From Candidatus Rubrimentiphilum sp. (GTDB taxonomy: Bacteria; Vulcanimicrobiota; Vulcanimicrobiia; Vulcanimicrobiales; Vulcanimicrobiaceae), in contig DASTDE010000001.1 of the NCBI GenBank assembly GCA_035710515.1, positions 868,001 through 932,000 of the forward strand: a stretch of 64,000 nucleotides of DNA, read 5' to 3'. Position numbers and translations under genes: made by a program. The notes under the pieces were generated by a model. It was not told the origin of the DNA and did no database searches. It was given only the letters and a program-made list of their open reading frames with translations. Below are positions 1-64,000 of this stretch, in pieces; within the stretch, counting starts at the first letter, position 1, and each line of letters opens with the position of its first letter.

Positions 1-2
1 CG

Positions 3-389
3 TGCATCGCGACGGCCGTTCCGGGAACGGGCATTCACGTCGCGATGGGAACCGGAGGCGCGCCCGAAGGCGTGCTCGCGGCTGCGGCCTTGAAATGTTT
101 GGGCGGGATGTTCATGGGCAAGCTCGAGCCGCGTAATGATGAGGAGGCGCGGCGCGCCCACGAAATGGGGATCGGCGACTTTTCGCAAGTCTTGACGATG
201 AACGATCTCGTCAAAGGCGAGCATCTGGTCTTCTGCGCGACCGGCATCACCGACGGCGACTTGGCGCGCGGCGTACGCTTTTTCGGCAACAACGCGCGCA
301 CGCACTCAATCGTCATGCACTCGGACGGTACGCTGCGATTTATCGAATCCGTCCATAGTTTGGGAGCGCGGCCGCAGCATAACCTTTGA
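3..389 (+). CDS. glpX: Fructose-1,6-bisphosphatase class II, C-terminal part
   Basis: The 5' end lies outside the window; 128 codons remain. The protein would hydrolyse fructose-1,6-bisphosphate to fructose-6-phosphate in gluconeogenesis or the pentose cycle. The conserved GlpX glycine-rich stretch GTGGAPEGVLAAAALKCLGG is visible, followed by the family's C-terminal alpha/beta part containing CATGITDGDL. The stop overlaps the next start (TTGA), so the downstream oxidoreductase is probably translationally coupled. Family assignment rests on the well-conserved sugar-phosphate/metal-site region; the N-terminal metal ligands cannot be seen. Confidence 0.9.
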   Translation, partial: CIATAVPGTGIHVAMGTGGAPEGVLAAAALKCLGGMFMGKLEPRNDEEARRAHEMGIGDFSQVLTMNDLVKGEHLVFCATGITDGDLARGVRFFGNNARTHSIVMHSDGTLRFIESVHSLGARPQHNL

Positions 390-1807
390 AAACTCGCAAG
401 AAGCACGACCTGATTGTCGTGGGCGCCGGCTCCGGCGGATTTGCCGCCGCGCGCACCGCGCGCGATCTTCACGCTGACGTAGCCCTGATCGACCATGGTC
501 CGCTGGGCGGGTTGTGCATTTTACGCGGCTGCATGCCGAGCAAAACGCTGCTCGCGTCGAGCGACGCGATTACGGATATGCGCGAGGCGATCGAACTGGG
601 AATTCACGCGGGCGACATCTCCATCGATTTCCCGCACATCATGCAGCGCAAGCACGAGTTGATTCGCAGCTTCGCGGACTACCGCATCGAAGGCTTGCGG
701 CAATTTCCGCTCTACGAAGGCCCGGCGCGCTTCATCAGCCCGCATGAAGTCGAAGTGGGTGGTGATGTCGTGCTGGAGGCCAAGAAGTTCATCATCGCAA
801 CCGGCAGCGTCGTCGCGCCGGCGGCGATTCCCGGATTGCCCGAAGCCGGATTCATCGACAGCGACGCGGCGCTGGAATTGGAGAAGCTGCCCGAATCGCT
901 GATCGTTCTGGGCGGCGGCTACACGGCGTGCGAGTTAGGGCAATTCTTCGCGCGCATGGGCGTGAAGACGACGATCGTGATCCGCAGCCCGCATTTGCTG
1001 TCCGGCGAAGATCACGATATCGGCGAAAGCCTGACGGAGTACTTCCGCGGCGAAGGGATCGAAGTGCATACCACCACGCAGATCGTGCGCGCGAGCGTCC
1101 GCAACGGCAAGAAGGTCGCGCACATCGTTCATGACGGCGTGGACGGCGAGATCGAAGCCGAAGAGTTTCTGTACTGCCTGGGGCGCGTGCCGAACATCGA
1201 GGGACTGAATCTCGCGGCGGCCGGCGTGCTGGAGCACAATATTACGGGCGTCAAGACCGACGGCACCATGCGTACCAACAACCCGGATTTCTACGCGATC
1301 GGCGATGTCGCCGGCAAACATATGCTGGTGCACGTCGCGATCTATGAAGGCGAAGTAGCTGCGCGCAATGCGCTAACGGGTGCTAACGAGGAAGCCGATT
1401 ACTCGCTGACGGGCGCACACACGGTCTTCAGCGATCCGCAAGTCGCGGTGGTCGGGCATACCGAACGCGAACTGCAAAGCAAGGGCGTCGCGTACGTCAA
1501 GGGCGCGTACGACTTCGCCGAGCATGGCAAAGCGCAGTGCATCGGCAAGACCAAAGGGTTTGTGAAGATGATGGCCGCGGCAGGCGACGGCAAGATTCTG
1601 GGCGCGGCGGTGTTAGGTCCGCACGGTTCGGATCTGATTCACGAGATGATCGTGGCGATGCGCTACGACGCGACGGTGGCGCAGTTCATGTGCATTCCGC
1701 ACTTGCACCCGACGCTCGCTGAGATTTGGACGTACCCGGCTGAAGAGTGCGCGGCCAAACTGGAGATGGCCGGCCCGGGTCAGATCGATCCCGAGGTAGC
1801 GCTCTAG
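386..1807 (+). CDS. Dihydrolipoyl dehydrogenase-like FAD disulfide oxidoreductase
   Basis: A 473-residue class I pyridine nucleotide-disulfide oxidoreductase. The N-terminal FAD dinucleotide fold is VVGAGSGGFAAA, the redox-active disulfide is CILRGC near residues 45-50, the NAD(P) fold is VLGGGYTACELG near residue 175, the second FAD motif is YAIGDVAG, and the dimerisation domain ends with HLHPTLAE, which carries the catalytic His-Glu pair. The spacing of the two cysteines (CxxxxC) matches the family, although the residues between them differ from the usual LNVG. It starts with TTG overlapping the glpX stop. No E2 lipoyl protein is adjacent, so it could be a dihydrolipoyl dehydrogenase, a mercuric-reductase-like enzyme or another thiol reductase. 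Confidence 0.85.
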   Translation: MKTRKKHDLIVVGAGSGGFAAARTARDLHADVALIDHGPLGGLCILRGCMPSKTLLASSDAITDMREAIELGIHAGDISIDFPHIMQRKHELIRSFADYRIEGLRQFPLYEGPARFISPHEVEVGGDVVLEAKKFIIATGSVVAPAAIPGLPEAGFIDSDAALELEKLPESLIVLGGGYTACELGQFFARMGVKTTIVIRSPHLLSGEDHDIGESLTEYFRGEGIEVHTTTQIVRASVRNGKKVAHIVHDGVDGEIEAEEFLYCLGRVPNIEGLNLAAAGVLEHNITGVKTDGTMRTNNPDFYAIGDVAGKHMLVHVAIYEGEVAARNALTGANEEADYSLTGAHTVFSDPQVAVVGHTERELQSKGVAYVKGAYDFAEHGKAQCIGKTKGFVKMMAAAGDGKILGAAVLGPHGSDLIHEMIVAMRYDATVAQFMCIPHLHPTLAEIWTYPAEECAAKLEMAGPGQIDPEVAL

Positions 1808-2664
1808 TGAACGTTGCGATCGTTCAGACCAAACCGCGCAAGGGCAAGTATCGCGAGAACTTGCAAGAGCTGCGAAAGGTGTTCGCGCAAGTGGCCGCCG
1901 AGCCCGTGGACCTCATCATTCTTCCGGAAGCGGCGCTGACCGGATACTTCTTGGAAGGCGCGGTCTACGAACTGGCGATGAACGCGCAGGCCTTCGCCGA
2001 CGATTTGGCCGCCGCGTGGACTGAAGTAAACGGCGACAAAAGCGTTGACCTCGTCGCCGGTTTTTATGAAAACGATGAGGGCACGTACTACAACTCGGCA
2101 ATCTACTTGCAGATCGCCGCGCGCGAGGCGCGCATCAAACACGTGCACCGCAAGATGTTTCTGCCGACGTACGGCGTCTTCGACGAAGAGCGTTTTCTGT
2201 CGCGCGGTCACCGGCTGCAAACCTTCGAGACGCGCTTCGGCTGTATGGCGATGCTCATTTGTGAGGACAGCTGGCATTCGATCGTGCCGACGCTGGCGGC
2301 CATCAAAGGTGCACGCGTGCTGATCGTTCCCAGTGCCGCGCCCGGCCGCGGGATTGAAGAAGGCGACGAACTGGGCAGCATCTCGCGCTGGCGCGCGATC
2401 CTCGAGTCAACCGCGGGCGAGCACGGTGTCTTCCTCTTATACGCGGGCTTAGCCGGCTTCGAAGGCGGCAAAGGCATGACCGGCTCGTCGCGGATCGTCA
2501 ATCCGCGCGGCCAAACCATTGTTGAAGCGCCGGCGCTGGGCGCGCAGATCATCCGCGCGACGCTGGACCTGCGCGAGATCGATCTGGCGCGCGCGTCGCT
2601 GCCGCTGTTGGGCGATCTCAACGCGGTGCTGCCGGACTTGCTGGAAGATAAGAGCGTGCGGTGA
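1807..2664 (+). CDS. Nitrilase-family amidase, probable glutaminase subunit of NAD synthetase
   Basis: A 285-residue carbon-nitrogen hydrolase. The nitrilase triad is visible: Glu in LPEAAL (about residue 41), Lys in HRKMFLP and Cys in LICEDSW. GTG at 1807 overlaps the previous stop (TAGTG); an upstream in-frame extension would run inside the preceding gene and is rejected. The gene overlaps nadE by four bases. In glutamine-dependent NAD synthetases this domain is normally fused to the N-terminus of NadE and supplies ammonia; here the two domains are separate, tightly coupled genes. The partnership is inferred from this arrangement; a stand-alone omega-amidase role is the alternative. Confidence 0.82.
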   Translation: MNVAIVQTKPRKGKYRENLQELRKVFAQVAAEPVDLIILPEAALTGYFLEGAVYELAMNAQAFADDLAAAWTEVNGDKSVDLVAGFYENDEGTYYNSAIYLQIAAREARIKHVHRKMFLPTYGVFDEERFLSRGHRLQTFETRFGCMAMLICEDSWHSIVPTLAAIKGARVLIVPSAAPGRGIEEGDELGSISRWRAILESTAGEHGVFLLYAGLAGFEGGKGMTGSSRIVNPRGQTIVEAPALGAQIIRATLDLREIDLARASLPLLGDLNAVLPDLLEDKSVR

Positions 2665-3515
2665 CGCTGCCGGTCATCGAGCCGCAAACCGGCGATTTCA
2701 CTCAGCCGCCCTCGATAAACCCGGCGCTAGCCACGGAATGGCTCGTTGCCTTTTTAAAGGATGAGCTGATCGACGGCCGCGGCATCGAGCGCGCGGTTAT
2801 CGGGCTCTCCGGCGGCGTGGACTCGGCGGTCACGGCATTTCTTTGCGCGCGCGCGTTAGGCCCGAAAAACGTCTTTGGTATTCGCATGCCGTACAAACAT
2901 TCCAGCCCGGGCAGCCTGACCGACGCGCATCTCGTGACCGAAGCGCTGGGCAGCAACGAAAGCACGATCGACATCACGGCCGCCGCCGACGGTTATCTGC
3001 AACTCGAACCGGAGGCCGACGGACGCCGGCGCGGTAACGTCCTGGCGCGCACGCGCATGCTGGTGCTGTTCGATCAATCCGCCAAACGGCGCGCCTTGCC
3101 GGTCGGCACCGGAAACAAGACGGAACGACTGCTAGGGTATTTCACCTGGCACGCGGACGATTCGCCGCCGGTCAATCCGCTGGGCGATCTCTACAAGTCG
3201 CAAGTGTGGAAGCTCGCCGAGTATCTGGGCGTCCCCAAACCGCTCATCGAAAAAGCGCCGAGCGCGGATCTCGAGGCAAATCAAACCGACGAGGGCGATC
3301 TCGGGATCACCTACGCAAAAGCGGATGCGATTCTCGCGCGCATTTTGGAAGGTTACTCCAACGACCAACTCGTCGAACACGGCTTCGATCGCGTGGAAGT
3401 CGAGATCGTGCGCGGTCGCTTGGACGGCACGCATTGGAAACGCCATCTGCCGACGACCGCGATGCTTTCAAGCACGGCGATTAACGAATTTTATCTCCGC
3501 CCCGTGGACTTCTGA
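2661..3515 (+). CDS. nadE: NAD(+) synthetase
   Basis: A 284-residue PP-loop ATP pyrophosphatase-type NAD synthetase that amidates nicotinic acid adenine dinucleotide to NAD with ATP. The pyrophosphate-binding loop is LSGGVDSAV near residue 50 and the conserved VGTGNKTERLLGYFT segment follows near residue 150, then NPLGDLYKSQVWKLAEYL and KAPSADLE. The length is that of the ammonia-dependent NadE core without the glutaminase domain, which is the preceding gene. GTG start overlapping the upstream stop as GTGA. cinA, whose family includes NMN deamidases, lies two genes downstream, so pyridine-nucleotide synthesis and salvage are neighbours. Confidence 0.93.
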   Translation: MTLPVIEPQTGDFTQPPSINPALATEWLVAFLKDELIDGRGIERAVIGLSGGVDSAVTAFLCARALGPKNVFGIRMPYKHSSPGSLTDAHLVTEALGSNESTIDITAAADGYLQLEPEADGRRRGNVLARTRMLVLFDQSAKRRALPVGTGNKTERLLGYFTWHADDSPPVNPLGDLYKSQVWKLAEYLGVPKPLIEKAPSADLEANQTDEGDLGITYAKADAILARILEGYSNDQLVEHGFDRVEVEIVRGRLDGTHWKRHLPTTAMLSSTAINEFYLRPVDF

Positions 3516-3520
3516 TGCTT

Positions 3521-3584
3521 GTCATCGTGAGGTATCGAACGACCGCGAGCAACGCGAGCGGCCCTGAGCGAAGGCGAAGGGCGC
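3521..3584 (+). repeat. Palindromic repeat, long form, locus 1
   Basis: Fills the gap between nadE and the siroheme-type gene. It begins TGTCATCGTGAGGTATCGAA, continues with GACCGCGAG and CGAGCGGCCCTGAGCG, which can pair imperfectly, and ends GCGAAGGG. The same long form appears inverted at 34300-34364. The terminal GAAGGG (3576-3581) lies three bases before the next ATG and, with GAAGG at 3570-3574, can act as its ribosome-binding site. Confidence 0.85.
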
Positions 3585-4145
3585 ATGATTAACCCCTACT
3601 TACCGGTCGGCTTGAATCTCGCCGGCCGTACCTGCATCGTGATCGGAAACGATCGCGAAGCGGAGCAAAAAAGCGCAACGCTGCGCGAGACGGGCGCCGA
3701 CGTGCGGCGGATCGAAAACCCGGCGACGCTCCGCGACGAGGATTTCGTCGGTGCGTTTCTGGTGATATCAACGCCGCAAGATGAAGCGCTCTCCGCCCGC
3801 CTGCGCGCGCTGGCGGATCGCGAACGCTTTCTGCTGTGCTGCATCGACCAGCCGAAGCACGGCTTCGTGGCGATGCTCGCGATCGCCAAGGCCGGCCCGG
3901 TGCGCGTCGCCATCTCAACCGCGGGCCTCGCGCCGCGCGTCGGCAAGCTTTTAAAGGAAGGGCTGCAGCGCGCCATGGACTCGCGCTTCGCGCGGTTCGT
4001 GGAGCACCTCGCCGGCGAACGCGAGAAGACGAAGCAGCAGCACCCGGCGCCGGACGAATCGCCCGCCCGCCGCAGCGCGATGATCGAAGCGGCGCGTGGC
4101 TTCGAGGCGGACGTTAAATTCCACTATCCCGACTGGTTCGAATAG
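3585..4145 (+). CDS. Precorrin-2 dehydrogenase / sirohydrochlorin ferrochelatase-family protein
   Basis: A 186-residue protein matching the N-terminal module of siroheme synthase (CysG-N, Met8 or SirC type), which oxidises precorrin-2 with NAD and may insert iron. It has a Rossmann-like start (CIVIGNDREAEQKSATLRETGADV), the ISTPQDEALSARLRALA segment, and the conserved ISTAGLAPRVGKLLKEGL region typical of the family's second domain. No methyltransferase domain is fused to it. The glycine pattern of the Rossmann loop is weaker than usual (VIGND instead of VGGG). It is preceded by a repeat that seems to supply its ribosome-binding site and followed by another. Confidence 0.82.
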   Translation: MINPYLPVGLNLAGRTCIVIGNDREAEQKSATLRETGADVRRIENPATLRDEDFVGAFLVISTPQDEALSARLRALADRERFLLCCIDQPKHGFVAMLAIAKAGPVRVAISTAGLAPRVGKLLKEGLQRAMDSRFARFVEHLAGEREKTKQQHPAPDESPARRSAMIEAARGFEADVKFHYPDWFE

Positions 4146-4148
4146 AGT

Positions 4149-4226
4149 TGTCATCGTGCCAATGTGTCATGGTGAGGCACCGGGTTGTCATCGTGAGGTA
4201 TCGAACGACCCTGAGGTATCGAAGGG
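4149..4226 (+). repeat. Palindromic repeat, short form with extra heads, locus 2
   Basis: Three successive head units begin TGTCATCGTG, TGTCATGGTGAGGCA and TGTCATCGTGAGGTATCGAA; the last is followed by CGACCCTGAGGTATC and GAAGGG. GAAGGG at 4221-4226 sits exactly six bases upstream of the cinA ATG and is the best Shine-Dalgarno sequence there. The unit CCCTGAGGTATCGAAGGG is itself an imperfect palindrome. Confidence 0.85.
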
Positions 4227-4232
4227 TAAGGC

Positions 4233-5501
4233 ATGCCCTCCGTTGAGTTGATCGCGATCGGCACCGAGTTGCTGCTCGGCCAACTCGTTGACACCAACAC
4301 GCCGTACATTGCCGGCAAACTCGCCGAAGCCGGCGTGGATGTTTTCGCAACGCGCGCCGTCGGCGACAATCGCGAACGCATCGCGGCGGCAGTTCGCGCG
4401 GCGCTTGAACGCGCGGACGGCGTGATTACAACCGGTGGCCTCGGCCCGACCGTGGACGACATAACAAAAGAAGCCGTCTGCGATGCGCTCGGACTCGAAG
4501 CCGAGCTCGACGAACCGTCGCTGCGAAACATCGAGGCCGTCTTCGCAAAAAGCGGCCGGCACATGCGCGAGAACAATCGCAAACAAGCGTTCCTTCCTCG
4601 CGGCGCAATCGCGTTAGAGAATACGCAAGGTACGGCGCCCGGCTTCATCATCGAGTCGAACGGGCGATTCGTGGCCAGCATGCCGGGCGTGCCGCGCGAG
4701 ATGAAACCGATGCTCGCGGACAGCCTCGTTCCCTGGCTGCATAAGCGCTTCGACCTCACACAGCACATTCGCACGCGCACGCTGCACACCATCGACATCG
4801 CCGAGTCGGAAGTGGATCATCGCATCGCCGATCTCTTCGCGTCGCTCGAGAATCCGAAGATCGCCGTGCTCGCGCACCAGTTTCGCTGCGACGTTAAGAT
4901 CATGGCAAAAGCCTCGTCGGAAGAAGAAGCGATCGCGCTGATCGCTCCGGTGGAACACGAATTGCTGCGCCGCCTGAACGGCCACGTGTACGGAGTCGAC
5001 GAACAAACGCTGCCCGGCGCGATCCTCGTGCTGCTGCAGCAAACGCACCGCACGATCGCTGTTGCCGAGTCGTGCACCGGCGGCGCGATCGCCGCGGCGC
5101 TCACGAGCGTTCCGGGATCGTCCAAGAGTTTCATCGGCGGCGTCGTCGCGTACGACAACGCGGTAAAGACGCAGCTGCTCGGTGTCGGCGAAGAGACGCT
5201 CGCGAAGTTCGGCGCCGTCAGCGAAGAGACGGCAGTTCAAATGGCGGTGGGCATTCGCGAGCGGCTGGGCACATCGCTGGGGTTAGCGAGTACCGGCGTC
5301 GCCGGCCCCAAAGGTGGGACGCCCGAGAAGCCGATAGGGTTAGTGTGGCTCGCCCTTGCGGAACACAGCGGGGCCCGGGCGGTTCGATTGAACCTCGCGG
5401 GCGACCGGCACGCGATCCAGGACCGGGCGACGACCGCGGCCCTGGGCCTCGCCTGGAAAACCCTCGCGGCCGGGGAACCGATTAGGGGTCTTGCCTCGTA
5501 A
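4233..5501 (+). CDS. cinA: CinA-family NMN amidohydrolase / competence-damage protein
   Basis: A 422-residue two-domain CinA. The N-terminal MoaB/MogA-like domain begins VELIAIGTELLLGQLVDTN and carries TTGGLGPTVDD; the C-terminal domain carries AESCTGGAIAAALTSVPGSS and GVVAYDNAVK, the usual signature of the NMN-deamidase (PncC) domain. The family converts nicotinamide mononucleotide to nicotinate mononucleotide and in some members hydrolyses ADP-ribose. Length is normal. The start is fixed by the GAAGGG end of the repeat six bases upstream. Proximity to nadE supports a role in pyridine-nucleotide recycling. Confidence 0.93.
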   Translation: MPSVELIAIGTELLLGQLVDTNTPYIAGKLAEAGVDVFATRAVGDNRERIAAAVRAALERADGVITTGGLGPTVDDITKEAVCDALGLEAELDEPSLRNIEAVFAKSGRHMRENNRKQAFLPRGAIALENTQGTAPGFIIESNGRFVASMPGVPREMKPMLADSLVPWLHKRFDLTQHIRTRTLHTIDIAESEVDHRIADLFASLENPKIAVLAHQFRCDVKIMAKASSEEEAIALIAPVEHELLRRLNGHVYGVDEQTLPGAILVLLQQTHRTIAVAESCTGGAIAAALTSVPGSSKSFIGGVVAYDNAVKTQLLGVGEETLAKFGAVSEETAVQMAVGIRERLGTSLGLASTGVAGPKGGTPEKPIGLVWLALAEHSGARAVRLNLAGDRHAIQDRATTAALGLAWKTLAAGEPIRGLAS

Positions 5502-5505
5502 CGGG

Positions 5506-5511
5506 TATAGA
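5506..5511 (+). promoter_or_regulatory. Probable -10 box of a leaderless subtilase transcript
   Basis: TATAGA ends eight bases before the GTG of the protease gene, and there is no Shine-Dalgarno sequence between them, so transcription probably starts at or next to the start codon. The -35 side falls in the end of cinA and is not clear. Confidence 0.45.
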
Positions 5512-5519
5512 GGTACCGA

Positions 5520-7190
5520 GTGAAATTTAGGACCCGCCTGACTGCCGCCTTGACCGTCCTGGGGATGGCTATTTTGGCCGCCTGCGGTGGCGGCGGCGGC
5601 GGAAGCTCTGGTGGAGGCGGCGGCGGGGTGGTGCCTTCCGGCCCGACCCCAACAAACCCGGCCCCTTCCCCGACGAACACGAGCAGCGCGCTCGCGTCTT
5701 ATGTGTGCCGCAGCAACGGCACGGCGCAGTCGATCGGCCATTCCACGAGCGTCGACACTGTTTCGCGCCGCATGCCCAACACGATCGCCGGCGCTGAAAA
5801 CGAATACGTGCCGGGCGTCGTCGAAATCAAGTATCGCTCGCCGGTTCTGGCCGCCAACCGGGCCGAAGCCTCGCAGCTCATTCAGCGCGTCGGCGGAGAA
5901 CTTCGCAGCGAGCTCGATGCAAGCGCGATCGGCGATCGGATTCAGGTCGTCCAAGTGAGTCCGGGCAACGAAGACGACGCCATTCGTCAATTGCGCGCGA
6001 GCTCGATTGTGGAAAGCGCTACGCGCTCCGCCGTTCGCCGCATGTCGTCCACGACGGCGAACTTCACCAACGATCCGTACTTCAACGGTTTTGCTCCGGC
6101 CAACACGCCGCCGTTCTACATGTCGGCAACCGTCCCGGGCATGTGGGACATGCACGTTATCTGCGCCGCCAACGCGTGGGGCTACGGAACTCCGAACACC
6201 ACCGGGTCCATCAGTCCGGGCGCGCTCGGGGGAACGGTGAGGGTGGCCATTATCGACACCGGTGCGGACCTGACGCATCCGGATCTGTTGGCAGCGCGCG
6301 TGGTGCTTGCCGAAACGATCGTGAACGGCAACGGCACGGTGACGTCCAGCGGCGTCGCCACCATGCACGACAACGATGGCCACGGCACCGATGTGGCCGG
6401 CATTGCGGCCGCGACCGGCAACAATGCGTTCGGTTTTACCGGCGTTGCGTATAACTCGCCGCTGATGATCTTCAGAGTCTTTCCGGATCCGCCGCCCGGT
6501 GGATGCTCGCCGGGTTCGACGAGCAATCTCTGCACAGCCAGCGGAACCGACGTCGCCAAAGCGATTACGGATGCCGTCGCCGGCGGCGCGAAGGTGATCA
6601 ATCTGAGCCTGGGCGGAAGTGGACCGGATACTGCCGAGGACACCGCCGTTGCGAACGCTATTTCGGCCGGCGTCGTCGTGGTCGCTGCTTCCGGAAACGA
6701 AACGCTAACGACCCTGGACTTCCCTGCACGAGATGCGGGCGTGATTGCGGTCGGCGCGTCGTCACTCGACGATTCAAACCCGAGCGCGCCGGTCGAGTCG
6801 GTCGCAAGCTACTCGAACTACAGCGCCGCCAATCCGGCGGCGTGGGGAATAGTGGCGCCTGGCGGCGATCCGTCCGGTAACACCGACAACGACGACTTCC
6901 ACTGGATCGAGAACATCTACTCGAGCACGACCGGCGGCAACTTCTGTACGAACGATCGTGCTGGTGCGCCCGGTGATTGCCGCGTGCTGATTGCCGGCAC
7001 GTCGATGGCGACGCCGCACGTCACCGGCGCGGTGGCGCTGATGCTCAGCGTCAACGGTGGGCTCACGCCATCGACGGTCAAAACTACGCTCTGCTCGACG
7101 GCGAGGAATATCAACAACACGAAATCGGGCTGCGGCAGGCTCGACGTCTATCGCGCCGTCGCGGCAGCCGTCAACGACCCGTCTCCCTAG
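5520..7190 (+). CDS. Subtilisin-like serine protease (S8), lipoprotein
   Basis: A 556-residue exported peptidase. A signal peptide ends in the lipobox LAAC, followed by a glycine/serine-rich tether and a Pro-Thr-rich spacer (residues 20-60). Residues about 90-170 look like the subtilase propeptide (VPGVVEIKYRS...). The S8 triad is complete: Asp in IIDTGAD (about 246), His in DGHGTDVAG (about 288) and Ser in AGTSMATPHVTG (about 495). It should be anchored on the outside of a membrane and cleave proteins there. GTG start close to a -10 box suggests a leaderless mRNA. It lies just upstream of the BlaI/M56 operon but has its own promoter-like sequence. Confidence 0.92.
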   Translation: MKFRTRLTAALTVLGMAILAACGGGGGGSSGGGGGGVVPSGPTPTNPAPSPTNTSSALASYVCRSNGTAQSIGHSTSVDTVSRRMPNTIAGAENEYVPGVVEIKYRSPVLAANRAEASQLIQRVGGELRSELDASAIGDRIQVVQVSPGNEDDAIRQLRASSIVESATRSAVRRMSSTTANFTNDPYFNGFAPANTPPFYMSATVPGMWDMHVICAANAWGYGTPNTTGSISPGALGGTVRVAIIDTGADLTHPDLLAARVVLAETIVNGNGTVTSSGVATMHDNDGHGTDVAGIAAATGNNAFGFTGVAYNSPLMIFRVFPDPPPGGCSPGSTSNLCTASGTDVAKAITDAVAGGAKVINLSLGGSGPDTAEDTAVANAISAGVVVVAASGNETLTTLDFPARDAGVIAVGASSLDDSNPSAPVESVASYSNYSAANPAAWGIVAPGGDPSGNTDNDDFHWIENIYSSTTGGNFCTNDRAGAPGDCRVLIAGTSMATPHVTGAVALMLSVNGGLTPSTVKTTLCSTARNINNTKSGCGRLDVYRAVAAAVNDPSP

Positions 7191-7192
7191 AC

Positions 7193-7208
7193 ACCTAAGG
7201 CCATAGGT
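7193..7208 (+). promoter_or_regulatory. Probable BlaI-type operator 1 (ACCTA-N6-TAGGT)
   Basis: ACCTAAGGCCATAGGT, an inverted repeat with a six-base centre, lies just after the protease stop. It has the same half-sites and spacing as the dyads at 7244-7259 and 10611-10626. Its centre is 51 bp from the second dyad, about five helical turns, so two repressor dimers could bind the same face. Confidence 0.6.
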
Positions 7209-7212
7209 CCCC

Positions 7213-7241
7213 TAGACGCGCGGCTTTTCTTGTGGTAGCAT
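7213..7241 (+). promoter_or_regulatory. Candidate promoter of the BlaI operon
   Basis: TAGACG (7213-7218), a 17-base spacer and TAGCAT (7236-7241) are the best promoter-like pair between the two dyads; each hexamer matches four of six consensus bases. The dyads flank it, as expected for autorepression. Weak by itself. Confidence 0.35.
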
Positions 7242-7263
7242 TCACCTAAATCCTTAGGTGAAT
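7240..7263 (+). promoter_or_regulatory. Probable BlaI-type operator 2 (10-bp perfect dyad)
   Basis: ATTCACCTAA, four bases, then TTAGGTGAAT form a perfect 10-bp inverted repeat whose core is again ACCTA-N6-TAGGT (7244-7259). It is centred about 25 bases before the repressor GTG, the classical place for an autorepressing BlaI/MecI operator. Confidence 0.75.
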
Positions 7264-7276
7264 CGCGGAGGTAGGC

Positions 7277-7663
7277 GTGCCTCGACAAAAAGCCCCCAAT
7301 CTCACCGAGGTCGAACAGCGCTTGATGGAAGTGCTGTGGTCGACCGGCAGCGGCACCGTCGCTGAGGTGCTCGGCGCGGTGAAGTCGCCGAAGGCGCCCG
7401 CATTTAACACGGTGCAGACGACCTTGCGCATCCTGGAACAAAAAGGTTACGTGCGCCACACGGAAGAGGGGCGCGCGTTTCGCTACTACCCGAAGATCGA
7501 TCGTACGCAAGCCTCGCGCTCGGCCATGCAGACCGTGGTGCGGCGCTTCTTTGACGGCTCGCCCGGCGCGCTTGCGATGAACTTGATTCAGAACGAGCGG
7601 CTCAGCGACGAAGAGATCGCGGACCTGCGCGAGATGCTGTCACGCGCGGAGCGCTCCGAATGA
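7277..7663 (+). CDS. BlaI/MecI/CopY-family transcriptional repressor
   Basis: A 128-residue winged-helix repressor. Residues 5-80 fit the penicillinase-repressor family: NLTEVEQRLMEVLWSTGSGTV, then AFNTVQTTLRILEQKGYV as recognition helix and KGYVRHTEEGRAFRY as wing. The C-terminal part gives the dimerisation and cleavage region. GTG start with GGAGG upstream. It overlaps the M56 peptidase gene by ATGA, the standard repressor-antirepressor pair in which signal-activated M56 proteolysis relieves repression. It probably controls this operon and the gene at 10576 through the shared dyads. Confidence 0.92.
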   Translation: MPRQKAPNLTEVEQRLMEVLWSTGSGTVAEVLGAVKSPKAPAFNTVQTTLRILEQKGYVRHTEEGRAFRYYPKIDRTQASRSAMQTVVRRFFDGSPGALAMNLIQNERLSDEEIADLREMLSRAERSE

Positions 7664-9615
7664 ACGCGCCGGCGCTCTTGATGGCGCTCTTCAACGGAGC
7701 CTGGCAGGGAACGGTGCTCTGCCTGGGAGCTTTCGTCTTACTGGCACGCTTCCGTAAACTCAACGCCGCGACGCGCTACGCTATTTGGTCGGGGCTGCTC
7801 GGCATTGCGCTGCTGCTGCCGTTCGCGAACTACGCGTTTTCGGTTCAGCCCGTCACGCATGTCGTGAAGGTTCAGGCCCAGCCCAAGGCCGAGATCTTTC
7901 GACTCGGCCGGCTATCGCCGCCCTCGCTTTTGGGCCAGGTTAATCGCTCGGGCGGCGACACCCAGCCAAGTCGAAAGGCGACGTGGTTCGCAGTCACGGC
8001 ACAGCCGACACTATACGAACGCGCGATGAGCGATGCGGCGCGGCTCGCAACCTACGCGCAGTACGCGTTGTACGCATTGTTGCTGATTGCGCTCGTGCGG
8101 CTGGCGTTCTTGGTGCGCGAAGTTGTGACCATGATCGCCGCGCGGCGGTCCGTTCGTCCCATCGACGCGCCGTTCGAACTGCACGACTCGGTGCATCGCG
8201 CGTATGAGTTTGCCGCCTCGCCCGGATTTGCGATGCCGTGCGTGCTGGGCTTCCAGCCCGCGCTTATCGTTATCCCTGAGGCATTGCTTGAAACGGGAAG
8301 CGACAAAGAACTGCTTAGCGTTGTGTTGCACGAGCACGAACACGTGATGCGCTTCGACGACGTGCAGAACGTCCTGCACCGGCTCGCCGGCGCGCTCGGA
8401 TTCTTCTTGCCGGGCGTGCGGATCGCGCTGCGCGAGTTGGCGATCTGCCGCGAACAGGTCTGCGACGACGCGGCTATCGCGGGAATGGGCAATCGTTACG
8501 CGTACGCGCGCACGCTCTCGGCGATGGCCGGCTGGATCGAAGCCAGCGCCGTCCCGGTTCCATGTTTCATCTTCAAGCGCAAACAGTTGCTCCGCCGGAT
8601 CGAAGTGCTGCTCGACGCAGCGGTCAGCCATTCGCTGCGGCCCAACGCGCGCTTTGCGGTCTCCGCCGTCGGCGCACTCGTACTCGTCGCCGCGCTCGTC
8701 TTGCGCTTCCAGGTTCCGGTGTTTGCGGAACGGATCGCGGTCGAGGCGCCGCCCAAACCGGCTGTTGCCGCCGTACATCCGGCGCCTGTCGCGCCGGCAA
8801 TAGCGCCACGCGTGGTTGTTGTGCGTGCACTCAAAGCAGTTGCGGCAAAGTGCCCGCTCAAACCGGTGAGATGCCCGGTAAAAGCAAAGCTCGCAAGAAT
8901 TCCGATTCCCGCCAAGCCGCCGAAGCCGCCCAAGCCGAAGCTGGCGAGCATAGTGAGAAAAAATCTCCTTACGATCGTTAGTGTGGATGGCCGGGCAACC
9001 ATCGCTTCGACGAGCTCCTCAAGCTACTCAAGCTCCTCTGCCATTGCGCCGGTTGCTTACGCGTACGCCGTGACGTCGTCAATCGGCGCCGCGACGCCAA
9101 AAGCCGCGCCAGCTCCGCGGCCGCACATCTGGGCCATTCGCGATCACGTAACGCCGCTACCGTGGCGCCATCCCGGAACGGACCTCCTCGATGCGCTCTC
9201 GCAGGCCGGCTACAATAATCTGTCGGTAGACGACCTCATCAGACTGCGCGATCACGGCGTAAGCGGCTCGCTCATCACGGGCGCGAATTCGTTCTTCGGG
9301 CATCCTTCGCCGAACGATTTGGTGATGCTGGCCGACCACGGCGTCTCGGGCAGCTATCTGGCCGAGCTGCGCGCGGCGGGCATGCCGAAATTCTCCGCGC
9401 AGGACGTCATCCGGCTCCGCGACCACGGCGTCAGCATGATGCTGATCTCCGGCTTGCGCGCGCGCGGATACGCGCTGAACGTGGACGACCTGGTGCGGCT
9501 GGCAGACCACGGCGTGGGCATCATGTACATCGAAACCGTTCAGCGGATCCGTGCCAACGGTCATCCGTCAATCGACGACATCATTCGTCTGCACGACGCG
9601 GGGTTCACACCATGA
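7660..9615 (+). CDS. M56 (BlaR1-like) membrane peptidase with LRDHGV repeats
   Basis: A 651-residue antirepressor-type metallopeptidase. Membrane segments occur near residues 5-25, 30-55, 125-150 and 325-345, and the zinc motif HExxH is H224-E-H-E-H228 in LHEHEHVMRF. After the last membrane segment comes a Pro/Lys-rich linker and, from about residue 500, roughly five 28-29-residue repeats of the form DLIRLRDHGVS. There is no beta-lactam-binding domain, so the ligand is unknown and the repeats take the place of the BlaR1 sensor. The following gene encodes a secreted protein with the same repeats. Four-base overlaps on both sides show tight coupling. Confidence 0.88.
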   Translation: MNAPALLMALFNGAWQGTVLCLGAFVLLARFRKLNAATRYAIWSGLLGIALLLPFANYAFSVQPVTHVVKVQAQPKAEIFRLGRLSPPSLLGQVNRSGGDTQPSRKATWFAVTAQPTLYERAMSDAARLATYAQYALYALLLIALVRLAFLVREVVTMIAARRSVRPIDAPFELHDSVHRAYEFAASPGFAMPCVLGFQPALIVIPEALLETGSDKELLSVVLHEHEHVMRFDDVQNVLHRLAGALGFFLPGVRIALRELAICREQVCDDAAIAGMGNRYAYARTLSAMAGWIEASAVPVPCFIFKRKQLLRRIEVLLDAAVSHSLRPNARFAVSAVGALVLVAALVLRFQVPVFAERIAVEAPPKPAVAAVHPAPVAPAIAPRVVVVRALKAVAAKCPLKPVRCPVKAKLARIPIPAKPPKPPKPKLASIVRKNLLTIVSVDGRATIASTSSSSYSSSSAIAPVAYAYAVTSSIGAATPKAAPAPRPHIWAIRDHVTPLPWRHPGTDLLDALSQAGYNNLSVDDLIRLRDHGVSGSLITGANSFFGHPSPNDLVMLADHGVSGSYLAELRAAGMPKFSAQDVIRLRDHGVSMMLISGLRARGYALNVDDLVRLADHGVGIMYIETVQRIRANGHPSIDDIIRLHDAGFTP

Positions 9616-10571
9616 GACTTGCAATTATAACGACCTTTGCGCTGCTGCTTGCCGCGATGACGCCGGCGCTGGCCCAGCAATACACGGGGACGTGGTCGAT
9701 CGAACGCGCTTATTCATCGCGGTCAGGTGCGACGCCGCCGCCGGATTCGTTGTACCTACAACTCGAGTACCGCGTGACCACACCTACCGGCAACGAGCAG
9801 TGGTCGGAGTCGCGATCGGTTCCGATCGGAGACTTCCGCGGCATCACGATGGACGTGCTGAACGCGCGCGGCCCGCGGTCGTTCGACATCGTCCGCGATG
9901 CCGGGACGATGCATGCCGACGGCATGTTTTCCGACGGCCATGGCGCGGGAACGTGGACGTTCGTGCCGAGCCCATCGTTCGGCGGTCAACTGCAGCGGCG
10001 CGGAATCGGCGCTCCCAATGCCGAGCAGCAATTCCAGCTGGCGATGGCAGGCTTCAAATTCTCGACGCTCGACATGCTGCTCGCGGACGGTTTCCAACGC
10101 CCAAGCATCGCCGATCTGGTGTCGATGGCCCAGCATGGCGTGAGTGACGACTACATTCGCAGCATGCGCGGACTCGGGCTGCATCCCAAATCCGTGCAGT
10201 CGCTCATCCGTATGCGCGATCACGGCGTCGGGCCGACATTCGCGGCGGCAATTCTGAGGGCGATGCCGACGGCGACGATCGACGATCTGATTTCACTGCG
10301 CGATCACGGCGTGAGCGAGCAGTTCATGACGACGCTACGGCAATTGGGCTACAACAGCAGTCCGACCGAAGCTGCGTCGATGCGCGATCACGGCGTCTCC
10401 GAGTTGTACATTCAGGACCTAGCCAAGATGGGCTACCATCCGAGCGCGAGCGACCTGATTCGCTTGCGCGACCACGGCGTTTCGGCATCGTTCATCGAAC
10501 GGATGCGCAGTCATGGCTATACGAAACTGAGCGTGGACGAACTCATCCGGTTACGGGACAGCGGTTTCTAA
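9612..10571 (+). CDS. Secreted LRDHGV-repeat protein
   Basis: A 319-residue protein with a signal peptide ending at ALAQ (about residue 21). Residues 22-140 form a small beta-rich domain (YTGTWSIERAY... AGTWTFVPS). From about residue 145 there are five or six repeats of 28-29 residues with consensus DLIRLRDHGVSxxFIxxLRxLGY, ending at the stop. The repeats match those at the C-terminus of the M56 peptidase just upstream, so the two may interact or sense the same thing outside the cytoplasm. ATGA overlap with the peptidase. No enzymatic motif is visible; molecular function unknown. Confidence 0.75.
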   Translation: MRLAIITTFALLLAAMTPALAQQYTGTWSIERAYSSRSGATPPPDSLYLQLEYRVTTPTGNEQWSESRSVPIGDFRGITMDVLNARGPRSFDIVRDAGTMHADGMFSDGHGAGTWTFVPSPSFGGQLQRRGIGAPNAEQQFQLAMAGFKFSTLDMLLADGFQRPSIADLVSMAQHGVSDDYIRSMRGLGLHPKSVQSLIRMRDHGVGPTFAAAILRAMPTATIDDLISLRDHGVSEQFMTTLRQLGYNSSPTEAASMRDHGVSELYIQDLAKMGYHPSASDLIRLRDHGVSASFIERMRSHGYTKLSVDELIRLRDSGF

Positions 10572-10575
10572 GGCG

Positions 10576-12660
10576 ATGAGTTCGCGCGGGTTTTGCATTG
10601 CGCTTATTTCACCTATAGTCTTAGGTCTTATGGTGGTGCTGGCGTCGCCTGCAGCCGCGCAAACAGCGAGCCAAACGTTCACGATTCCGAGCGTTACGAC
10701 GTCGGCGCCGCCAAAAATCGACGGCACGATCGACGATCCGGCTTGGAAAAATGCCGCGCACGTACAGCTCGCGTGGGACTTTACGTTCCGGCGCCCGGCG
10801 GCCGAAGCGACCGACGCGTATCTGCTGATGGACCAAAAATATCTCTACGTCGCGTTCGTCGCCAAACAAACCGAACCGATCGTAGCGACGCAGCACAGCA
10901 ACGATCAGCCGCTCGGCGCGGATGACGTCGTGCGAATTTATCTCTGGCCCGCCGGCGACCAGGGGTTCGAATACGGTTTTGTGACGAACCCCGTCGGCGC
11001 ACGCTTCCAGTTCTCCGGCGAGAATGCGGCGTTTTCGCCGGTGTGGGACTCTGCCGTCAAAACGACGCCTGACGGTTGGAGTGCCACCATGCGCATTCCG
11101 CTGAACATCATGCGCGGCGACGGCAGAAAGACTTGGCGCGTGCAGTTCGATCGCCGGATCCGGAACAGCAATCAGGTGACCGAATGGGCGCATGCCGAAT
11201 CGCAGGGCGGCACGGACTCCTCGATTTACGCCGGCTATTTGAACGGCATGACCGTCTCCGCCAACAGCGTGCGGGCCAAGCCGCGCCTGAACGTGTACGA
11301 GTTGGGCCAGTACGCGAGCGCCGCGGCCGGCGGATCGACTTCGCGTGTCGGCGCGGACCTCGCAGTTCCCATAACGCAGACGGCCTCGCTCGTTGCGACC
11401 TTTCATCCCGACTACTCCAACGTCGAACTCGATCAGCAAACCATCTCGCCGAGCGCGTTTCCGCGCCGCTTCCAAGAAGTTCGGCCGTTCTTCACGCAGG
11501 GCGCCGGATTTTACAACAACTTCAACTGCAACGATTGCGTCGATATCGGGCTATACACGCCCGCCATTCCAACGCCCACGACGGGCTACGCAGTAGAAGG
11601 CACCCAGGGAACGTATTCGTTCGGCGCGTTCTCTTCGCTCGGCGTGCGGCGCACGGACTCGGCGCAGGCGGTGACCTGGCGCCGGCCGGACCGGCGCGCC
11701 GCGATATTGTTCCAGCGCCAAGGCGTGGATATGCTCGGCTTGCACGATGTCGCGACGTTCGGGCAATTTCAAATCAGCAACGCCCACAACTTCAGCGTCT
11801 ATACAACGCTCGGACAGCAAACCGGGACGCTCGTGCCTCATCCGGGCAACGGCAATTATGCGGAATACGGATTCAATCTTTACACGCCCAAGTCGGGTAT
11901 TTTCGGAGCCTATCACGAGGTCGGTTCGGAGTTTGGTCCTGTCGACACGTTCAGCTCGTTCAATGATGTGAAGGGACCCACGGTGTACGCATACCGGGAG
12001 TTCGACTTTGGTCCGAAGGCCTTCGTGCAAAGCCTAGTGCTATCGCATGATTTCCAGCTTTATCACTCCCACGCGGGCGCACTAAACTATTTCAACTACT
12101 CGTCGGCAATCTCGATCCAAACGCGAAACAAGTTCTATGTGGAGCTGGACCTGGGATCGAATTACCTCAATTTCGGCGGCGTACCAGGCGGCTTCGACAA
12201 TCAAGATGGACTCTATATTTCCTACGGCGGCAACACGTCGACGCCGATCATATTCTCGTATTACCTGGGTAGATTTGCGGCCGGTTATTTACATTCGATT
12301 ACACGCTCCGCGAGCTTCAAGGTCGGGCCACGCGGCACGCTGACGCTTCAGGCGAACAATACGCGGGATGCCCTGGACAACGGGACGCTGTTGCAGCAGT
12401 GGCTGGAGCGCGTGAGTTTCGGCTATCAGATTGCGCCGGGAGAGACGTTCGCGATTGGCGTGCGGAAAATCATCGGCACCGGACCTCCGTTCTTTGGTCC
12501 GGGGAGATTCATCAACGGGACGAATCTATCGATTGCATTGTACAAGCGCATTCCGCATGCCGAGATTTACTTCGCGTATGGGGATCCGAACCAGCTCCAA
12601 ACGCGCCACGACGTGATTCTCAAGCTGATTCAGTACCTTGGAGCCGACAAGGGAGTTTAG
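10576..12660 (+). CDS. CBM9-like / DUF5916-type beta-barrel protein
   Basis: A 694-residue exported protein. The signal peptide ends at AAAQ (about residue 30). Residues 40-220 resemble the family-9 carbohydrate-binding-like domain that precedes DUF5916 (KIDGTIDDPAWKNA, YLYVAFVAKQ, EYGFVTNPVGAR). The rest is rich in alternating aromatic and polar strands typical of an outer-membrane beta-barrel, including FHPDYSNVELDQQTISPSAF and RRFQEVRPFFTQG, conserved in DUF5916. A BlaI-like dyad lies over codons 12-17, so its expression may follow the sensor operon. Convergent four-base overlap with the minus-strand oxidoreductase gene. Function within the family is unknown. Confidence 0.78.
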   Translation: MSSRGFCIALISPIVLGLMVVLASPAAAQTASQTFTIPSVTTSAPPKIDGTIDDPAWKNAAHVQLAWDFTFRRPAAEATDAYLLMDQKYLYVAFVAKQTEPIVATQHSNDQPLGADDVVRIYLWPAGDQGFEYGFVTNPVGARFQFSGENAAFSPVWDSAVKTTPDGWSATMRIPLNIMRGDGRKTWRVQFDRRIRNSNQVTEWAHAESQGGTDSSIYAGYLNGMTVSANSVRAKPRLNVYELGQYASAAAGGSTSRVGADLAVPITQTASLVATFHPDYSNVELDQQTISPSAFPRRFQEVRPFFTQGAGFYNNFNCNDCVDIGLYTPAIPTPTTGYAVEGTQGTYSFGAFSSLGVRRTDSAQAVTWRRPDRRAAILFQRQGVDMLGLHDVATFGQFQISNAHNFSVYTTLGQQTGTLVPHPGNGNYAEYGFNLYTPKSGIFGAYHEVGSEFGPVDTFSSFNDVKGPTVYAYREFDFGPKAFVQSLVLSHDFQLYHSHAGALNYFNYSSAISIQTRNKFYVELDLGSNYLNFGGVPGGFDNQDGLYISYGGNTSTPIIFSYYLGRFAAGYLHSITRSASFKVGPRGTLTLQANNTRDALDNGTLLQQWLERVSFGYQIAPGETFAIGVRKIIGTGPPFFGPGRFINGTNLSIALYKRIPHAEIYFAYGDPNQLQTRHDVILKLIQYLGADKGV
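10611..10626 (+). promoter_or_regulatory. Probable BlaI-type operator 3, inside a coding region
   Basis: ACCTATAGTCTTAGGT repeats the half-sites and six-base spacing of the dyads at 7193 and 7244; with flanks it reads TTCACCTATAGTCTTAGGTC, close to operator 2. It lies 35 bases inside the DUF5916 gene, within the signal-peptide codons. A repressor here could block elongation or a promoter in the end of the preceding gene. Confidence 0.55.
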
Positions 12661-13688
12661 CTCCCGAACCCCACGGAGGCGAGTACGCGCTGCGTCGCCA
12701 CGGCCTCGGTAAACGTCGGCACGATGCTCTCCTTGGTTTCGATCTCTTTCACGAATTCGTCCAGCAAATCCATCAGCGGCGGAATGTGCGCATCGATGAC
12801 GGCAAAGCGCGCGTTCGGCGAGGGCTTGCACTCGAGTTCGGACGTTTCGTCGTCGTCCACGCTGAACAGCCGCATCGAATGAAGGCCGTCGCCGCTGGCG
12901 ACCGCGGTGCGGTTTTCGCCGTGCGCGGCGATCGTGAGCGAATTCACCGCCGTGGTGCCGTCGACGCTGACGCGCGCAACAAGGCCGCCGCCGTAATCGA
13001 TTAACGCAAAGGCGCCGTCATCGGCCGTGCTGGTGAACGAGCCTTCGGCGTCGGTCCGCTGGGGATTAGCCGTTCGAATATAGCCCGAGCTGCGCACCGG
13101 CGCTCGCGCGGCCATCCAATTGGCGCTGTCGACGAGATGCGAGAGAAGGGCGCCTGCGATCCCGCCGCCCTTGTCGCGCTCGAACCACCAGCTTCGCTTG
13201 CGCTGCGACTTCAGATTCACCATGCCGTTGAGTTGCGTCAGCTCGAACTCGCGCAGCGGCGCGATGTGTCCGTTGGCGATCAGCTCCTTGAGCGCAAAGC
13301 GCTGCGGCACCCAGCGGAATTCGTGCATCACTGCGGTGGCCGTGCCCGAGCGCTTTGAGGCCGCGAGCATCTCTTCGGCTTCCTTAACGGACATCGCGAA
13401 CGGCTTTTCGCAGATCACGTGCTTTCCGGCGGCGAGCGACGCGAGCACGCTGTCGTGGTGCGTGAACGGCGGACTTGCGATCGAGACGACGTCGAGGTCG
13501 CACCCTTTCAGCATCGCCTCGCAGCTCTCGAAGGCGTGCGGAATTTTCCGCTCTTGCGCGGCCTTTTTCGCGCTGTGCGGCGAAGCGAGCGCCACGACCT
13601 CGAAGCGCGAGTGGGCGCTGAACGCCGGCAAGTGGCCGCGCACGCCGAACCCGCCGCCGGCGATTCCGACTTTGTACTTTACAGGCAT
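12657..13688 (-). CDS. Gfo/Idh/MocA-family NAD(P)-dependent oxidoreductase
   Basis: A 343-residue dehydrogenase with the N-terminal Rossmann motif GIAGGGFGVRGHLPAF and the family's substrate-site motif CEKPFAMSVKEAEEM near residue 95, followed by the alpha/beta C-terminal domain. Family members oxidise or reduce sugars, inositols or other hydroxy/oxo compounds. The ATG at 13688 overlaps the aminotransferase stop by ten bases; a longer in-frame reading upstream lies inside that gene and is rejected. It is the last gene of the six-gene minus-strand operon. Its substrate cannot be told from sequence; reduction of an intermediate from the LuxC/aminotransferase steps is an inference. Confidence 0.88.
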   Translation of the reverse strand: MPVKYKVGIAGGGFGVRGHLPAFSAHSRFEVVALASPHSAKKAAQERKIPHAFESCEAMLKGCDLDVVSIASPPFTHHDSVLASLAAGKHVICEKPFAMSVKEAEEMLAASKRSGTATAVMHEFRWVPQRFALKELIANGHIAPLREFELTQLNGMVNLKSQRKRSWWFERDKGGGIAGALLSHLVDSANWMAARAPVRSSGYIRTANPQRTDAEGSFTSTADDGAFALIDYGGGLVARVSVDGTTAVNSLTIAAHGENRTAVASGDGLHSMRLFSVDDDETSELECKPSPNARFAVIDAHIPPLMDLLDEFVKEIETKESIVPTFTEAVATQRVLASVGFGS

Positions 13689-14953
13689 GATTCGACGACG
13701 TCGACGGCGCGCATGAGTTCGTCCTCCGGGATGACGAGCGGGGGCGTAAGTGAGAGCGTGTTGCCCTCTTCGCCGGCCTGCAGAAGAATGACGCCCCGTT
13801 TCAGGGCGCGTTCGACTGCCGAACGGGCGTGGGCCGGGTCGTGCAGTTCGATGCCCCACATCAAACCTCTGCCGCGAATGCCGGCTGCCTTGCCGGAGAC
13901 GCGAAGACTTTCCAGTCTGGATCCAAGCACCACGCCCAGCTCCGCTGTGCGCTTTGGCAGATTGCGTTCTTCGATTTCGGCGATACTGGCCAGCGCCGCC
14001 GCGCATCCCATCGGATTCCCGAGGTGCGTGGACGTGTGCAGCGCCTCGCCGTCCGACGGCGGCCAGGCGTCCATCACATCCGGCGTGGCGATCGCAGCGG
14101 AGATCGGAAAGCCGTTGGCCATGGCTTTCCCTACGCAAAGAATATCCGGGACGATGTTTTCATAATCGCAGGCAAACATCGTTCCCGTGCGTCCGAAGCC
14201 GGTGTAGATCTCGTCGCAGATCATCAGCAGCCCGCGTTCGCGGCAAATCTCGCGCAGGCCGGCCAGATAATTCTTCGGCGGCACGATGCAGCCGCCGCGC
14301 CCCTGCACCGGCTCGACGATCACCGCCGCGAGATCGTAGCGTCGCGAAAAGGCGCGCCGCGCATACTCCAGCGACTGCTCCCCGCCGCGCGCATTTTTCG
14401 GGTAATCGAGCAACAGCGTCTTCTCCGGAAGCCAAGCCAAGAAGGGCTCGCGAAACTTTTTGATGCCGGAGATCTCGAGCGTTCCAATCGAGAGACCGTG
14501 ATACGAGCCGCGAAATGCAGCGAAGGCGGACTTGCCGGTGGCAAGCATGGCAGTCTTCATCGCGGCTTCGACCGCATCGGCGCCGCTCGAAGCCAAAAAT
14601 GTCTTCGTGAGATTGCCGGGTGTGATCGCGGCCAGTTTCTCAAGTAAGCGGACTTTGATCTCGGCCGGATGCACGTCACCCATGGCGTGCATCAAGCGCG
14701 CCGCTTGCTGCGATATGGCTGCGGCAACGTTCGGATTGCTATGCCCGGCGTTCGCGACGCCGAACCCGGCTGTGAGGTCGATGTATTCGTTACCGTCAAC
14801 GTCGGTGACGGTCGAACCGCCGGAAGACTCCCAAAAAACTGGAGACTCGTCGCTCAGGTGCGTGACATTGCGCGATTCGTACTTGCGCAAGAGGTGCGCG
14901 AGCTCGAAACTGCGCTCGCCTGGTATTGGAGTCAAAACGTTTTGTCCACCCAT
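13679..14953 (-). CDS. Class-III PLP-dependent aminotransferase
   Basis: A 424-residue enzyme of the acetylornithine/GABA/omega-aminotransferase family. Visible features are the N-terminal DVDGNEYIDLTAGFGVANAGH, SSGADAVEAAMKTA for phosphate binding, SYHGLSIGTLE, IVEPVQGRGGCIVPP, the cofactor-binding DEIYTGFGRTG and the Schiff-base Lys in CVGKAMANGFPISA, then HTSTHLGNP. The family transfers amino groups to or from aldehydes and ketones at non-alpha positions. It overlaps the luxC-like gene by 22 bases, so an aldehyde made by LuxC is a plausible acceptor. The real substrate is unknown; a GABA or diamine substrate is the alternative. Confidence 0.9.
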   Translation of the reverse strand: MGGQNVLTPIPGERSFELAHLLRKYESRNVTHLSDESPVFWESSGGSTVTDVDGNEYIDLTAGFGVANAGHSNPNVAAAISQQAARLMHAMGDVHPAEIKVRLLEKLAAITPGNLTKTFLASSGADAVEAAMKTAMLATGKSAFAAFRGSYHGLSIGTLEISGIKKFREPFLAWLPEKTLLLDYPKNARGGEQSLEYARRAFSRRYDLAAVIVEPVQGRGGCIVPPKNYLAGLREICRERGLLMICDEIYTGFGRTGTMFACDYENIVPDILCVGKAMANGFPISAAIATPDVMDAWPPSDGEALHTSTHLGNPMGCAAALASIAEIEERNLPKRTAELGVVLGSRLESLRVSGKAAGIRGRGLMWGIELHDPAHARSAVERALKRGVILLQAGEEGNTLSLTPPLVIPEDELMRAVDVVESCL

Positions 14954-16101
14954 TTAACGAAGTCGGCGATACACGGACGCCCGCCGTGATTCCCGTGGAG
15001 CGGCGGATGCTGCAGTTCGCCGAAACCGCTCAGGCGCACTGCCCCCGCGGCAATTGCCAGCGCGTTAACGTCATCGCGGTCGCCTGCAATGGCAAAGCCT
15101 TCGAGTGGAATCGCATGGCGGCGCAAGTACTCCAGAGCTTCGGCCGGAGCGTCCACGGCAATCGCGCTGAGCGTACGTGGCAAGAATTGCGGCGCCTCGA
15201 GTACCGGCGGCGGGACGGCTACGGCGCTGCGGAATGCGGCGAGCGCGCGGGCTTGCACGACGCGTGCCGGGTTCTCGGCGCGCGGAAACTCAACGCTCGC
15301 GTCTTCAATCTCTTTTTCGAGGAACTCCGAGAACGCGGCAACAGAGACGCGGCCGCCGTTTTCGGCGAAGAGAATGTGCAGGGAGAGACAGCCTTCGGTT
15401 TCATACAAGACGAGATCGCGGGCCGCGCCGCGCGCAATCGTTTTTGCCGCAGCCGCATCGGAGAGTGCTTCACGCGTGATGTACCCCGCGCTCGCGCGCG
15501 ATCCGAAGCCGGCGAAACGCGCTTCCGGATTGAGCGCGCCGCGAATCTGTTCGAGCGTCTCATCCCGTCCAAAGGCAACGACCATATCGAAAGAACGAAG
15601 ATCGGGGATGCCGCTATCGTCAGAGCTCCAGGCTTCGGCCCGGGCGGCGTTTCGGAAATGTTCGTCTTCCTCACATAGCGTTTCGAAAAACCCGGCGACG
15701 AGCGAGTCTTCGCGGTCCTTTACCAGCACATCGCATTTGGCGCACAGCGCAAAGATCGCCGCGGGCAGCGCAACGCCGATGGTTGTCCGGCTCGAGATGA
15801 TGCACACGTTGCCGATCGGCTGCGCCCACGCGTCGGTGCGGCCTTGGCGCGGCATGAACTCGTCGAGAATGTCGAGCCCACCAAGTTCGTCTTCGATCGT
15901 AGCAGTAAGTGCCTCTTGCGTGATCGAGAAGAAGAGCCGGTCGAACGCGTACTCGACGACGGGAATCGAGTAGCCGGTGCGTTCGGCTACACGTTGCGTC
16001 GCGCGCACGCGCGCCGGAAAATCGGCGTCGCTCCAACGTGAGGCTGCGTCCGCGATCGCGCGCACGATGTCTCGAGCTGAGAGCATCGCTAGGGCCGTCA
16101 T
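14932..16101 (-). CDS. LuxC-like acyl-CoA/acyl-protein reductase
   Basis: A 389-residue protein resembling the LuxC fatty-acid-reductase family, an aldehyde-dehydrogenase-like fold that reduces an activated acyl group to an aldehyde with NADPH. The order fits: an N-terminal helical segment, the nucleotide-binding ISSRTTIGVALPAAIFAL region, MVVAFGRDETLEQIR, GFGSRASAGYITREAL, and a Cys in LYETEGCLSLHILF at the expected place of the acylated catalytic residue. It overlaps the luxE-like gene (ATGA). No luxA, luxB or luxD is present, so bioluminescence is not implied. Aldehyde supply to the next enzyme, the aminotransferase, is the simplest reading. Confidence 0.8.
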   Translation of the reverse strand: MTALAMLSARDIVRAIADAASRWSDADFPARVRATQRVAERTGYSIPVVEYAFDRLFFSITQEALTATIEDELGGLDILDEFMPRQGRTDAWAQPIGNVCIISSRTTIGVALPAAIFALCAKCDVLVKDREDSLVAGFFETLCEEDEHFRNAARAEAWSSDDSGIPDLRSFDMVVAFGRDETLEQIRGALNPEARFAGFGSRASAGYITREALSDAAAAKTIARGAARDLVLYETEGCLSLHILFAENGGRVSVAAFSEFLEKEIEDASVEFPRAENPARVVQARALAAFRSAVAVPPPVLEAPQFLPRTLSAIAVDAPAEALEYLRRHAIPLEGFAIAGDRDDVNALAIAAGAVRLSGFGELQHPPLHGNHGGRPCIADFVKWVDKTF

Positions 16102-17237
16102 CGAGATGCGACGCGCAGGGATTCGGCGTCGAGCGAGCAGCCGCGTAACTCCGTTCCGTGCTCCCGGCCGATTAACACGATGCCGCCGTCAACGACGGCT
16201 CCCAGGTCTTCGGTTAGCACAGCGATACACGACGAACGATTGGCGAGATCGACGTGCACGAGCGCGCCGACTATACCGTCCGGAACCTTTTTGCCATCGA
16301 AGTCGACCGCGTACGAACGCAACCACGGCGCCGCAACCTTTAATTTGTCATCCTGAGGTATCGGTTTGTCATCCTGAGGTATCGAAGGACCCTGAGGTAT
16401 CGAAGGGAGCGGGGCATCATAGTACTGACTGCTTAGCTCCGTCATCCCATACTCGGAAACGATCGAGTCTTGCGGCACCCCGAGCATCTGCTCGATCGCA
16501 GCATACAGCTCCGCACGCGCGACCGTACGCGTGCGCCCCTTGAAACCGCCCGTTTCCATAACGACGGATCCGGCCGGCAATTCAAAGCGATCGAAGCCGC
16601 GCTCCGGCAATGCCTCCAGCAGCCGCGCGAGCGAAAACGCGGTTGCGCCCAAACATACCGGCGCACGCGCAGCTTGCAAGCCGCGAACGGTGTGAACGAA
16701 GCGCGCGATGTCGATCGAGTCGCCCTCGACAAACCACTCGGCAGCGACCTCACCATACGTCGCTGCCACGCGCTTCATCATGTAGCCGAGCGACGAGTGC
16801 GGATTCTCAGCCGGGTTTGGGACCATGAACAGATAGCGAAACGTGCCGTTCGAATTCCTCAGGAACCGATCGTGAAATCCCGCCAGCAACGCCGCATCGT
16901 AGAGAGCGGCGGTTTCCATATAATGCCTACCGCTCGATGAGGCCGTAGTCCCGCTCGTTCGGAACGTCAGCTGCGCCCGGGCCGGATCGAAAGTTGTGAG
17001 TATGGCTTCCTTAAACGCCGCGGCTGGCACAGGCGGGATGCCATCCCAGCGCTCGGGCATGGCTTGGAGCGTTACGCCGAGGCGCTCGCAGTACTGCGAG
17101 TACGGTTTATTGTACCGGAGCTGGTGCGCGAAGATCCGCAAGGCGAGATCGTCGAAGTCTTCAACGGACCGTTGCGCAATTGCCGAAAGTATCTCGGCGT
17201 CGAGCGCGCCGGCTTCCGCCCGGTAGCCGGCGGTCAC
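16098..17237 (-). CDS. LuxE/PaaK-like acyl-protein synthetase with an in-frame repeat insertion
   Basis: A 379-residue ATP-dependent acyl-activating enzyme. The adenylate-forming signatures are FRTSGTTASSSGRHY near residue 90, METGGFKGRTR near 230 and YGMTELSSQYY near 265. A C-terminal Cys in ELRGCSLDAES could be the acyl acceptor that LuxE uses to pass the acyl group to LuxC (inference). Residues about 277-297 (PSIPQGPSIPQDDK and PIPQDDK) are encoded by a genomic repeat inserted in frame in the loop after the YGMTE motif. GTG start overlapping the previous stop. With LuxC downstream it should activate a carboxylic acid; chain length unknown. Confidence 0.82.
   Translation of the reverse strand: MTAGYRAEAGALDAEILSAIAQRSVEDFDDLALRIFAHQLRYNKPYSQYCERLGVTLQAMPERWDGIPPVPAAAFKEAILTTFDPARAQLTFRTSGTTASSSGRHYMETAALYDAALLAGFHDRFLRNSNGTFRYLFMVPNPAENPHSSLGYMMKRVAATYGEVAAEWFVEGDSIDIARFVHTVRGLQAARAPVCLGATAFSLARLLEALPERGFDRFELPAGSVVMETGGFKGRTRTVARAELYAAIEQMLGVPQDSIVSEYGMTELSSQYYDAPLPSIPQGPSIPQDDKPIPQDDKLKVAAPWLRSYAVDFDGKKVPDGIVGALVHVDLANRSSCIAVLTEDLGAVVDGGIVLIGREHGTELRGCSLDAESLRVASR
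16346..16407 (+). repeat. Palindromic repeat inside the luxE-like gene, locus 3
   Basis: Two heads (TGTCATCCTGAGGTATCGG and TGTCATCCTGAGGTATCGAA) followed by GGACCCTGAGGTATC and GAAGGG. It lies wholly within the luxE-like coding sequence and is read on the opposite strand in frame as PSIPQGPSIPQDDK. The gene stays open on both sides, so the insertion did not break it. Confidence 0.85.
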
Positions 17238-17710
17238 GTCCGGCGGCGGCTCGTTATCAGTCCGCTATTTAAGCCGCTGGTTGCCAGCCCGCCGTTGAAG
17301 CGTGCCGATTCAACTTTCACGCAGCGATCGACGACGACGTCGAGCCCCGCCCGGTCCGCGAGATCGATTGCCTCTTGGTTGACGACGCCGTATTGGAACC
17401 AGATCGCCTTGGCGTCTACCGCAATAGCTTCGCGCGTCAGTTCAACGACTTCGCTCGGCTTACGGAAGACATCCACGATATCGGGAGGGCCGTTTTCGGC
17501 CGCATAAGCTGTAAGCGACGGATAGGCTTTCACGCCGTCGATCGCGGTAATCGTTGGGTTTATCGGCGTCACGGTAAAGCGCCCTTGGGTGCGCAGGTAA
17601 CTGAAAACGGTGTAGCTCGGACGCAGGGGGTTTGCCGATGCGCCGACCATTGCTATCGTCTTGCTGCGCGCCAGCAAGTCTTGGCGCTCCGCGATCGTGC
17701 CGAGGATCAT
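17234..17710 (-). CDS. CoA-binding domain protein (YccU family)
   Basis: A 158-residue single-domain protein with the CoA-binding Rossmann-like fold of succinyl-CoA synthetase alpha and YccU: TIAMVGASANPLRPSYTVFSYL near the N-terminus, then VTPINPTITAIDGVKAYPSL, PDIVDVFRKPSEVVELTREA and KAIWFQYGVVNQEA, and a terminal VVDRCVKVE. The biochemical role of these stand-alone proteins is unknown beyond CoA binding. Its place between metY and luxE in an operon with four-base overlaps suggests a CoA-thioester or acyl-group role, but that is inference. Confidence 0.85.
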   Translation of the reverse strand: MILGTIAERQDLLARSKTIAMVGASANPLRPSYTVFSYLRTQGRFTVTPINPTITAIDGVKAYPSLTAYAAENGPPDIVDVFRKPSEVVELTREAIAVDAKAIWFQYGVVNQEAIDLADRAGLDVVVDRCVKVESARFNGGLATSGLNSGLITSRRRT

Positions 17711-19071
17711 TTTGTGGTTATGACCTGGCCCTTCGTTACCTCAGGGTCCTTCGATACCTCAGGATGACTACTTGACACCTCAGGATGACAAGCAGCGGCG
17801 CGTAACGCGTTGTCCAGATCCCAAGTGAGATCGGCGAGATCTTCCAGGCCCACCGAAAGCCGGATGCTTTCCGGCGCGACGCCGGCCTTGCGCATATCTT
17901 CGTCGGAAAGTTGAGAGTGCGTCGTCGAAGCCGGATGAATCACCAAACTCTTCATGTCGCCGACGTTGGCGAGGTGGCTCCACAATTCGAGCGCATCGAT
18001 GAAGCGCCGTCCGGCTTCGCGGCCGCCTTTAATGCCGAACGTAAAGATCGAACCCGCGCCGCGCGGAAGATACTTTTTCGCCAGTGCGTGTTGGGGATGC
18101 GAAGCGAAGCCCGGGTAACTCACCCACTCGACCTCCGGCCGTTTGGACAGGAACTCCGCGATGGCAACGGCGTTGCGAACGTGCGCTTCCATGCGAATCG
18201 GCAGCGTCTCCAGGCCGAGCAGCAGCAGCCACGCGTCCATCGGCGCCATCTGCGCGCCGACGTCGCGAAGAATCTCGGCGCGCGCCCGCATGAGGAATGC
18301 GTACTCACCGAACGTTTCGGTGAAGACTTTGTCGTGGTACCCCGGGCTGGGCTCGGAGAGCAGCGGAAACCGTCCGCTATCCCACGGAAAGCGCCCGGAC
18401 TCAACCAGCACGCCGCCGATGACGGTGCCGTGTCCGGAAATAAACTTTGTCGCCGAGTGAACGACCAGATCGGCGCCGTGTTCGATCGGGCGGCAGAGGT
18501 ACGGCGTCGCAAAGGTGTTGTCGACCACGAGCGGCAGGCCGGCCTGGTGCGCGATTTCCGCGAGCGCATGCAAATCGGCGACCGTTCCGCCCGGGTTGCC
18601 GATCGTTTCGGCAAAGATCAACTTCGTATTCGGCCGCACCGCCGCGCGGATGGCCGCGTGATCGTCCACGGGCACGAACGTACTGTCGATCCCCAGCCGT
18701 TTCAGCAGTACGGTGAACTGCGTTACCGTGCCGCCGTAAATATTCTGCGAGCACAGCAGATGATCGCCGTTTTGCGCGAGCGAGAGCACGACGCCCAACT
18801 GGGCCGCAAGGCCGCTGGAAAACGCGACCGCGCCCAGTCCGCCCTCCAGACTCGCCATGCGCTCCTCAAAGGCCGCGACGGTTGGGTTGCTGATGCGGCT
18901 GTAAATGTGGCCGTAACTGCGCAGCTGGAAGAGTTCGGCCGCCTGTTCGGTGGAACCGAAGACGTAGGCCGCGGTTTGGTAAAGAGGCATGACGCGGGAG
19001 CCCGTAACCGGGTCCGGGGGCGTACCCGCGTGGATGGCACGGGTCGCGAACCCGAACTGACGATCTTGCAT
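17707..19071 (-). CDS. metY: O-acetylhomoserine sulfhydrylase-type enzyme with repeat-encoded tail
   Basis: A 454-residue Cys/Met-metabolism PLP enzyme that would make homocysteine from O-acetylhomoserine and sulfide. Signatures: TRAIHAGTPPDPVTGSRV, SRISNPTVAAFEERMASLEGG, the PLP Lys in VVHSATKFISGHG, and RLSVGLEDLADLTWDLDNAL, where the family normally ends. The last 27 residues (CHPEVSSSHPEVSKDPEVTKG and a short end) come from a genomic repeat running through the original stop region. ATG at 19071 is chosen over codons upstream because the conserved protein begins there. First gene of the minus-strand operon, with a TATAAA box at 19120-19125. A homocysteine lyase-type activity cannot be excluded. 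Confidence 0.88.
   Translation of the reverse strand: MQDRQFGFATRAIHAGTPPDPVTGSRVMPLYQTAAYVFGSTEQAAELFQLRSYGHIYSRISNPTVAAFEERMASLEGGLGAVAFSSGLAAQLGVVLSLAQNGDHLLCSQNIYGGTVTQFTVLLKRLGIDSTFVPVDDHAAIRAAVRPNTKLIFAETIGNPGGTVADLHALAEIAHQAGLPLVVDNTFATPYLCRPIEHGADLVVHSATKFISGHGTVIGGVLVESGRFPWDSGRFPLLSEPSPGYHDKVFTETFGEYAFLMRARAEILRDVGAQMAPMDAWLLLLGLETLPIRMEAHVRNAVAIAEFLSKRPEVEWVSYPGFASHPQHALAKKYLPRGAGSIFTFGIKGGREAGRRFIDALELWSHLANVGDMKSLVIHPASTTHSQLSDEDMRKAGVAPESIRLSVGLEDLADLTWDLDNALRAAACHPEVSSSHPEVSKDPEVTKGQVITTK
17729..17790 (-). repeat. Palindromic repeat forming the metY 3' end, locus 4
   Basis: On the minus strand it reads TGTCATCCTGAGGTGTCA, then a second head GTCATCCTGAGGTATCGAA, GGACCCTGAGGTAAC and GAAGGG. 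It encodes the extra C-terminal residues of MetY, in the opposite orientation to the insertions in the luxE-like gene and ybeY, so the repeat is tolerated when read on either strand. Confidence 0.85.
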
Positions 19072-19119
19072 GGTCGTCTCTGCTTCGACCCGAACCATCA
19101 CGGTACCCCAGCAAGTCAT

Positions 19120-19125
19120 TTTATA
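19120..19125 (-). promoter_or_regulatory. Probable -10 box of the metY operon
   Basis: On the minus strand TATAAA (within TATAAAAT) lies 48 bases before the metY ATG, in the 68-base gap between metY and leuC. The same bases adjoin the leuC ribosome-binding site (AGGAGA, 19125-19130), so the two divergent genes share a very short control region. Confidence 0.5.
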
Positions 19126-19139
19126 GGAGAGCGAAGCCC

Positions 19140-20423
19140 ATGCCCATGACCTTGACGGAGAAGATACTTGCGCGCCACGCGGGGCTCGATACCGTCGAAC
19201 CCGGCCAAATCATCAACGCGAAAGTGGACTTGGTACTAGCCAACGAGCTCTCCGCCGCCGTCGCGATCGGTGTGATGCGTCAGATAAAGGGCGCGGACCG
19301 GGTCTTCGATGCGGACCGGATCGCGTTAGTCGAAGATCACTTTGTGCCGGCCAAGGACGCGCAGTCCGCCAAGATCGCCAAGATCATGAAAGACTTCGCG
19401 GTCGAGCAGAAGATCAAACACTTCTTTGACGTCGGCCGCGGGGGCATCGAACACGTCGTTCTGCCCGAGGAAGGGCTCATCGCGCCGGGCGAGTTGATCG
19501 TCGGCGGCGACTCGCACACGTGCACCTACGGCGCCTTCGGCGCATTCGCAACGGGCATGGGCTCGACGGACATTGCGGCCGCTTTCGTGCTGGGCGAAGT
19601 GTGGCTGAAAGTGCCGGCTTCGATCAAATTAATTTACAGCGGCAAACCCGGCGAGATGATCTTCGCCAAGGACATCATGCTCAAGACCGTCGGCACGCTT
19701 GGAATCGACGGCGCGACCTATCGCGCGATCGAATATCACGGATCGACCGTTGACGAGCTCTCGATCACCGGGCGGATCACGATGGCCAACATGGCGATCG
19801 AAGCCGGCGCCAAGAACGGCATCTTCCACGCCGACGCCAAGACGATCGCCTACGTGACCGAGCGCACCGACCGCGAATTCATCGTCGAGAAGGCCGACCC
19901 GGACGCGCGCTACGAGCAAGTGATCGAGATCGACATCGGCTCGATGGAGCCGCAGGTCGCCTGCCCGCATACGCCCGACAACGTGCATCCGATCTCCGAG
20001 GTGACGCGCGAGGAGATTCTGCTCGACCAAGTCTTCATCGGCTCGTGCACCAACGGTTATATCGAAGACTTGCGCGAGGTCGCCAGGATTTTGGACGGTA
20101 AGAAGATCGATCCGCGCCTGCGCGTGATCGTGAATCCGGGCTCGCAAAAAGTCTGGATGCAAGCGGCGGAAGAAGGCATTCTTAAAACACTTGCAGGCGC
20201 GGGCTGTGCGGTTAATACGCCAGGCTGCGGCGCGTGCTTCGGCGGTCACATGGGAACGCTGGGCGACGGCGAGCGCTGCCTGTCGACCACGAACCGCAAC
20301 TACGTCGGCCGCATGGGCTCGCCCAAAGCCGAGGTGTACCTGGCGTCGCCCGCAACGTGCGCCGCATCGGCGCTCACGGGACGAATCACGGACCCGCGCG
20401 TTGCGGTACCGGTGGGGGCGTAA
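19140..20423 (+). CDS. leuC: 3-isopropylmalate/homoaconitate-type dehydratase large subunit
   Basis: A 427-residue aconitase-superfamily large subunit of the shorter LeuC2/HacA type. It binds a 4Fe-4S cluster through Cys in FIGSCTNGYIEDL and the pair in TPGCGACFGGH; GGDSHTCTYGAFGAFATGMGSTD carries substrate-site residues. ATG at 19140 is preceded by AGGAGA; a second ATG two codons on is possible. TAATG overlap with the small subunit gene. No leuA or leuB is nearby, so leucine synthesis, homoaconitase or citramalate-pathway use cannot be separated by context. Confidence 0.9.
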   Translation: MPMTLTEKILARHAGLDTVEPGQIINAKVDLVLANELSAAVAIGVMRQIKGADRVFDADRIALVEDHFVPAKDAQSAKIAKIMKDFAVEQKIKHFFDVGRGGIEHVVLPEEGLIAPGELIVGGDSHTCTYGAFGAFATGMGSTDIAAAFVLGEVWLKVPASIKLIYSGKPGEMIFAKDIMLKTVGTLGIDGATYRAIEYHGSTVDELSITGRITMANMAIEAGAKNGIFHADAKTIAYVTERTDREFIVEKADPDARYEQVIEIDIGSMEPQVACPHTPDNVHPISEVTREEILLDQVFIGSCTNGYIEDLREVARILDGKKIDPRLRVIVNPGSQKVWMQAAEEGILKTLAGAGCAVNTPGCGACFGGHMGTLGDGERCLSTTNRNYVGRMGSPKAEVYLASPATCAASALTGRITDPRVAVPVGA

Positions 20424-20929
20424 TGCAAAACTCGTTGCGCGGCCGCGTTCACAAATACGGCAAGAACATCGACACCGACGTCATCATCCCTGGAAAATAC
20501 TGCAACATCATCGACCCGGCCGAGCTCGGCAAACACGCCATGGAAGGTTTGGATCCTGAGTACACAGCGAAAATGAAGCCGGGCGACTTCATCGTCGCCG
20601 ACACAAACTTCGGCTGCGGTTCGAGCCGCGAAGTTGCGCCGCTCGCCATCCGGGCGTCGGGCACGTCGGCAGTGATCGCCAAAAGCTTCGCGCGAATCTT
20701 TTATCGCAATGCGCTAAACATCGGGCTGCCGATCTTCGAATCGGTCGAAGCGGTTGAGGCGGTTGAAAACGGGGACGAGCTCGAGATCGATCCGGCCGGC
20801 GGCGTGATCCGCAATCTGACGAAGAATCAGACCTATTCAGCGGCTGCGTTCCCGCCCTTCATGCAATCGCTGATCGACGCCGGCGGCTTACAGCCTTATG
20901 TGGAGAAGCGCTTAGCCGAACGCGCTTAG
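20423..20929 (+). CDS. leuD: 3-isopropylmalate/homoaconitate-type dehydratase small subunit
   Basis: A 168-residue swivel-domain subunit: RGRVHKYGKNIDTDVIIPGKY at the start, FIVADTNFGCGSSREVAPLAI with the conserved GSSRE loop, and SFARIFYRNALNIGLP. Together with the LeuC protein it forms the heterodimeric hydro-lyase. The ATG at 20423 overlaps the leuC stop (TAATG); an earlier in-frame reading lies inside leuC and is rejected. YR in the position after the active-site loop is seen in several LeuD/HacB proteins and does not settle substrate choice. Confidence 0.92.
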   Translation: MQNSLRGRVHKYGKNIDTDVIIPGKYCNIIDPAELGKHAMEGLDPEYTAKMKPGDFIVADTNFGCGSSREVAPLAIRASGTSAVIAKSFARIFYRNALNIGLPIFESVEAVEAVENGDELEIDPAGGVIRNLTKNQTYSAAAFPPFMQSLIDAGGLQPYVEKRLAERA

Positions 20930-21459
20930 GGGACGCCCATTCCGCCGGTTCCCGGCGTGAGGTTGTCCAGCCAGTTGTACTTCGGACGGTAGGCCGCGGT
21001 GAACGGAACGCTCTCGTTCGTCATCGCGATCATGCCGATCATGTCGCTGAAGCCGTCGACCGTGGCGGTAAACACAAGCGTCGCGCCGGTGGGCAGCGAG
21101 ACGACCACGCGCACGTTCTTGGCGTCGATCGAACCGAACAGCGGGAATTTCTTGCCGTCCGAATCCAGGTACTCGCCCGTGAGAACGTTGTCTTTTTGGT
21201 CGATCTTGAAATGCGTGTACGTGACCCCGCTCACGCGCTGAATCGCAATCTCCCAAACGCCGGAGATGCCGACGCGCTTCACCGACGTATCTTTCGGCGG
21301 AGCAGGCGTCGCCTTTGGTGCGGGTGTCGCCTTCGGCATTGGAAGTACCACGGCCGGCGCTGCGGACGGTGCGGGCGTCGGCGCGTTCTGAGCCGCGGCG
21401 AACGTGCCGGCGGCGAGCGCGAGCGCGACAATACTGGAAAGTAGGAAGAGACGCTTCAC
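20926..21459 (-). CDS. Secreted protein of unknown function
   Basis: A 177-residue protein with a clear signal peptide (KRLFLLSSIVALALAAGTFA, cleaved near AAAQ) and a Pro/Ala/Lys-rich linker (residues 25-60: PTPAPSAAPA, KATPAPKATPAP). Residues 62-177 form a compact beta-rich domain (GISGVWEIAIQRVSGVTYTHFKI, LTGEYLDSDGKKFPLFGSID, FTATVDGFSDMIGMIAM). It resembles small lipocalin-like exported domains only in general character. It converges with leuD with a four-base overlap. No catalytic motif is visible and I do not recognise the family. Confidence 0.7.
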   Translation of the reverse strand: MKRLFLLSSIVALALAAGTFAAAQNAPTPAPSAAPAVVLPMPKATPAPKATPAPPKDTSVKRVGISGVWEIAIQRVSGVTYTHFKIDQKDNVLTGEYLDSDGKKFPLFGSIDAKNVRVVVSLPTGATLVFTATVDGFSDMIGMIAMTNESVPFTAAYRPKYNWLDNLTPGTGGMGVP

Positions 21460-21637
21460 TTGTGCTCGGTACTCCTTTGGTCTGCTTAACTACGCTGAGG
21501 ACGATTTCGTTCCCGTGTCGGGCGAAAGGAACAAGCAGGCGAGCCTCCCGCCGATGATTTCCGAGGCCACGGGAGGTCCGGTTGCGTGCCTGTAAAAAGC
21601 CCGAGTACTGCGCTTCGCTGAGATCGGGGTAGTCTGA
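21460..21637. other. Divergent intergenic region with an inverted repeat
   Basis: 178 bases separate two divergent secreted-protein genes. CCTCCCG (21544-21550) and CGGGAGG (21570-21576) form a perfect seven-base inverted repeat around a 19-base loop. It is not followed by a T run in either direction, so it is not a standard terminator. It could be a 5' UTR structure of the minus gene, whose ribosome-binding site GGAGT lies near 21472. No known riboswitch is recognised. Confidence 0.4.
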
Positions 21638-22747
21638 ATGCGACGCTTTTTGGTGTTTCTCTTTGTTGCCGCAATCGTCACGTCGGCTTGTAGCCGGCAC
21701 GATACGAGTTTGCTGCCAAGTCACTCGATTAAGCCCGCGGGCAACATTTGCAACAGCGATCCGGACGTTGCTTGTGATGGTGGCGGGGGCGACCCTGGGG
21801 GCGGCTCTGGCGGCGGGGCGGTCGACACCACATCCGTTTATCACGTCATGGACACTGTTTGTCCAAACACGGGAACCGTATGTACGGGACCCACTGATTC
21901 ACCAGCGCCGGCGACGCCGCCGCCTCCCGTTCCGCTGCAATACTACGGCGGTACAGTTATTACGCACCCTCAGGTGTACATCGTTTATTGGGGCGGTTGG
22001 CAGAGCGATCCGGCCAACGAGCGCCCATACTTGCAAAGTTTTTTCGCGAGTGTCGGAGGAAGTGATTGGCTGAACACAGTCACGCAATACTACGGGAAAG
22101 GGTATACCGGCTGCGGTACACCTCCACCGGGCTATGTGAATTGCTTGTGGCTTCGCCCGGGATTCGTGCGTATCCAAAACCCAACGGGTATACTAATTGG
22201 AATTCTAAATGATCCGAGCACTCCGCCAACTTTGTTGCCCTCAACGCCGGTCCAAGTTTTTCAGAACGCTCTCGGTGCTGAGGCAATCTCGATGGCGGAA
22301 CAGACGGGGAACTTTGACGCTCTTTACGTTCTCGCGTTTCCGACTCAAGCGTACAATAACTATGGCGCGAACGGCTTCTGCGGCAGCCATGGGTTTGGTA
22401 CAGACACTGCTGGGACCTTCGCAGCTTTCGCGTTTGTGCCTTATGTTGTGGATGCCGGGGTCAGCTGCTACGGCAATACCGCGAACACATCACTAGATGG
22501 CGTCAGCGTTGTAGCCGGACATGAGCTAGCGGAGGCCCTGACGGATCCACAACCTTACGACGGATGGGTTGGCGCAGCGCGATACCGGGAAATCGGCGAC
22601 CAGTGCGAGGGCGGCAAATCGATTCAGCAACTGAATGGCACGTCTTTCGCGGTTCAGGCCCTTTGGAGTAACGCTACGAATTCTTCTGATCCTGGCGTGG
22701 CTTGCGTCTTACAGTCTCAGCTCTTCACTGGGGATCCGACACCTTAA
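21638..22747 (+). CDS. Secreted lipoprotein with a HELAE motif
   Basis: A 369-residue exported protein. The signal peptide ends in TSAC, a lipobox, followed by a low-complexity Gly/Asp-rich linker and a Pro-rich stretch. The conserved-looking core starts at GGTVITHPQVYIVYWGGW, resembling the start of plant EXORDIUM/phosphate-induced-like and related bacterial proteins. VVAGHELAEALTDP later supplies a HExxx zinc-ligand-like helix often seen in that core (HELAE), and paired Cys residues suggest disulfides. A metalloprotease-like role is possible but not shown. It converges with the sedolisin gene (four-base overlap). Confidence 0.65.
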   Translation: MRRFLVFLFVAAIVTSACSRHDTSLLPSHSIKPAGNICNSDPDVACDGGGGDPGGGSGGGAVDTTSVYHVMDTVCPNTGTVCTGPTDSPAPATPPPPVPLQYYGGTVITHPQVYIVYWGGWQSDPANERPYLQSFFASVGGSDWLNTVTQYYGKGYTGCGTPPPGYVNCLWLRPGFVRIQNPTGILIGILNDPSTPPTLLPSTPVQVFQNALGAEAISMAEQTGNFDALYVLAFPTQAYNNYGANGFCGSHGFGTDTAGTFAAFAFVPYVVDAGVSCYGNTANTSLDGVSVVAGHELAEALTDPQPYDGWVGAARYREIGDQCEGGKSIQQLNGTSFAVQALWSNATNSSDPGVACVLQSQLFTGDPTP

Positions 22748-24687
22748 TCCCGATCCGTCCGTTCGAGTGCGAAACATCTAGCAACGCCGGGTTGTGGAGG
22801 TCCTCCGCAGACGCGTTTAAACGGGCCAGGGTGGTAGTTTAGCGTGGTGCGCTCGGGCGGTGCGTCGATCCAGACGCTCGCGGGGAGTGCAAAGGCGCTA
22901 ACGCCGTGCGGTGTTCCCAACCCGGTAGGTCCGTCGTATCCGGTTCCAGCGGTGCAGAAATAAGCCGTCACGCCGCTGCTGCAAGTCCCGTTGTTTCCCG
23001 ATGTTACGTCGTATAGCGAGCCGTGCGAATATGGAAAGCTTGAGTCGTTGATTGTGGATGCGTTTCCTGAAATAGCATACACTGCAGCGATCATCGGTGC
23101 CGACGCGCTTGTTCCTCCAAAGCCGGCCCAGCCGCGGTTTTGATAAGTCGTGTATATCCACACAGGCGTTCCCGTGTCCGCGTCTGCGGCAACGTCGGCG
23201 ACCATGCGCTTCGCGCAACCGGGATCCGTTTGCCACGCGGGCTTCAGAATGAACGCGCTGCATCCACTGCCGGAACTTGACCATGCACTTTCGCTCCAGC
23301 CACGGGGATTCGCGGCAGCAAGCAACGTGGTGCCACCAACGGCCGTGACGTATCGAGACGACGCTGGGTACGAGGTTCCACCCGCAAAGCCATTGTCGCC
23401 GCTACTCGCCGTAATCGGAATGCCCGGATGGTTGAAGTGTACCTCGTCAGTGGTCTCAAGGGAGTACTCCGACCCGCCAAAGCTGTTGCTGATCTCGGTT
23501 GCGCCCAGCGCAACCGCCTCGTCCTCGGCCGCGTACAGGTCATGGTTGGTGGGGGTGTTGGCTTCGACGAGCAGGATATGACAGTTCGGACAAATTGCCG
23601 AAACCATGTCGATGTCGAGCGCCTCCTCATCCTCCCAGCAACCGGTAGTGCTTGCACAAAGCGATGGGTCTGTCGGCGGCAGCGCGGTCGGACTTCCGGT
23701 TTGAGAAACCTTCTTGAAACAGCCGTTAGCCGACGTGCACGCTGGTAGCCCGAATGCGGTTCTATAGACTTGCAAGTCACTCTCGGCACTGGGATCGTCG
23801 TACGCATCGACAACCGCGACAGTTTGGGTGCCGCCAGCGGAACCCGAGATCGATGTCAGGTTGTACGCAGATTGCAGATCGCAAGGAAAATAACCGTCAC
23901 GGCCCACTCCGGGAGCCAACGTGCACGGACCCTTGATAAGAACCGACGCGAGCCCCCTACCGCCGTTGTCGGTTGGATAGACGGCCCATGCGGTGATGCG
24001 ATCCGCGGTAAAAGACGAGCTCCCGCTATATGACGCGGTGATCACGGTGGTAGAGGAGGGCACGTTCGTTACGTTTGCACCGCTTATGGTAACTTGAGTG
24101 CCGCCGTTTATAGTGATGCTGTTTGGAGCGCTGACGTTGCGGACTGTCAGCTGCACCGGCGAACTGTATGTACCAATAATGGTATTTCCGCCCGCGTCTT
24201 TAGCCGTCACGGTCAATGCGATCGTTGAAGACGAACCCAAGGTTACGGACGTGAAGGCGTTGCCGCTGGACGTGATAGTAACATTCTTGGGGACTCCGTT
24301 AAGCGTTACCGAGACCGAGTTGGCCGTGCCTGATACGATGGTTTGCGTTGCACTGCCCTGCGAAAGGACATTGCCCGTTCCGTTGGCCGCGTCGTAAAGC
24401 GACACGGCGAATGTGTCGCTGCCGACGGGCGCCAGAACCGTCGTCGTGCAGCTGCCGCCCGAACAGTTTGCGACGGCAGGGGTGCCGCTGTTAACGGAGA
24501 TCGTCGCCGACTGCGTTGACGGTGAAATATATTGTGGCGTTATCGCCGGCGGAATGATGATGGTGAAAGCGACTGAAACGAGCTGTCCCTCGGTGGTGCT
24601 CGGAATCGTTGACGACGCGTGACCGCCGCAGGCCGCGAGAGCCAGGACCGCCGCGAAAAGGGCGGCGACGCGGGCGCTTATTTTCAT
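22744..24687 (-). CDS. Sedolisin-family (S53) peptidase, lipoprotein
   Basis: A 647-residue exported serine-carboxyl peptidase. The ATG at 24687 gives a signal peptide ending in LAAC; a TTG five codons upstream is the alternative. Residues about 30-230 are Thr/Ser-rich beta strands like bacterial Ig-type domains. The catalytic domain starts near residue 265 (CDLQSAYNL): Glu and Asp in EDEEALDIDMVSAI, Asp in ASSGDNGF and Ser in FGGTSASAPMIAA complete the S53 set. The expected propeptide domain is not obvious. Sedolisins usually work at low pH outside the cell. It starts one base after the stop of an upstream small lipoprotein gene, so the two form an operon. Confidence 0.85.
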   Translation of the reverse strand: MKISARVAALFAAVLALAACGGHASSTIPSTTEGQLVSVAFTIIIPPAITPQYISPSTQSATISVNSGTPAVANCSGGSCTTTVLAPVGSDTFAVSLYDAANGTGNVLSQGSATQTIVSGTANSVSVTLNGVPKNVTITSSGNAFTSVTLGSSSTIALTVTAKDAGGNTIIGTYSSPVQLTVRNVSAPNSITINGGTQVTISGANVTNVPSSTTVITASYSGSSSFTADRITAWAVYPTDNGGRGLASVLIKGPCTLAPGVGRDGYFPCDLQSAYNLTSISGSAGGTQTVAVVDAYDDPSAESDLQVYRTAFGLPACTSANGCFKKVSQTGSPTALPPTDPSLCASTTGCWEDEEALDIDMVSAICPNCHILLVEANTPTNHDLYAAEDEAVALGATEISNSFGGSEYSLETTDEVHFNHPGIPITASSGDNGFAGGTSYPASSRYVTAVGGTTLLAAANPRGWSESAWSSSGSGCSAFILKPAWQTDPGCAKRMVADVAADADTGTPVWIYTTYQNRGWAGFGGTSASAPMIAAVYAISGNASTINDSSFPYSHGSLYDVTSGNNGTCSSGVTAYFCTAGTGYDGPTGLGTPHGVSAFALPASVWIDAPPERTTLNYHPGPFKRVCGGPPQPGVARCFALERTDRD

Positions 24688-24688
24688 G

Positions 24689-25105
24689 CTAGCTGCCAAC
24701 AATCGTCGTCGTGGTCACGGTTATTGAAAGCGACTTGGTTTGCGCAGATGCGTCTGAGATCGTAAAACTGCATGTCCCGACACCTGCCGGCGTAACCGTA
24801 AACGCGCTGGCGGACGTGCCGGGGCTAATCGTCGCGATGCCGCTGCAATTTGCAGTGCTTGCCGAAAAGTTGCCGTTGTAGCCTATCTCGGACGCGGTCA
24901 AGGTTTGGGCGTTCGAGGCGCCCGTTGCGCTAAACGACATCGATTGCGTGGACAGGACAACTGGGTTGAGCGCGGGCGTACCCCCGCCGCCACCACCGCC
25001 GGACGAGCCGCCGGACGAGCCCCCGCCTCCGCCTCCACCGCCGCAGGCGCAAAGGCCCGTTGCGAATAACGCAAACAGAAGCCCTGGAAGAGGCGCCCGT
25101 ATCAT
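24689..25105 (-). CDS. Small lipoprotein with glycine tether
   Basis: A 138-residue lipoprotein. The signal peptide ends in LCAC and is followed by an unusually long Gly/Ser tract ([21 protein letters not shown], residues about 22-42). The remaining 95 residues form a single beta-sandwich-like domain (VVLSTQSMSFSATGASNAQT, then SASAFTVTPAGVGTCSFTISD), like Ig-fold or HYDIN-like modules of bacterial surface proteins. It is the first gene of an operon with the sedolisin lipoprotein. A structural or substrate-binding partner of that enzyme is possible but inferred. Confidence 0.7.
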   Translation of the reverse strand: MIRAPLPGLLFALFATGLCACGGGGGGGGSSGGSSGGGGGGGTPALNPVVLSTQSMSFSATGASNAQTLTASEIGYNGNFSASTANCSGIATISPGTSASAFTVTPAGVGTCSFTISDASAQTKSLSITVTTTTIVGS

Positions 25106-25180
25106 CGACCCACCTTAGTCGAAATACCCCCAATACCCCCTGGCTCTGCCCCGTGCAAACCCGGGCTTGCAGCCGTGGGT

Positions 25181-25186
25181 TATAAT
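25181..25186 (+). promoter_or_regulatory. -10 box of a probable leaderless rpmE transcript
   Basis: A perfect TATAAT ends ten bases before the rpmE GTG, with no ribosome-binding site in between. Transcription should begin within a few bases of the start codon. The -35 region is not recognisable. Confidence 0.6.
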
Positions 25187-25196
25187 GTAGGACGTT

Positions 25197-25469
25197 GTGA
25201 AAGAGAAGATTCACCCCAAATGGTATCCCGAGGCCCGCGTGCATTGCGCGTGCGGCAGCACGTTCACGACCGGATCGACGATTCCGGAGATCGCGGTCGA
25301 GATCTGTTCGGCATGCCACCCGCTCTTCACCGGACAGCAAAAGTTCGTGGATACGGCGGGCCGCGTTGACAAGTTCCGTCAGCGCGAGCAGATCGCCAAG
25401 CGCAAGCAGGAAGAGGCCGCTGCGCGCAAAGCCAAGCGCGAAGCCGAAAAAGCCGCAGCCGAAGTTTAG
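25197..25469 (+). CDS. rpmE: 50S ribosomal protein L31
   Basis: A 90-residue L31 of the zinc-binding type: [20 protein letters not shown], with CxC and later CSACHP giving the four-Cys zinc site, and [20 protein letters not shown], the family signature. The C-terminus has an extra Lys/Ala/Glu-rich tail of about 25 residues. GTG start. It ends in TAG, and the codon immediately after this stop, in the same frame, is where RF1 begins; the rpmE-prfA pair therefore reads as one frame interrupted by a single UAG. Confidence 0.95.
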
Positions 25470-25472
25470 CTG
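25467..25472 (+). promoter_or_regulatory. In-frame UAG-CUG junction between rpmE and prfA
   Basis: TAG (rpmE stop) is followed directly by CTG (25470), both in the frame of rpmE and prfA. No ATG, GTG or TTG occurs in the prfA frame until 25725, which would remove 85 conserved residues. Starting at CTG gives a 357-residue RF1 of normal length. No good Shine-Dalgarno sequence precedes it, so termination-coupled restart or UAG readthrough are the options. Confidence 0.6.
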
Positions 25473-26543
25473 AACCTCTCAGACCGTCTGGATGCGATCG
25501 CCAATCGCTTCGACGAGATCGAGGGCGAGCTCGCACACCCTTCGCAGACGTTCGACCAAGCGCGCTTTACCGCGCTGGTAAAGGAGCGCGCCGCGCTCGA
25601 GGAGACCGTCGAGGCGTATCGCGCGTATCGCAAGATTCTCGAAGAGATCGCCGCCAACGACGCGCTGACCAAAGACCGCAGCGATCCGGAGCTGGCGCAG
25701 CTGGCCGAAGAAGAAGTCAAAGGCTTGCGCGAGCGCGGCAAAGAGCTGGAAGACCGGCTTGCGCTGCTGCTTATCCCAAAAGACCCTGACGACGACAAGG
25801 ACGTCTTCATCGAGATCCGCGGCGGCGCGGGCGGCGACGAAGCGGCGATCTTTGCGGGCGATCTTGCGCGCATGTATATGCGCTATGCTGAATCGCTCGG
25901 CATGCGAGTCGAACTCGTCTCGCAGAGCGAGAGCGATGCAGGCGGATTCAAGGAAATCGTCTTCGCGGTAAAAGGCAACTCGCCGTACCGGTACTTCAAA
26001 CACGAGTCCGGCGTGCACCGCGTGCAGCGCGTACCTTTGACGGAATCGCAAGGCCGCGTGCATACGAGCACGGCGACCGTCGCGGTGTTGCCGCAGGTGG
26101 ACAACGACTTCCAGGTTGAGATCAAGCCATCCGACCTGCAGATCGACACGTACAAATCGAGCGGAGCCGGCGGCCAGTACGTCAACAAAACCGAGTCGGC
26201 AATTCGCATCACGCACGTCCCGACGGGGCTCGTCGTCGCCTCACAGCAAGAACGTTCGCAGATTCAGAACCGCGAAAAGGCGATGCAGATGCTGCGCGCC
26301 CGGCTTTACGATCTGAAGAGGCGCGAGGCGGAAGAAGCGGTGGGCTCGATGCGGCGCAGTCAGGTGGGCACCGGCGACCGCTCCGAAAAGATTCGCACGT
26401 ACAACTACGCGCAAGACCGCGTCACCGACCATCGCATCAACCAAAACTTCGGAAACCTGCGCGGCATAATGGACGGCGACATGGGCCACATCGTTGACGA
26501 ACTCATCAAAGATGAACACACGCGAGCGCTGGCCGGAGCCTGA
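25470..26543 (+). CDS. prfA: Peptide chain release factor 1
   Basis: A 357-residue RF1 that releases peptides at UAA and UAG. The N-terminal coiled domain begins NLSDRLDAIANRFDEIEGEL; the domain-2 core has IEIRGGAGGDEAAIF; the codon-reading tripeptide region is RVPLTESQGRVHTS (PLT where PAT or PVT is usual); the catalytic loop is SGAGGQYVNKTESAIRI. C-terminal helices follow. The start at CTG is assigned because the TTG at 25725 would delete domain 1, and the protein length from CTG equals that of other RF1 proteins. It follows the rpmE stop with no gap and overlaps prmC, which methylates its GGQ glutamine. Confidence 0.9.
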   Translation: MNLSDRLDAIANRFDEIEGELAHPSQTFDQARFTALVKERAALEETVEAYRAYRKILEEIAANDALTKDRSDPELAQLAEEEVKGLRERGKELEDRLALLLIPKDPDDDKDVFIEIRGGAGGDEAAIFAGDLARMYMRYAESLGMRVELVSQSESDAGGFKEIVFAVKGNSPYRYFKHESGVHRVQRVPLTESQGRVHTSTATVAVLPQVDNDFQVEIKPSDLQIDTYKSSGAGGQYVNKTESAIRITHVPTGLVVASQQERSQIQNREKAMQMLRARLYDLKRREAEEAVGSMRRSQVGTGDRSEKIRTYNYAQDRVTDHRINQNFGNLRGIMDGDMGHIVDELIKDEHTRALAGA

Positions 26544-27267
26544 CGAGCGGGCGCTGCGCGCGTTCGTTGCGGCCCATCCGGACGCGACGATCGATCCCGA
26601 TATCGCGCGGCGGCGAGAAGAAGGCGAGCCGCTAGCCTACATCACCGGTTTCGCCGGATTTTACGGCCGGGAATTTGCGGTCACACCCGACGTCCTGATC
26701 CCGCGCCCTGAGACGGAGCATCTCGTGGAAGACGCCGTCGCGTTTTTGCGCGATACGAAACGCACGAACGTGCTGGACGTAGGAACCGGCAGCGGCGCAA
26801 TAGCCTGTTCGATCGCTGCCGAAGTGCCGGCGGCTTTTGTGGACGCGACGGATGTGAGCGCAGCCGCGCTTGCGGTAGCTAAAGGAAACGCGGCGCGGCT
26901 CGGCCTCGCCGATCGGTGCACGTTCGCGCTTGCCGATATCGTGAACGACTACTCCAAACGCTACGACCTGATCGTGGCGAACCTGCCGTACATCCCGAGT
27001 GCGGACGTACCGGCCAAGCCCGACGCGGTCGGTTTCGAACCGCGGGCGGCGACGGACGGCGGGCCGGACGGTTTGGAGCAGTACCGCAAGCTGCTGGCGG
27101 CCGCGCCTGGGCTGGCGGCGCCGGGAGCGCTTATCCTGTTGGAAGCGGCCCCTCCCACGATGGCAGCCCTGCGGGCGCTGGCCGAAGCAGCCTTCCCGGC
27201 CGCCGCGGTTCGCGTCTGCCGCGATTACGCCGGGCTGGACCGTTACGTGCGCATCGCCGCTAGGTAA
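26512..27267 (+). CDS. prmC: Release-factor glutamine N5-methyltransferase
   Basis: A 251-residue SAM-dependent methyltransferase that modifies the GGQ glutamine of RF1 and RF2. The N-terminal helical part is short (RRREEGEPLAYITGFAGFYGREF), the HemK/PrmC signature LIPRPETEHLVED follows near residue 65, the SAM motif is VLDVGTGSGAIACSIA, and the catalytic tetrapeptide is NLPY (VANLPYIPSADV) where NPPY is typical. ATG at 26512 lies inside the end of prfA (32-base overlap); a start 18 bases earlier is possible but adds no conserved sequence. Confidence 0.92.
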   Translation: MNTRERWPEPDERALRAFVAAHPDATIDPDIARRREEGEPLAYITGFAGFYGREFAVTPDVLIPRPETEHLVEDAVAFLRDTKRTNVLDVGTGSGAIACSIAAEVPAAFVDATDVSAAALAVAKGNAARLGLADRCTFALADIVNDYSKRYDLIVANLPYIPSADVPAKPDAVGFEPRAATDGGPDGLEQYRKLLAAAPGLAAPGALILLEAAPPTMAALRALAEAAFPAAAVRVCRDYAGLDRYVRIAAR

Positions 27268-27285
27268 AAACTCCGGCCCGACGGA

Positions 27286-27291
27286 ATAAGA
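27286..27291 (+). promoter_or_regulatory. Candidate -10 box close to the pyrG start
   Basis: TAAGAT ends nine bases before the pyrG GTG, and the bases between them (AGTCCCGA) hold no Shine-Dalgarno sequence. The layout matches the rpmE, subtilase and FmdB-type starts and suggests a leaderless transcript. Confidence 0.4.
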
Positions 27292-27294
27292 TAG

Positions 27295-29674
<2,380 letters not shown>

Positions 29675-29678
<4 letters not shown>

Positions 29679-30688
29679 CACGAATCGCACTTGATGCACG
29701 CCTAACGCGGCAGCTCAGCGTCGGCATGCAAGCGTACACGCGCGAGCTGACGGAACGGCTTCCGCGCGTCGCGCCCGATTTCGAGTTCGTCATGTTTCGC
29801 GAAGGCGGCAACTTCGGCTGGGCGGAGCACGTGCGGCTGCCGCTGGCAATTCGCGCCGCCAAACCCGATCTGACGCATTTTCTCTCGCAGTACACGCCGG
29901 TGCTGCCGGCGCGCCCGTACATCGTCACGGTGCACGATTTGATCCACCTGCTGTTTCCGCAGTATTTCAAGGCAAAGGTCGGGCCGTACTATCACACGGT
30001 CGTTCGATTTGTATGCTCGCGTGCGGCGCGCGTGATCACCGACGATGAGCGGACGGTAGAAGATCTGCAACGTTTCCTAGGTGTGGCGCCGGAACGCGTG
30101 CGCGTGATCCCGCTCGGAGTAGACGATCGGTTCTTACAGGCGATCGAACCGGAGCGAAGCGGGCGTTCATATTTCTTGTATGCAGGCAACCACCGCGAAC
30201 ACAAAGATCTGCCGACGCTCTTGGCGGCCTGGAAAGCGCTGCCGGAAGAATGCGAAGCCGATCTCTTCATTACCGGACCCGACGATTTCGGCAGCACACG
30301 TTATGTGCGCGGCAACGGCCGCGTTGCGGCACTTGGCGAGCTCCCGGTTGACGAATTGGCGCGATACTACGCGGGCGCGGTTGCGCTGGTTCATCCGGCA
30401 CTCCGCGAGGGGTTCGGGTTTCCCATGCTCGAGGCAATGGCAGCCCGGACTGCGGTGATCGCCAGCGATGCCGCGCTCCCAGTCGTATTGCGCGGTGCGG
30501 CGCTCACATTTCCGCCCGGCGACGTTGTTGCCGCATCCGTCGCAATGCGCCGCGTGCTGACCGACGAGGGTCTGCGCACGACCCTCGTAAATGAAGGGCG
30601 AACCCGAGCGGAGGCTTTGAGCTGGGATCGCTGCGCGCGTTCCACGGCGCAAGTCTACCGGGAAGTGCTGGAGGAATCGAAGCGGTGA
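29675..30688 (+). CDS. Family-4-type glycosyltransferase (GT-B)
   Basis: A 337-residue GT-B enzyme. N-terminal RIALDARLTRQLSVGMQAYTREL gives the acceptor-side start, VHDLIHLLFPQYF and RVITDDERTVEDLQ follow, then the linker VRVIPLGVDDRF. The donor domain has FLYAGNHREHKDLPTLLAAW, LGELPVDELARYYAGA and the EX7E-type ALREGFGFPMLEAMAART. It probably transfers a hexose from a nucleotide sugar to a lipid or glycan at the cytoplasmic membrane face. GTG start overlaps the GT2 stop and its stop overlaps the next start, so the genes are co-translated. Confidence 0.9.
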
Positions 30689-32199
30689 AATGGCTCGCGT
30701 TGACTCTCGCTCTCGGCACGCTTGTCGCAGCGGCGCACGCGCCCAAACAGGTCAAGCCCGGCAAGGAAGTGCGGCCGATCGCGTTGATTTTGAACGGAAC
30801 GCGCCTCTCCGTGAACCCGCCGCCGCAACTCTATCGCGAGCATCTGCTGGTTCCGGTGCGGCGGATCATCGAAGCGCTCGGACTGCAATTCGAACGAGAC
30901 GGCCGCAACGTCACCACGTACGTCGGCGCCAAACAGATTACGCTCACGATCGGATCGGCGCGCGCGCTGGTGGACGGCGACGTCGTTATGCTCGACGCTG
31001 CTCCCGTCGAGATCAAAAATACACTGTACGCGCCGCTCCGCTTTTTTACTGAAGCGCTTGACGCGCAGGCGAACTTCGACCACCAAACGCGCAGCGTTGA
31101 AATTGTGTCGAGCCTGGTCGGGCGGAGCGGACCCGGAACAACCAGCTCAGGCTCGCAAACGCGCGGGACAGTGACCGCGGTCGATCTGAATTCCTCCCCG
31201 CCGACCGTTACACTGACGTACAATGCATCGGTTCGAACGCTGCCGATCAACGCGAGCGCGCAAGTGATCGTCCAAGACGTCAACACGGGAACGTCAAACG
31301 CGGGCGAACTCAGCGACATTCACGCGGGCGACTGGGCGCAAGTCACGCTGGACAAGAACGGTCGCGTCAAACAGATCGTCGACGCGTATGGTTCGCGCAG
31401 CGGCACGATTGCCGCGGCGGCCTCGGGTGTGATCGTGCTGGGCGACGGTCACGTGATCAGTCCAAGCCGCGCCACGAGCATAACGCTGAACGGCGCCACG
31501 GTCACGATCGATCGCCTTCAGATTGGCGACGCGGTCAATGAACGCTACAACATCGACACGGCAGAGCCGCGGCAGATCATCGCAACCCGCAAAACGACGG
31601 CGTCGCCGGTTCCGGCCGGAGCTGCGGCGATTACGGACATCAGCGTCGCGCCGGATCGGCCTTTGCGCAAAGGCGACACGCTTCTAGTGACGATGCACGG
31701 CACACCCGGCGGCTTGGCGGCATTCGACGTCGGGCCGTACGTAACAACGCTTCCCCTGCGCGAAACCCAACCGGGCGTGTACACCGGGTCGTATAAAGTT
31801 ACGGGTGGCGTGAATTTTGCGGATGCGCCGGTCTTCGGCCACTTGAACGTCCGCGGCTCCGAGGCGCCGGTCGGAGCGTCGGGCACGCTCGTTTCCATTT
31901 CGACCGAGCCCCCGGGAATCGGCGACTTTGCGCCGGGCAACGGCGCGACGGTGAACAACACGCGGCCGAGCATTTATGCAACGTTTTCGGCGGGAGCCGT
32001 TCCGGTGAACGCCTCGAGTGCGACCATTGAAGTCAACGGGCGTGACGTGACGTCGTCATCCACGCGCAGCGCCCGCTTCATCGACTACATGCCGCAGGTG
32101 GACCTGCGCGAGGGAACGGTACGGGTCGTTGTGCGCGTTGCAGATGAAGCGGGGAATATGACCACCAAGACCTGGACGTTCTTCATCAAATTGAGGTAG
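30685..32199 (+). CDS. Exported stalk-domain (copper amine oxidase N-like) protein
   Basis: A 504-residue exported protein. After a short signal peptide (LALTLALGTLVAAAHA) residues 35-140 match the copper amine oxidase N-terminal-like stalk domain: ILNGTRLSVNPPPQLYREHLLVPVRRI is its core, with VPVRR and APLRFFTEAL as the paired motif. Repeated beta-rich modules follow (residues 150-500), with Thr/Ser-rich linkers and a terminal Ig-like domain (TWTFFIKLR). No catalytic site is seen. Stalk domains are thought to bind or display surface material. GTGA overlap with the glycosyltransferase suggests an envelope role. Confidence 0.78.
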   Translation: MKWLALTLALGTLVAAAHAPKQVKPGKEVRPIALILNGTRLSVNPPPQLYREHLLVPVRRIIEALGLQFERDGRNVTTYVGAKQITLTIGSARALVDGDVVMLDAAPVEIKNTLYAPLRFFTEALDAQANFDHQTRSVEIVSSLVGRSGPGTTSSGSQTRGTVTAVDLNSSPPTVTLTYNASVRTLPINASAQVIVQDVNTGTSNAGELSDIHAGDWAQVTLDKNGRVKQIVDAYGSRSGTIAAAASGVIVLGDGHVISPSRATSITLNGATVTIDRLQIGDAVNERYNIDTAEPRQIIATRKTTASPVPAGAAAITDISVAPDRPLRKGDTLLVTMHGTPGGLAAFDVGPYVTTLPLRETQPGVYTGSYKVTGGVNFADAPVFGHLNVRGSEAPVGASGTLVSISTEPPGIGDFAPGNGATVNNTRPSIYATFSAGAVPVNASSATIEVNGRDVTSSSTRSARFIDYMPQVDLREGTVRVVVRVADEAGNMTTKTWTFFIKLR

Positions 32200-32202
32200 G
32201 GC

Positions 32203-33789
32203 ATGAAACGACTCAGCGCACTCGCCATTCTGACGATCTTCCTTGCGGCTTGCGGCGGGAACGCTGGGAGCGGCGGTAACGGCCTCGGCACCACGTCACT
32301 TGTGGTCGCACGCGTGAAGGATGCGGTCATCCTGGATCCCGCGCAAGCCACGGACGGCATGTCGCTCAACCTGACGCAAGAGATGATGAAGGGCCTGGTA
32401 GAGTTCAAGGTCGGTACGTTCGAAGTGCAGCCCTCAATCGCGCAGAGTTGGAAGATGACCCCGGACGGCCTGCGCTGGACGTTCACGCTGAAGAAGGGCC
32501 TAAAGTTTTCGGACGGCACGCCGATCGACGCGGCTGCGGTGAAGTTCAACTTCGATCGCTGGCGCTTGACGAAGAGCCCGTATCACCAAAACTATCCGTA
32601 CGCGTACTACGCGGATATGTTCGGCGGCTTTCCCGGTATAATAACCGCGGTGGAGGCGCCGAATCCGCAAACAGTTGTGTTTACGCTTTCGCGTCCGCTC
32701 GGCCCACTGCTGCGTGACTTTGCGATGCCTTCGTTTGCGATCGCGTCGCCGACGGCAGTCCGTCGCGATCTTGCCGGCTTCGGCACGCACCCCGTCGGGT
32801 ACGGGCCGTACGTCCTCAAGGAGTGGGTGAAAGACGATCACATCACGCTGACTGCAAATCCCACATGGCAGGGCGTGAAACCGGTGTATACTACGATCAT
32901 CGTACGCGACATTCCGGACCAAGCGACGAGCGTGCTCGAAATGCAGCGCGGCGGAATTGACTTCCTGACGGATCCGCGGCCGGACGACGCCGTTCAACTT
33001 GCCAAGCAATCCGGGATTACCGTCTACCAGCAACCTTCGAATAACAATTCGTATGTTGCGATGAATACGCAGAAGGCGCCGTACGGCAAACTCTTGGTCC
33101 GTCAAGCCATTGCGTACGCGATCGACGTGCGTGCGATTGTGAAAGCTTTCTACAGCGCCGGGGCCGTGGTCGCGAGCAACTGGACACCGCCGGGAATGCT
33201 TGGCGAGAATTCGTCGCTGCAACCGTATCCCTACGATCCCGCAAAAGCTCGCCAATTGCTGGCACAGGCCGGCTTGCCGAACGGTTTCTCGACGAACCTC
33301 TACTACCCGACGATCCCGCGGCCGTACATGCCCGAGCCGCAGCGCATTGCCGAAGCGATTCAAGCCGACCTCAAAAAGGTTGGAATCAACGTGACGCTCG
33401 AGGGCCGCGAGTGGGGCGTCTTTCTGGATCAAGTTCGTAACGGCCAGCACGAGATGTGCCTGATCGGCTGGAGCGGTGACAACGGCGATCCGGACAACTT
33501 TTTCTATCCGCTGCTCGACAGAGATGTTGCGCTGGCCAAACCCAATGGGCAAAACTATTCGTTCTGGATGGATGAGGCGTTTCACGCGCTGGACGTCAAG
33601 GGGCAGTCCACCCTCGACGATAGCACGCGCGCGAGCATCTATCGCCAAGCCAACGCGATGGTGCACGACCAAGTGCCGGCTTTGCCGATCGTTCACACAA
33701 CGGTGCCGGTCATCGTGAAGTCAGGCATCGCCGGCTTTATTCCAAGCCCGGACACGCACATCGCTTTCGAATACCTACACCCGAAATAA
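32203..33789 (+). CDS. ABC transporter peptide-binding lipoprotein
   Basis: A 528-residue extracytoplasmic solute-binding protein of family 5 (DppA/OppA type). The signal peptide ends in LAAC with a Gly-rich tether. Core features are VVARVKDAVILDPAQATDGMS, SIAQSWKMTPDGLRWTFTLKKG, the family signature KFSDGTPIDAAAVKFNFDRW, GTHPVGYGPYVLKEW, and IGWSGDNGDPDNFFYPLLD. It should capture short peptides or similar molecules for an ABC permease that is not in the window. It follows the stalk-domain gene by three bases, so it is in the same transcript. Confidence 0.93.
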   Translation: MKRLSALAILTIFLAACGGNAGSGGNGLGTTSLVVARVKDAVILDPAQATDGMSLNLTQEMMKGLVEFKVGTFEVQPSIAQSWKMTPDGLRWTFTLKKGLKFSDGTPIDAAAVKFNFDRWRLTKSPYHQNYPYAYYADMFGGFPGIITAVEAPNPQTVVFTLSRPLGPLLRDFAMPSFAIASPTAVRRDLAGFGTHPVGYGPYVLKEWVKDDHITLTANPTWQGVKPVYTTIIVRDIPDQATSVLEMQRGGIDFLTDPRPDDAVQLAKQSGITVYQQPSNNNSYVAMNTQKAPYGKLLVRQAIAYAIDVRAIVKAFYSAGAVVASNWTPPGMLGENSSLQPYPYDPAKARQLLAQAGLPNGFSTNLYYPTIPRPYMPEPQRIAEAIQADLKKVGINVTLEGREWGVFLDQVRNGQHEMCLIGWSGDNGDPDNFFYPLLDRDVALAKPNGQNYSFWMDEAFHALDVKGQSTLDDSTRASIYRQANAMVHDQVPALPIVHTTVPVIVKSGIAGFIPSPDTHIAFEYLHPK

Positions 33790-33811
33790 CAAATGACGAC
33801 GGCGTTTAGCG

Positions 33812-33941
33812 TGTCATCGTGAGGTTAGTTGTCATCGTGAGGTATCGAAGGATGAAAAGCGCGAGTGCGTTTAGTGTGTCATGGTGAGCCTGTCGAACCA
33901 CGCCCGAGCAGGGCGCCGCTGGCGCCCGTGACGAGGGCCGC
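33812..33941 (+). repeat. Palindromic repeat cluster, locus 5
   Basis: Between the solute-binding gene and the HIT gene. Heads begin TGTCATCGTGAGGTTAGT (33812), TGTCATCGTGAGGTATCGAA (33830) and TGTCATGGTGAGCCTGTCGA (about 33877), the last with a different body (CCACGCCCGAGCAGGGCGCC). The region ends with GAGGG at 33933-33937, four bases before the HIT ATG, and may give its ribosome-binding site. Confidence 0.8.
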
Positions 33942-34283
33942 ATGAACAACGACTGCATCTTTTGCAAGATCGTCGCAGGCGACATACCGGCGAAGGTCGT
34001 GTATCGCGAGAACGGCATCATCGCGATCGAGGACGTGAATCCGCAGGCGCCCGTGCATTTGCTCGTTCTGCCGGAACGGCACGTAGCGAACATCGCCGAG
34101 CACACCTTCAGAGGCTCCGCCGACGAAATCACGTCGCTGATGGAAACCGCCGCACGAATCGGTGCAAAAAATCCCGGCGGATTTAGGCTCGTTGTGAACA
34201 CCGGCGCCGACGGCGGACAGACCGTCGATCACCTACACGTGCACGTATTGGCAGGCCGTCACATGACGTGGCCTCCGGGCTAA
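33942..34283 (+). CDS. HIT-family nucleotide hydrolase (Hint-like)
   Basis: A 113-residue histidine-triad protein. It begins NNDCIFCKIVAGDIPAKVVY with the zinc-type CxxC and ends near the triad HLHVHVLAGR, with PQAPVHLLVLPERHV between. Hint-type members hydrolyse AMP-lysine, AMP-NH2 and related phosphoramidates; the precise substrate is unknown. Length fits the short bacterial Hint proteins. It lies between two repeat clusters, with GAGGG from the upstream cluster four bases before its ATG. Confidence 0.93.
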   Translation: MNNDCIFCKIVAGDIPAKVVYRENGIIAIEDVNPQAPVHLLVLPERHVANIAEHTFRGSADEITSLMETAARIGAKNPGGFRLVVNTGADGGQTVDHLHVHVLAGRHMTWPPG

Positions 34284-34299
34284 GCCGGCCCACCCGCTA

Positions 34300-34384
34300 C
34301 CCTTCGCGTGCGCTCAGGGCCGCTCGGGCACAGCCCTCGCGGTCCTTCGATACCTCAGGATGACAACAGTGCCTCACCATGACA
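34300..34384 (-). repeat. Palindromic repeat, long form, locus 6
   Basis: Inverted relative to locus 1. On the minus strand it reads TGTCATGGTGAGGCACT, then TGTCATCCTGAGGTATCGAA, GGACCGCGAG, CGAGCGGCCCTGAGCG and GCGAAGGG. It agrees closely with the long form at 3521-3584. It follows the HIT gene stop. Confidence 0.8.
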
Positions 34385-34705
34385 ATTAAACGCGAATAAG
34401 TTGTGTATGAATGTGAGTAAATGCAGTTTCTTGTGGAATGCCTGTGAGTTGCGCCAAAACCCTATTGCAATCGTTTTTTGAAGTTGATACCATGCAAGCA
34501 CTTCGAGTAACGACGGAGTGCGGAATGTAACAAGCCGCGAACGAGTATGCCGACGACGTTGCAAGTGCGGCGTCCGAGTACGAAGGTCGAACCGGTGAAG
34601 AACGTGGGTAGGGGGCCGGCAACGGTTTCAAACATACGGACCCTCCCGGAGATACAACAAGGCCCGAGGCCTCACGGCAGCGGGCCTTGCTATTTGTCGT
34701 GATTT
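34385..34705. other. Gene-free region with inverted repeats, possible RNA
   Basis: About 320 bases without a credible gene; the ORFs here have no coding character. It is more AT-rich in its first part (34385-34480). Near its end CAAGGCCCG (34658-34666) and CGGGCCTTG (34681-34689) are perfect complements around a 14-base loop, and GGGGGCC near 34616 may pair in part with GGACCCTCCC near 34638. This could be the end of a small RNA, a terminator for it, or an rpsU leader. I do not recognise a known RNA family. Confidence 0.35.
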
Positions 34706-34734
34706 TTGACGGGGCTCCACTCCTGTGATAAAGT
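34706..34734 (+). promoter_or_regulatory. Promoter of rpsU-yqeY
   Basis: TTGACG (34706-34711), a 17-base spacer and TAAAGT (34729-34734): five of six and four of six consensus bases with ideal spacing. Transcription would start near 34741, just before a GGGGTC/GACCCC hairpin (34743-34759) in the leader. Confidence 0.7.
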
Positions 34735-34742
34735 CACCTACT

Positions 34743-34759
34743 GGGGTCGCTTAGACCCC
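34743..34759 (+). promoter_or_regulatory. rpsU leader hairpin
   Basis: GGGGTC and GACCCC form a perfect six-base stem around GCTTA, placed between the promoter start point and the ribosome-binding site AAAGGGGGG (34777-34785). It could stabilise the mRNA or serve as a control site for the S21 gene; no factor can be named. Confidence 0.45.
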
Positions 34760-34793
34760 GGACCGATTTTGGCTGAAAGGGGGGTTGTACTAA

Positions 34794-34964
34794 ATGGAAG
34801 TTCGCGTTGCTCCAGGCGAATCGATTGAGAGCGCGCTGCGCCGTTTCAAGAAAGCCACCCAGAAGGCCGGAGTCCTGGCCGAAGCGCGCAAGCACGAGCA
34901 CTACGAAAAACCGAGCGTTCGCCGCAAGAAGAAGTCGGCGGCCGCTCGCAAGCGCCGCGCCTAA
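34794..34964 (+). CDS. rpsU: 30S ribosomal protein S21
   Basis: A 56-residue S21: [20 protein letters not shown], with [22 protein letters not shown] and a basic C-terminus ([12 protein letters not shown]). Length and sequence are typical of the family. S21 sits at the small-subunit platform and helps base-pairing with the ribosome-binding site. AAAGGGGGG at 34777-34785 is about eight bases upstream of the ATG. It precedes yqeY by six bases, a pairing conserved in many phyla. Confidence 0.93.
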
Positions 34965-34970
34965 CCACCC

Positions 34971-35414
34971 ATGGCCGCTCTAAAAGACCGCATCGCCGCC
35001 GACCTAAAGGAGGCGATGAAGGCCCGCGATCAGCTTCGGCTGGATACGCTGCGCTCTGTGCTGTCCGGTTTTACCTATAAGCGCACCGAAGCCGGCGTCG
35101 AATTGACCGACGCCGACGAGGCCGACGTCGTGCGCCGGCAGGTCAAACAGCGCAACGACGCCGCTGCCGAGTTCGAAAAGGCCGGCCGCAAAGAACTGGC
35201 CGAGAAAGAACTGCGCGAGCGCGAAATCCTGACCGCGTACTTGCCGGCGCAAAAGTCCGCCGACGAGATCCGTGCGATCGTCCGCGCCATCGTTGCCGAG
35301 CTGCCCCAGGGCGGGCGCAATCAAGGGGCGGTCATGAAGGTCGCCATGCCCCAGCTCAAGGGACAAGCCGACGGAAACCTCGTCCGCCAAATCGTCACCG
35401 AAGAACTCGCTTAA
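34971..35414 (+). CDS. yqeY: GatB/YqeY domain protein
   Basis: A 147-residue stand-alone YqeY protein, homologous to the C-terminal tRNA-binding tail of amidotransferase subunit GatB. It begins LKDRIAADLKEAMKARDQLRLDTLRSVLSG and carries REILTAYLPAQKSADEIRAIV and GAVMKVAMPQLKGQADGNLVRQI, the usual conserved helices. The molecular role is not known; a tRNA-related function is inferred from GatB. Coupled to rpsU by a six-base gap. Confidence 0.93.
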   Translation: MAALKDRIAADLKEAMKARDQLRLDTLRSVLSGFTYKRTEAGVELTDADEADVVRRQVKQRNDAAAEFEKAGRKELAEKELREREILTAYLPAQKSADEIRAIVRAIVAELPQGGRNQGAVMKVAMPQLKGQADGNLVRQIVTEELA

Positions 35415-35459
35415 AGAGAAGCCTCGTAACCTTCGCGAAGCCCCCGGGTAGCTAAAACT

Positions 35460-36785
35460 ATGCTTGGGGTGAAATTGGGGCTGCTTGCTGCAGCCGGGCT
35501 TATGGCAGCCGGGCTTGCTTCCGCGATCGTCGGTCAGCAGCCGCCGGCAGTCATCGGCCACGGGCCAGTTGTGGTTATTCCGATTCACGGCGTCGTTGAC
35601 GACGGCATGGATCATCTGGTTGCGCGCTCGATTGAAGCCGCACAGCGCGACGGCGCGTCGGCAATCGTTCTGGACGTCAACTCTCCCGGCGGCTTGCTGG
35701 AAGCGGCGTTCGACATCCGCGACGCCGTTTTGAACGCACGCGTGCCGACGTACGCCTACGTCTCCGAGCGCGCATACTCTTCGGCCGCCCTTATCACGCT
35801 GGCCGCGCAGCACGTCTACATGGCGCCCGGCGCTTCGATCGGCGAAGCCGAGCCCGCGCCGGCTACATCAAAACTCATCTCGGCGGTCAAGGCCGAATTC
35901 AAGTCCACCGCGGAGCGCAACCACCGCGATCCGCTGATCGTGGCGGCAATGGTTGATAAAACGATCGACTTGCCGCAGTACAAGCGCCCGGGCCAAAACC
36001 TGACGCTCGACACCCAGGATGCTCTTAAAACGAAGATCGCCGACGGCGAATATCTTACGTTCGCGGAGATGCTGGCCGCCAATCACTTGAGCGGACCGCA
36101 GGAGTCCCTTCCGTACACGTTCGCCGAACAGCTCGCGCGCTTCGCGACGAACCCCGCCGTTAGCGGCCTGCTGCTGACGCTCGGATTCCTAGGCCTGCTG
36201 ATCGAGATGCAGACCCTGCACGGCATCGCCGGCGTCATCGGCGTAGCGTCCCTCGCGCTCTTTTTCGGGTCGCATATCTACGCCGGCTTCAGCAACGGTC
36301 TTGTGATCATACTGGCCGTCGCCGGCGTCGTCGGCATCCTCTACGAACTGCACATCGTTCCCGGACATGGTGCGCCGGGAATATTGGGCGGCATCGCCCT
36401 GCTCGCAGCCATCCTGCTGGCATTCGGCATTCCGTTTTTCTTCATCGCGATGCAGACGCTCTCGACGGCAATCGTGCTGACAGTCGTCTTTTTCTACCTG
36501 GCCACGCGCGCGTTTCCACAAAACGCGTGGTTCGCCAAACTTACGTTTGCGGGGGCGCAAGGCGCGGAGTACGTCACCAGCCGTGACTTTTCGGACCTTC
36601 ACGGTCACACAGGCGTAGCCTCATCCTACCTGCGTCCCGCCGGCGTAGCGAATATCAACGGAAGGCGAATCGATGTCCTGACACAAGGTGAATTTATTCC
36701 CGCGGGGACACCCATTAGGGTGCAGCGCGTCGAAGGGGCGCGCGTTTTTGTCGAACCGGTAGATCTGCCGGGTCATAAGGAGTAG
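35460..36785 (+). CDS. NfeD-family membrane serine protease
   Basis: A 441-residue NfeD of the long type. After a signal/anchor helix, residues 35-200 form the ClpP/SppA-like protease domain: VVIPIHGVVDDGMDHLVARS, LDVNSPGGLLEAAFDIRDAV and the nucleophile in SERAYSSAALITLAA. Five or so membrane helices (residues 225-350) follow, then the OB-fold domain (RPAGVANINGRRIDVLTQGE and IRVQRVEGARVFVEPV). It pairs with a flotillin gene four bases downstream; NfeD and flotillin proteins act together in membrane microdomains in other bacteria. Confidence 0.92.
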   Translation: MLGVKLGLLAAAGLMAAGLASAIVGQQPPAVIGHGPVVVIPIHGVVDDGMDHLVARSIEAAQRDGASAIVLDVNSPGGLLEAAFDIRDAVLNARVPTYAYVSERAYSSAALITLAAQHVYMAPGASIGEAEPAPATSKLISAVKAEFKSTAERNHRDPLIVAAMVDKTIDLPQYKRPGQNLTLDTQDALKTKIADGEYLTFAEMLAANHLSGPQESLPYTFAEQLARFATNPAVSGLLLTLGFLGLLIEMQTLHGIAGVIGVASLALFFGSHIYAGFSNGLVIILAVAGVVGILYELHIVPGHGAPGILGGIALLAAILLAFGIPFFFIAMQTLSTAIVLTVVFFYLATRAFPQNAWFAKLTFAGAQGAEYVTSRDFSDLHGHTGVASSYLRPAGVANINGRRIDVLTQGEFIPAGTPIRVQRVEGARVFVEPVDLPGHKE

Positions 36786-36788
36786 ATC

Positions 36789-37793
36789 TTGGGCGTAGTT
36801 GTGAGCGGAATTATCTTTTTCGCCGTCATCATTTTGTTCTTCACGTTCCTGTACTATTTCCCAATCGGGATGTGGTTCAGGACGATGGCCGCCGGCGTGC
36901 CGCTGTCGATCGGCGCCCTGATCCGCATGCGCATCATCGGCATTCCACCCAGCGTCATCGTGACGAACTTGGTGCGCGCGCGTAAAGCGGGCTTGCCATT
37001 GAACGTGGATCAGATGCAGTCGCACTACTTGGCGGGCGGCAACGTGGAGAACGTTGTGCTCGCCATGATCGCCGCGCAGCGCGCGCAGATTCCCTTGGAG
37101 TGGCAGCGCGCCGCCGCTATCGACCTCGCCGGACGCAACGTCTTGGAAGCGCTCCAAACGTCGGTCAATCCGAAAGTCATCGAGACGCCCATCTTTCAGG
37201 GCGTCGCGCAAAACGGTATTCAGCTGAACGTCAAGGCGCGTATCACGGTTCGCAGCAACCTCGACCGGTACGTCGGTGGCGCAGGGGAGCCGACGATCGT
37301 CGCGCGCGTCGGTGAAGGCGTCGTTTCGGCCGTCGGTGCAGCGGTCGATCACAAACAAGTGCTGGAGTATCCGGATCGCATCAGCAAAGCAGTCCTCGCC
37401 AAAGGTTTGGACGCGGGCACGGCGTTCGAGATCGTCTCGATCGATATCGCGGACGTAGACGTCGGTAAAAACATCGGCGCCGAACTTCAGATGTCGCAAG
37501 CCGAAGCCGACCGCAGAATCGCGCAAGCGAAAGCTTCGGAACGCCAGTATGCGGCGCAAGCGGCGGAGCAAGAGATGAAGGCCGAGACGCAGCGCATGCG
37601 CGCGAAAGTCGTTGAAGCCGAGGCCTCGGTGCCGCAGGCGATTGCCGAATCGTTCCGCAGCGGCAACCTAGGGATCATGGATTACTACCGGATGAAGAAC
37701 ATCCAGGCGGATTCGGAGATGCGCGGCTCTATTTCGGCCAGCGTCAACCAATCCGAGCAAACCCCGCCCCCGCCGCCTCCACCGCCGAAATAG
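36789..37793 (+). CDS. floA: Flotillin-like protein FloA
   Basis: A 334-residue YqfA/FloA protein. The N-terminal hairpin helix ([21 protein letters not shown]) anchors it, then [21 protein letters not shown] and the SPFH-type domain with [35 protein letters not shown] and [17 protein letters not shown] coiled-coil region (residues 245-290, [19 protein letters not shown]) and a polyproline tail ([10 protein letters not shown]) end it. The tail is unusual. TTG start with AAGGAG (36778-36783) five bases upstream. It follows the NfeD gene, as in Bacillus. Confidence 0.93.
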
Positions 37794-37794
37794 G

Positions 37795-37992
37795 ATGGCG
37801 CGGCACCGGCCCCAGCCCCCGTTCGCGCCGCAGGAGCCTCAAACGGCTCCCCGGCGCGGAGCTTTGGACGGGCTGTTCGAAGATGGGAACAGTCTATTAC
37901 GAGCCGTTATCGCGGCTGAGGTACTGGGACCGCCACGGGCGCTGAGGGAGCACGAACTCTGGAGTCAACGACCGAAAGAACCGTCGACCTAA
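37795..37992 (+). CDS. Small hypothetical protein between floA and phoH
   Basis: A 65-residue reading frame, Pro-rich at the start (PQPPFAPQEPQTAPRR), then GLFEDGNSLLRAVIAAEVLGPPRAL and REHELWSQRPKEPST. The AEVLGPPRALR stretch looks like a conserved short helix-turn rather than random sequence, and the frame fills the space exactly, starting one base after floA and overlapping phoH by 34 bases. There is no strong ribosome-binding site (AATAGG just before ATG). I do not recognise a family; real but unproven. Confidence 0.5.
   Translation: MARHRPQPPFAPQEPQTAPRRGALDGLFEDGNSLLRAVIAAEVLGPPRALREHELWSQRPKEPST
37944..37961 (+). promoter_or_regulatory. Ribosome-binding site and CTG start of phoH
   Basis: GAGGGAG (37944-37950), eight bases, then CTG (37959-37961). 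No ATG, GTG or TTG occurs in the phoH frame before the GTG at 38100, which would remove 47 residues of the conserved N-terminal domain. Confidence 0.6.
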
Positions 37993-38918
37993 GCGAACTC
38001 GCCGATCAATTCCGGCTGTTCGGAAAATTCGATCAAAATCTATCCGCTCTCGAAGACGCGCTCTCAGTTTCGCTGCGAGTCGATGGCCACAGCCTTGTCG
38101 TGCACGGCGAAAGCGCCGCAGTCGATCAAGCTTACGACGTGGTGAAGCGCATGCTCGACGCGGCGGTTCGCGGTGCGCAACTCACGCCCGACGACGTCGC
38201 GCTGGCAGCGTCCGACGTCTTGCGTGGCGGCGGCGAAGAGCCGGCGCTTCCCGACACCCTGTTCCGATCGAATCGCGGACGCGAGATTCGTCCGAAGACG
38301 CCGGGACAACGCGCGTTCGTCGAGTCGATCGAAAACAACACGCTGACGTTCGGCATCGGTCCCGCCGGCACGGGCAAGACGTTCTTGGCGGTCGTCATGG
38401 CGGTGCGCGCCCTGCGCGCGCGTCAGGTTGCACGCGTCATCTTGTCGCGACCCGCCGTCGAGGCGGGAGAAAAACTCGGTTTCCTGCCCGGCGACATGAA
38501 AGAGAAAGTCGATCCGTATTTGCGCCCCCTCTACGATGCGCTTTCCGAACTAATGGACGATCCGCTGGTGACGCGTTATCTGGAGCGTGGAGTTATCGAG
38601 GTGGCGCCGCTCGCGTACATGCGCGGGCGCACGCTTTCGGAGGCATTCGTCATTCTCGACGAAGCGCAAAACACGACCCGCGATCAATTGAAGATGTTTC
38701 TTACGCGCCTGGGTGCGGGTTCGAAGATGATCGTCAACGGCGACGTCACGCAAATCGATCTGCCCGGCGGCGCGCAGAGCGGGCTGCTCGAGGCGCCGCG
38801 GCGTTTCGGCGGCATGCCCGACATCGGCATCGTCGAGTTAACCGATACGGACGTGGTCCGGCATCCGCTTGTCACGCAGATCATTCGCGCCTACGCCGCC
38901 GATCGCGGAATGCGGTGA
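37959..38918 (+). CDS. phoH: PhoH-like ATPase
   Basis: A 319-residue PhoH/YbeZ-type P-loop ATPase, the same length as the Bacillus protein when begun at CTG 37959. The N-terminal domain starts ESTTERTVDLSELADQFRLF with FDQNLSALEDALSVSLRVDG; the Walker A is GIGPAGTGKTFLAVV, the sensor region LSRPAVEAGEKLGFLPGDM and the Walker B VILDEAQNTTRDQLKMFL. Strong GAGGGAG eight bases before CTG supports that start; GTG 38100 would truncate the N-terminal domain. PhoH and YbeY act together in RNA maturation, and ybeY follows with a GTGA overlap. Confidence 0.92.
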   Translation: MESTTERTVDLSELADQFRLFGKFDQNLSALEDALSVSLRVDGHSLVVHGESAAVDQAYDVVKRMLDAAVRGAQLTPDDVALAASDVLRGGGEEPALPDTLFRSNRGREIRPKTPGQRAFVESIENNTLTFGIGPAGTGKTFLAVVMAVRALRARQVARVILSRPAVEAGEKLGFLPGDMKEKVDPYLRPLYDALSELMDDPLVTRYLERGVIEVAPLAYMRGRTLSEAFVILDEAQNTTRDQLKMFLTRLGAGSKMIVNGDVTQIDLPGGAQSGLLEAPRRFGGMPDIGIVELTDTDVVRHPLVTQIIRAYAADRGMR

Positions 38919-39385
38919 TCTTGCTGCGTGACGACGTGCGCGATCCCGAGATACACGTGCGGCGCCTCAAGGGTGCCGCGCAAAAATTGCTGCGCGCGGT
39001 CGGACGACCCGATTCTGAAATCTCGGTGCTGCTGACCGACGATGCATCCATCCGCGAGCTCAATCGCACGCACCGCGGCAAAGACAAACCGACCGACGTG
39101 CTGAGTTTTCCGATGAATAACCCTTCGTTACCTCAGGGTTCTTCGATACCTCAGAATGACACCGGGGCGGAGATGCTCGGTGATATTGCGATCAGCGTCG
39201 AGACCGCGCGCCGCCAAGCTGCCGAGTACGACGCGCCGCTGCAGAACGAAGTCTACCGCTTGCTGATTCACGGACTCTTGCACGTGCTTGGACACGACCA
39301 CCACGAACCTGCGGAGCGCGCCGCGATGGAAGCGGAAGAGCGCCGGCTGGCGAGCGCGATCGCGATGCCGTGGCCGTATGACTGA
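38915..39385 (+). CDS. ybeY: Endoribonuclease YbeY with an in-frame repeat insertion
   Basis: A 156-residue zinc-dependent ribonuclease for rRNA maturation and ribosome quality control. Conserved parts are RELNRTHRGKDKPTDVLSFP, LGDIAISVETARRQA and the zinc helix HGLLHVLGHDHHEPAER (HxxxHxxxxxH). Between DVLSFP and the LGDI strand, residues about 69-83 (NPSLPQGSSIPQNDT) are encoded by a genomic repeat inserted in frame; the loop is variable in other YbeY proteins, so activity may be kept. GTG start overlapping the phoH stop. Confidence 0.93.
   Translation: MILLRDDVRDPEIHVRRLKGAAQKLLRAVGRPDSEISVLLTDDASIRELNRTHRGKDKPTDVLSFPMNNPSLPQGSSIPQNDTGAEMLGDIAISVETARRQAAEYDAPLQNEVYRLLIHGLLHVLGHDHHEPAERAAMEAEERRLASAIAMPWPYD
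39121..39161 (-). repeat. Palindromic repeat inside ybeY, locus 7
   Basis: On the minus strand it reads TGTCATTCTGAGGTATCGAA, GAACCCTGAGGTAAC and GAAGGG, the short form. It is read in frame on the plus strand as PSLPQGSSIPQND, the same reading frame as the insertion in the luxE-like gene. Confidence 0.85.
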
Positions 39386-40148
39386 AAACCTGCCGCCGCC
39401 GTCACGCGAGCATCCGCAGCCCGAGTACACGCGTATCACCGAAAGCAAATTCTGGGGCTCATTCCACTACGCGTTTTCAGGGATCATGTACGCGACGCGG
39501 ACGCAGGCCAACATGCGCATCCACTTGCTCATCGCGGCCGCCGTGCTAATCGTGGCGATGCTGCTGCATTTGGAACGCATCTACATCGTCGCGCTTATCG
39601 TGATGATCGTGATCGTGCTGTCGCTGGAGCTCTTCAATACGGCGATTGAAGCGGTGGTGGACTTGCTGACGGTCGCGCATCATCCGTTGGCCAAGACCGC
39701 CAAAGACGCCGCCGCAGGCGCGGTCTTTATCGCCAGCGTCGGTGCCGTACTGGTCGGCTATCTGGTGTTTTATCAGGGAATTCAGCAAGGCGGCCAGCGC
39801 GTCTATACGGCGGTTGCGTCGGTGCCGGCCAACGTTGTGCTCGTCATGTTCGGGGTCGTGCTGATCGGAACGATTCTGGCCAAGGCGTTCTCGGGGCGCG
39901 GAACGCCCTTCCAGGGCGGCGCGGTCTCCGGGCATACTGCCCTCGCTTTTGCGGCGGCGACCGGCTTGGCAGTCTATTTCCCGCGCCCGCTGGTTTGGGT
40001 GCTGGCGTACTTCGTGGCCTTCCTGGTGGCCCAGAGCCGCGTGGAAGCGCGCATCCACAGCGTCTTCGAGGTCACCTGGGGGGCCGTGCTGGGCAGCCTG
40101 CTGGCCCTGGCTGTGTTCCTACTGGCCCGTCCGGGCATTGTGCTATAA
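39378..40148 (+). CDS. Undecaprenol/diacylglycerol kinase fused to PAP2 phosphatase
   Basis: A 256-residue membrane protein combining two lipid-phosphate enzymes. Residues 15-130 are DgkA-like: ESKFWGSFHYAFSGIMYATRTQANMRIH and ELFNTAIEAVVDLLT, the kinase signature with ENTAIE-type residues. Residues 150-256 form a PAP2-like domain: GRGTPFQGGAVSGHTALAFA holds the SGHTA motif and VEARIHSVFEVTWGAVLGS the R-x5-H-x3 site. The chimera could phosphorylate and dephosphorylate prenol or lipid carriers. ATG 39378 lies in the ybeY end; an earlier in-frame reading is inside ybeY. Confidence 0.87.
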   Translation: MTENLPPPSREHPQPEYTRITESKFWGSFHYAFSGIMYATRTQANMRIHLLIAAAVLIVAMLLHLERIYIVALIVMIVIVLSLELFNTAIEAVVDLLTVAHHPLAKTAKDAAAGAVFIASVGAVLVGYLVFYQGIQQGGQRVYTAVASVPANVVLVMFGVVLIGTILAKAFSGRGTPFQGGAVSGHTALAFAAATGLAVYFPRPLVWVLAYFVAFLVAQSRVEARIHSVFEVTWGAVLGSLLALAVFLLARPGIVL

Positions 40149-40149
40149 T
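40144..40149 (+). promoter_or_regulatory. -10 box upstream of the CorC-type gene
   Basis: TATAAT at the very end of the kinase-phosphatase gene (its stop TAA lies inside it), 61 bases before the ATG at 40211. A -35 element is not clear. It would give the downstream genes a separate transcript with a short leader. Confidence 0.5.
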
Positions 40150-40210
40150 GGCCGCGCATTGGACATCCCTCGACGAAGCCGGCCGGGCCCTCGATAGGCC
40201 CGGATTCTAA

Positions 40211-41533
40211 ATGGCTCCCATAACCGCCCCGCACGTTTCGTGGTACGAAATCGCGGCGCTGGTCGTCCTGGTGCTCTTGGCCGCGTTTTTCGCCGCCTCC
40301 GAAGCCGCCCTGGTGGCGGTTTCGCGCTTGCGCGCGCGCACGATGGTCGAGCGCGGGCTGAAACGCGCCCGCTCCGTGCTGGTCCTCACCGAAGACCGAA
40401 ACCGTTTTCTCACCTCGACGCTGATCGCGAATACGTGCGTCTTGCTGGCGGCCGACTCGCTGGCAACCTACATCTTTATACGCATGGGCATCCCCGACGG
40501 CGCCGTGATAGCGACGATCGTCATGGCTTTCATCCTGCTGCTGTTCGGCGAGATCGTGCCGAAGACGATCGCCGTTTCGGATGCCGAGCGTTGGGCTCTA
40601 CGCCTGGCGCCGTCGATGCGCCGGATCGCCGCGCTGCTCACTCCGCTCGTCTACGCATTTCAGTCGCTCTCGAACATGCTGGTCCGCCCGTTTGGCATTA
40701 AGCCCGGCCACCAAATCTTCGTGACGGACGAAGACATTCGCACGATCGCGACCGTCGCCGCCGAGCAAAACGTGCTCGAAGAGCAAGAACGCGAAATGAT
40801 TCACTCGGTGATCGAGTTCGGCGACACGATCGTGCGCGAAGTGATGACGCCGCGCCCGAATATCGTTGCAGTTTCCGTCGAAGACTCGCCGCGCAGGGCG
40901 CTCGACATCGTCATCTCCGAAGGGTATTCGAAACTGCCCGTCTACGAAGAGTCGAAGGACGACATCATCGGCGTCGTGCACGACCGCGAGCTGCTCATTA
41001 GTTTGGCGAACGGAACGATCAGCTCGGTGCCAATCCGCTCGCTGATGCGTCCGATCGCGCACGTGCCCGAGAACAAGAAACTCGCCGAGCTCTTGCGCGA
41101 GATGCAGCGCGACAAATTCTCGATGGCGATTGTCGTGGACGAATACGGCGGCACGGCCGGTCTGGTAACGATGGAGGACCTGCTCGAAGAGATCGTCGGC
41201 GAGATCCGCGACGAGCACGACGAGGACGAGCAGGAGCCGCTGCGCGTCTTGAGCGATCGCGAGGCCGTCGTTGACGCGGGCATGAACATCGAGGACGTCA
41301 ACGCGAAACTCGGGACCGACCTGCCGCACGAAGAGTTCGAGACCATAGGCGGCTATGCGGTCGGCCTGTTTGGACGGCTCCCGGGAGAAGGCGAAGAAAT
41401 CCAGGCCGACGATCACACGAAGTTGAAGATCGATCGCATGCGCGGCCGGCGCATCCTGGCGGTCCGGATCTTTTCAAACGGCCTGACCAAGGAAGCGAAA
41501 GAGCGCGCTCACGCGGAGGAAGATGCAGTCTAA
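40211..41533 (+). CDS. CNNM/CorC-family membrane protein with CBS domains
   Basis: A 440-residue member of the hemolysin-C/CorC/CNNM family linked to magnesium and cobalt efflux. A DUF21 transmembrane domain (residues 1-190) begins YEIAALVVLVLLAAFFAASEAALVAVSRLRAR and has FGEIVPKTIAV; a CBS pair (REVMTPRPNIVAVSVEDSP, KLPVYEESKDDIIGVVHDREL) follows, and the C-terminal transporter-associated domain begins IVGEIRDEHDED and ends in FETIGGYAVGLFGRLPGEG. It overlaps cdd by eleven bases. Confidence 0.93.
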   Translation: MAPITAPHVSWYEIAALVVLVLLAAFFAASEAALVAVSRLRARTMVERGLKRARSVLVLTEDRNRFLTSTLIANTCVLLAADSLATYIFIRMGIPDGAVIATIVMAFILLLFGEIVPKTIAVSDAERWALRLAPSMRRIAALLTPLVYAFQSLSNMLVRPFGIKPGHQIFVTDEDIRTIATVAAEQNVLEEQEREMIHSVIEFGDTIVREVMTPRPNIVAVSVEDSPRRALDIVISEGYSKLPVYEESKDDIIGVVHDRELLISLANGTISSVPIRSLMRPIAHVPENKKLAELLREMQRDKFSMAIVVDEYGGTAGLVTMEDLLEEIVGEIRDEHDEDEQEPLRVLSDREAVVDAGMNIEDVNAKLGTDLPHEEFETIGGYAVGLFGRLPGEGEEIQADDHTKLKIDRMRGRRILAVRIFSNGLTKEAKERAHAEEDAV

Positions 41534-41999
41534 GGAAACCATCCGTTTCGACGGGATTACGGCCGACGAGTTTCGCGCGCGCGCGGGAATCGACGTGCAA
41601 GATTTCATGGAGCTGGCGTTGCCGAAAGCGCGAGAAGTTCGCGAACAAGCCTACGCGCCGTACTCCGGGTTCCGGGTGGGGGCCGCGCTGCTCGTCGAAG
41701 ACGGGCAGATTTTTTGCGGCGCCAACGTAGAGAACGCGAGTTACGGATTGGCCATCTGTGCCGAACGCGCGGCCGCCACCGCCGCAGTCTCCCACGGGCA
41801 ACGCGGCTTTCGCGCCGTCGCAATTGTGGGAGCCGAGGGCGTCGGTACGGCGCCGTGCGGGACGTGCCGCCAGTTCTTGAGCGAATTCAACGCGGAGCTG
41901 CCGGTGGTGTATGCATCGAACGAAGGCTACGTGGTAACGGCGGTCGACCGGCTGCTGCCCGACGCGTTTGGACCGGCATCGTTTAGCGTCCAGGGATGA
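41523..41999 (+). CDS. cdd: Cytidine deaminase
   Basis: A 158-residue zinc deaminase converting cytidine and deoxycytidine to uridine forms. The core has AYAPYSGFRVGAALL, the zinc/catalytic GANVENASYGLAICAERAA (CAE) and PCGTCRQFLSEF (PCxxC). It carries about 25 extra N-terminal residues compared with the shortest family members. Reading frames overlap both neighbours: the CorC gene by eleven bases and recO by four (ATGA). The cdd-recO order follows the Bacillus-like era region but without era. Confidence 0.94.
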   Translation: MQSKETIRFDGITADEFRARAGIDVQDFMELALPKAREVREQAYAPYSGFRVGAALLVEDGQIFCGANVENASYGLAICAERAAATAAVSHGQRGFRAVAIVGAEGVGTAPCGTCRQFLSEFNAELPVVYASNEGYVVTAVDRLLPDAFGPASFSVQG

Positions 42000-42745
42000 G
42001 CACTCCCAGCCGCGCGTATAAGACGACCGCGGTCGTCTTGCGCGGACGCACCTATGGTGAGGCGGATCGCATCCTGACGTTTTTTTCAACCGCGCGCGGA
42101 AAAATGGACGCGATCGCAAAGGGCTCGCGGCGCACCAAGAGCCACCTGGCCGGCAGATTGGAACTCGGAAATGAAGTCGCGCTCACGATGCATCGCGGGC
42201 GTAATCTGGACGTCGTGGTTTCGGCCGAAATCGAAAACGCGTACTGGCAGAACTTGGTCGCTCCCGAACGATATGCGGCAGCGAATCTCATAGTCGAGTT
42301 GGTGGACGCGTTTTGCGAACCGGACCTGGCCCTGCCCGAAGTCTACGCATTGCTGACGGGCGCGCTGCGCGCCATCGGCCGCAGCGACGACGCTTTGGCG
42401 CTGGTGCCGCGGTTTTCGCTGCGTTTACTCGACGCCTTGGGGCTCGCTCCGCCAATCGACACGTGCGTTTTATGCGGCGCTTCGCTGGTGGGCAAACCGG
42501 CATGGCTGGATCAGGAGCAGGGCGGCTTCGCCGGCGAGGAGTGCCGCGTTGCGTGGAGGGACGCTCCGCTGCTGGAGAAAGCGGACATGGAGAATTTGCG
42601 GGCGCTGGCCGCGCCGCGCGGCAATGCGGCAGCGGCGGTGCGCGCAACGCCGGCGGTCGCGCGCGCCATCGAAACGTTGATCAATCACCATTTGGGGCGC
42701 AGGCCAAAAGCCGGTGCGCACGCCGCCGAGTTCGCGAACAAGTAG
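41996..42745 (+). CDS. recO: DNA repair protein RecO
   Basis: A 249-residue RecO that anneals DNA strands and helps RecF/RecR load RecA. The N-terminal OB fold begins YKTTAVVLRGRTYGEADRILTFFS and runs KMDAIAKGSRRTKSHLAGRLE; the helical part has LVELVDAFCEPDLALPEVYALL; the zinc-finger-type CVLCGA near residue 160 has a first Cys pair, while later conserved Cys in EECRV is separate. Length is standard. ATGA overlap with cdd and a one-base gap to ruvX. Confidence 0.92.
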   Translation: MSTPSRAYKTTAVVLRGRTYGEADRILTFFSTARGKMDAIAKGSRRTKSHLAGRLELGNEVALTMHRGRNLDVVVSAEIENAYWQNLVAPERYAAANLIVELVDAFCEPDLALPEVYALLTGALRAIGRSDDALALVPRFSLRLLDALGLAPPIDTCVLCGASLVGKPAWLDQEQGGFAGEECRVAWRDAPLLEKADMENLRALAAPRGNAAAAVRATPAVARAIETLINHHLGRRPKAGAHAAEFANK

Positions 42746-42746
42746 G

Positions 42747-43178
42747 ATGCCGGTGATTGCGCTGGACGTCGGCACGAAGCGGATTGGAGTGGCCGTTGCC
42801 GACCCATCGGAAACATTCGCGCTGCCGGTTACTGTCGTGGAACGCACCAATCTGGATGCGGATCTCGCGCGCATCGCCGGCTTGTTGCACGAGTACGGCG
42901 CCAGCGAGCTGGTGGTGGGGGATCCGATCCGCTTGTCGGGCGAGCGCGGCCCAGCGGCCGAGCAGATCGATCGGTTTGTCGAGCAGTTACGAAAAATATT
43001 CGACGGCACGATTCACCGCGTGGATGAGCGCCTCACGACCGCGCAGGCGCAGAAGGCGCTCATCGCCGCCGACGTGAGCCGCGCCAAGCGCAAAACCGTC
43101 ATAGATAAAATGGCCGCCGCCCTTATATTGGAGACATTTCTGGCTCTGCGTCGCCGCTCAGGACAGGCTCACGAATGA
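42747..43178 (+). CDS. ruvX: Holliday-junction resolvase-like RuvX/YqgF
   Basis: A 143-residue RNase-H-fold protein involved in 16S rRNA 5' processing and possibly recombination. It begins VIALDVGTKRIGVAVADPSE (catalytic Asp) and has ELVVGDPIRLSGERGPAA, DERLTTAQAQKAL (Glu) and RKTVIDKMAAALILETFL (Asp). ATG at 42747 gives the usual short N-terminus; an earlier in-frame reading is in recO. It overlaps mltG by four bases (ATGA). Confidence 0.94.
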   Translation: MPVIALDVGTKRIGVAVADPSETFALPVTVVERTNLDADLARIAGLLHEYGASELVVGDPIRLSGERGPAAEQIDRFVEQLRKIFDGTIHRVDERLTTAQAQKALIAADVSRAKRKTVIDKMAAALILETFLALRRRSGQAHE

Positions 43179-44164
43179 GACGCGTTCTCTCAACCCTAGC
43201 GCTCCTGATCGTTCTTGCCGTTGCGATCGGCGGCGCGTGGATCGCCTACGCGCTATTCGGCGACCGGTCGCATCCCGCTACGACGACCGGCGTCGTGATC
43301 GCGCAAGGCTCCACGTTTGCGGACATCGCGACACAGCTGCAAACCGCAGGCGTCATCGGAAGCGCCGAGCTCTTCCGCGTCTACGCCAAGGCAAGCCGCA
43401 CCGACACGCAGGCTCGCGCCGGCGAATTCCGTTTCGCTCCGCATCAAACGCAAGCCGAAGTTCTGCGCCAACTACAGACCGGCGGCGCGCAGATTGCCAA
43501 GTGGATAACGATCCCGGAAGGCTTCACCGCGAAGCAAATTGCCGCGCAGCTGGCCAGCGAAGGCTTCGGCGACGCCGCCAACTACGAGCAAGCGTTCATG
43601 CACGATACGATCGTGCTGGACGGCTTCCGCACGCGGAACATGGAAGGCTATCTCTTTCCCGATACGTACCTGATGCCGGTCGGTGCGTCATCCGCGACGG
43701 TCGAGGCGATCATGAGCGCGCAGTTCCGCAAAGAGTTTCCGGCCGATGCGGCGCGCAAAGCGCGCCTGCGCGGACTCACCGTGCCGCAGATCGTCACGCT
43801 GGCCTCGCTCATCGAGCGCGAGGCGAAAGCGGACGACGAACGGCCGCTGATGGCCGGCGTCTACTACAACCGGCTACGCCTGGGAATGCCGCTGGAAGTA
43901 GATGCGACCATCGAATATGCGCTGCCGCAGCACGAAACGGTCATCACCTATAGTGATTTAAAGCTCGATTCGCCCTATAATACATATCTGCACCAGGGGC
44001 TGCCGCCCACGCCCATCGCGAACCCGGGGCGCCCGTCGCTGATCGCCGCGCTCAATCCCCGCCCGTCCGATTTTCTCTACTACGTCTACAAAGGTCACGG
44101 GCACCACGCGTTCGCAAAGACGCTGGCCGAACAGAACGCGAACGCCGCTAAGTACTTGAAATAG
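43175..44164 (+). CDS. mltG: Endolytic murein transglycosylase MltG
   Basis: A 329-residue YceG/MltG. A membrane anchor (residues 8-28) is followed by a LysM-like subdomain (VVIAQGSTFADIATQLQTAGVI) and the catalytic domain with NMEGYLFPDTYLMP, LASLIEREAKADDERPLMAGVYYNRL, whose Glu in SLIEREA is the catalytic acid, and IANPGRPSLIAALNP. It cuts nascent glycan strands and so sets their length. Usual length. It lies between ruvX and a DUF1292 gene, as in Firmicutes. Confidence 0.94.
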   Translation: MRRVLSTLALLIVLAVAIGGAWIAYALFGDRSHPATTTGVVIAQGSTFADIATQLQTAGVIGSAELFRVYAKASRTDTQARAGEFRFAPHQTQAEVLRQLQTGGAQIAKWITIPEGFTAKQIAAQLASEGFGDAANYEQAFMHDTIVLDGFRTRNMEGYLFPDTYLMPVGASSATVEAIMSAQFRKEFPADAARKARLRGLTVPQIVTLASLIEREAKADDERPLMAGVYYNRLRLGMPLEVDATIEYALPQHETVITYSDLKLDSPYNTYLHQGLPPTPIANPGRPSLIAALNPRPSDFLYYVYKGHGHHAFAKTLAEQNANAAKYLK

Positions 44165-44172
44165 GAGACGCT

Positions 44173-44460
44173 ATGTCGACCGACGGGGAATCCGGACAAC
44201 CGCAACGCGATCTGGAACTGCGCGACGTTCTCGTCATAAAGACGACGGGCGAGGACAAGCAGCTGGAGTTCGAGGTCGTCGGGCTCGTCGAGGATGAAGA
44301 GCACAACTCATTCGCCGTACTCTACTGCGAATCGGCCGACGAGTTTGTCGTGACCGACGCGCAAGGCAATCTGTTGCAAGACGAAGAGCTGGCGCAAGAG
44401 ATCCTGGACGACTTCTTCGTTTTGGCCGAAGAGTCGGGCGATAAGGGAGGCGCCGGCTAA
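44173..44460 (+). CDS. DUF1292-family (YrzB-like) acidic protein
   Basis: A 95-residue acidic cytoplasmic protein with the DUF1292 core VLVIKTTGEDKQLEFEVVGLVED, EHNSFAVLYCESADEFVV, and a final acidic helix (EELAQEILDDFFVLAEE). Found next to ruvX and mltG in many Firmicutes-related genomes; function unknown. Its TAA overlaps the ATC proposed as the start of the next gene, and its last codons hold the GGGAGG ribosome-binding site for that gene. Confidence 0.85.
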   Translation: MSTDGESGQPQRDLELRDVLVIKTTGEDKQLEFEVVGLVEDEEHNSFAVLYCESADEFVVTDAQGNLLQDEELAQEILDDFFVLAEESGDKGGAG

Positions 44461-44462
44461 TC
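44445..44462 (+). promoter_or_regulatory. Ribosome-binding site and ATC start of the MurG-like gene
   Basis: GGGAGG (44445-44450), nine bases, then ATC (44460-44462) overlapping the preceding TAA (TAATC). In this frame the first canonical codon is GTG 44493, which would delete the first beta-strand (IRALFLSANVG) of the glycosyltransferase fold. The frame is closed by TAA at 44442. Confidence 0.6.
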
Positions 44463-45599
44463 CGCGCGCTCTTTCTCTCTGCCAACGTCGGCGTGGGACA
44501 CATGGCGGCGGCTTCCGCTCTGCGCACCGAGCTGGCGCGCGAAGATCCTCACTTCGAATCGACCGTCGTCGACTCGTACAAGTACGCGGCCTCGGTTGTA
44601 TCGCGCGTGGTCTCGGACGGATACATCGGCATGGTCAAGACCATTCCGCAGATGTACCGCTTCCTGTACAATCGCGCGGAGCGCGCGACCGAAGTAGGGC
44701 CGTTTCGCACTTGGATCCACCAATTTACCGCCGGCAATCTTCGGCCGCTGCTGCAAGAGTTTCGGCCGGACGTCGTGATTTGCACGCACGCATTTCCCTG
44801 CGGCGTGATGGCGGAGTATAAGAAACAGTTCGGCGACGCTCCGCCTGTGGTCGGCATCGTCACGGATTTCGCCGTACACAGTTTTTGGATGCACGACAAC
44901 ATCGAGCGCTACGCTGTGGCAACCGATGAAATGCGCACCGCCATGGTCGAGCGCGGAATTCGGCCCGAACGCATCGTCGTGTCGGGCATTCCGGTAAACA
45001 CCGCCTTCGGAGCGCTGCCGGCGGACGTCGGCGCGCTGCGCGCAACGTTGGATTTACCGCGCGACCGGCACATCGTGCTAATGATGGGCGGCGGCCTGGG
45101 CATCGGCCCGCTTGCCACGATGATGCAATCGCTAAACGCGGTGGAGTCGCCGATGTGCGTGGTGGCGATCGTCGGGCGCAGCAACCATTCGGCGGAACGC
45201 GTGCTCGAAGCGGCACACGACGTTCGCTATCCGGTTCGCATCTTAGGCTTCGTCGGGAACGTGAACGACTACATGCACGCGAGCGATGTCTTGATTAGCA
45301 AACCCGGCGGCCTCACCTCGGCTGAAGCACTCGCGGCGGAGATTCCGCTGGTGCTGTTCAAGCCGCTGCCGGGCCAGGAGGAACGCAACACGCGTTATCT
45401 TGTCGAACGGCGCGCGGCGGTACGCGCAAAATCAGCTAAACACCTAACGCGCACAATCGCTACGCTTTTGCAATCCGAAAGCAAGCGCGCTGACATGAGA
45501 GCAGCCATGAAAGGGCTCGCCAAGCCGGACGCCGCGGCGCAGGTGGCAGGCGTCATCCGAGATCTTGCCGCAGAGTCCGGACAGGAGGCGATCGCATGA
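44460..45599 (+). CDS. MGDG-synthase/MurG-like glycosyltransferase
   Basis: A 379-residue GT28-type enzyme. The N-terminal MGDG-synthase domain starts IRALFLSANVGVGHMAAASALRTEL and includes RPDVVICTHAFPCGVMAEY; the donor domain has RHIVLMMGGGLGIGPLATMM, ILGFVGNVNDYMHASDVLISKPGGLTSAEALAAEIPLVLF, the UDP-sugar site. Such enzymes add glucose or galactose to diacylglycerol or related lipids at the inner face of the membrane. The ATC start is chosen because GTG 44493 removes a conserved strand and GGGAGG lies nine bases upstream of ATC. It overlaps the DoxX gene by ATGA. Confidence 0.86.
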   Translation: MRALFLSANVGVGHMAAASALRTELAREDPHFESTVVDSYKYAASVVSRVVSDGYIGMVKTIPQMYRFLYNRAERATEVGPFRTWIHQFTAGNLRPLLQEFRPDVVICTHAFPCGVMAEYKKQFGDAPPVVGIVTDFAVHSFWMHDNIERYAVATDEMRTAMVERGIRPERIVVSGIPVNTAFGALPADVGALRATLDLPRDRHIVLMMGGGLGIGPLATMMQSLNAVESPMCVVAIVGRSNHSAERVLEAAHDVRYPVRILGFVGNVNDYMHASDVLISKPGGLTSAEALAAEIPLVLFKPLPGQEERNTRYLVERRAAVRAKSAKHLTRTIATLLQSESKRADMRAAMKGLAKPDAAAQVAGVIRDLAAESGQEAIA

Positions 45600-46132
45600 T
45601 CCTGCAGCGCTCGGCGGTCTCCGGATGGCTCGTTATTCTGCGTCTCTACGCCGGCTTTTTTTGGCTGGTGCACGGCCTCCCGAAATTCCTGAACCCTTCG
45701 ATGTTCATGCCGCCCAACGGTTACATGGGTCAAATGATCGCGCACGCCTCGCAAACGAGCACGGGATTCTATCACGATTTTTTGGTGAATACCGTAACGC
45801 CGAACATCTTTCTGTTTGCGGAGCTCGTAAGACTGGCGGAAGTGCTCGTGGGAATCAGCCTGATTCTCGGGTTTCTGACGCCGCTCGGCGGACTCGTCGG
45901 CTGTTTCCTCGCGTTGAATTACATGGCCGCAAGCGGCGATTTTCATTCGGCGATGGGCCTGGGCTCGCTCAATGCGACCGCGCTTGTGCTGTCGTTCCTC
46001 GCAGTCGTGCTGCCGCTCGGCCGCACTGCGGGCATCGATGCGCTGCTGGTGCGCAAGCCGAAAAGCCGAGCGGTGAAGGCGGAGTTCGTAGACGACGAAC
46101 CGCTTTCGGGCCCGCGCGCGCCGACGGACTAG
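45596..46132 (+). CDS. DoxX-family membrane protein
   Basis: A 178-residue integral membrane protein with four helices. It begins GWLVILRLYAGFFWLVHGLPKF, the DoxX signature, and has LFAELVRLAEVLVGISLILGFLTPLGGLVGCFLALNYMAA. The family includes subunits linked to quinol oxidation and redox or sulfur chemistry, but a specific role is not evident here. It ends an operon that started at recO or earlier, and is followed by the tRNA-Ser promoter. Confidence 0.88.
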   Translation: MILQRSAVSGWLVILRLYAGFFWLVHGLPKFLNPSMFMPPNGYMGQMIAHASQTSTGFYHDFLVNTVTPNIFLFAELVRLAEVLVGISLILGFLTPLGGLVGCFLALNYMAASGDFHSAMGLGSLNATALVLSFLAVVLPLGRTAGIDALLVRKPKSRAVKAEFVDDEPLSGPRAPTD

Positions 46133-46153
46133 GTACGGCCGCAACCTTTATGG

Positions 46154-46159
46154 TATAGT
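46154..46159 (+). promoter_or_regulatory. -10 box of tRNA-Ser(GCT)
   Basis: TATAGT ends eleven bases before the mature tRNA 5' end, as usual for a tRNA promoter with a very short leader. Confidence 0.55.
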
Positions 46160-46170
46160 CGTCCCGGCCC

Positions 46171-46258
46171 GGAGAGGTGGGTGAGTGGCTGAAACCAGTC
46201 GTTTGCTAAATGACCGACGGCTAAAAACTGTCCGAGGGTTCGAATCCCTCCCTCTCCG
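46171..46258 (+). tRNA. tRNA-Ser(GCT)
   Basis: Acceptor stem GGAGAGG/CCTCTCC, D-arm GTGAGTGGCTGAAAC, anticodon stem GTCGT/ATGAC around loop TTGCTAA (anticodon GCT), a long variable arm (CGACGGCTAAAAACTGTCCG region) as required for a class II tRNA, and the T-arm GGGTTCGAATCCC. The discriminator is G and CCA is not encoded. It reads AGC and AGU. Confidence 0.95.
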
Positions 46259-46280
46259 AATCCAAAAAACTCCTTAAAGG

Positions 46281-46311
46281 GAAAAAATAAACCCCGAGGT
46301 ATCACTCGGGG
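46281..46311 (-). terminator. Intrinsic terminator reading leftward
   Basis: CCCCGAG (46292-46298) and CTCGGGG (46305-46311) form a perfect seven-base stem with loop GTATCA. On the minus strand the stem is followed by TTTATTTTTT (46291 to 46282), a good U tract. It would stop minus-strand transcription from the gene ending at 46400, after it has passed tRNA-Arg in antisense. Confidence 0.7.
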
Positions 46312-46315
46312 CTGT

Positions 46316-46389
46316 GCGGTCGTAGCTCAATTGGATAGAGCAACAGGCTACGAACTTGTAGGTTGGGGGTTCGAGTCCCTCCGACCGCG
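46316..46389 (+). tRNA. tRNA-Arg(ACG)
   Basis: Acceptor GCGGTCG/CGACCGC, D-arm GCTCAATTGGATAGAGC, anticodon stem ACAGG/CTTGT around CTACGAA (anticodon ACG), T-arm GGGGGTTCGAGTCCCTC, discriminator G, no encoded CCA. The A34 of this tRNA is the standard substrate of TadA, whose gene lies at 51605, to give inosine and read CGU, CGC and CGA. Confidence 0.95.
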
Positions 46390-46399
46390 CATTACTCGC

Positions 46400-47296
46400 T
46401 TACGGTTTCTTGCGCGTCCAGGTTCCGTCGAATTCAGCGCCGGCGTGCAGACTCGTGCATTGCGCCGGATCGGGGCAAGGCTGACCGCTTGCGAGCGTAA
46501 CACTAGCCTTCGTCACCTTCGCTCTTGAAAGAATCGTGTCACCGGAGAGGGTCAGCACGACGGTGCTCGTGCGTTCGACGTCCTTGCCGCTGTCGTGGTA
46601 CGTTCCGGTTTCTTCGCACCTCGCTTCGCTCCCATTTACCGTGCACTTTCCACTTACGTGATCTGTCGTAGACGGGTCGTTTCTATCGCCCTTATATGAG
46701 AGCGATCCGAATCCGCCGCTGACCACGATAGTGTATGGCCCACTAACGTATGTGCCGCTCCAGTTCGTGCGTTGCCGCGCTTCTCCGCCGCCTTGTGTGG
46801 CCTTGCACCGCTGAATCTGGCGGTCGAGCTGCACGGTGTCAGCAGCGTATGAACGCTCAAGCCTATCGTTACCCTTGAGAGCTGCCAGCAAGAACTCTCT
46901 GTAACGGCTTGCCGTCGGCACATCGACCATGCCCCCGGTGTCCTCGTGCGCTTTCTTGGCCTGCCAGAACGCATAGCCGTCCTCGAGAGCCGCATAATAC
47001 GTGGCGAAGAGCCTCTTTTCACTGGGCGTAGCGCGCTCGTAATTAGCCCGCAGTTTCGTGATGGCCCTGGTGAATTGATCGAACCGTGTGTTGATCACTG
47101 CGGGGTCGACGGTATTCATCGCGCCGAGCTCGGAACGAATCTGGCGTACCTTTGTTAAGGTTTCTAGATGTCGATCAAATGTGTCGTGCCGTTTTGCGAC
47201 TAAAGAGGCGCAGCTTTCGGAGGGCTGAGCCGAAAGCGGATGCGCCGGAAAGAGCACGCCCGCGAGGAGAAGCGATGCTGCGAGAAGCCTTGTCAT
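46400..47296 (-). CDS. Secreted protein with lipocalin-like C-terminal domain
   Basis: A 298-residue exported protein. Signal peptide RLLAASLLLAGVLFPAHPLSA, cleaved near SAQP. Residues 30-175 are mostly alpha-helical with charged heptads (KVRQIRSELGAMN, KLRANYERATPSEKRLFATYYAAL) and two Cys (CASLV, RCKAT). Residues 180-298 form a small beta-rich domain (NWSGTYVSGPYTIVVSGGFG, LSYKGDRND, TSTVVLTLSGDTIL), like exported lipocalin/calycin-type modules. No family is recognised. It follows the retropepsin-like gene by 13 bases and shares its transcript, ending at the terminator near 46300. Confidence 0.68.
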   Translation of the reverse strand: MTRLLAASLLLAGVLFPAHPLSAQPSESCASLVAKRHDTFDRHLETLTKVRQIRSELGAMNTVDPAVINTRFDQFTRAITKLRANYERATPSEKRLFATYYAALEDGYAFWQAKKAHEDTGGMVDVPTASRYREFLLAALKGNDRLERSYAADTVQLDRQIQRCKATQGGGEARQRTNWSGTYVSGPYTIVVSGGFGSLSYKGDRNDPSTTDHVSGKCTVNGSEARCEETGTYHDSGKDVERTSTVVLTLSGDTILSRAKVTKASVTLASGQPCPDPAQCTSLHAGAEFDGTWTRKKP

Positions 47297-47309
47297 GGTC
47301 GTACACCTA

Positions 47310-48878
47310 TTATTGAATACTGTTCGGCGTTAGAACGAACTTCGCGTCCGGATAATCGATCGTCCAATCGAAGTGACGCAAGAAATCGTTACCGATCGCG
47401 CCGCCGTCTTCACCGAAGACTCCGGAACCGACGAAGCAGAGCGGCGGACTCTGATATTTATATGGCCCGATGAGCGCTTGGCTCAATAATACGCAGTTGC
47501 CCGAGCCGTAAGCACCCGTGTAATCCGTATAAGCCAGCTGAACCGGGTCCGATTCGATCATGGTTCCGAAGAAGCCGCTCGAGCCATGCGCGGGATTGAG
47601 GTGCTCGCTCGAGAGGTCGCTGGCCGCTACTGCGCCAGACTCTCGGAGCCGTTGCGAGAGCATCATGAAGAACGGTTCACCGGTAGAAAAATATGGAAAG
47701 CCGTAAGCATTGCCGGAAAGGTGCATTCCGAAGACGGGCCGGCGCGACGTTAGGTCGATTGGAAACGCAAACGCACCGGCCGTTAGGGCTGGCTGCATGC
47801 TTGCGGGATTAAAAATCTGCATCTTGCGGCTCGAAAGGTCTGCTTCGACGATAGATGCCGCAAAGAAATCGTAGCCAATCAGCCCCGCGATGCGCACATT
47901 CGGATCGGCGATCCGTTCTACCATGACGTTGTGGAGCGTGCTATTGCCGGCGGTGAGTGTATTGACGATTCCGTAGCCTTGGTAACGCGGATTGCTGACG
48001 AAGGATGAAAAGTCGGCGCCGTCAATGGCGACTACTCCGGCCCTGCGCGCAAAGTTGTCGAATAGTACGATCGACGGCTGGCCCGTGTCCAGCACGAAGA
48101 CGCCGGTAATTCCGTTGACGGTGAGCTCTACGCGTGGCTGAAAGCGTTGGCCCCCCAGATCGAAGAGGTCGATAGGAATTGTTGCATCGCCAAAAGTCCA
48201 CGTCGCGGTGGGAGTGGGCGGGAGCAAGTCAGCGTCGCTGATGCGCTGCGCGGTCATCGTCGTAAACGCGTATTGTAGGGTCCCGACCGTCCATTCACTG
48301 ACGGCCTTCTTTCCCGGTGCGACGTCAGTGTAGGTGAGGATAGAAATTGCAGTTCTGGCGGGACCTTCGGGATCCACGATCGCTTGCAGGAACGCGCCCG
48401 AGTTCGGATCTTCATAAACATCCATCGGGGGCGCGCCGGCGGGCTTGATGCGGATGATGGTCGTCGTGGTGCCTCGCACGTTCGCCGAGCCGTTTAGTGT
48501 GACGTCGGGGATAGCGGAAAGCGTCTCGCCGCGAATGAGGTTGAGATCGTAGGCGACTTGTGCGGGGATACCGGCCTGCTTGACGACGTAGCCGTTGGGG
48601 TTCGACTCCCAAACCATCGTGCCGCTGAAGCCCATCTGTTCGTTGACACGCCCCGAGGCCGCCGTCAGGGTATCGCGATACGCGACGCCGCTACGCTTCT
48701 CAGCGAACCCGTCGACGACTTTTCCATTCGTGCGCGTACCCGTTGCTGCCCAGCCCATAACGCTGGGGTCGCCGGCTTTCCAGCCGACATACTGCGCGTG
48801 TTTGGCGAAGAGCGCGGACGCATCGTTTCCGGAAACAGAAATAAGTACGGTCCCTAAGAGGGCGGCTAGAACGTTCAT
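47310..48878 (-). CDS. Secreted retropepsin-like aspartyl protease family protein
   Basis: A 522-residue exported protein. The signal peptide (NVLAALLGTVLISVSGNDASA) precedes a beta-rich domain to about residue 215. From residue 240 there is a retropepsin-like fold: VELTVNGITGVFVLDTGQPSIVLF contains the DTG catalytic motif, VRIAGLIGYDFFAASIVEAD is the hydrophobic-hydrophobic-Gly segment, and a second similar ending GAIGNDFLRHFDWTIDYPDAKFVL closes the protein. In the family one DTG per chain works as a dimer or in a duplicated fold. Its N-terminal region also resembles peptidase-associated domains. Substrate unknown. Confidence 0.78.
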   Translation of the reverse strand: MNVLAALLGTVLISVSGNDASALFAKHAQYVGWKAGDPSVMGWAATGTRTNGKVVDGFAEKRSGVAYRDTLTAASGRVNEQMGFSGTMVWESNPNGYVVKQAGIPAQVAYDLNLIRGETLSAIPDVTLNGSANVRGTTTTIIRIKPAGAPPMDVYEDPNSGAFLQAIVDPEGPARTAISILTYTDVAPGKKAVSEWTVGTLQYAFTTMTAQRISDADLLPPTPTATWTFGDATIPIDLFDLGGQRFQPRVELTVNGITGVFVLDTGQPSIVLFDNFARRAGVVAIDGADFSSFVSNPRYQGYGIVNTLTAGNSTLHNVMVERIADPNVRIAGLIGYDFFAASIVEADLSSRKMQIFNPASMQPALTAGAFAFPIDLTSRRPVFGMHLSGNAYGFPYFSTGEPFFMMLSQRLRESGAVAASDLSSEHLNPAHGSSGFFGTMIESDPVQLAYTDYTGAYGSGNCVLLSQALIGPYKYQSPPLCFVGSGVFGEDGGAIGNDFLRHFDWTIDYPDAKFVLTPNSIQ

Positions 48879-48936
48879 TTTAACTGCTTTGCGCGCGGGG
48901 CCGTAAAGTCATCCTACAGGCCTTTCCAAACGAGCC

Positions 48937-48966
48937 TTGATGCCGTGCGCCGGGATTTGCTAAAGT
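48937..48966 (+). promoter_or_regulatory. Promoter of the tRNA(CAT) gene
   Basis: TTGATG (48937-48942), 18-base spacer, TAAAGT (48961-48966): four matches in each hexamer with near-ideal spacing, 26 bases before the tRNA. Confidence 0.6.
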
Positions 48967-48992
48967 AGAGCGTCGAAAGACGCAGAAGAAAT

Positions 48993-49064
48993 GGCTCGGT
49001 AGCTCAGTGGTAGAGCGGGGGACTCATAAGCCCTAGGTCGTAGGTTCAAATCCTACCCGAGTCA
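48993..49064 (+). tRNA. tRNA with CAT anticodon (Met or Ile2)
   Basis: Acceptor GGCTCGG/CCGAGTC (one G-U pair), D-arm GCTCAGTGGTAGAGC, anticodon loop CTCATAA (CAT), variable loop with AGGTCG, T-arm TAGGTTCAAATCCTA, discriminator A, no CCA. The anticodon stem GGGGA/GCCCT has an A-G mismatch next to the loop. The first acceptor pair is G-C, so it is not an initiator tRNA. Similarity to tRNA-Ile2 in the anticodon arm (GACTCATAA) makes a lysidine-modified Ile2 possible. Confidence 0.85.
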
Positions 49065-49088
49065 CATCTTTCTTCGAAGGGACGAGCT

Positions 49089-49325
49089 ATGTCGACGATC
49101 CCGTGCGATTTCTGTCCGCACCCTGTCGATCGGAATCAAATGGAAGAGATCGAGATCTCGCACTACGTCCCTGACAGCGCGGGCGACGATTTAGCGTACG
49201 CGCGGACGTATTTCTTCGGACACCCCGATTGCGTACGAAAATTCTACAGGACGCTCATCGACCATAAGCTGGACCTCTTCAAGCACATTCCGAGCGCGGG
49301 CAACTCGCCGGAGAGCACGCGCTAG
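49089..49325 (+). CDS. Small zinc-binding-type protein
   Basis: A 78-residue cytoplasmic protein. The start TIPCDFCPHPVDRNQ has a CxxC, and a second pair appears in FFGHPDCVRKFY (His and Cys), so a CCHC-like zinc site is plausible. The middle (EIEISHYVPDSAGDDLAYARTY) is predicted beta-alpha. Ribosome-binding site GAAGGGACGAG precedes the ATG. It follows the tRNA and may be co-transcribed with it. No family is recognised. Confidence 0.65.
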   Translation: MSTIPCDFCPHPVDRNQMEEIEISHYVPDSAGDDLAYARTYFFGHPDCVRKFYRTLIDHKLDLFKHIPSAGNSPESTR

Positions 49326-49327
49326 CG

Positions 49328-50038
49328 TCAATCGCCCTCGCCGGCGGTACTTCCATCGGCATAGGTAATTGACTTGACGTCCAGAGGGATTGTTAGCTGC
49401 TTGCCGCGCATCGCGCGTACGTCCCGTCCGTCTCCACCGAACTTTTGATAGGGCAAGCGGTAGCCGAAGGCGATCGCCGCGTGGGGTTGCATGGTGCGAT
49501 GCAGCACGAACTCTGCTAGTCCGAGCCGCTTTCCGGCTGCGTCGTGTACTTCAATTCCGACATCGATCGAACGGATGGCCTTCGCACTCTTATTGCGCGC
49601 GTTCAGGTTTAGCGCGAGGGTCCCCTCGTCGCTCTGGCCGGGTGTGGCGGACAGCATAATCAACGCGTCCATCTCGCGCCGGTGTTTGGCGTCTGCGGCG
49701 CGTGCCGCCGCCGTCATGCGGACCGCCATCACATATGCGCGTTCTTCGTTAATCATTTCGCCCACCGTCTTCCCGTTGAGCGCGGCCGGCTTGCCGCGAT
49801 GCTGCGACACCATTGCGGTGAAGGCGGATTTGTCCGCTGCGGTGAGATCGCTGTGCGCGACAGCACGTTCAACGGTGGGCAGCGTTGTGGCGGATACGAT
49901 TGTGCTGAGTAGCGGGTTCGCCGGTTTCGGCGAAGGCGATGGCGCGCCCGCGTGTTGCGCGCAGCCGGCCAGAATTGCGATCGCACAGAGAGCGCCGGTG
50001 AGGCGCTCTCCGTACTGCTTGAGTGCGGGCAGCGTCAA
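49328..50038 (-). CDS. Small exported lipoprotein
   Basis: A 236-residue protein starting at TTG 50038, which overlaps the previous stop as TTGA. The signal peptide ends in LAGC, a lipobox. Residues 55-140 form helices (TVERAVAHSDLTAADKSAFTAM, MINEERAYVMAVRMTAAARAADA) and residues 145-236 a beta domain (EGTLALNLNARNKSAKAIRSI, IEVHDAAGKRLGLAEFVL), a layout like bacterial proteins with a C-terminal Ig-like fold. No catalytic motif. A longer in-frame reading upstream lies in the preceding gene. Translationally coupled to it. Confidence 0.65.
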   Translation of the reverse strand: MTLPALKQYGERLTGALCAIAILAGCAQHAGAPSPSPKPANPLLSTIVSATTLPTVERAVAHSDLTAADKSAFTAMVSQHRGKPAALNGKTVGEMINEERAYVMAVRMTAAARAADAKHRREMDALIMLSATPGQSDEGTLALNLNARNKSAKAIRSIDVGIEVHDAAGKRLGLAEFVLHRTMQPHAAIAFGYRLPYQKFGGDGRDVRAMRGKQLTIPLDVKSITYADGSTAGEGD

Positions 50039-51351
50039 CAGCCTGGAGCGCCCGATATGAACTTGATGTTCAGTACCGGATGAATCTCGATGCCGTTGGG
50101 CGCCACGCCCGTTTGGCCATGTAAGACGTCGAAGAAGGCAACGCCCGTGACGTCCACGACGACGCCCGATGGGAAGTTCGTGAATCCGCTCGGAACCGCC
50201 CCAAAGCAATTGGTCAGCTTATTCCGCGAGGCCGTGTAGTAGCTGCCGAAGTTCGACGCGCATGCGTCGGTACAGCCCGGGTCGGGCGGCTCGATGATCA
50301 TGGTCTTCGCCGTATTATTCGGATCCGCGATCACGACGTGAAAGTCGTGATCCGATTCCGATTTCCAGCCGACCAGAATCGCACGCACGGTGTACGTGTG
50401 CGTCTCGTAGGGAGCATAGCGCGTCGTATCGTTGCTTCCACTGAAGCCGCTGGGAACCGGCGCGGCCACCAACGAGGAGACGCTGATCGACGTAGGCGTC
50501 CAGTTAATGGTATTAACAAAGGCGTCGTCGAGCGTCTTGATGTGCCAGCGCTCCACGCCGCAGCTCACGCCGCACGATTGGCTGCCTTGGCCGGTGGGCG
50601 TAGCGATTGGCGTCGGGCCGCCGGTCGGCGTAGGCGTTGGCACCGGAGTGGGCGTGGGCGTCGGAACCGGCGTTGCGGTTGGAGGCGGCGTCGGACTCGG
50701 GGTTGCGGATCCGCTCCAGGCGACGTCGTCAATGTACTGATAGACGTAACCGTTTGAATAGCCGTCGCCGTGCACGCCGAAATAGATCCAGAGCGTTTGC
50801 CCGGCGTATGCACTGATGCTATACGTTTTTTGGACCCAGCCGCTCGTGTTGGCGGCAGTCGTGTAAAAGTTCTTGACGACGGTACCGCTCGAGTTGAGCA
50901 AGTCGGCTTCCTGATACGCGTAGGTCGTGGACGACTCGTTCGTTCCCTGATAAACCCAGAACGTCAGGTTGCCGCTGGCGGGAATTGTTACTTGCTGGCA
51001 AAGCCCCGAGTCGCCGTTGACTTCAGGCGCGGATACGTATCCGTCTTTTTGCGAATACGATCCGGTGTGAGCGCGTGCGGTCGAGACGAATCCGTTCACG
51101 CTGCCGCACTGCTGCCAGTACGTGTAGCCGCCGGATTCAAAGCCGCCGTCCTGAAGCACGCCGTTTACATCCATCGGATGGATTCCGCTCGTATCAGGGA
51201 CCGCGATCTTGTGATCGGCGGAGGCCGCCTGGCGGCCGTCGATGGTCGCCGGCAAGAGTTGAGGTCCAGCGGGGCTTGAATGTCCGCCGCCGCCGCACGA
51301 TGCGGCCGCAATCAGGATAAGAAGCAAAAAGGCTGGTCGTAGGTTCCGCAT
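50035..51351 (-). CDS. Exported lipoprotein with carbohydrate-binding-like domain
   Basis: A 438-residue protein. The ATG at 51351 gives a signal peptide ending in AASC followed by GGGG. Residues 60-205 resemble a jelly-roll carbohydrate/MAM-like module: GGFESGGYTYWQQCGSVNGF, GQTLWIYFGVHGDGYSNGYVYQYIDDVAWSG. A Pro/Thr-rich linker (PTPPPTATPVPTPTPTPVP) joins it to a C-terminal beta domain with paired Cys (DPGCTDACASNF) and GVAFFDVLHGQTGVAPNGIEI, which ends the protein. Likely a cell-surface binding protein; substrate unknown. Coupled to the following small lipoprotein gene. Confidence 0.72.
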   Translation of the reverse strand: MRNLRPAFLLLILIAAASCGGGGHSSPAGPQLLPATIDGRQAASADHKIAVPDTSGIHPMDVNGVLQDGGFESGGYTYWQQCGSVNGFVSTARAHTGSYSQKDGYVSAPEVNGDSGLCQQVTIPASGNLTFWVYQGTNESSTTYAYQEADLLNSSGTVVKNFYTTAANTSGWVQKTYSISAYAGQTLWIYFGVHGDGYSNGYVYQYIDDVAWSGSATPSPTPPPTATPVPTPTPTPVPTPTPTGGPTPIATPTGQGSQSCGVSCGVERWHIKTLDDAFVNTINWTPTSISVSSLVAAPVPSGFSGSNDTTRYAPYETHTYTVRAILVGWKSESDHDFHVVIADPNNTAKTMIIEPPDPGCTDACASNFGSYYTASRNKLTNCFGAVPSGFTNFPSGVVVDVTGVAFFDVLHGQTGVAPNGIEIHPVLNIKFISGAPGC

Positions 51352-51512
51352 GTTCAGGCCTCCCCACACAGTCGAGAAGTAGCGGCAGCCGCGAGCGAGC
51401 CTGCTTGCTTAGCTGGCCGACACATGCTCTTGTAGGGCGCCGGGCTGCCTAGCACCTGGCAGGCAAGCGTTAAAAGTAAAAACTGCGCGCGAACGAAGAA
51501 GCGAGACTGTGC

Positions 51513-51586
51513 GCGCTCGTAGCTCAGTTGGATAGAGCGCTTCCCTCCGAAGGAAGAGGCCGCGAGTTCGAGTCCCGCCGAGCGCA
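51513..51586 (+). tRNA. tRNA-Arg(CCG)
   Basis: Acceptor GCGCTCG/CGAGCGC, D-arm GCTCAGTTGGATAGAGC, anticodon stem CTTCC/GGAAG around CTCCGAA (anticodon CCG), T-arm GCGAGTTCGAGTCCCGC, discriminator A, no encoded CCA. It reads CGG. tadA begins 19 bases downstream and may be transcribed with it. Confidence 0.95.
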
Positions 51587-51604
51587 TATTTTTTTGGTAA
51601 ACAC

Positions 51605-52054
51605 ATGCAGTCGTTAGATGAGCAGTACATTCGCCGCGCTATGCAGCTCGCGGATGAAGCGGAGGCGGCCGGCGACGTTCCGATTGGAGCGGTGCTGATC
51701 GCCGGCGATACTGTGATCGAGGCGAAGAACGAAAAGGAAGCTCGCGGCGACGCCACGGCGCATGCCGAAATGATCGCGCTGCAGAAGGCCGCTTCGCAGT
51801 TGCGCGAATGGCGGCTTCCCGACGCCACGATGTATGTCACCAAGGAACCCTGCGTCATGTGCGCGGGCGCCATGGTTGCGGCGCGCATCAAGCGCCTTGT
51901 CTATGGATGCAAGGATCCTAAGGGCGGTGCGGCCGGAAGTATTGTAGACGTGGTGCAAAACGCGGAGCTGAACCACCGCCTGGAGGTAACCAGCGGCGTA
52001 TTAGAAGATGAAACCGCAGCCCAGCTGCAGGCGTTCTTTAAAAAACGCCGATAA
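51605..52054 (+). CDS. tadA: tRNA-specific adenosine deaminase TadA
   Basis: A 149-residue deaminase that turns A34 of tRNA-Arg(ACG) into inosine. Motifs: DEQYIRRAMQLADEAEAAGDVPIGAVL, the zinc/catalytic HAEMIALQKAA (HAE) and PCVMCAGAMVAARIKRLVYG (PCxxC). Length is normal. The gene lies next to tRNA-Arg(CCG), and its likely substrate tRNA-Arg(ACG) is at 46316. Confidence 0.96.
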   Translation: MQSLDEQYIRRAMQLADEAEAAGDVPIGAVLIAGDTVIEAKNEKEARGDATAHAEMIALQKAASQLREWRLPDATMYVTKEPCVMCAGAMVAARIKRLVYGCKDPKGGAAGSIVDVVQNAELNHRLEVTSGVLEDETAAQLQAFFKKRR

Positions 52055-52140
52055 AAGACAGATCGCAAATGGGCCGAAGGCCGGGGGCCCATGCGCCTTG
52101 CGCGTGGGGGGCGTGGAGCGCGCAGCGCGGATACGCCTGT

Positions 52141-52172
52141 TAAAATGCTCCGTAAAACCTGCGGTTTTACGG
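52141..52172 (+). promoter_or_regulatory. -10 box and perfect hairpin overlapping the 5' end of tRNA-Ser(CGA)
   Basis: TAAAAT (52141-52146) is a good -10 box. CCGTAAAACC (52150-52159) and GGTTTTACGG (52163-52172) form a perfect ten-base stem around TGC, and the last two bases are the first two of the tRNA (GG). In the precursor this hairpin would compete with the acceptor stem or mark the RNase P site. Confidence 0.5.
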
Positions 52173-52258
52173 AGAGGTGGTCGAGTGGTTGAAGGCACCC
52201 GCCTCGAAAGCGGGCGAACGTGATGAGCGTTCCGAGAGTTCGAATCTCTCCCTCTCCG
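52171..52258 (+). tRNA. tRNA-Ser(CGA)
   Basis: Acceptor GGAGAGG/CCTCTCC, D-arm GAGTGGTTGAAGGC, anticodon stem CCCGC/GCGGG around CTCGAAA (anticodon CGA), a long variable arm (CGAACGTGATGAGCGTTCCG region), T-arm GAGTTCGAATCTC, discriminator G, no CCA. It reads UCG. Followed by a clear terminator. Confidence 0.95.
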
Positions 52259-52268
52259 AAGTACAGAG

Positions 52269-52292
52269 GCCCGGCGAATAGCCGGGCTTTTT
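52269..52292 (+). terminator. Intrinsic terminator after tRNA-Ser(CGA)
   Basis: GCCCGGC (52269-52275), loop GAATA, GCCGGGC (52281-52287), then TTTTT. A textbook rho-independent terminator eleven bases after the tRNA. On the other strand it also lies just beyond the stop of the minus-strand gene at 52294. Confidence 0.85.
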
Positions 52293-52293
52293 G

Positions 52294-52794
52294 TTAGGTT
52301 CCAAAAGGCGGACGATACGCTTCGAGCGGAACGATCTCTCTGCTGTACGCGCCGCCGTTGATTGCATCGCCCATGAAGATGCCGTCCCAAAAACGCAGGT
52401 TCGCGCTTGAGAAGCCGGGCGGAATTCGAAACTCGAGTTCCGTCGTGCGCGCCGATCCGGCCGGTAGAATGAACGAACGGTGGGTTAGCGGGTAGAAGTC
52501 GTGGCCGAAGCCGCGATCGTCAAACGCGCGCACGTAAGCGATGGCGTCGCGCCATTGATAATTCACGACCTTCGCCCCGTTTCGAACAACAACTGCCACG
52601 TGATATCGCGCCGATCTGTCGGGAAGCTGCTGCCGTTTTGACTGGATGACCGTGAAGAAGAAGTCGTCGTGCTGAATCGGAGTCCCCAGCGCAATGACGT
52701 GCGGTACGCGCGGCACCGCCCAGAGAACGAAGCCCGCTGCGAGAACGGCGACGAGTGCGGCGGCGCCGCCGGCCGCGAGCCAAATCTTACGCAT
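52294..52794 (-). CDS. Membrane-anchored protein of unknown function
   Basis: A 166-residue protein beginning at ATG 52794: an N-terminal anchor (KIWLAAGGAAALVAVLAAGFVLWAV) and an extracytoplasmic beta domain (HDDFFFTVIQSKRQQLPD, HVAVVVRNGAKVVNYQWRDAIAYV, TTELEFRIPPGFSSANLRFWDG) that looks like a DUF4352-type immunoglobulin-like fold found in exported proteins. An in-frame ATG 13 codons upstream would put charged residues before the anchor, so the inner start is preferred. No catalytic motif. It may be transcribed with the gene at 52846. Confidence 0.65.
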   Translation of the reverse strand: MRKIWLAAGGAAALVAVLAAGFVLWAVPRVPHVIALGTPIQHDDFFFTVIQSKRQQLPDRSARYHVAVVVRNGAKVVNYQWRDAIAYVRAFDDRGFGHDFYPLTHRSFILPAGSARTTELEFRIPPGFSSANLRFWDGIFMGDAINGGAYSREIVPLEAYRPPFGT

Positions 52795-52845
52795 CTCAAG
52801 TAACTTTGTATCACAAAGTAAATGAAAGTGCAAGCCTCGCGTGGA

Positions 52846-53580
52846 TTACGACGAGGGCGTGGCGGGCGTGGCCAAGCGCGGATCGGGCGCCGTGGTGGGA
52901 AACTCGAATTGATCGTACGTCGTGTCGGAAACAACCTGAAACGAGAGCGGCCCGACGTGCTGCCGGGACGTGAACGTTCCGTGCGTTATCACCCAGTGGT
53001 TCTGCACCACCTGAAAGTCGAGGGTGATGATCTCGTCGCCGCCGGTCGTGCGCATCTCCACTCGGGCCGGAAGACGCGAGCGTGCGTCCTCAATCACTTG
53101 CGCGGGATACAGCGAGTCGGTACCATATTGCGGCGTGGGCGCGATGAGAATATGCGCCCGCTGGTCCGTCGAATCCGCGGCGTAGCTCGGCGCCCAGAAG
53201 CTGAAATAGGGAAGGACGACAGTGACGCTCGGATCGGGCTGCGGCATCGGCCATAAGCCCGGTGTGCTGCGATCGAGTTTGATGTCCACGTTCTTGAGAT
53301 TTGCAAACCACGAAAACGTAAACTGCGTAAACGGATCGAAATACGGAATGATCGGAAACGCCTGCCCGGTCCGTTCGGCGCCCTGCGGAAGGTCCCGCAT
53401 CACCGCATAGTTGTCGGCTTGACGCACTTGAACGAAACGGTTGATGTCTTGCGATCGGCCGAGGCTGGCGGCACCCACGTGCGTGCGCTCACGGTAGACG
53501 ATGTACGCGGGCGCATTTTGCACGTAGGCTTGGGCGGTCCGGTTCATAAGAGCAGCAAGCGCTACGTCCGCAGGGATCAT
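52846..53580 (-). CDS. Conserved hypothetical protein
   Basis: A 244-residue protein. No clear signal peptide: it begins IPADVALAALMNRTAQAYVQNAP, which may be the exported portion of a protein with a different start, then AYIVYRERTHVGAAS and a beta-rich body (FPIIPYFDPFTQFTFSWFAN, VTVVLPYFSFWAPSYAAD, VEMRTTGGDEIITLDFQVVQNH, WVITHGTFTSRQHVGPLSFQVV). The pattern resembles outer-membrane lipoprotein-sorting-like or LolA-type repeats in general, but no motif confirms that. Ends Thr/Pro-rich. Divergent from the amidohydrolase. I do not recognise the family. Confidence 0.6.
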   Translation of the reverse strand: MIPADVALAALMNRTAQAYVQNAPAYIVYRERTHVGAASLGRSQDINRFVQVRQADNYAVMRDLPQGAERTGQAFPIIPYFDPFTQFTFSWFANLKNVDIKLDRSTPGLWPMPQPDPSVTVVLPYFSFWAPSYAADSTDQRAHILIAPTPQYGTDSLYPAQVIEDARSRLPARVEMRTTGGDEIITLDFQVVQNHWVITHGTFTSRQHVGPLSFQVVSDTTYDQFEFPTTAPDPRLATPATPSS

Positions 53581-53633
53581 TGGTTGAGTGCTTCGAGCGA
53601 AGGGGCGGATTCACCGCCGCGGAAAAGCCGGGC

Positions 53634-54827
53634 ATGACGGTTAGTCTTCAGGACGAGGTACTTTCGCGCGTCGTCGATCTGCGGCGCGAGATTCATCGCC
53701 ATCCCGAACTGGGTTTCGAGGAGACGCGCACGCAGAGTTTGATCGAGCGCGAGCTCGATACAATCGGCGTCGAGCACCGGCGCTGCGCAAGAACCGGCGT
53801 CGTGGCCGTTATCCGCGGCGCCAAGCCGGGCCACGTTGCAGGACTGCGCGCCGACATGGACGCGCTGCCCGTTACGGAGCGCTCGGGCGAACCGTTTTCA
53901 TCCGAAGTCGAAGGCAAGATGCACGCGTGCGGCCACGATGCACACACGGCGATGTTGCTGGGCGCGGCGCACGTTTTGCAAGATATGCGTAGCGATCTCC
54001 ACGGGACGGCAGTGTTGTTGTTCCAACCGGCTGAAGAAGGCGCGGGTTTTCCGGCCGTGGGCGGCGCCGAGCCGATGATCGCGGAGGGCGCGCTCGACAA
54101 TCCAAGAGTTGAAGCCATCGCGATGCTCCACGTTGACGCCCGCTTGGAAACCGGTCACATCGGCATTACGCCCGGACCGGTGAGCGCGTCCGCCGACGAG
54201 ATGTTCATCACCGTGCAAGGGCGCGGCGGGCACGGCGCCTATCCGCACACCGCCGCGGACGCGATTCCGGCCACCGCGGCGATGATCTTGGCGCTGCAAA
54301 ATATCGCCTCTCGCGAAACGGATCCGCTGAAGAGCGTCGTGGTGACGATCGGCACGATCAACGGCGGATATCGGAGTAATATTATCGCCGACGAAATAAA
54401 GCTGACCGGCACGCTGCGTGCGCACGATCCGGAAGTCCGCAATGGCTTGGAAGCGCGCCTGCGCCGAATCTTGGAAGGCGTCGCCGACGCCTACGGCGTT
54501 ACCGTGAAGTTAGAAGTGCATTACGGTTACCCGCCGGTTGTCAATAACACGCCGCTTGCCGAGAACTTTGCGCAATATTTGAAAGCACACTCGCAGTTAC
54601 GCGTGGAACGCCCGGCGCCGACAATGGGCGCCGAAGATTTCGCGTACTACGCGGAGCGCATTCCGGGATTGCTTGTCCGTCTGGGCATTCGCAACGAGAA
54701 GGCCGGCTCGACGCACTCCGGGCATAGCCCGCTCTTTCGCATCGACGAACGGGCCTTGCCGGCCGGAGTGCAAACCCTGGTGGCCTTTGCAGTGGCCGTG
54801 GGCACGGGGGCTGTAGCGCCCGCCTGA
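53634..54827 (+). CDS. M20D-family amidohydrolase
   Basis: A 397-residue metal-dependent amidohydrolase of the hippurate hydrolase, IAA-amino-acid hydrolase and N-acyl amino acid deacylase group. Motifs: VDLRREIHRHPELGFEETRTQ, GLRADMDALPVTERSGEPF, MHACGHDAHTAMLLGAA (HxCGHD...), the dimerisation domain from VSASADEMFITVQGRGGHGAYPH, and MGAEDFAYYAERIPG. It should cleave an acyl or aminoacyl amide; the substrate is unknown. ATG 53634 with GGAAAAG upstream is chosen over an earlier GTG whose extra residues resemble no family member. Confidence 0.93.
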   Translation: MTVSLQDEVLSRVVDLRREIHRHPELGFEETRTQSLIERELDTIGVEHRRCARTGVVAVIRGAKPGHVAGLRADMDALPVTERSGEPFSSEVEGKMHACGHDAHTAMLLGAAHVLQDMRSDLHGTAVLLFQPAEEGAGFPAVGGAEPMIAEGALDNPRVEAIAMLHVDARLETGHIGITPGPVSASADEMFITVQGRGGHGAYPHTAADAIPATAAMILALQNIASRETDPLKSVVVTIGTINGGYRSNIIADEIKLTGTLRAHDPEVRNGLEARLRRILEGVADAYGVTVKLEVHYGYPPVVNNTPLAENFAQYLKAHSQLRVERPAPTMGAEDFAYYAERIPGLLVRLGIRNEKAGSTHSGHSPLFRIDERALPAGVQTLVAFAVAVGTGAVAPA

Positions 54828-54867
54828 CCCCTAGCCCTTGTGGGAAGTCCGTCCTAGAGGCACCACA

Positions 54868-54873
54868 TATAGT
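54868..54873 (+). promoter_or_regulatory. Candidate -10 box of the SRPBCC gene
   Basis: TATAGT lies 20 bases before the ATG at 54894; CATAGA (54876-54881), twelve bases before it, is the alternative. The gene has no strong Shine-Dalgarno sequence, so a very short leader is likely. Confidence 0.35.
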
Positions 54874-54893
54874 GGCATAGAAGCCGTCCGTCC

Positions 54894-55355
54894 ATGGAAA
54901 TCCGAGCATCCGTCGACGTCCAGACGCCGGCCGAGAGCGCCTTCGTTCTGCTGTGCGACGTTGAAAAGTGGCCGCTGTGGCTGCCGTTTCTGCGCACCGC
55001 AAAATTGCACGAACCGGGCCTCGGGCTGGGCAGCGAGATCTCGGTGAGGTCGGCGATTCCGGGCGAGAGCGAGCAGCTCTTCGAAGTCGATCGCTTCATC
55101 AAGAATCATCACGTCTCGCTCGTAGGCGCGTTCTCAACGCGCCGGCGCCTCGATTTTCGCATCGAGGGGCAAAGCACGCGGTCTCGTCTGCACGCACGTC
55201 TTGAATATCCCGCGTACGGCGGGCGGCTCGGCGTGCTTTTCGATCGCGTGCGAACCGCGCGGAAACTGACCGCACAGTTCGATGAAGCCGTGCTGCATTT
55301 CAAGCATTTGGTCGAATACAATACCGAGAAGGACGCATTGCTCGCGGACTTTTGA
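54894..55355 (+). CDS. SRPBCC/START-like domain protein
   Basis: A 153-residue single-domain protein. EIRASVDVQTPAESAFVLLCDVEKWPLWLPFL is the classic start of a polyketide cyclase/START-type SRPBCC domain (the Trp pair after the first helix), and YGGRLGVLFDRVRTARKLTAQFDEAVLHFKHLVE is the C-terminal helix. The fold binds hydrophobic ligands; the ligand is unknown. The next gene starts 15 bases downstream with its own -10 box. Confidence 0.85.
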   Translation: MEIRASVDVQTPAESAFVLLCDVEKWPLWLPFLRTAKLHEPGLGLGSEISVRSAIPGESEQLFEVDRFIKNHHVSLVGAFSTRRRLDFRIEGQSTRSRLHARLEYPAYGGRLGVLFDRVRTARKLTAQFDEAVLHFKHLVEYNTEKDALLADF

Positions 55356-55357
55356 GG

Positions 55358-55363
55358 TATACT
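55358..55363 (+). promoter_or_regulatory. -10 box of a probable leaderless zinc-ribbon transcript
   Basis: TATACT ends six bases before the ATG at 55370, so transcription should start on or next to the A of the start codon. There is no room for a ribosome-binding site. One of the clearest leaderless layouts in the window. Confidence 0.6.
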
Positions 55364-55369
55364 CCGACT

Positions 55370-55660
55370 ATGCCGCTGTACGACTACAAGTGTTCGTCAT
55401 GTCAAAAGGTCACCGAAATCCGCCACGGTTTCGGGGAGGACGTGACGTCGCCGTGTCCGCAGTGCGGCGGCAAACTCGCGCGGGTCTTTAATCCCGCCCC
55501 GATTGTCTTCAAGGGGTCGGGATTCTACGTGACCGACTCGCGTGGCAAATCACAATCGGCGCCGGCTAAGGATACGCCGGCGAAAGACGCGTCCGCAAAG
55601 GATACGCCCGCGAAGGACACGCCCGCTGCGAGCACTCCCGCGAAAGATCCGGCGGCATGA
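55370..55660 (+). CDS. FmdB-family zinc-ribbon protein
   Basis: A 96-residue protein. The first 45 residues are a FmdB/CxxC-CxxC regulatory-type zinc ribbon: YDYKCSSCQKVTEIRHGF and CPQCGGKLARVF, the two CxxC pairs. A second half is low-complexity with repeated AKDTPAKDASAKDTPAKDTP units, likely unstructured. FmdB proteins occur in methylamide metabolism clusters and are thought regulatory, but function here is unknown. ATGA overlap with the next gene. Confidence 0.88.
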   Translation: MPLYDYKCSSCQKVTEIRHGFGEDVTSPCPQCGGKLARVFNPAPIVFKGSGFYVTDSRGKSQSAPAKDTPAKDASAKDTPAKDTPAASTPAKDPAA

Positions 55661-56001
55661 GCATGGACATGTGGTTTTTCTGGACCCTCATCGCGTTGAG
55701 TACGGCCGGCGCGTTGCTGGCGCTCATCGGGATCGTGCAGACGCTGGCCGCGGGGATTCGCTTGAAGAGACGGCTCACAGCTTTGCGCGAATCGCCGTTT
55801 GTAACCAAACTGGAGTCATTGCAGATTCAAGTCGATCGTTTGGCGCGGAGTACCGCGGATGCGCAAGAACTCGCGCAGCGCTTAAATGTTGCGGTGGAAT
55901 CCATGCGGACGAGCGTTGGAATTAGCGGGTTCGATTCCGTTCGCCAATCGTGGCAGTCCTGCGCGGTCGAGTTGCGCGCGATGGTCGAAGAACTCTCCTA
56001 A
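55657..56001 (+). CDS. Membrane-anchored coiled-coil protein
   Basis: A 114-residue protein with an N-terminal membrane helix (MWFFWTLIALSTAGALLALIGIVQ) and a helical cytoplasmic or periplasmic part with heptad-like spacing (LKRRLTALRESPFVTKLESLQI, DRLARSTADAQELAQRLNVAVESMR). It resembles small DUF948-type or coiled-coil anchored proteins, but no family is certain. It follows the FmdB gene with ATGA overlap and converges on aroA with a four-base overlap. Confidence 0.65.
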   Translation: MSMDMWFFWTLIALSTAGALLALIGIVQTLAAGIRLKRRLTALRESPFVTKLESLQIQVDRLARSTADAQELAQRLNVAVESMRTSVGISGFDSVRQSWQSCAVELRAMVEELS

Positions 56002-57266
56002 GCCGGCATCTGCGCGGTGCGCAGAACCTCTTTGAACTTCGGAAAACTGACGTCGATGCTGGCGTCGTCATCGATCGCGAGCTTGCCTGCGCCCGCGGCC
56101 AGCACCGCGGCTGCCATAGCGGTGCGATGATCGTGCTGTGTCTCGACAGTCGCACCGGTGGCGCGCGGCGTGCCGCCGCCGATGGCAATACCGTCGGGCA
56201 GAGCCTGCACCGCGATGCCCGCAGCACTCAATAGTCGCGTGATCGCGGCAATTCTATCGGATTCCTTGTTGCGCAGATCGCGCACGCCGGTTATTTTGGT
56301 TTCGCCTTCGGCAAAGGCGGCGGCTACGGCCAACACCGGGATCTCGTCGATGGCGCGCAGCGCGATGTCGGCTCCGATCGAGACGCCGCGCAGACCCGCC
56401 GACTCGACGCTGATGTCGGCGATCGGCTCACCTGATTGCTCGCGCAGGTTTTCAAGGCGAATGTTCGCGCCCATCGCTTGAAGCGCATCGAGCAGTCCCG
56501 TCCGCGTCGAATTGACGCCCACGCCTTCGATGCGCAGCGAGCTCCCGGGCGCGACGGTCGCAGCGACGATGAAGAAGGCCGCGGCCGAAAAATCGCCTAC
56601 GACGTCGACAGGTGCAAACGATTGCGGGCCCGTTCGCAGCTCGACGCGCTCGCGAGCGGATTCGAGATCTGCTCCCCAGTAGCGCAACAAGCGCTCCGTA
56701 TGGTCGCGCGAGCCTTGATCGCCGGTTATCGTAACCGGAACGCGCCCGAATACGCCGGCCAGAAGTAGCGCCGTCTTGACCTGTGCCGAAGGCGCAAGCA
56801 AGATGAAATCGCGCGTCTGCGCTTGAGAAGTGCCTTGCACGTTGGCGGGAAGCGTGCCATTCGTGGTTTCGATGCGAGCGCCAAAGGCCCGCAGTTGGGC
56901 CGCGACCGGTTCCATCGGGCGCCGCCGCAGCGAATCGTCGCCGTCTAAACGGGCCCGCAGGTTTGCGCCCGCGCAGACGCCCACCAGCATGCGCGCAGTG
57001 GAACCTGAGTTCATGCAGTCGACGGTGTTCTGCGGATCGTGCAATAGGGTGCCGTTTACGATGACCGTGTCGTCCTGAGATTGCCGGATCATGACGCGCA
57101 TCGCCAACAACGCCGAAGCCGTGGCTGAAACATCGCGCCCCGGATTGAGATTGCGAATGGTAACGGGCTCCGAACTGCTGGCCGCAAGTATCAGAGCCCG
57201 ATGCGAGACAGACTTATCGCCGGGAACGCGGATCGTCCCGCGCAAAGGTCCCGGCGTAAAGATCAA
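55998..57266 (-). CDS. aroA: 3-phosphoshikimate 1-carboxyvinyltransferase (EPSP synthase)
   Basis: A 422-residue enzyme of the shikimate pathway joining phosphoenolpyruvate to shikimate-3-phosphate. Motifs: GTIRVPGDKSVSHRALILAA (GDKSxSHR), MNSGSTARMLVGVCAG, LGDQGSRDHTERLL-type RDHTERLLR, and KESDRIAAITRLLSAAG. TTG at 57266 begins the conserved protein (IFTPGPLRGTIRVPGDKS), with GGGGAAG six bases upstream, and overlaps the stop of the secreted-protein gene as TTGA; a longer reading runs through that gene and is rejected. Confidence 0.94.
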   Translation of the reverse strand: MIFTPGPLRGTIRVPGDKSVSHRALILAASSSEPVTIRNLNPGRDVSATASALLAMRVMIRQSQDDTVIVNGTLLHDPQNTVDCMNSGSTARMLVGVCAGANLRARLDGDDSLRRRPMEPVAAQLRAFGARIETTNGTLPANVQGTSQAQTRDFILLAPSAQVKTALLLAGVFGRVPVTITGDQGSRDHTERLLRYWGADLESARERVELRTGPQSFAPVDVVGDFSAAAFFIVAATVAPGSSLRIEGVGVNSTRTGLLDALQAMGANIRLENLREQSGEPIADISVESAGLRGVSIGADIALRAIDEIPVLAVAAAFAEGETKITGVRDLRNKESDRIAAITRLLSAAGIAVQALPDGIAIGGGTPRATGATVETQHDHRTAMAAAVLAAGAGKLAIDDDASIDVSFPKFKEVLRTAQMPA

Positions 57267-57670
57267 CCGCCGCTTCCCCGCGGGACGAAGCTCGGATTCG
57301 TGCACTGCTTGCTGCCCTTGGCGCGGGCGTTGCTCATCGCTACGAGCTTGGTTCGGACCGAAGCAGGCCAGCCTTTGGGCATCTGTGTTCCTACGAGAGA
57401 CCAACTGCCTCTCTTCTTGATCCAAAAGTCGGACATTTGTCCGGCGTACGATATATCAACTTGTGCGTACGTGCCGAGGACCACGACCGCCATGATGTTG
57501 GTCTTGTTGATCTTCTTCGAGCCTTTGTGAAGGCTGGAATTGAAGAAGTAGATGGTTCCGTTGACGACATCGAAGACGTCTTTGGATGGGCCGCACATTG
57601 CGGCCATTGCGGGCCGAGGCATGGATGACAGAGCGACCGCAAGGGCGCCGGCTATCAAAAGAGTTCGCAT
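57263..57670 (-). CDS. Small secreted protein, tandem paralogue A
   Basis: A 135-residue exported protein with signal peptide RTLLIAGALAVALSSMPRPAMA, two Cys (MCGPSKD near residue 25 and KQCTNPS near 124) and a beta-rich body (YFFNSSLHKGSKKINKTNIMA, VVVLGTYAQVDISYAGQMSD, FWIKKRGSWSLVGTQMPKGW). The neighbour at 57701 has the same layout. Its stop overlaps the aroA TTG, so the aromatic-pathway enzyme seems to be translated after a secreted protein. Function unknown. Confidence 0.72.
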   Translation of the reverse strand: MRTLLIAGALAVALSSMPRPAMAAMCGPSKDVFDVVNGTIYFFNSSLHKGSKKINKTNIMAVVVLGTYAQVDISYAGQMSDFWIKKRGSWSLVGTQMPKGWPASVRTKLVAMSNARAKGSKQCTNPSFVPRGSGG

Positions 57671-57700
57671 ATATCTCCGTTCTTTCTTAGTGCGCGAGAA

Positions 57701-58114
57701 TCAACCCGAGCTCGATCGGTTTTTCCAATTTGGATTTTGGCACTGATTGGTGCCGTTCGATCTGAACATGCTCATCTTATCGAGCTTGGGGGCGACCGAG
57801 GTGGGCCAACCTTTTGGCGCTTGCAGCATTCCGGCGTACGTCCAATTGCCGCTTTTCTTAATCCAATACTGCCAGATCGGTCCTGCCGGAAAATCCAGGC
57901 TCACTTCCGCGTAGGTAGTGAGAATCGCGATCGACGCGATATATGTCTTGTCGATCTTCGTAGCGCCCTTAGCCGCGGTGGCGTTGTAATTGTAAACGGT
58001 TCTGGTCGCGACTGCAGTGACGTCGCCCGGCGAACCGCACATTGCGGCCAGCGCGGGCTGCGGAATGAATAATGCAGCGACGGCAAAAGCGCCGGCTGTC
58101 AAAAGAATGCGCAT
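57701..58114 (-). CDS. Small secreted protein, tandem paralogue B
   Basis: A 137-residue exported protein, clearly similar to the next gene on this strand: signal peptide RILLTAGAFAVAALFIPQPALA, MCGSPGDVTAV, KGATKIDKTYIASIAILTTYAEVS, YWIKKSGNWTYAG, APKGWPTSVAPKLDKM and NQCQNPNW. The shared blocks are the first Cys motif, the WIKK-G-W strand, the PKGWP-SV loop and the C-terminal QC-NP motif. Tandem duplication is the likely origin. No known family is recognised. Confidence 0.72.
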   Translation of the reverse strand: MRILLTAGAFAVAALFIPQPALAAMCGSPGDVTAVATRTVYNYNATAAKGATKIDKTYIASIAILTTYAEVSLDFPAGPIWQYWIKKSGNWTYAGMLQAPKGWPTSVAPKLDKMSMFRSNGTNQCQNPNWKNRSSSG

Positions 58115-58133
58115 ATAACTCCGATCAAATAGA

Positions 58134-58218
58134 TGGTGGGGAAGGAGGGATTTGAACCCTCACGAGTTTTGCCCGGCCGCTTTTGAGGCGGCTGCGTCTA
58201 CCGTTCCGCCACTTCCCC
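58134..58218 (-). tRNA. tRNA-Leu(CAA)
   Basis: On the minus strand the acceptor is GGGGAAG/CTTCCCC, the anticodon stem GCCGC/GCGGC surrounds CTCAAAA (anticodon CAA), a long variable arm (CGGGCAAAACTCG) and T-arm GAGGGTTCAAATCCCTC follow, discriminator A, and CCA is encoded (58136-58134). It is the only one of the six tRNAs here with a genomic CCA. It reads UUG. Confidence 0.95.
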
Positions 58219-58221
58219 TCG

Positions 58222-61200
58222 TCAGCGAGTTGGCAGAGGCGGCAGTTTCGCGAACGCCGCCAGGGCTGCCTGCGCTTGCGCAACGCCATGTGCCGGTTCA
58301 ACGCCGAAACGCACCTCGCGCGTTTCACCCGGCGCGAATGTCAACGTCAACAACGCATCCTGAGGATGGCGGTCCAGTTGGTGTTTTTCTACGTCGATCG
58401 AGGGCCAGGCGACTTCAAACAGCCGCTGTTTCTTGGCCTCATAGAAACCGTAGCCATTTGCCGCGGTGAGGATCTGCGTTTCCGGTGCGATCGCGATCGA
58501 CGAGAGCTGTTGCGCCCGCTGTGAGGTCGTCGCGGCGAACCGTGCGAACGTCTTCACCGTGAAGAACGGCACGCGAGGATAGAGTTGAACCGTCTTCTTG
58601 AAAGCAGCTCCGTTCGGCGGCGCGTCCGGGGCTGAATAGTCGAAGTCGATCGATGTCGGCATGCCGGCATTCGGCTTGAACGAGTAGCAGCGATTGAAGG
58701 TGCCGGTTGCAATGGGATGCGTGTATCGGGCGATGTAGTCACGATTCGAGGGCGGCGACACTTGCGACCACGTATCGCGAAATGCTCCGATCGTCGTGAA
58801 AAGATTGTCCCCCGTGCGCTTATCCTGGAGAATAAATGCGCGCGCTCCCGCGCACGGTGACACGACGAGTCTCAAGAACGCATTCTCCATATCGAAGGAG
58901 AGGTATTCATCGAGGTATGAATCGCCGCCGTAATACTGCAACGTAACGCCTGTGTCCGAGAAACCGGCCGGAATGACGGAGTAGAGCCAGCTGCCGGGCC
59001 GAAGCGGCAGGTGAACACCGCGCGGTAGCGGCGTCTGTTTCAGCCGTGTTATCGGACGATTCGGCGGGTATGCGCCGGCTGGGAGATTTACCGGAATAAG
59101 TGCCGCGTCGCGAGGCGCGACCGAGATGGCGCGAATAGCGGCGCGCATGCGGTCCGCATGTACGAAGCGCTGCTGGATACGCGCCGGCAGATTCTCGTAG
59201 TTGACGACGTTAAGGAATCCAAAGCGTTCGGCGGGCTCGACGAGCAACACCGCGTTCGGAATTCCGCCCGCGGCGGGATGTGAAATGTTGGCGGCCGCCA
59301 CATCTGCCGCGGTGTGGCCTCCATGGGCGCGGTACGCTTCGAGTTTCAGCTGAACACCGTGCGTGAAGGCGAGGCTCCGCGGGCCGGGTGGAACGATGAG
59401 CACCGGATAGCGTTGCAGATCGCTAAGCGGGGCAAATCGCAGGTCCACCAGCGCGCAGGTGATGCGCGCCGCGCGGCAATCGTGCTGCGCATCCATCGTT
59501 GCTTTGGCGATGGCGAAGACGTCGTCGTTCGTTAGCGCGGAAGCGTCGTAAGCGCTCGTAAGATATGCGATCGCCGCGTCGGCCTTCACATGCATCTGCG
59601 CCAGCAGCGGGCCGTACTTGTGAATGAGTTCGCCGAACCGTTGCGTCGGAAGCCACCGGCCTTGATGCGTGAGCTGCACCGACAGCGCGGCGTCCCAGGA
59701 ATAAAAGGCGTTGGCCCACGGCGCTTCCCAGCCGGGCGGGTTCAGTGTATCTTGCACCGGGAAATTCACGACACCGTGCGCGCCGGATTGCAGAAGCGTG
59801 TTCAGTGCAAGTGTTGTATTGGCGGGGTCCGCGGGGCGCGGCCACGCCTGATCGGCATCTTGCAGCCAGCCGGCCTGAAACTCGCTGACCATGACCGGCA
59901 GATGCGGCTGCGTCGCGATCAGTCCGGTTGAGAACTCCAGCTGCGCACGGTCGTGTTCGCCGATGCTGTATGCATCGCTCTGATACCAGTTGCCCCACGC
60001 CCATACGGGCGCGGAGGGCGTCACTTTCATGTCGTACGTGTTGATGAAGAGCGGCACGTGCGAGCCGGCAACCCCGCGCGTAACGGAGGCAAGATACTTT
60101 ATGTAGCGCTGAAAGTGCGGAGCGGGCCACGTCTGATTATCGAGGTAGGCCCCTTGATCGTCGTCCAGCGCGATTGCGATGACATCCCGCTGCCAAGGTT
60201 CGACAGCATGCAAAACGGTTTGCAGCCAGCGCGTCGCATAACGCATGTGGACGGAGTTGTTCATCCATTCAGCTGCCGCATCGTCAGAGTGTTGGTTCTG
60301 CAGCGTCGCGGTCGCGGGGTAACGTCCTTCGAGTATGTCGCGCAGCGGCATATTGTATTCGGGCCGCCGCAACAGCCAATCGGGATAGCCACCGTTGCGC
60401 CACTCGTTGCGAATGACCGGTCCCGGCCGCAAGATGACCTTGAACCCGTCGCGGTCGATGAGCCGCAACAGGCCGGCCAGATCGCGCCGTGGATTCGTCC
60501 GCCCGTTAAAATCGAAGTCGCCGTCGCGCAGCTCATGCCAGTTCCACATAACGTAGAGATCGATCGTGTTGATACCCATCGCGCGATACTGCGCAAGCGA
60601 AGCTTCCCACAACGGGCGTGGAATGCGTTCGTAGAAGAAGGCCGCGCCGTACACAAAAAACGGTTTGCCGCCAACGGTGTAGATTGGATAGCCGTTGCGT
60701 TGAACGATCGCGCTGCCGGGCCAGGCGCCCGCATTCGCGTGCGCCGGCGTCAGCGCAAGAATTGCCAGGCAGGCTAGTATTGCGAAGGGCCAGCGCCGCT
60801 GCACCCGCGCCGTCACGAGATAAGCGAGTATTCCGATGACCAGCCAGCCCACGCCAAGTACGATGGCAAGCGTGCCGGTGTAGTAGAAGGCGTAGAGCCA
60901 GCCGCACAGAGCGACCAGCGCCGGTAGCGGATAGAGCCACATGCGAAACGGCGCGCGTTCGCCCCGCGAGCGCAATACGAAGAGGCCCACGATCTGCATC
61001 ACGCCTTGAATCAACACGATGCCCGCAGTGAGAATGGCGATCACGTTGCCCAACTCGAATATGCATGCGACGAGCGCGGCGGCGCCGATGACGAGCAGTG
61101 CGACGTCGGGGAAATGTCCTCGCGAATCCAGATGCGCGAAGGGGCGAAAGAATTCGCCATCCTTGGCTGCGGCGTACGGTATGCGGGCAAAGCCTACAAG

Positions 61201-62088
61201 ATTACCGTAGACCGATGCAAAAGCCGTCACGAGAATAAGCCCGGTCACGATGCGTGCAGCGGTTGGGCCCCACGATTCCGCAACAATGGACGAAGCGATG
61301 AACTGCGGATTGCCGGCGGGGACTCCGTGCGCTAGGACGCCTATTTGCAGCGCGACGTACAGTATGGCCACGATGACGATCGAAAACACGATTGCGAGCG
61401 GAATCGTGCGATGCGGATTACGGACTTCATCGCCAAGCAGCGCGGCATCGCTGTAGCCGGTGTAATCGTAGAGCGTAATATATAAGGCGCCGCCGAGGCC
61501 GGCTAGGAACCCGGCGCCGAGGCCGGTATGCCCAGACAGCGTGAAAGCATGCGGTATATACGAATGCCAAAATGCCGCGGACATAACGAGAAGCAGCGTT
61601 CCGATTGCTATAACGGCAAAGACGGATCCGATCTTTGCGACCGTGGTGATGCGGCGGTAGAGAAGCGCGATAGTTAGAACTCCTACGGCAATTGCGGTCC
61701 AGACTTGTGCGGTATGCGAGGCCCCAATGCCGGGAACGAGATAGCCGAAATAGATTGCAAATCCAAGGTAACCGGTCGCTAGCAGACACGGCGCAAAAAG
61801 TAAGAACTGCCAGTTGAAAAGAAACGCGAGCAGTCTTCCCCAGCGGTCGCGGCCGAAGATCTCACGCAGATATACGTACGTTCCGCCGCTTCCGGGATAA
61901 CGCGAGGAGAGCTCGGCCCAAACCAACCCGTCACACAGCGCGACGATCGCTCCGGCGATCCAGCCGATAAGCGCCAACGGCCCGGCGAGTTGCGCGAGCA
62001 CTAGCGGAATAGTAATAAGCGGTCCGATGCCGACCATCGTGATCACGTTGATCGCGACGCCGCTGCGCAAGCCGATCCCGCGGATCAT
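58222..62088 (-). CDS. APC-superfamily permease fused to a GH35-like glycosidase
   Basis: A 1288-residue chimera starting at ATG 62088 (GAAGG six bases upstream). Residues 1 to about 455 form a 12-helix amino acid permease with the APC start SGVAINVITMVGIGPLITIPLVL and PHRTIPLAIVFSIVIVAILYVAL. A hydrophobic segment (RRWPFAILACLAILALTPAHA) then leads into a GH35-like domain: FFVYGAAFFYERIPRPLW, MGINTIDLYVMWNWHE, VILRPGPVIRNEW. The expected acid/base NEYG is replaced by DDDQG; the nucleophile region VMVSEFQAGW keeps Glu. C-terminal beta domains follow. The glycosidase half would lie outside the membrane. Confidence 0.85.
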   Translation of the reverse strand: MIRGIGLRSGVAINVITMVGIGPLITIPLVLAQLAGPLALIGWIAGAIVALCDGLVWAELSSRYPGSGGTYVYLREIFGRDRWGRLLAFLFNWQFLLFAPCLLATGYLGFAIYFGYLVPGIGASHTAQVWTAIAVGVLTIALLYRRITTVAKIGSVFAVIAIGTLLLVMSAAFWHSYIPHAFTLSGHTGLGAGFLAGLGGALYITLYDYTGYSDAALLGDEVRNPHRTIPLAIVFSIVIVAILYVALQIGVLAHGVPAGNPQFIASSIVAESWGPTAARIVTGLILVTAFASVYGNLVGFARIPYAAAKDGEFFRPFAHLDSRGHFPDVALLVIGAAALVACIFELGNVIAILTAGIVLIQGVMQIVGLFVLRSRGERAPFRMWLYPLPALVALCGWLYAFYYTGTLAIVLGVGWLVIGILAYLVTARVQRRWPFAILACLAILALTPAHANAGAWPGSAIVQRNGYPIYTVGGKPFFVYGAAFFYERIPRPLWEASLAQYRAMGINTIDLYVMWNWHELRDGDFDFNGRTNPRRDLAGLLRLIDRDGFKVILRPGPVIRNEWRNGGYPDWLLRRPEYNMPLRDILEGRYPATATLQNQHSDDAAAEWMNNSVHMRYATRWLQTVLHAVEPWQRDVIAIALDDDQGAYLDNQTWPAPHFQRYIKYLASVTRGVAGSHVPLFINTYDMKVTPSAPVWAWGNWYQSDAYSIGEHDRAQLEFSTGLIATQPHLPVMVSEFQAGWLQDADQAWPRPADPANTTLALNTLLQSGAHGVVNFPVQDTLNPPGWEAPWANAFYSWDAALSVQLTHQGRWLPTQRFGELIHKYGPLLAQMHVKADAAIAYLTSAYDASALTNDDVFAIAKATMDAQHDCRAARITCALVDLRFAPLSDLQRYPVLIVPPGPRSLAFTHGVQLKLEAYRAHGGHTAADVAAANISHPAAGGIPNAVLLVEPAERFGFLNVVNYENLPARIQQRFVHADRMRAAIRAISVAPRDAALIPVNLPAGAYPPNRPITRLKQTPLPRGVHLPLRPGSWLYSVIPAGFSDTGVTLQYYGGDSYLDEYLSFDMENAFLRLVVSPCAGARAFILQDKRTGDNLFTTIGAFRDTWSQVSPPSNRDYIARYTHPIATGTFNRCYSFKPNAGMPTSIDFDYSAPDAPPNGAAFKKTVQLYPRVPFFTVKTFARFAATTSQRAQQLSSIAIAPETQILTAANGYGFYEAKKQRLFEVAWPSIDVEKHQLDRHPQDALLTLTFAPGETREVRFGVEPAHGVAQAQAALAAFAKLPPLPTR

Positions 62089-62139
62089 CCGCCGACCTTC
62101 GGGGTAGTGAGTCCCGGACCTGGCGGCGAATTGCAACGC

Positions 62140-63183
62140 ATGCAAGATTCCAAATCGCGATACGCGCGCTTATTGCGGCTCGCCGGCGATATTCGCATCG
62201 AGTTCATCGAAAGCGCAGCATTAAAAGACAATCCGCTGGGGGATCCGTCGGAACGTCCGGTGGTCGCGTATCTGCCGCCCGGTTACGACCCGCAGGGCTC
62301 GCGCCGCTATCCGGTGCTGTACTGTTTGCACGGATACACAGGCGACGCGGCCGCGCTCATCGGCGCGCGTCCGTGGGAAACGAATGTCGTCCAATGGATG
62401 GACCGGCTCGTTTCGTCGCGCCGCATGCCCGAAGCCATTCTGGTTATCGTGGACGGATTCTCACGTTTGGGCGGCTCGCAGTACGTGAATTCAATTCACA
62501 ACGGCGATTACGCAACGTACGTCATCCGGGATGTTATCGGCCATGTCGACGCCACGTACAGGACGATCGCTGCCGAAGGCGGACGCGCGGTGCTCGGAAA
62601 GTCGTCGGGCGGTTTCGGCGCGCTGTACCTGTCCATGCAATATCCCGGGGTGTTTGCGGCATTCGCCTCGCACAGCGGCGACTCGTACTTCGAATATGCG
62701 CATCCGCGTGCGTTCCCGGACGTTCATCGAACGCTCGAGTCGTTCGACTGGAATATTGAAGCGTTTGTCGACCGGTTCGAGCGGCAGCGCAAACGGCAGC
62801 CGGCTGAGTACTCGACGATCGAGATGCTCGGATATGCGGCAGCGTACTCGCCGCGCAGCGCGGCAGCCTTCGACCTGGACCTGCCGTTCCAGCGCGAAAC
62901 GGGCGAGCTCGATCAAAAAGTTTTCGATCGCTGGCTCGCCTTCGACCCGGCCCGGATGTGCCTGGACAAGCGGGCGGAACTCGCCCGTTTACGCCTACGT
63001 TACCTGGATTGCGGCCGCAAGGACGAGTACGGGCTCGACATCGGCGCTCGCGTGATTGCGCGGCGCCTTCGTGAGCTTGGCCTCGAAGTGCGGCACGAAG
63101 AATTCGATGACGATCATCGAAATGTAGGCTACCGTTACGAAATCTCGTTGCCGGCGTTAGCCGGCGTGTTGGAGTCGCAGTGA
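62140..63183 (+). CDS. Esterase-D-type alpha/beta hydrolase
   Basis: A 347-residue carboxylesterase-like protein: VVAYLPPGYDPQGSRRYPVLYCLHGYTG is the oxyanion-side start, LVIVDGFSRLGGSQYVNS follows, the nucleophile is in VLGKSSGGFGALYLSM (GxSxG), and Asp and His follow in the C-terminal half (CGRKDEYGLDIG and EFDDDHRN). ATG 62140 is preferred over GTG 62107 because the latter would leave only 18 bases between it and the divergent permease start. Substrates could be acyl esters or carbonates; unknown. ATGA-type overlap with the next gene. Confidence 0.85.
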   Translation: MQDSKSRYARLLRLAGDIRIEFIESAALKDNPLGDPSERPVVAYLPPGYDPQGSRRYPVLYCLHGYTGDAAALIGARPWETNVVQWMDRLVSSRRMPEAILVIVDGFSRLGGSQYVNSIHNGDYATYVIRDVIGHVDATYRTIAAEGGRAVLGKSSGGFGALYLSMQYPGVFAAFASHSGDSYFEYAHPRAFPDVHRTLESFDWNIEAFVDRFERQRKRQPAEYSTIEMLGYAAAYSPRSAAAFDLDLPFQRETGELDQKVFDRWLAFDPARMCLDKRAELARLRLRYLDCGRKDEYGLDIGARVIARRLRELGLEVRHEEFDDDHRNVGYRYEISLPALAGVLESQ

Positions 63184-63761
63184 ACCGTTTTCTTCTTGCT
63201 GTTGCGATGTGCGCGCTGATGGTGTCCGCGAAAGCTTTCGCGCAGACGCCGCCGCCGCCGTCACCCGATGCGACACCGACGCCCTCCCCGTTTGAGTACA
63301 GCGATCCCGCCATGTCGTTCACGGCTCCTGAGGGTTTCTTACGCGTTCCGCTGGCTCCGCGCGACCCGGCAAAGTTCGACCAGCAAACGCTGATGGCCGG
63401 TTGGGTACGCGATCCGGGAAAGCCCGAGCAGCTGACGATCACGATCACGATGGAGGAGCACGATCAGGCGCTGGACGGCTTCGAAATGATCACTGAGAAC
63501 GAATTGCGCAACAAAGTTGACAGCGTGTTTTTTAAGAAGCCGCAGCTGACGCAGCTGAGCAACGGCATGCCGGCGTACTGGCAGGAACTGACGCTCGGCT
63601 CCGGTTTCGATACGCTCAAGCGCTTCGATTATGTCTGGATAGACGGAGTCCGGGGAGTCATCCTGGCGGTGACGGGCAAGTACGGGCATCTCGACGAGCC
63701 GACGGCGAAGAAATTGCTGGCCAACGCCTACGGCGTTCAGTACCCGAAGTACCGGCTCTAA
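63180..63761 (+). CDS. Secreted protein of unknown function
   Basis: A 193-residue exported protein with signal peptide NRFLLAVAMCALMVSAKAFA, cleaved near AFAQ, and a Pro/Thr-rich linker (TPPPPSPDATPTPSP). The remaining 155 residues form a compact alpha/beta domain (MSFTAPEGFLRVPLAPRDPAKF, LTITITMEEHDQALDGFEMI, YVWIDGVRGVILAVTGKYGHLD) like small periplasmic PsbP/YbgF-independent modules in general; no family is certain. GTG start overlaps the esterase stop (GTGA). Confidence 0.65.
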   Translation: MNRFLLAVAMCALMVSAKAFAQTPPPPSPDATPTPSPFEYSDPAMSFTAPEGFLRVPLAPRDPAKFDQQTLMAGWVRDPGKPEQLTITITMEEHDQALDGFEMITENELRNKVDSVFFKKPQLTQLSNGMPAYWQELTLGSGFDTLKRFDYVWIDGVRGVILAVTGKYGHLDEPTAKKLLANAYGVQYPKYRL

Positions 63762-64000
63762 CTCAGCGCGCTGCGCAGATCGTCGATCAAGTCTTCGCTA
63801 TCCTCGATTCCAACGGAAAGCCGCAACAAGCGGTCGGTCAAACCGCGCCGTTCGCGCTCTTCCTTCGGAATGGATCCGTGCGTCATGCGCGCCGGATGAC
63901 AGATCAGCGACTCGACGCCGCCTAGACTCTCCGCCAGGCTGAAGTACTTCAATTTATTCGGGAAGGCGAGCGCGCGCGCGTCGTCACCCTTTAACGTAAA
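63758..64000 (-). CDS. Cystathionine gamma-synthase/lyase-type PLP enzyme, C-terminal part
   Basis: The 5' end lies beyond the window; 80 codons and the stop are visible. KLKYFSLAESLGGVESLICHPARMTHGSIPKE and LLRLSVGIEDSEDLIDDLRSAL are the unmistakable C-terminal signatures of the Cys/Met-metabolism PLP family (MetB/MetC/CGL type). The PLP lysine region is outside the window, so the activity cannot be assigned. A second member of the same superfamily, metY, is at 17707. Confidence 0.88.
   Translation of the reverse strand, partial: FTLKGDDARALAFPNKLKYFSLAESLGGVESLICHPARMTHGSIPKEERERRGLTDRLLRLSVGIEDSEDLIDDLRSALS

Follow-up and report, generated by a model that had tools for sequence, protein, structure and literature searches.

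In the soil bacterium Candidatus Rubrimentiphilum sp., translation of a glycosyltransferase gene probably begins at a near-cognate codon. The likeliest one is AUC 44460, whose A is also the last base of the UAA stop of the preceding gene. The glycosyltransferase gene is located in the window (the whole stretch of DNA that was analysed, 64,000 nucleotides, G000:C1:868001-932000), and the genome of the window, G000, is the reference in the comparisons with congeners. Judged by sequence comparison, it is a deeply conserved near-cognate-start gene whose start codon is fused to the upstream stop, a putative addition to a small class. It displays three properties of such genes: a usable canonical start is missing, the arrangement is kept in relatives, and the Shine-Dalgarno sequence is strong. 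The near-cognate start appears to be kept in this one gene over much of the family, and the sister family mostly carries AUA at the junction.

Organization of the junction

The stop codon of the upstream open reading frame, TAA 44458-44460, has its last A in common with ATC 44460-44462. Stop and start share bases in this TAATC overlap, as they do in termination-reinitiation pairs. Ahead of the first β-strand, ATG, GTG, and TTG are absent from the glycosyltransferase frame, which is closed by TAA 44442 and is left with only the codons GGG, AGG, CGC, CGG, CTA, and ATC. The GGGAGG element lies nine bases ahead of ATC, and the 16S 3′ end of G000 contains GGATCACCTCCTTTCT. The first canonical codon in frame, GTG 44493, is found within the GxGH motif and past the strand IRALFLSANVG, so that a start at this position would delete the first strand; the next one is ATG 44502. 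An earlier note on this DNA had described the overlap, the spacing, the closed frame, and the loss of the strand in the same way, and its placement of the start at ATC is supported by the comparison with relatives, with the adjoining CTA 44457 as the alternative.

Table 1. Features of the window discussed in the text
Feature	Position	Strand	Remark
prfA-like gene	25470..26543	+	CTG directly past in-frame stop; second near-cognate example
Family-2 glycosyltransferase	28935..29678	+	probable ATT start
phoH-like gene (Pfam)	37959..38918	+	probable CTG start
Upstream gene, 95 aa	44173..44460	+	ATG start; TAA stop overlaps next start
TAA closing the glycosyltransferase frame	44442..44444	+	
Shine-Dalgarno-like GGGAGG	44445..44450	+	
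CTA, alternative initiating codon	44457..44459	+	four-base overlap form
ATC, proposed near-cognate start	44460..44462	+	
Glycosyltransferase, MGDG-synthase/UgtP-like, GT28 type	44460..45599	+	PF06925 and PF04101 above cut-offs
GTG, first canonical codon of the glycosyltransferase frame	44493..44495	+	not kept in relatives

Identity of the two genes

The glycosyltransferase contains an MGDG_synth domain (PF06925, 122.4 bits against a cut-off of 25) and a Glyco_tran_28_C domain (PF04101, 34.9 against 22). The UgtP equivalog NF010135 (diglucosyl diacylglycerol synthase) scores 257.8 and stays below its cut-off of 500, as does the MurG equivalog TIGR01133 with 61.1 against 250.25 and a match that is confined to residues 174-370. 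Because the MGDG_synth domain is present and both equivalog cut-offs are missed, the protein is named MGDG-synthase/UgtP-like. This name refines the earlier designation as a MurG-like glycosyltransferase.

The upstream protein matches no Pfam family at E ≤ 1; we take it to resemble DUF1292. The start of its gene was tried as a clean control for the junction and failed, as a canonical codon near the expected start is missing in 18 of the 76 family members read and in 2 of 3 members of family f2 (0 of 12 in the sister family f3). Poor alignment probably accounts for two of the 18 (L108, L114), and in some others the frame is open further upstream and contains a canonical codon there. In one subclade (L022, L024, L026, L028, L046, L064, L066, L068, L117, L120, and L121) the DUF1292-like gene itself seems to start with ATC; no canonical codon is near, and the first one lies 13-59 codons inside. 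A congener's gene was also sought among plasmids, where no match was found.

Conservation in the genus, the family, and beyond

In the seven members of the genus, the codon at the position of ATC 44460 is ATC (three), ATT (two), or GTT (two), and it is canonical in none of them; the six congeners compared come from separate records. An orthologue was detected in 76 of the 99 family genomes, and the junction of each was read. The range considered for canonical codons reaches 90 nt upstream (or to the nearest in-frame stop) and ends two codons before a conserved Leu. ATG, GTG, and TTG are all absent from this range in 53 of the 76; among these, a stop closes the frame within some 90 nt in 28, and the frame is open in 25. 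The remaining 23 have a canonical codon somewhere in the range, one of them, the doubtful L029, solely through an ATG 39 nt upstream. In 44 of the 76 orthologues, the last base of the upstream stop is also the first base of the codon at the place of ATC 44460. This codon is ATT in 24, ATC in 11, GTT in three, ATG in three, and GTG, GCC, and GGC in one each. Several genomes of one clade (L056, L116, L117, and L119-L121) have a short repeat-like sequence (about CCTGAGCTTGTCGAAGG) past the upstream stop and ahead of the glycosyltransferase; it provides TTG or ATG in most of them.

A tree of the glycosyltransferases, which includes 94 of the 95 read (one fragment was omitted) and was built with a quick method that leaves many branches weak, requires 14 transitions between the absence and the presence of a canonical codon, against an average of 28 for shuffled labels. 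One clade of 53 comprises 42 members without and 11 with a canonical codon. As these 11 fall into several small groups, it seems that a canonical codon was regained more than once.

In the sister family f3, of which 12 of 14 genomes were read, the corresponding codon is ATA in ten, ATC in one, and GTG in one, and is followed by an Ala-Leu-Gln-like stretch. At these junctions (L048-L053, L055, L057-L061) the ATA forms overlap the stop as ATAG or ATAA or stand directly past it. Additional GTG or ATG codons occur further down the variable N-terminus in 6 of the 12, where a canonical start is therefore possible. The in-frame stops in five f3 orthologues proved to be the normal ends of these genes. 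GTG or ATG is found in all three f2 genomes and in all four more distant phylum members read, and the paralogue of the glycosyltransferase in G000 has TTG.

Alternative readings of the junction

The initiating codon may lie one position earlier, at CTA 44457, with a four-base stop overlap and the isoleucine as residue 2. Such a start would still be near-cognate, and it is regarded as unlikely, although a number of observations agree with it. At the place of CTA, relatives have CTG, GTA, ATA, or TTA. ATG or GTG stands at the earlier codon and is followed by ATT or ATC in L043, L045, and L115; in L014, L024, L044, and L046 the earlier codon is CTG or ATA and the next one is no near-cognate. The GCC and GGC at the codon in the pair L015/L062 cannot be near-cognate starts, so that initiation there would require the GTA just before. 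The spacing of the Shine-Dalgarno sequence is also no less suitable for the preceding codon (-12) than for ATC, and across the overlap junctions with a match it fits the earlier codon better (4-7 nt in 27 of 38). Against this stand three relatives (L023, L039, L108) in which an in-frame stop directly precedes ATC or ATT and the earlier codon cannot serve. Moreover, wherever a TAA stop is combined with an earlier CTA, GTA, or TTA in the set of 44, the next codon is ATT or ATC without exception, and the substitutes ATG (three) and GTG (one) occupy exactly the codon of ATC. Because of these stops and substitutes, ATC is clearly favoured over CTA as the start codon of the window.

The other explanations carry very little weight. 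A sequencing or assembly error could have turned ATG into ATC, as the usual one-base overlap form, TAATG, differs from TAATC by one base. The start codons of the orthologues, which the earlier note had proposed to compare, answer this: since a canonical codon is absent from 7 of 7 genomes of the genus and from 53 of 76 orthologues in the family, ATC is not a base error. The G that the note had envisaged at 44462 has no counterpart in the six congeners, which have ATC, ATT, or GTT, and ATT and ATC prevail in the family. The lack of a canonical codon looks like real biology, and the chance of a sequencing slip is negligible. Just as small is the chance that translation begins at GTG 44493 or ATG 44502, the first canonical codons in frame, and yields a protein without the first strand. 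The earlier note had named a stable GTG 44493 form as a finding that would speak against the ATC start, and the comparison does not support one: GTG is replaced by GTC or GTT in all six congeners, and a GTG start would be private to G000. Summed over the six congeners, the differences from G000 in codons 2-14 amount to 33 synonymous and 0 non-synonymous ones, from which it is concluded that the segment ahead of GTG 44493 is translated. In the longer translation, the match to the MGDG-synthase/UgtP model also begins as early as residue 7. If the two genes were joined by programmed frameshifting or stop readthrough, coding sequence upstream of the first canonical codon would likewise result, and among the hits of the strict test described below is a prfB-like gene of G084, where the known RF2 frameshift is the presumed cause. 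Relative to the glycosyltransferase, however, the upstream stop is in frame 1 in 63 of 76 orthologues, in frame 0 in eight, and in frame 2 in five (four of which are >30 nt off). As the stop occurs in several frames, no single recoding event would suffice, and relatives have ATG or GTG in place of the codon; recoding is accordingly held to be very improbable.

Proposed initiation mechanism

A Shine-Dalgarno match of at least four contiguous bases is present at 38 of the 44 overlap junctions versus 45 of 109 ordinary starts of G000 (p=2.6e-7, relatedness ignored). In the proposed mechanism, the ribosome that finishes the upstream gene terminates at UAA and would be kept near the junction by the Shine-Dalgarno sequence inside the end of that gene. 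It may then restart on the overlapping AUC by termination-reinitiation, with fMet being placed at AUC or AUU. The weak codon would keep the membrane-lipid enzyme at a low level that is tied to the upstream gene and perhaps also to IF3. By sequence, the IF3 of this genome is ordinary, the anti-Shine-Dalgarno of G000 is normal, and one initiator-type tRNA with the anticodon CAT was found by pattern search. With all three being ordinary, no altered component emerges that would explain the trait.

Other probable near-cognate starts in the genus

The genus seems to use near-cognate starts unusually often, as far as the comparison of its genomes indicates. In all seven members of the genus, the prfA-like gene has CTG directly past an in-frame stop. 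Of 59 genomes with a match, 30 were read, and the 23 of these outside the genus all have a canonical codon nearby. The prfA-like gene of G056 has no canonical codon within 40 codons upstream and three downstream of the conserved start, and a CTG there aligns close to a TTG of G110. The phoH-like gene probably begins with CTG GAG TCA ACG ACC, which is identical in five congeners and is preceded by GAGGGAG, a Shine-Dalgarno-like element; canonical codons are absent from the vicinity. The probable ATT start of the family-2 glycosyltransferase is likewise kept in five congeners. The infC gene of G000 (L125 1252-1821) starts with ATA and has no ATG, GTG, or TTG back to an in-frame stop; a near-cognate start is the usual habit of infC. 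In the Tgt-like gene of G006 (named by recognition), ACG is found where G000 and G002 have ATG, and the frame is closed 12 codons upstream.

The further cases in the genus are mostly close to an upstream stop. Seven of nine near-cognate genes, hand-picked and with upstream genes taken from the compared set, start -15 to +12 nt from it, versus 41 of 109 canonical ones (p=0.03). At the ispG-, MFS-, HAD-, and PBP-like genes, start and stop overlap as CTGA. In the Sinorhizobium control, wherever the codon at an overlap junction is non-canonical, a canonical one lies in the range of -10 to +4 codons.

The strict test requires synonymous change upstream of the most upstream ATG, GTG, or TTG of an open reading frame. 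It was devised after the candidates of G000 and G006 were known, so its p values cannot be taken as if the test had been planned in advance. In G000, 8 of 180 genes are hits, whereas the two Sinorhizobium plasmids give 0 of 135 each (8/180 versus 0/135, p=0.012). They include the present glycosyltransferase and the phoH-like gene; the others, recognised by sequence, are ispG-, priA-, pyrC-, RsmE-, PEP-carboxykinase-, and MFS-like. The ispG-like start is CTG in G000, TTG in G006, and ATG in G001. The prfA-like gene fails the non-synonymous limit, is outside the eight, and was counted from the separate comparison of prfA-like genes. G006 gives five hits, one of which, a cut open reading frame, was set aside; the prfB-like hit of G084 was set aside as well. 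A second Eremiobacterial genus pair gives 1 of 95 in G056, which is the same glycosyltransferase, and 0 of 95 in G110. By this test the second pair does not show a genome-wide trait but only this glycosyltransferase, and the difference between 8/180 and 1/95 is not significant (p=0.17). G000 against G056 gives 0 of 24, and the f3 pairs are too small for the test, with 11, 3, and 6 genes. An earlier strict filter had given 7/180, 0/95, and 0/27. The first background scans of G000 against G006 were discarded, as they returned many false candidates from conserved DNA before real starts and from shadow open reading frames. When genes were counted more loosely, by the lack of a canonical codon between -40 and +8, there were 9 of 180 for G000/G006 but also 7 of 135 for Sinorhizobium, and this count is not used as evidence; by eye, the seven Sinorhizobium cases are boundary errors or shadow open reading frames.

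Implications

A relaxed start rule after termination in the Eremiobacteria, or in some of their genera, can be suggested tentatively, and is somewhat less probable than its opposite. AUU, AUC, AUA, and CUG would then be accepted (as UAAUY, AUAG, and CUGA), a few percent of conserved genes would be affected, and gene callers would misplace their starts. If this is right, start selection can be loosened at coupled junctions across a whole lineage, standard gene callers cut or misplace genes that lack ATG, GTG, or TTG starts, and the annotation of the phylum loses N-termini. A cultured member of the phylum is available in Vulcanimicrobium alpinum (PMC9758169). In a survey of 36 genome triplets with 61,358 ancestral AUG starts, two switches to CUG and one to AUU were reconstructed (PMC5622118); the survey probably leans on annotated starts. 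Within the limited literature collection searched, nothing was found on start codons in this phylum or on a bacterial lineage with frequent CUG or AUU starts.

Comparison with known systems

Termination-reinitiation pairs (ATGA, TGATG, TAATG) consist of co-directional genes with a stop/start overlap and a Shine-Dalgarno sequence within the upstream gene (PMC6728339, PMC12548453). The junction described here shares all of these properties, with the difference being that the described pairs use NTG starts. In their accessible text, PMC12548453 does not contain the terms non-AUG, AUU, or noncanonical, and PMC6728339 does not contain non-AUG.

Near-cognate starts are known from infC, which encodes IF3 and starts with AUU in E. 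coli, AUC in Streptomyces, and AUA in S. aureus (PMC5472188, PMC13009471). The glycosyltransferase resembles infC in the conservation of such a start, and the infC of G000 itself has ATA. Unlike infC, which autoregulates, it is a lipid glycosyltransferase with a codon that is fused to the upstream stop. In Streptomyces, the GTC start of sigR is kept in 32 of 34 relatives, and the other two have GTT; repression of GTC-started sigR by IF3 was measured (PMC5472188). The start of the glycosyltransferase is similarly kept across relatives, but its codons are mostly ATT or ATC, and repression by IF3 would here be a presumed counterpart of the measured one.

In S. aureus, cvfC1 (AUU) and ccpN (AUA) combine conserved near-cognate starts with an extended Shine-Dalgarno sequence and a lower yield (PMC13009471). 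In the accessible part of that source, cvfC1 is the first gene in its operon, and a stop overlap is not mentioned for either gene. The glycosyltransferase shares with cvfC1 and ccpN the conserved near-cognate start and the strong Shine-Dalgarno sequence, and by analogy its yield may be low as well.
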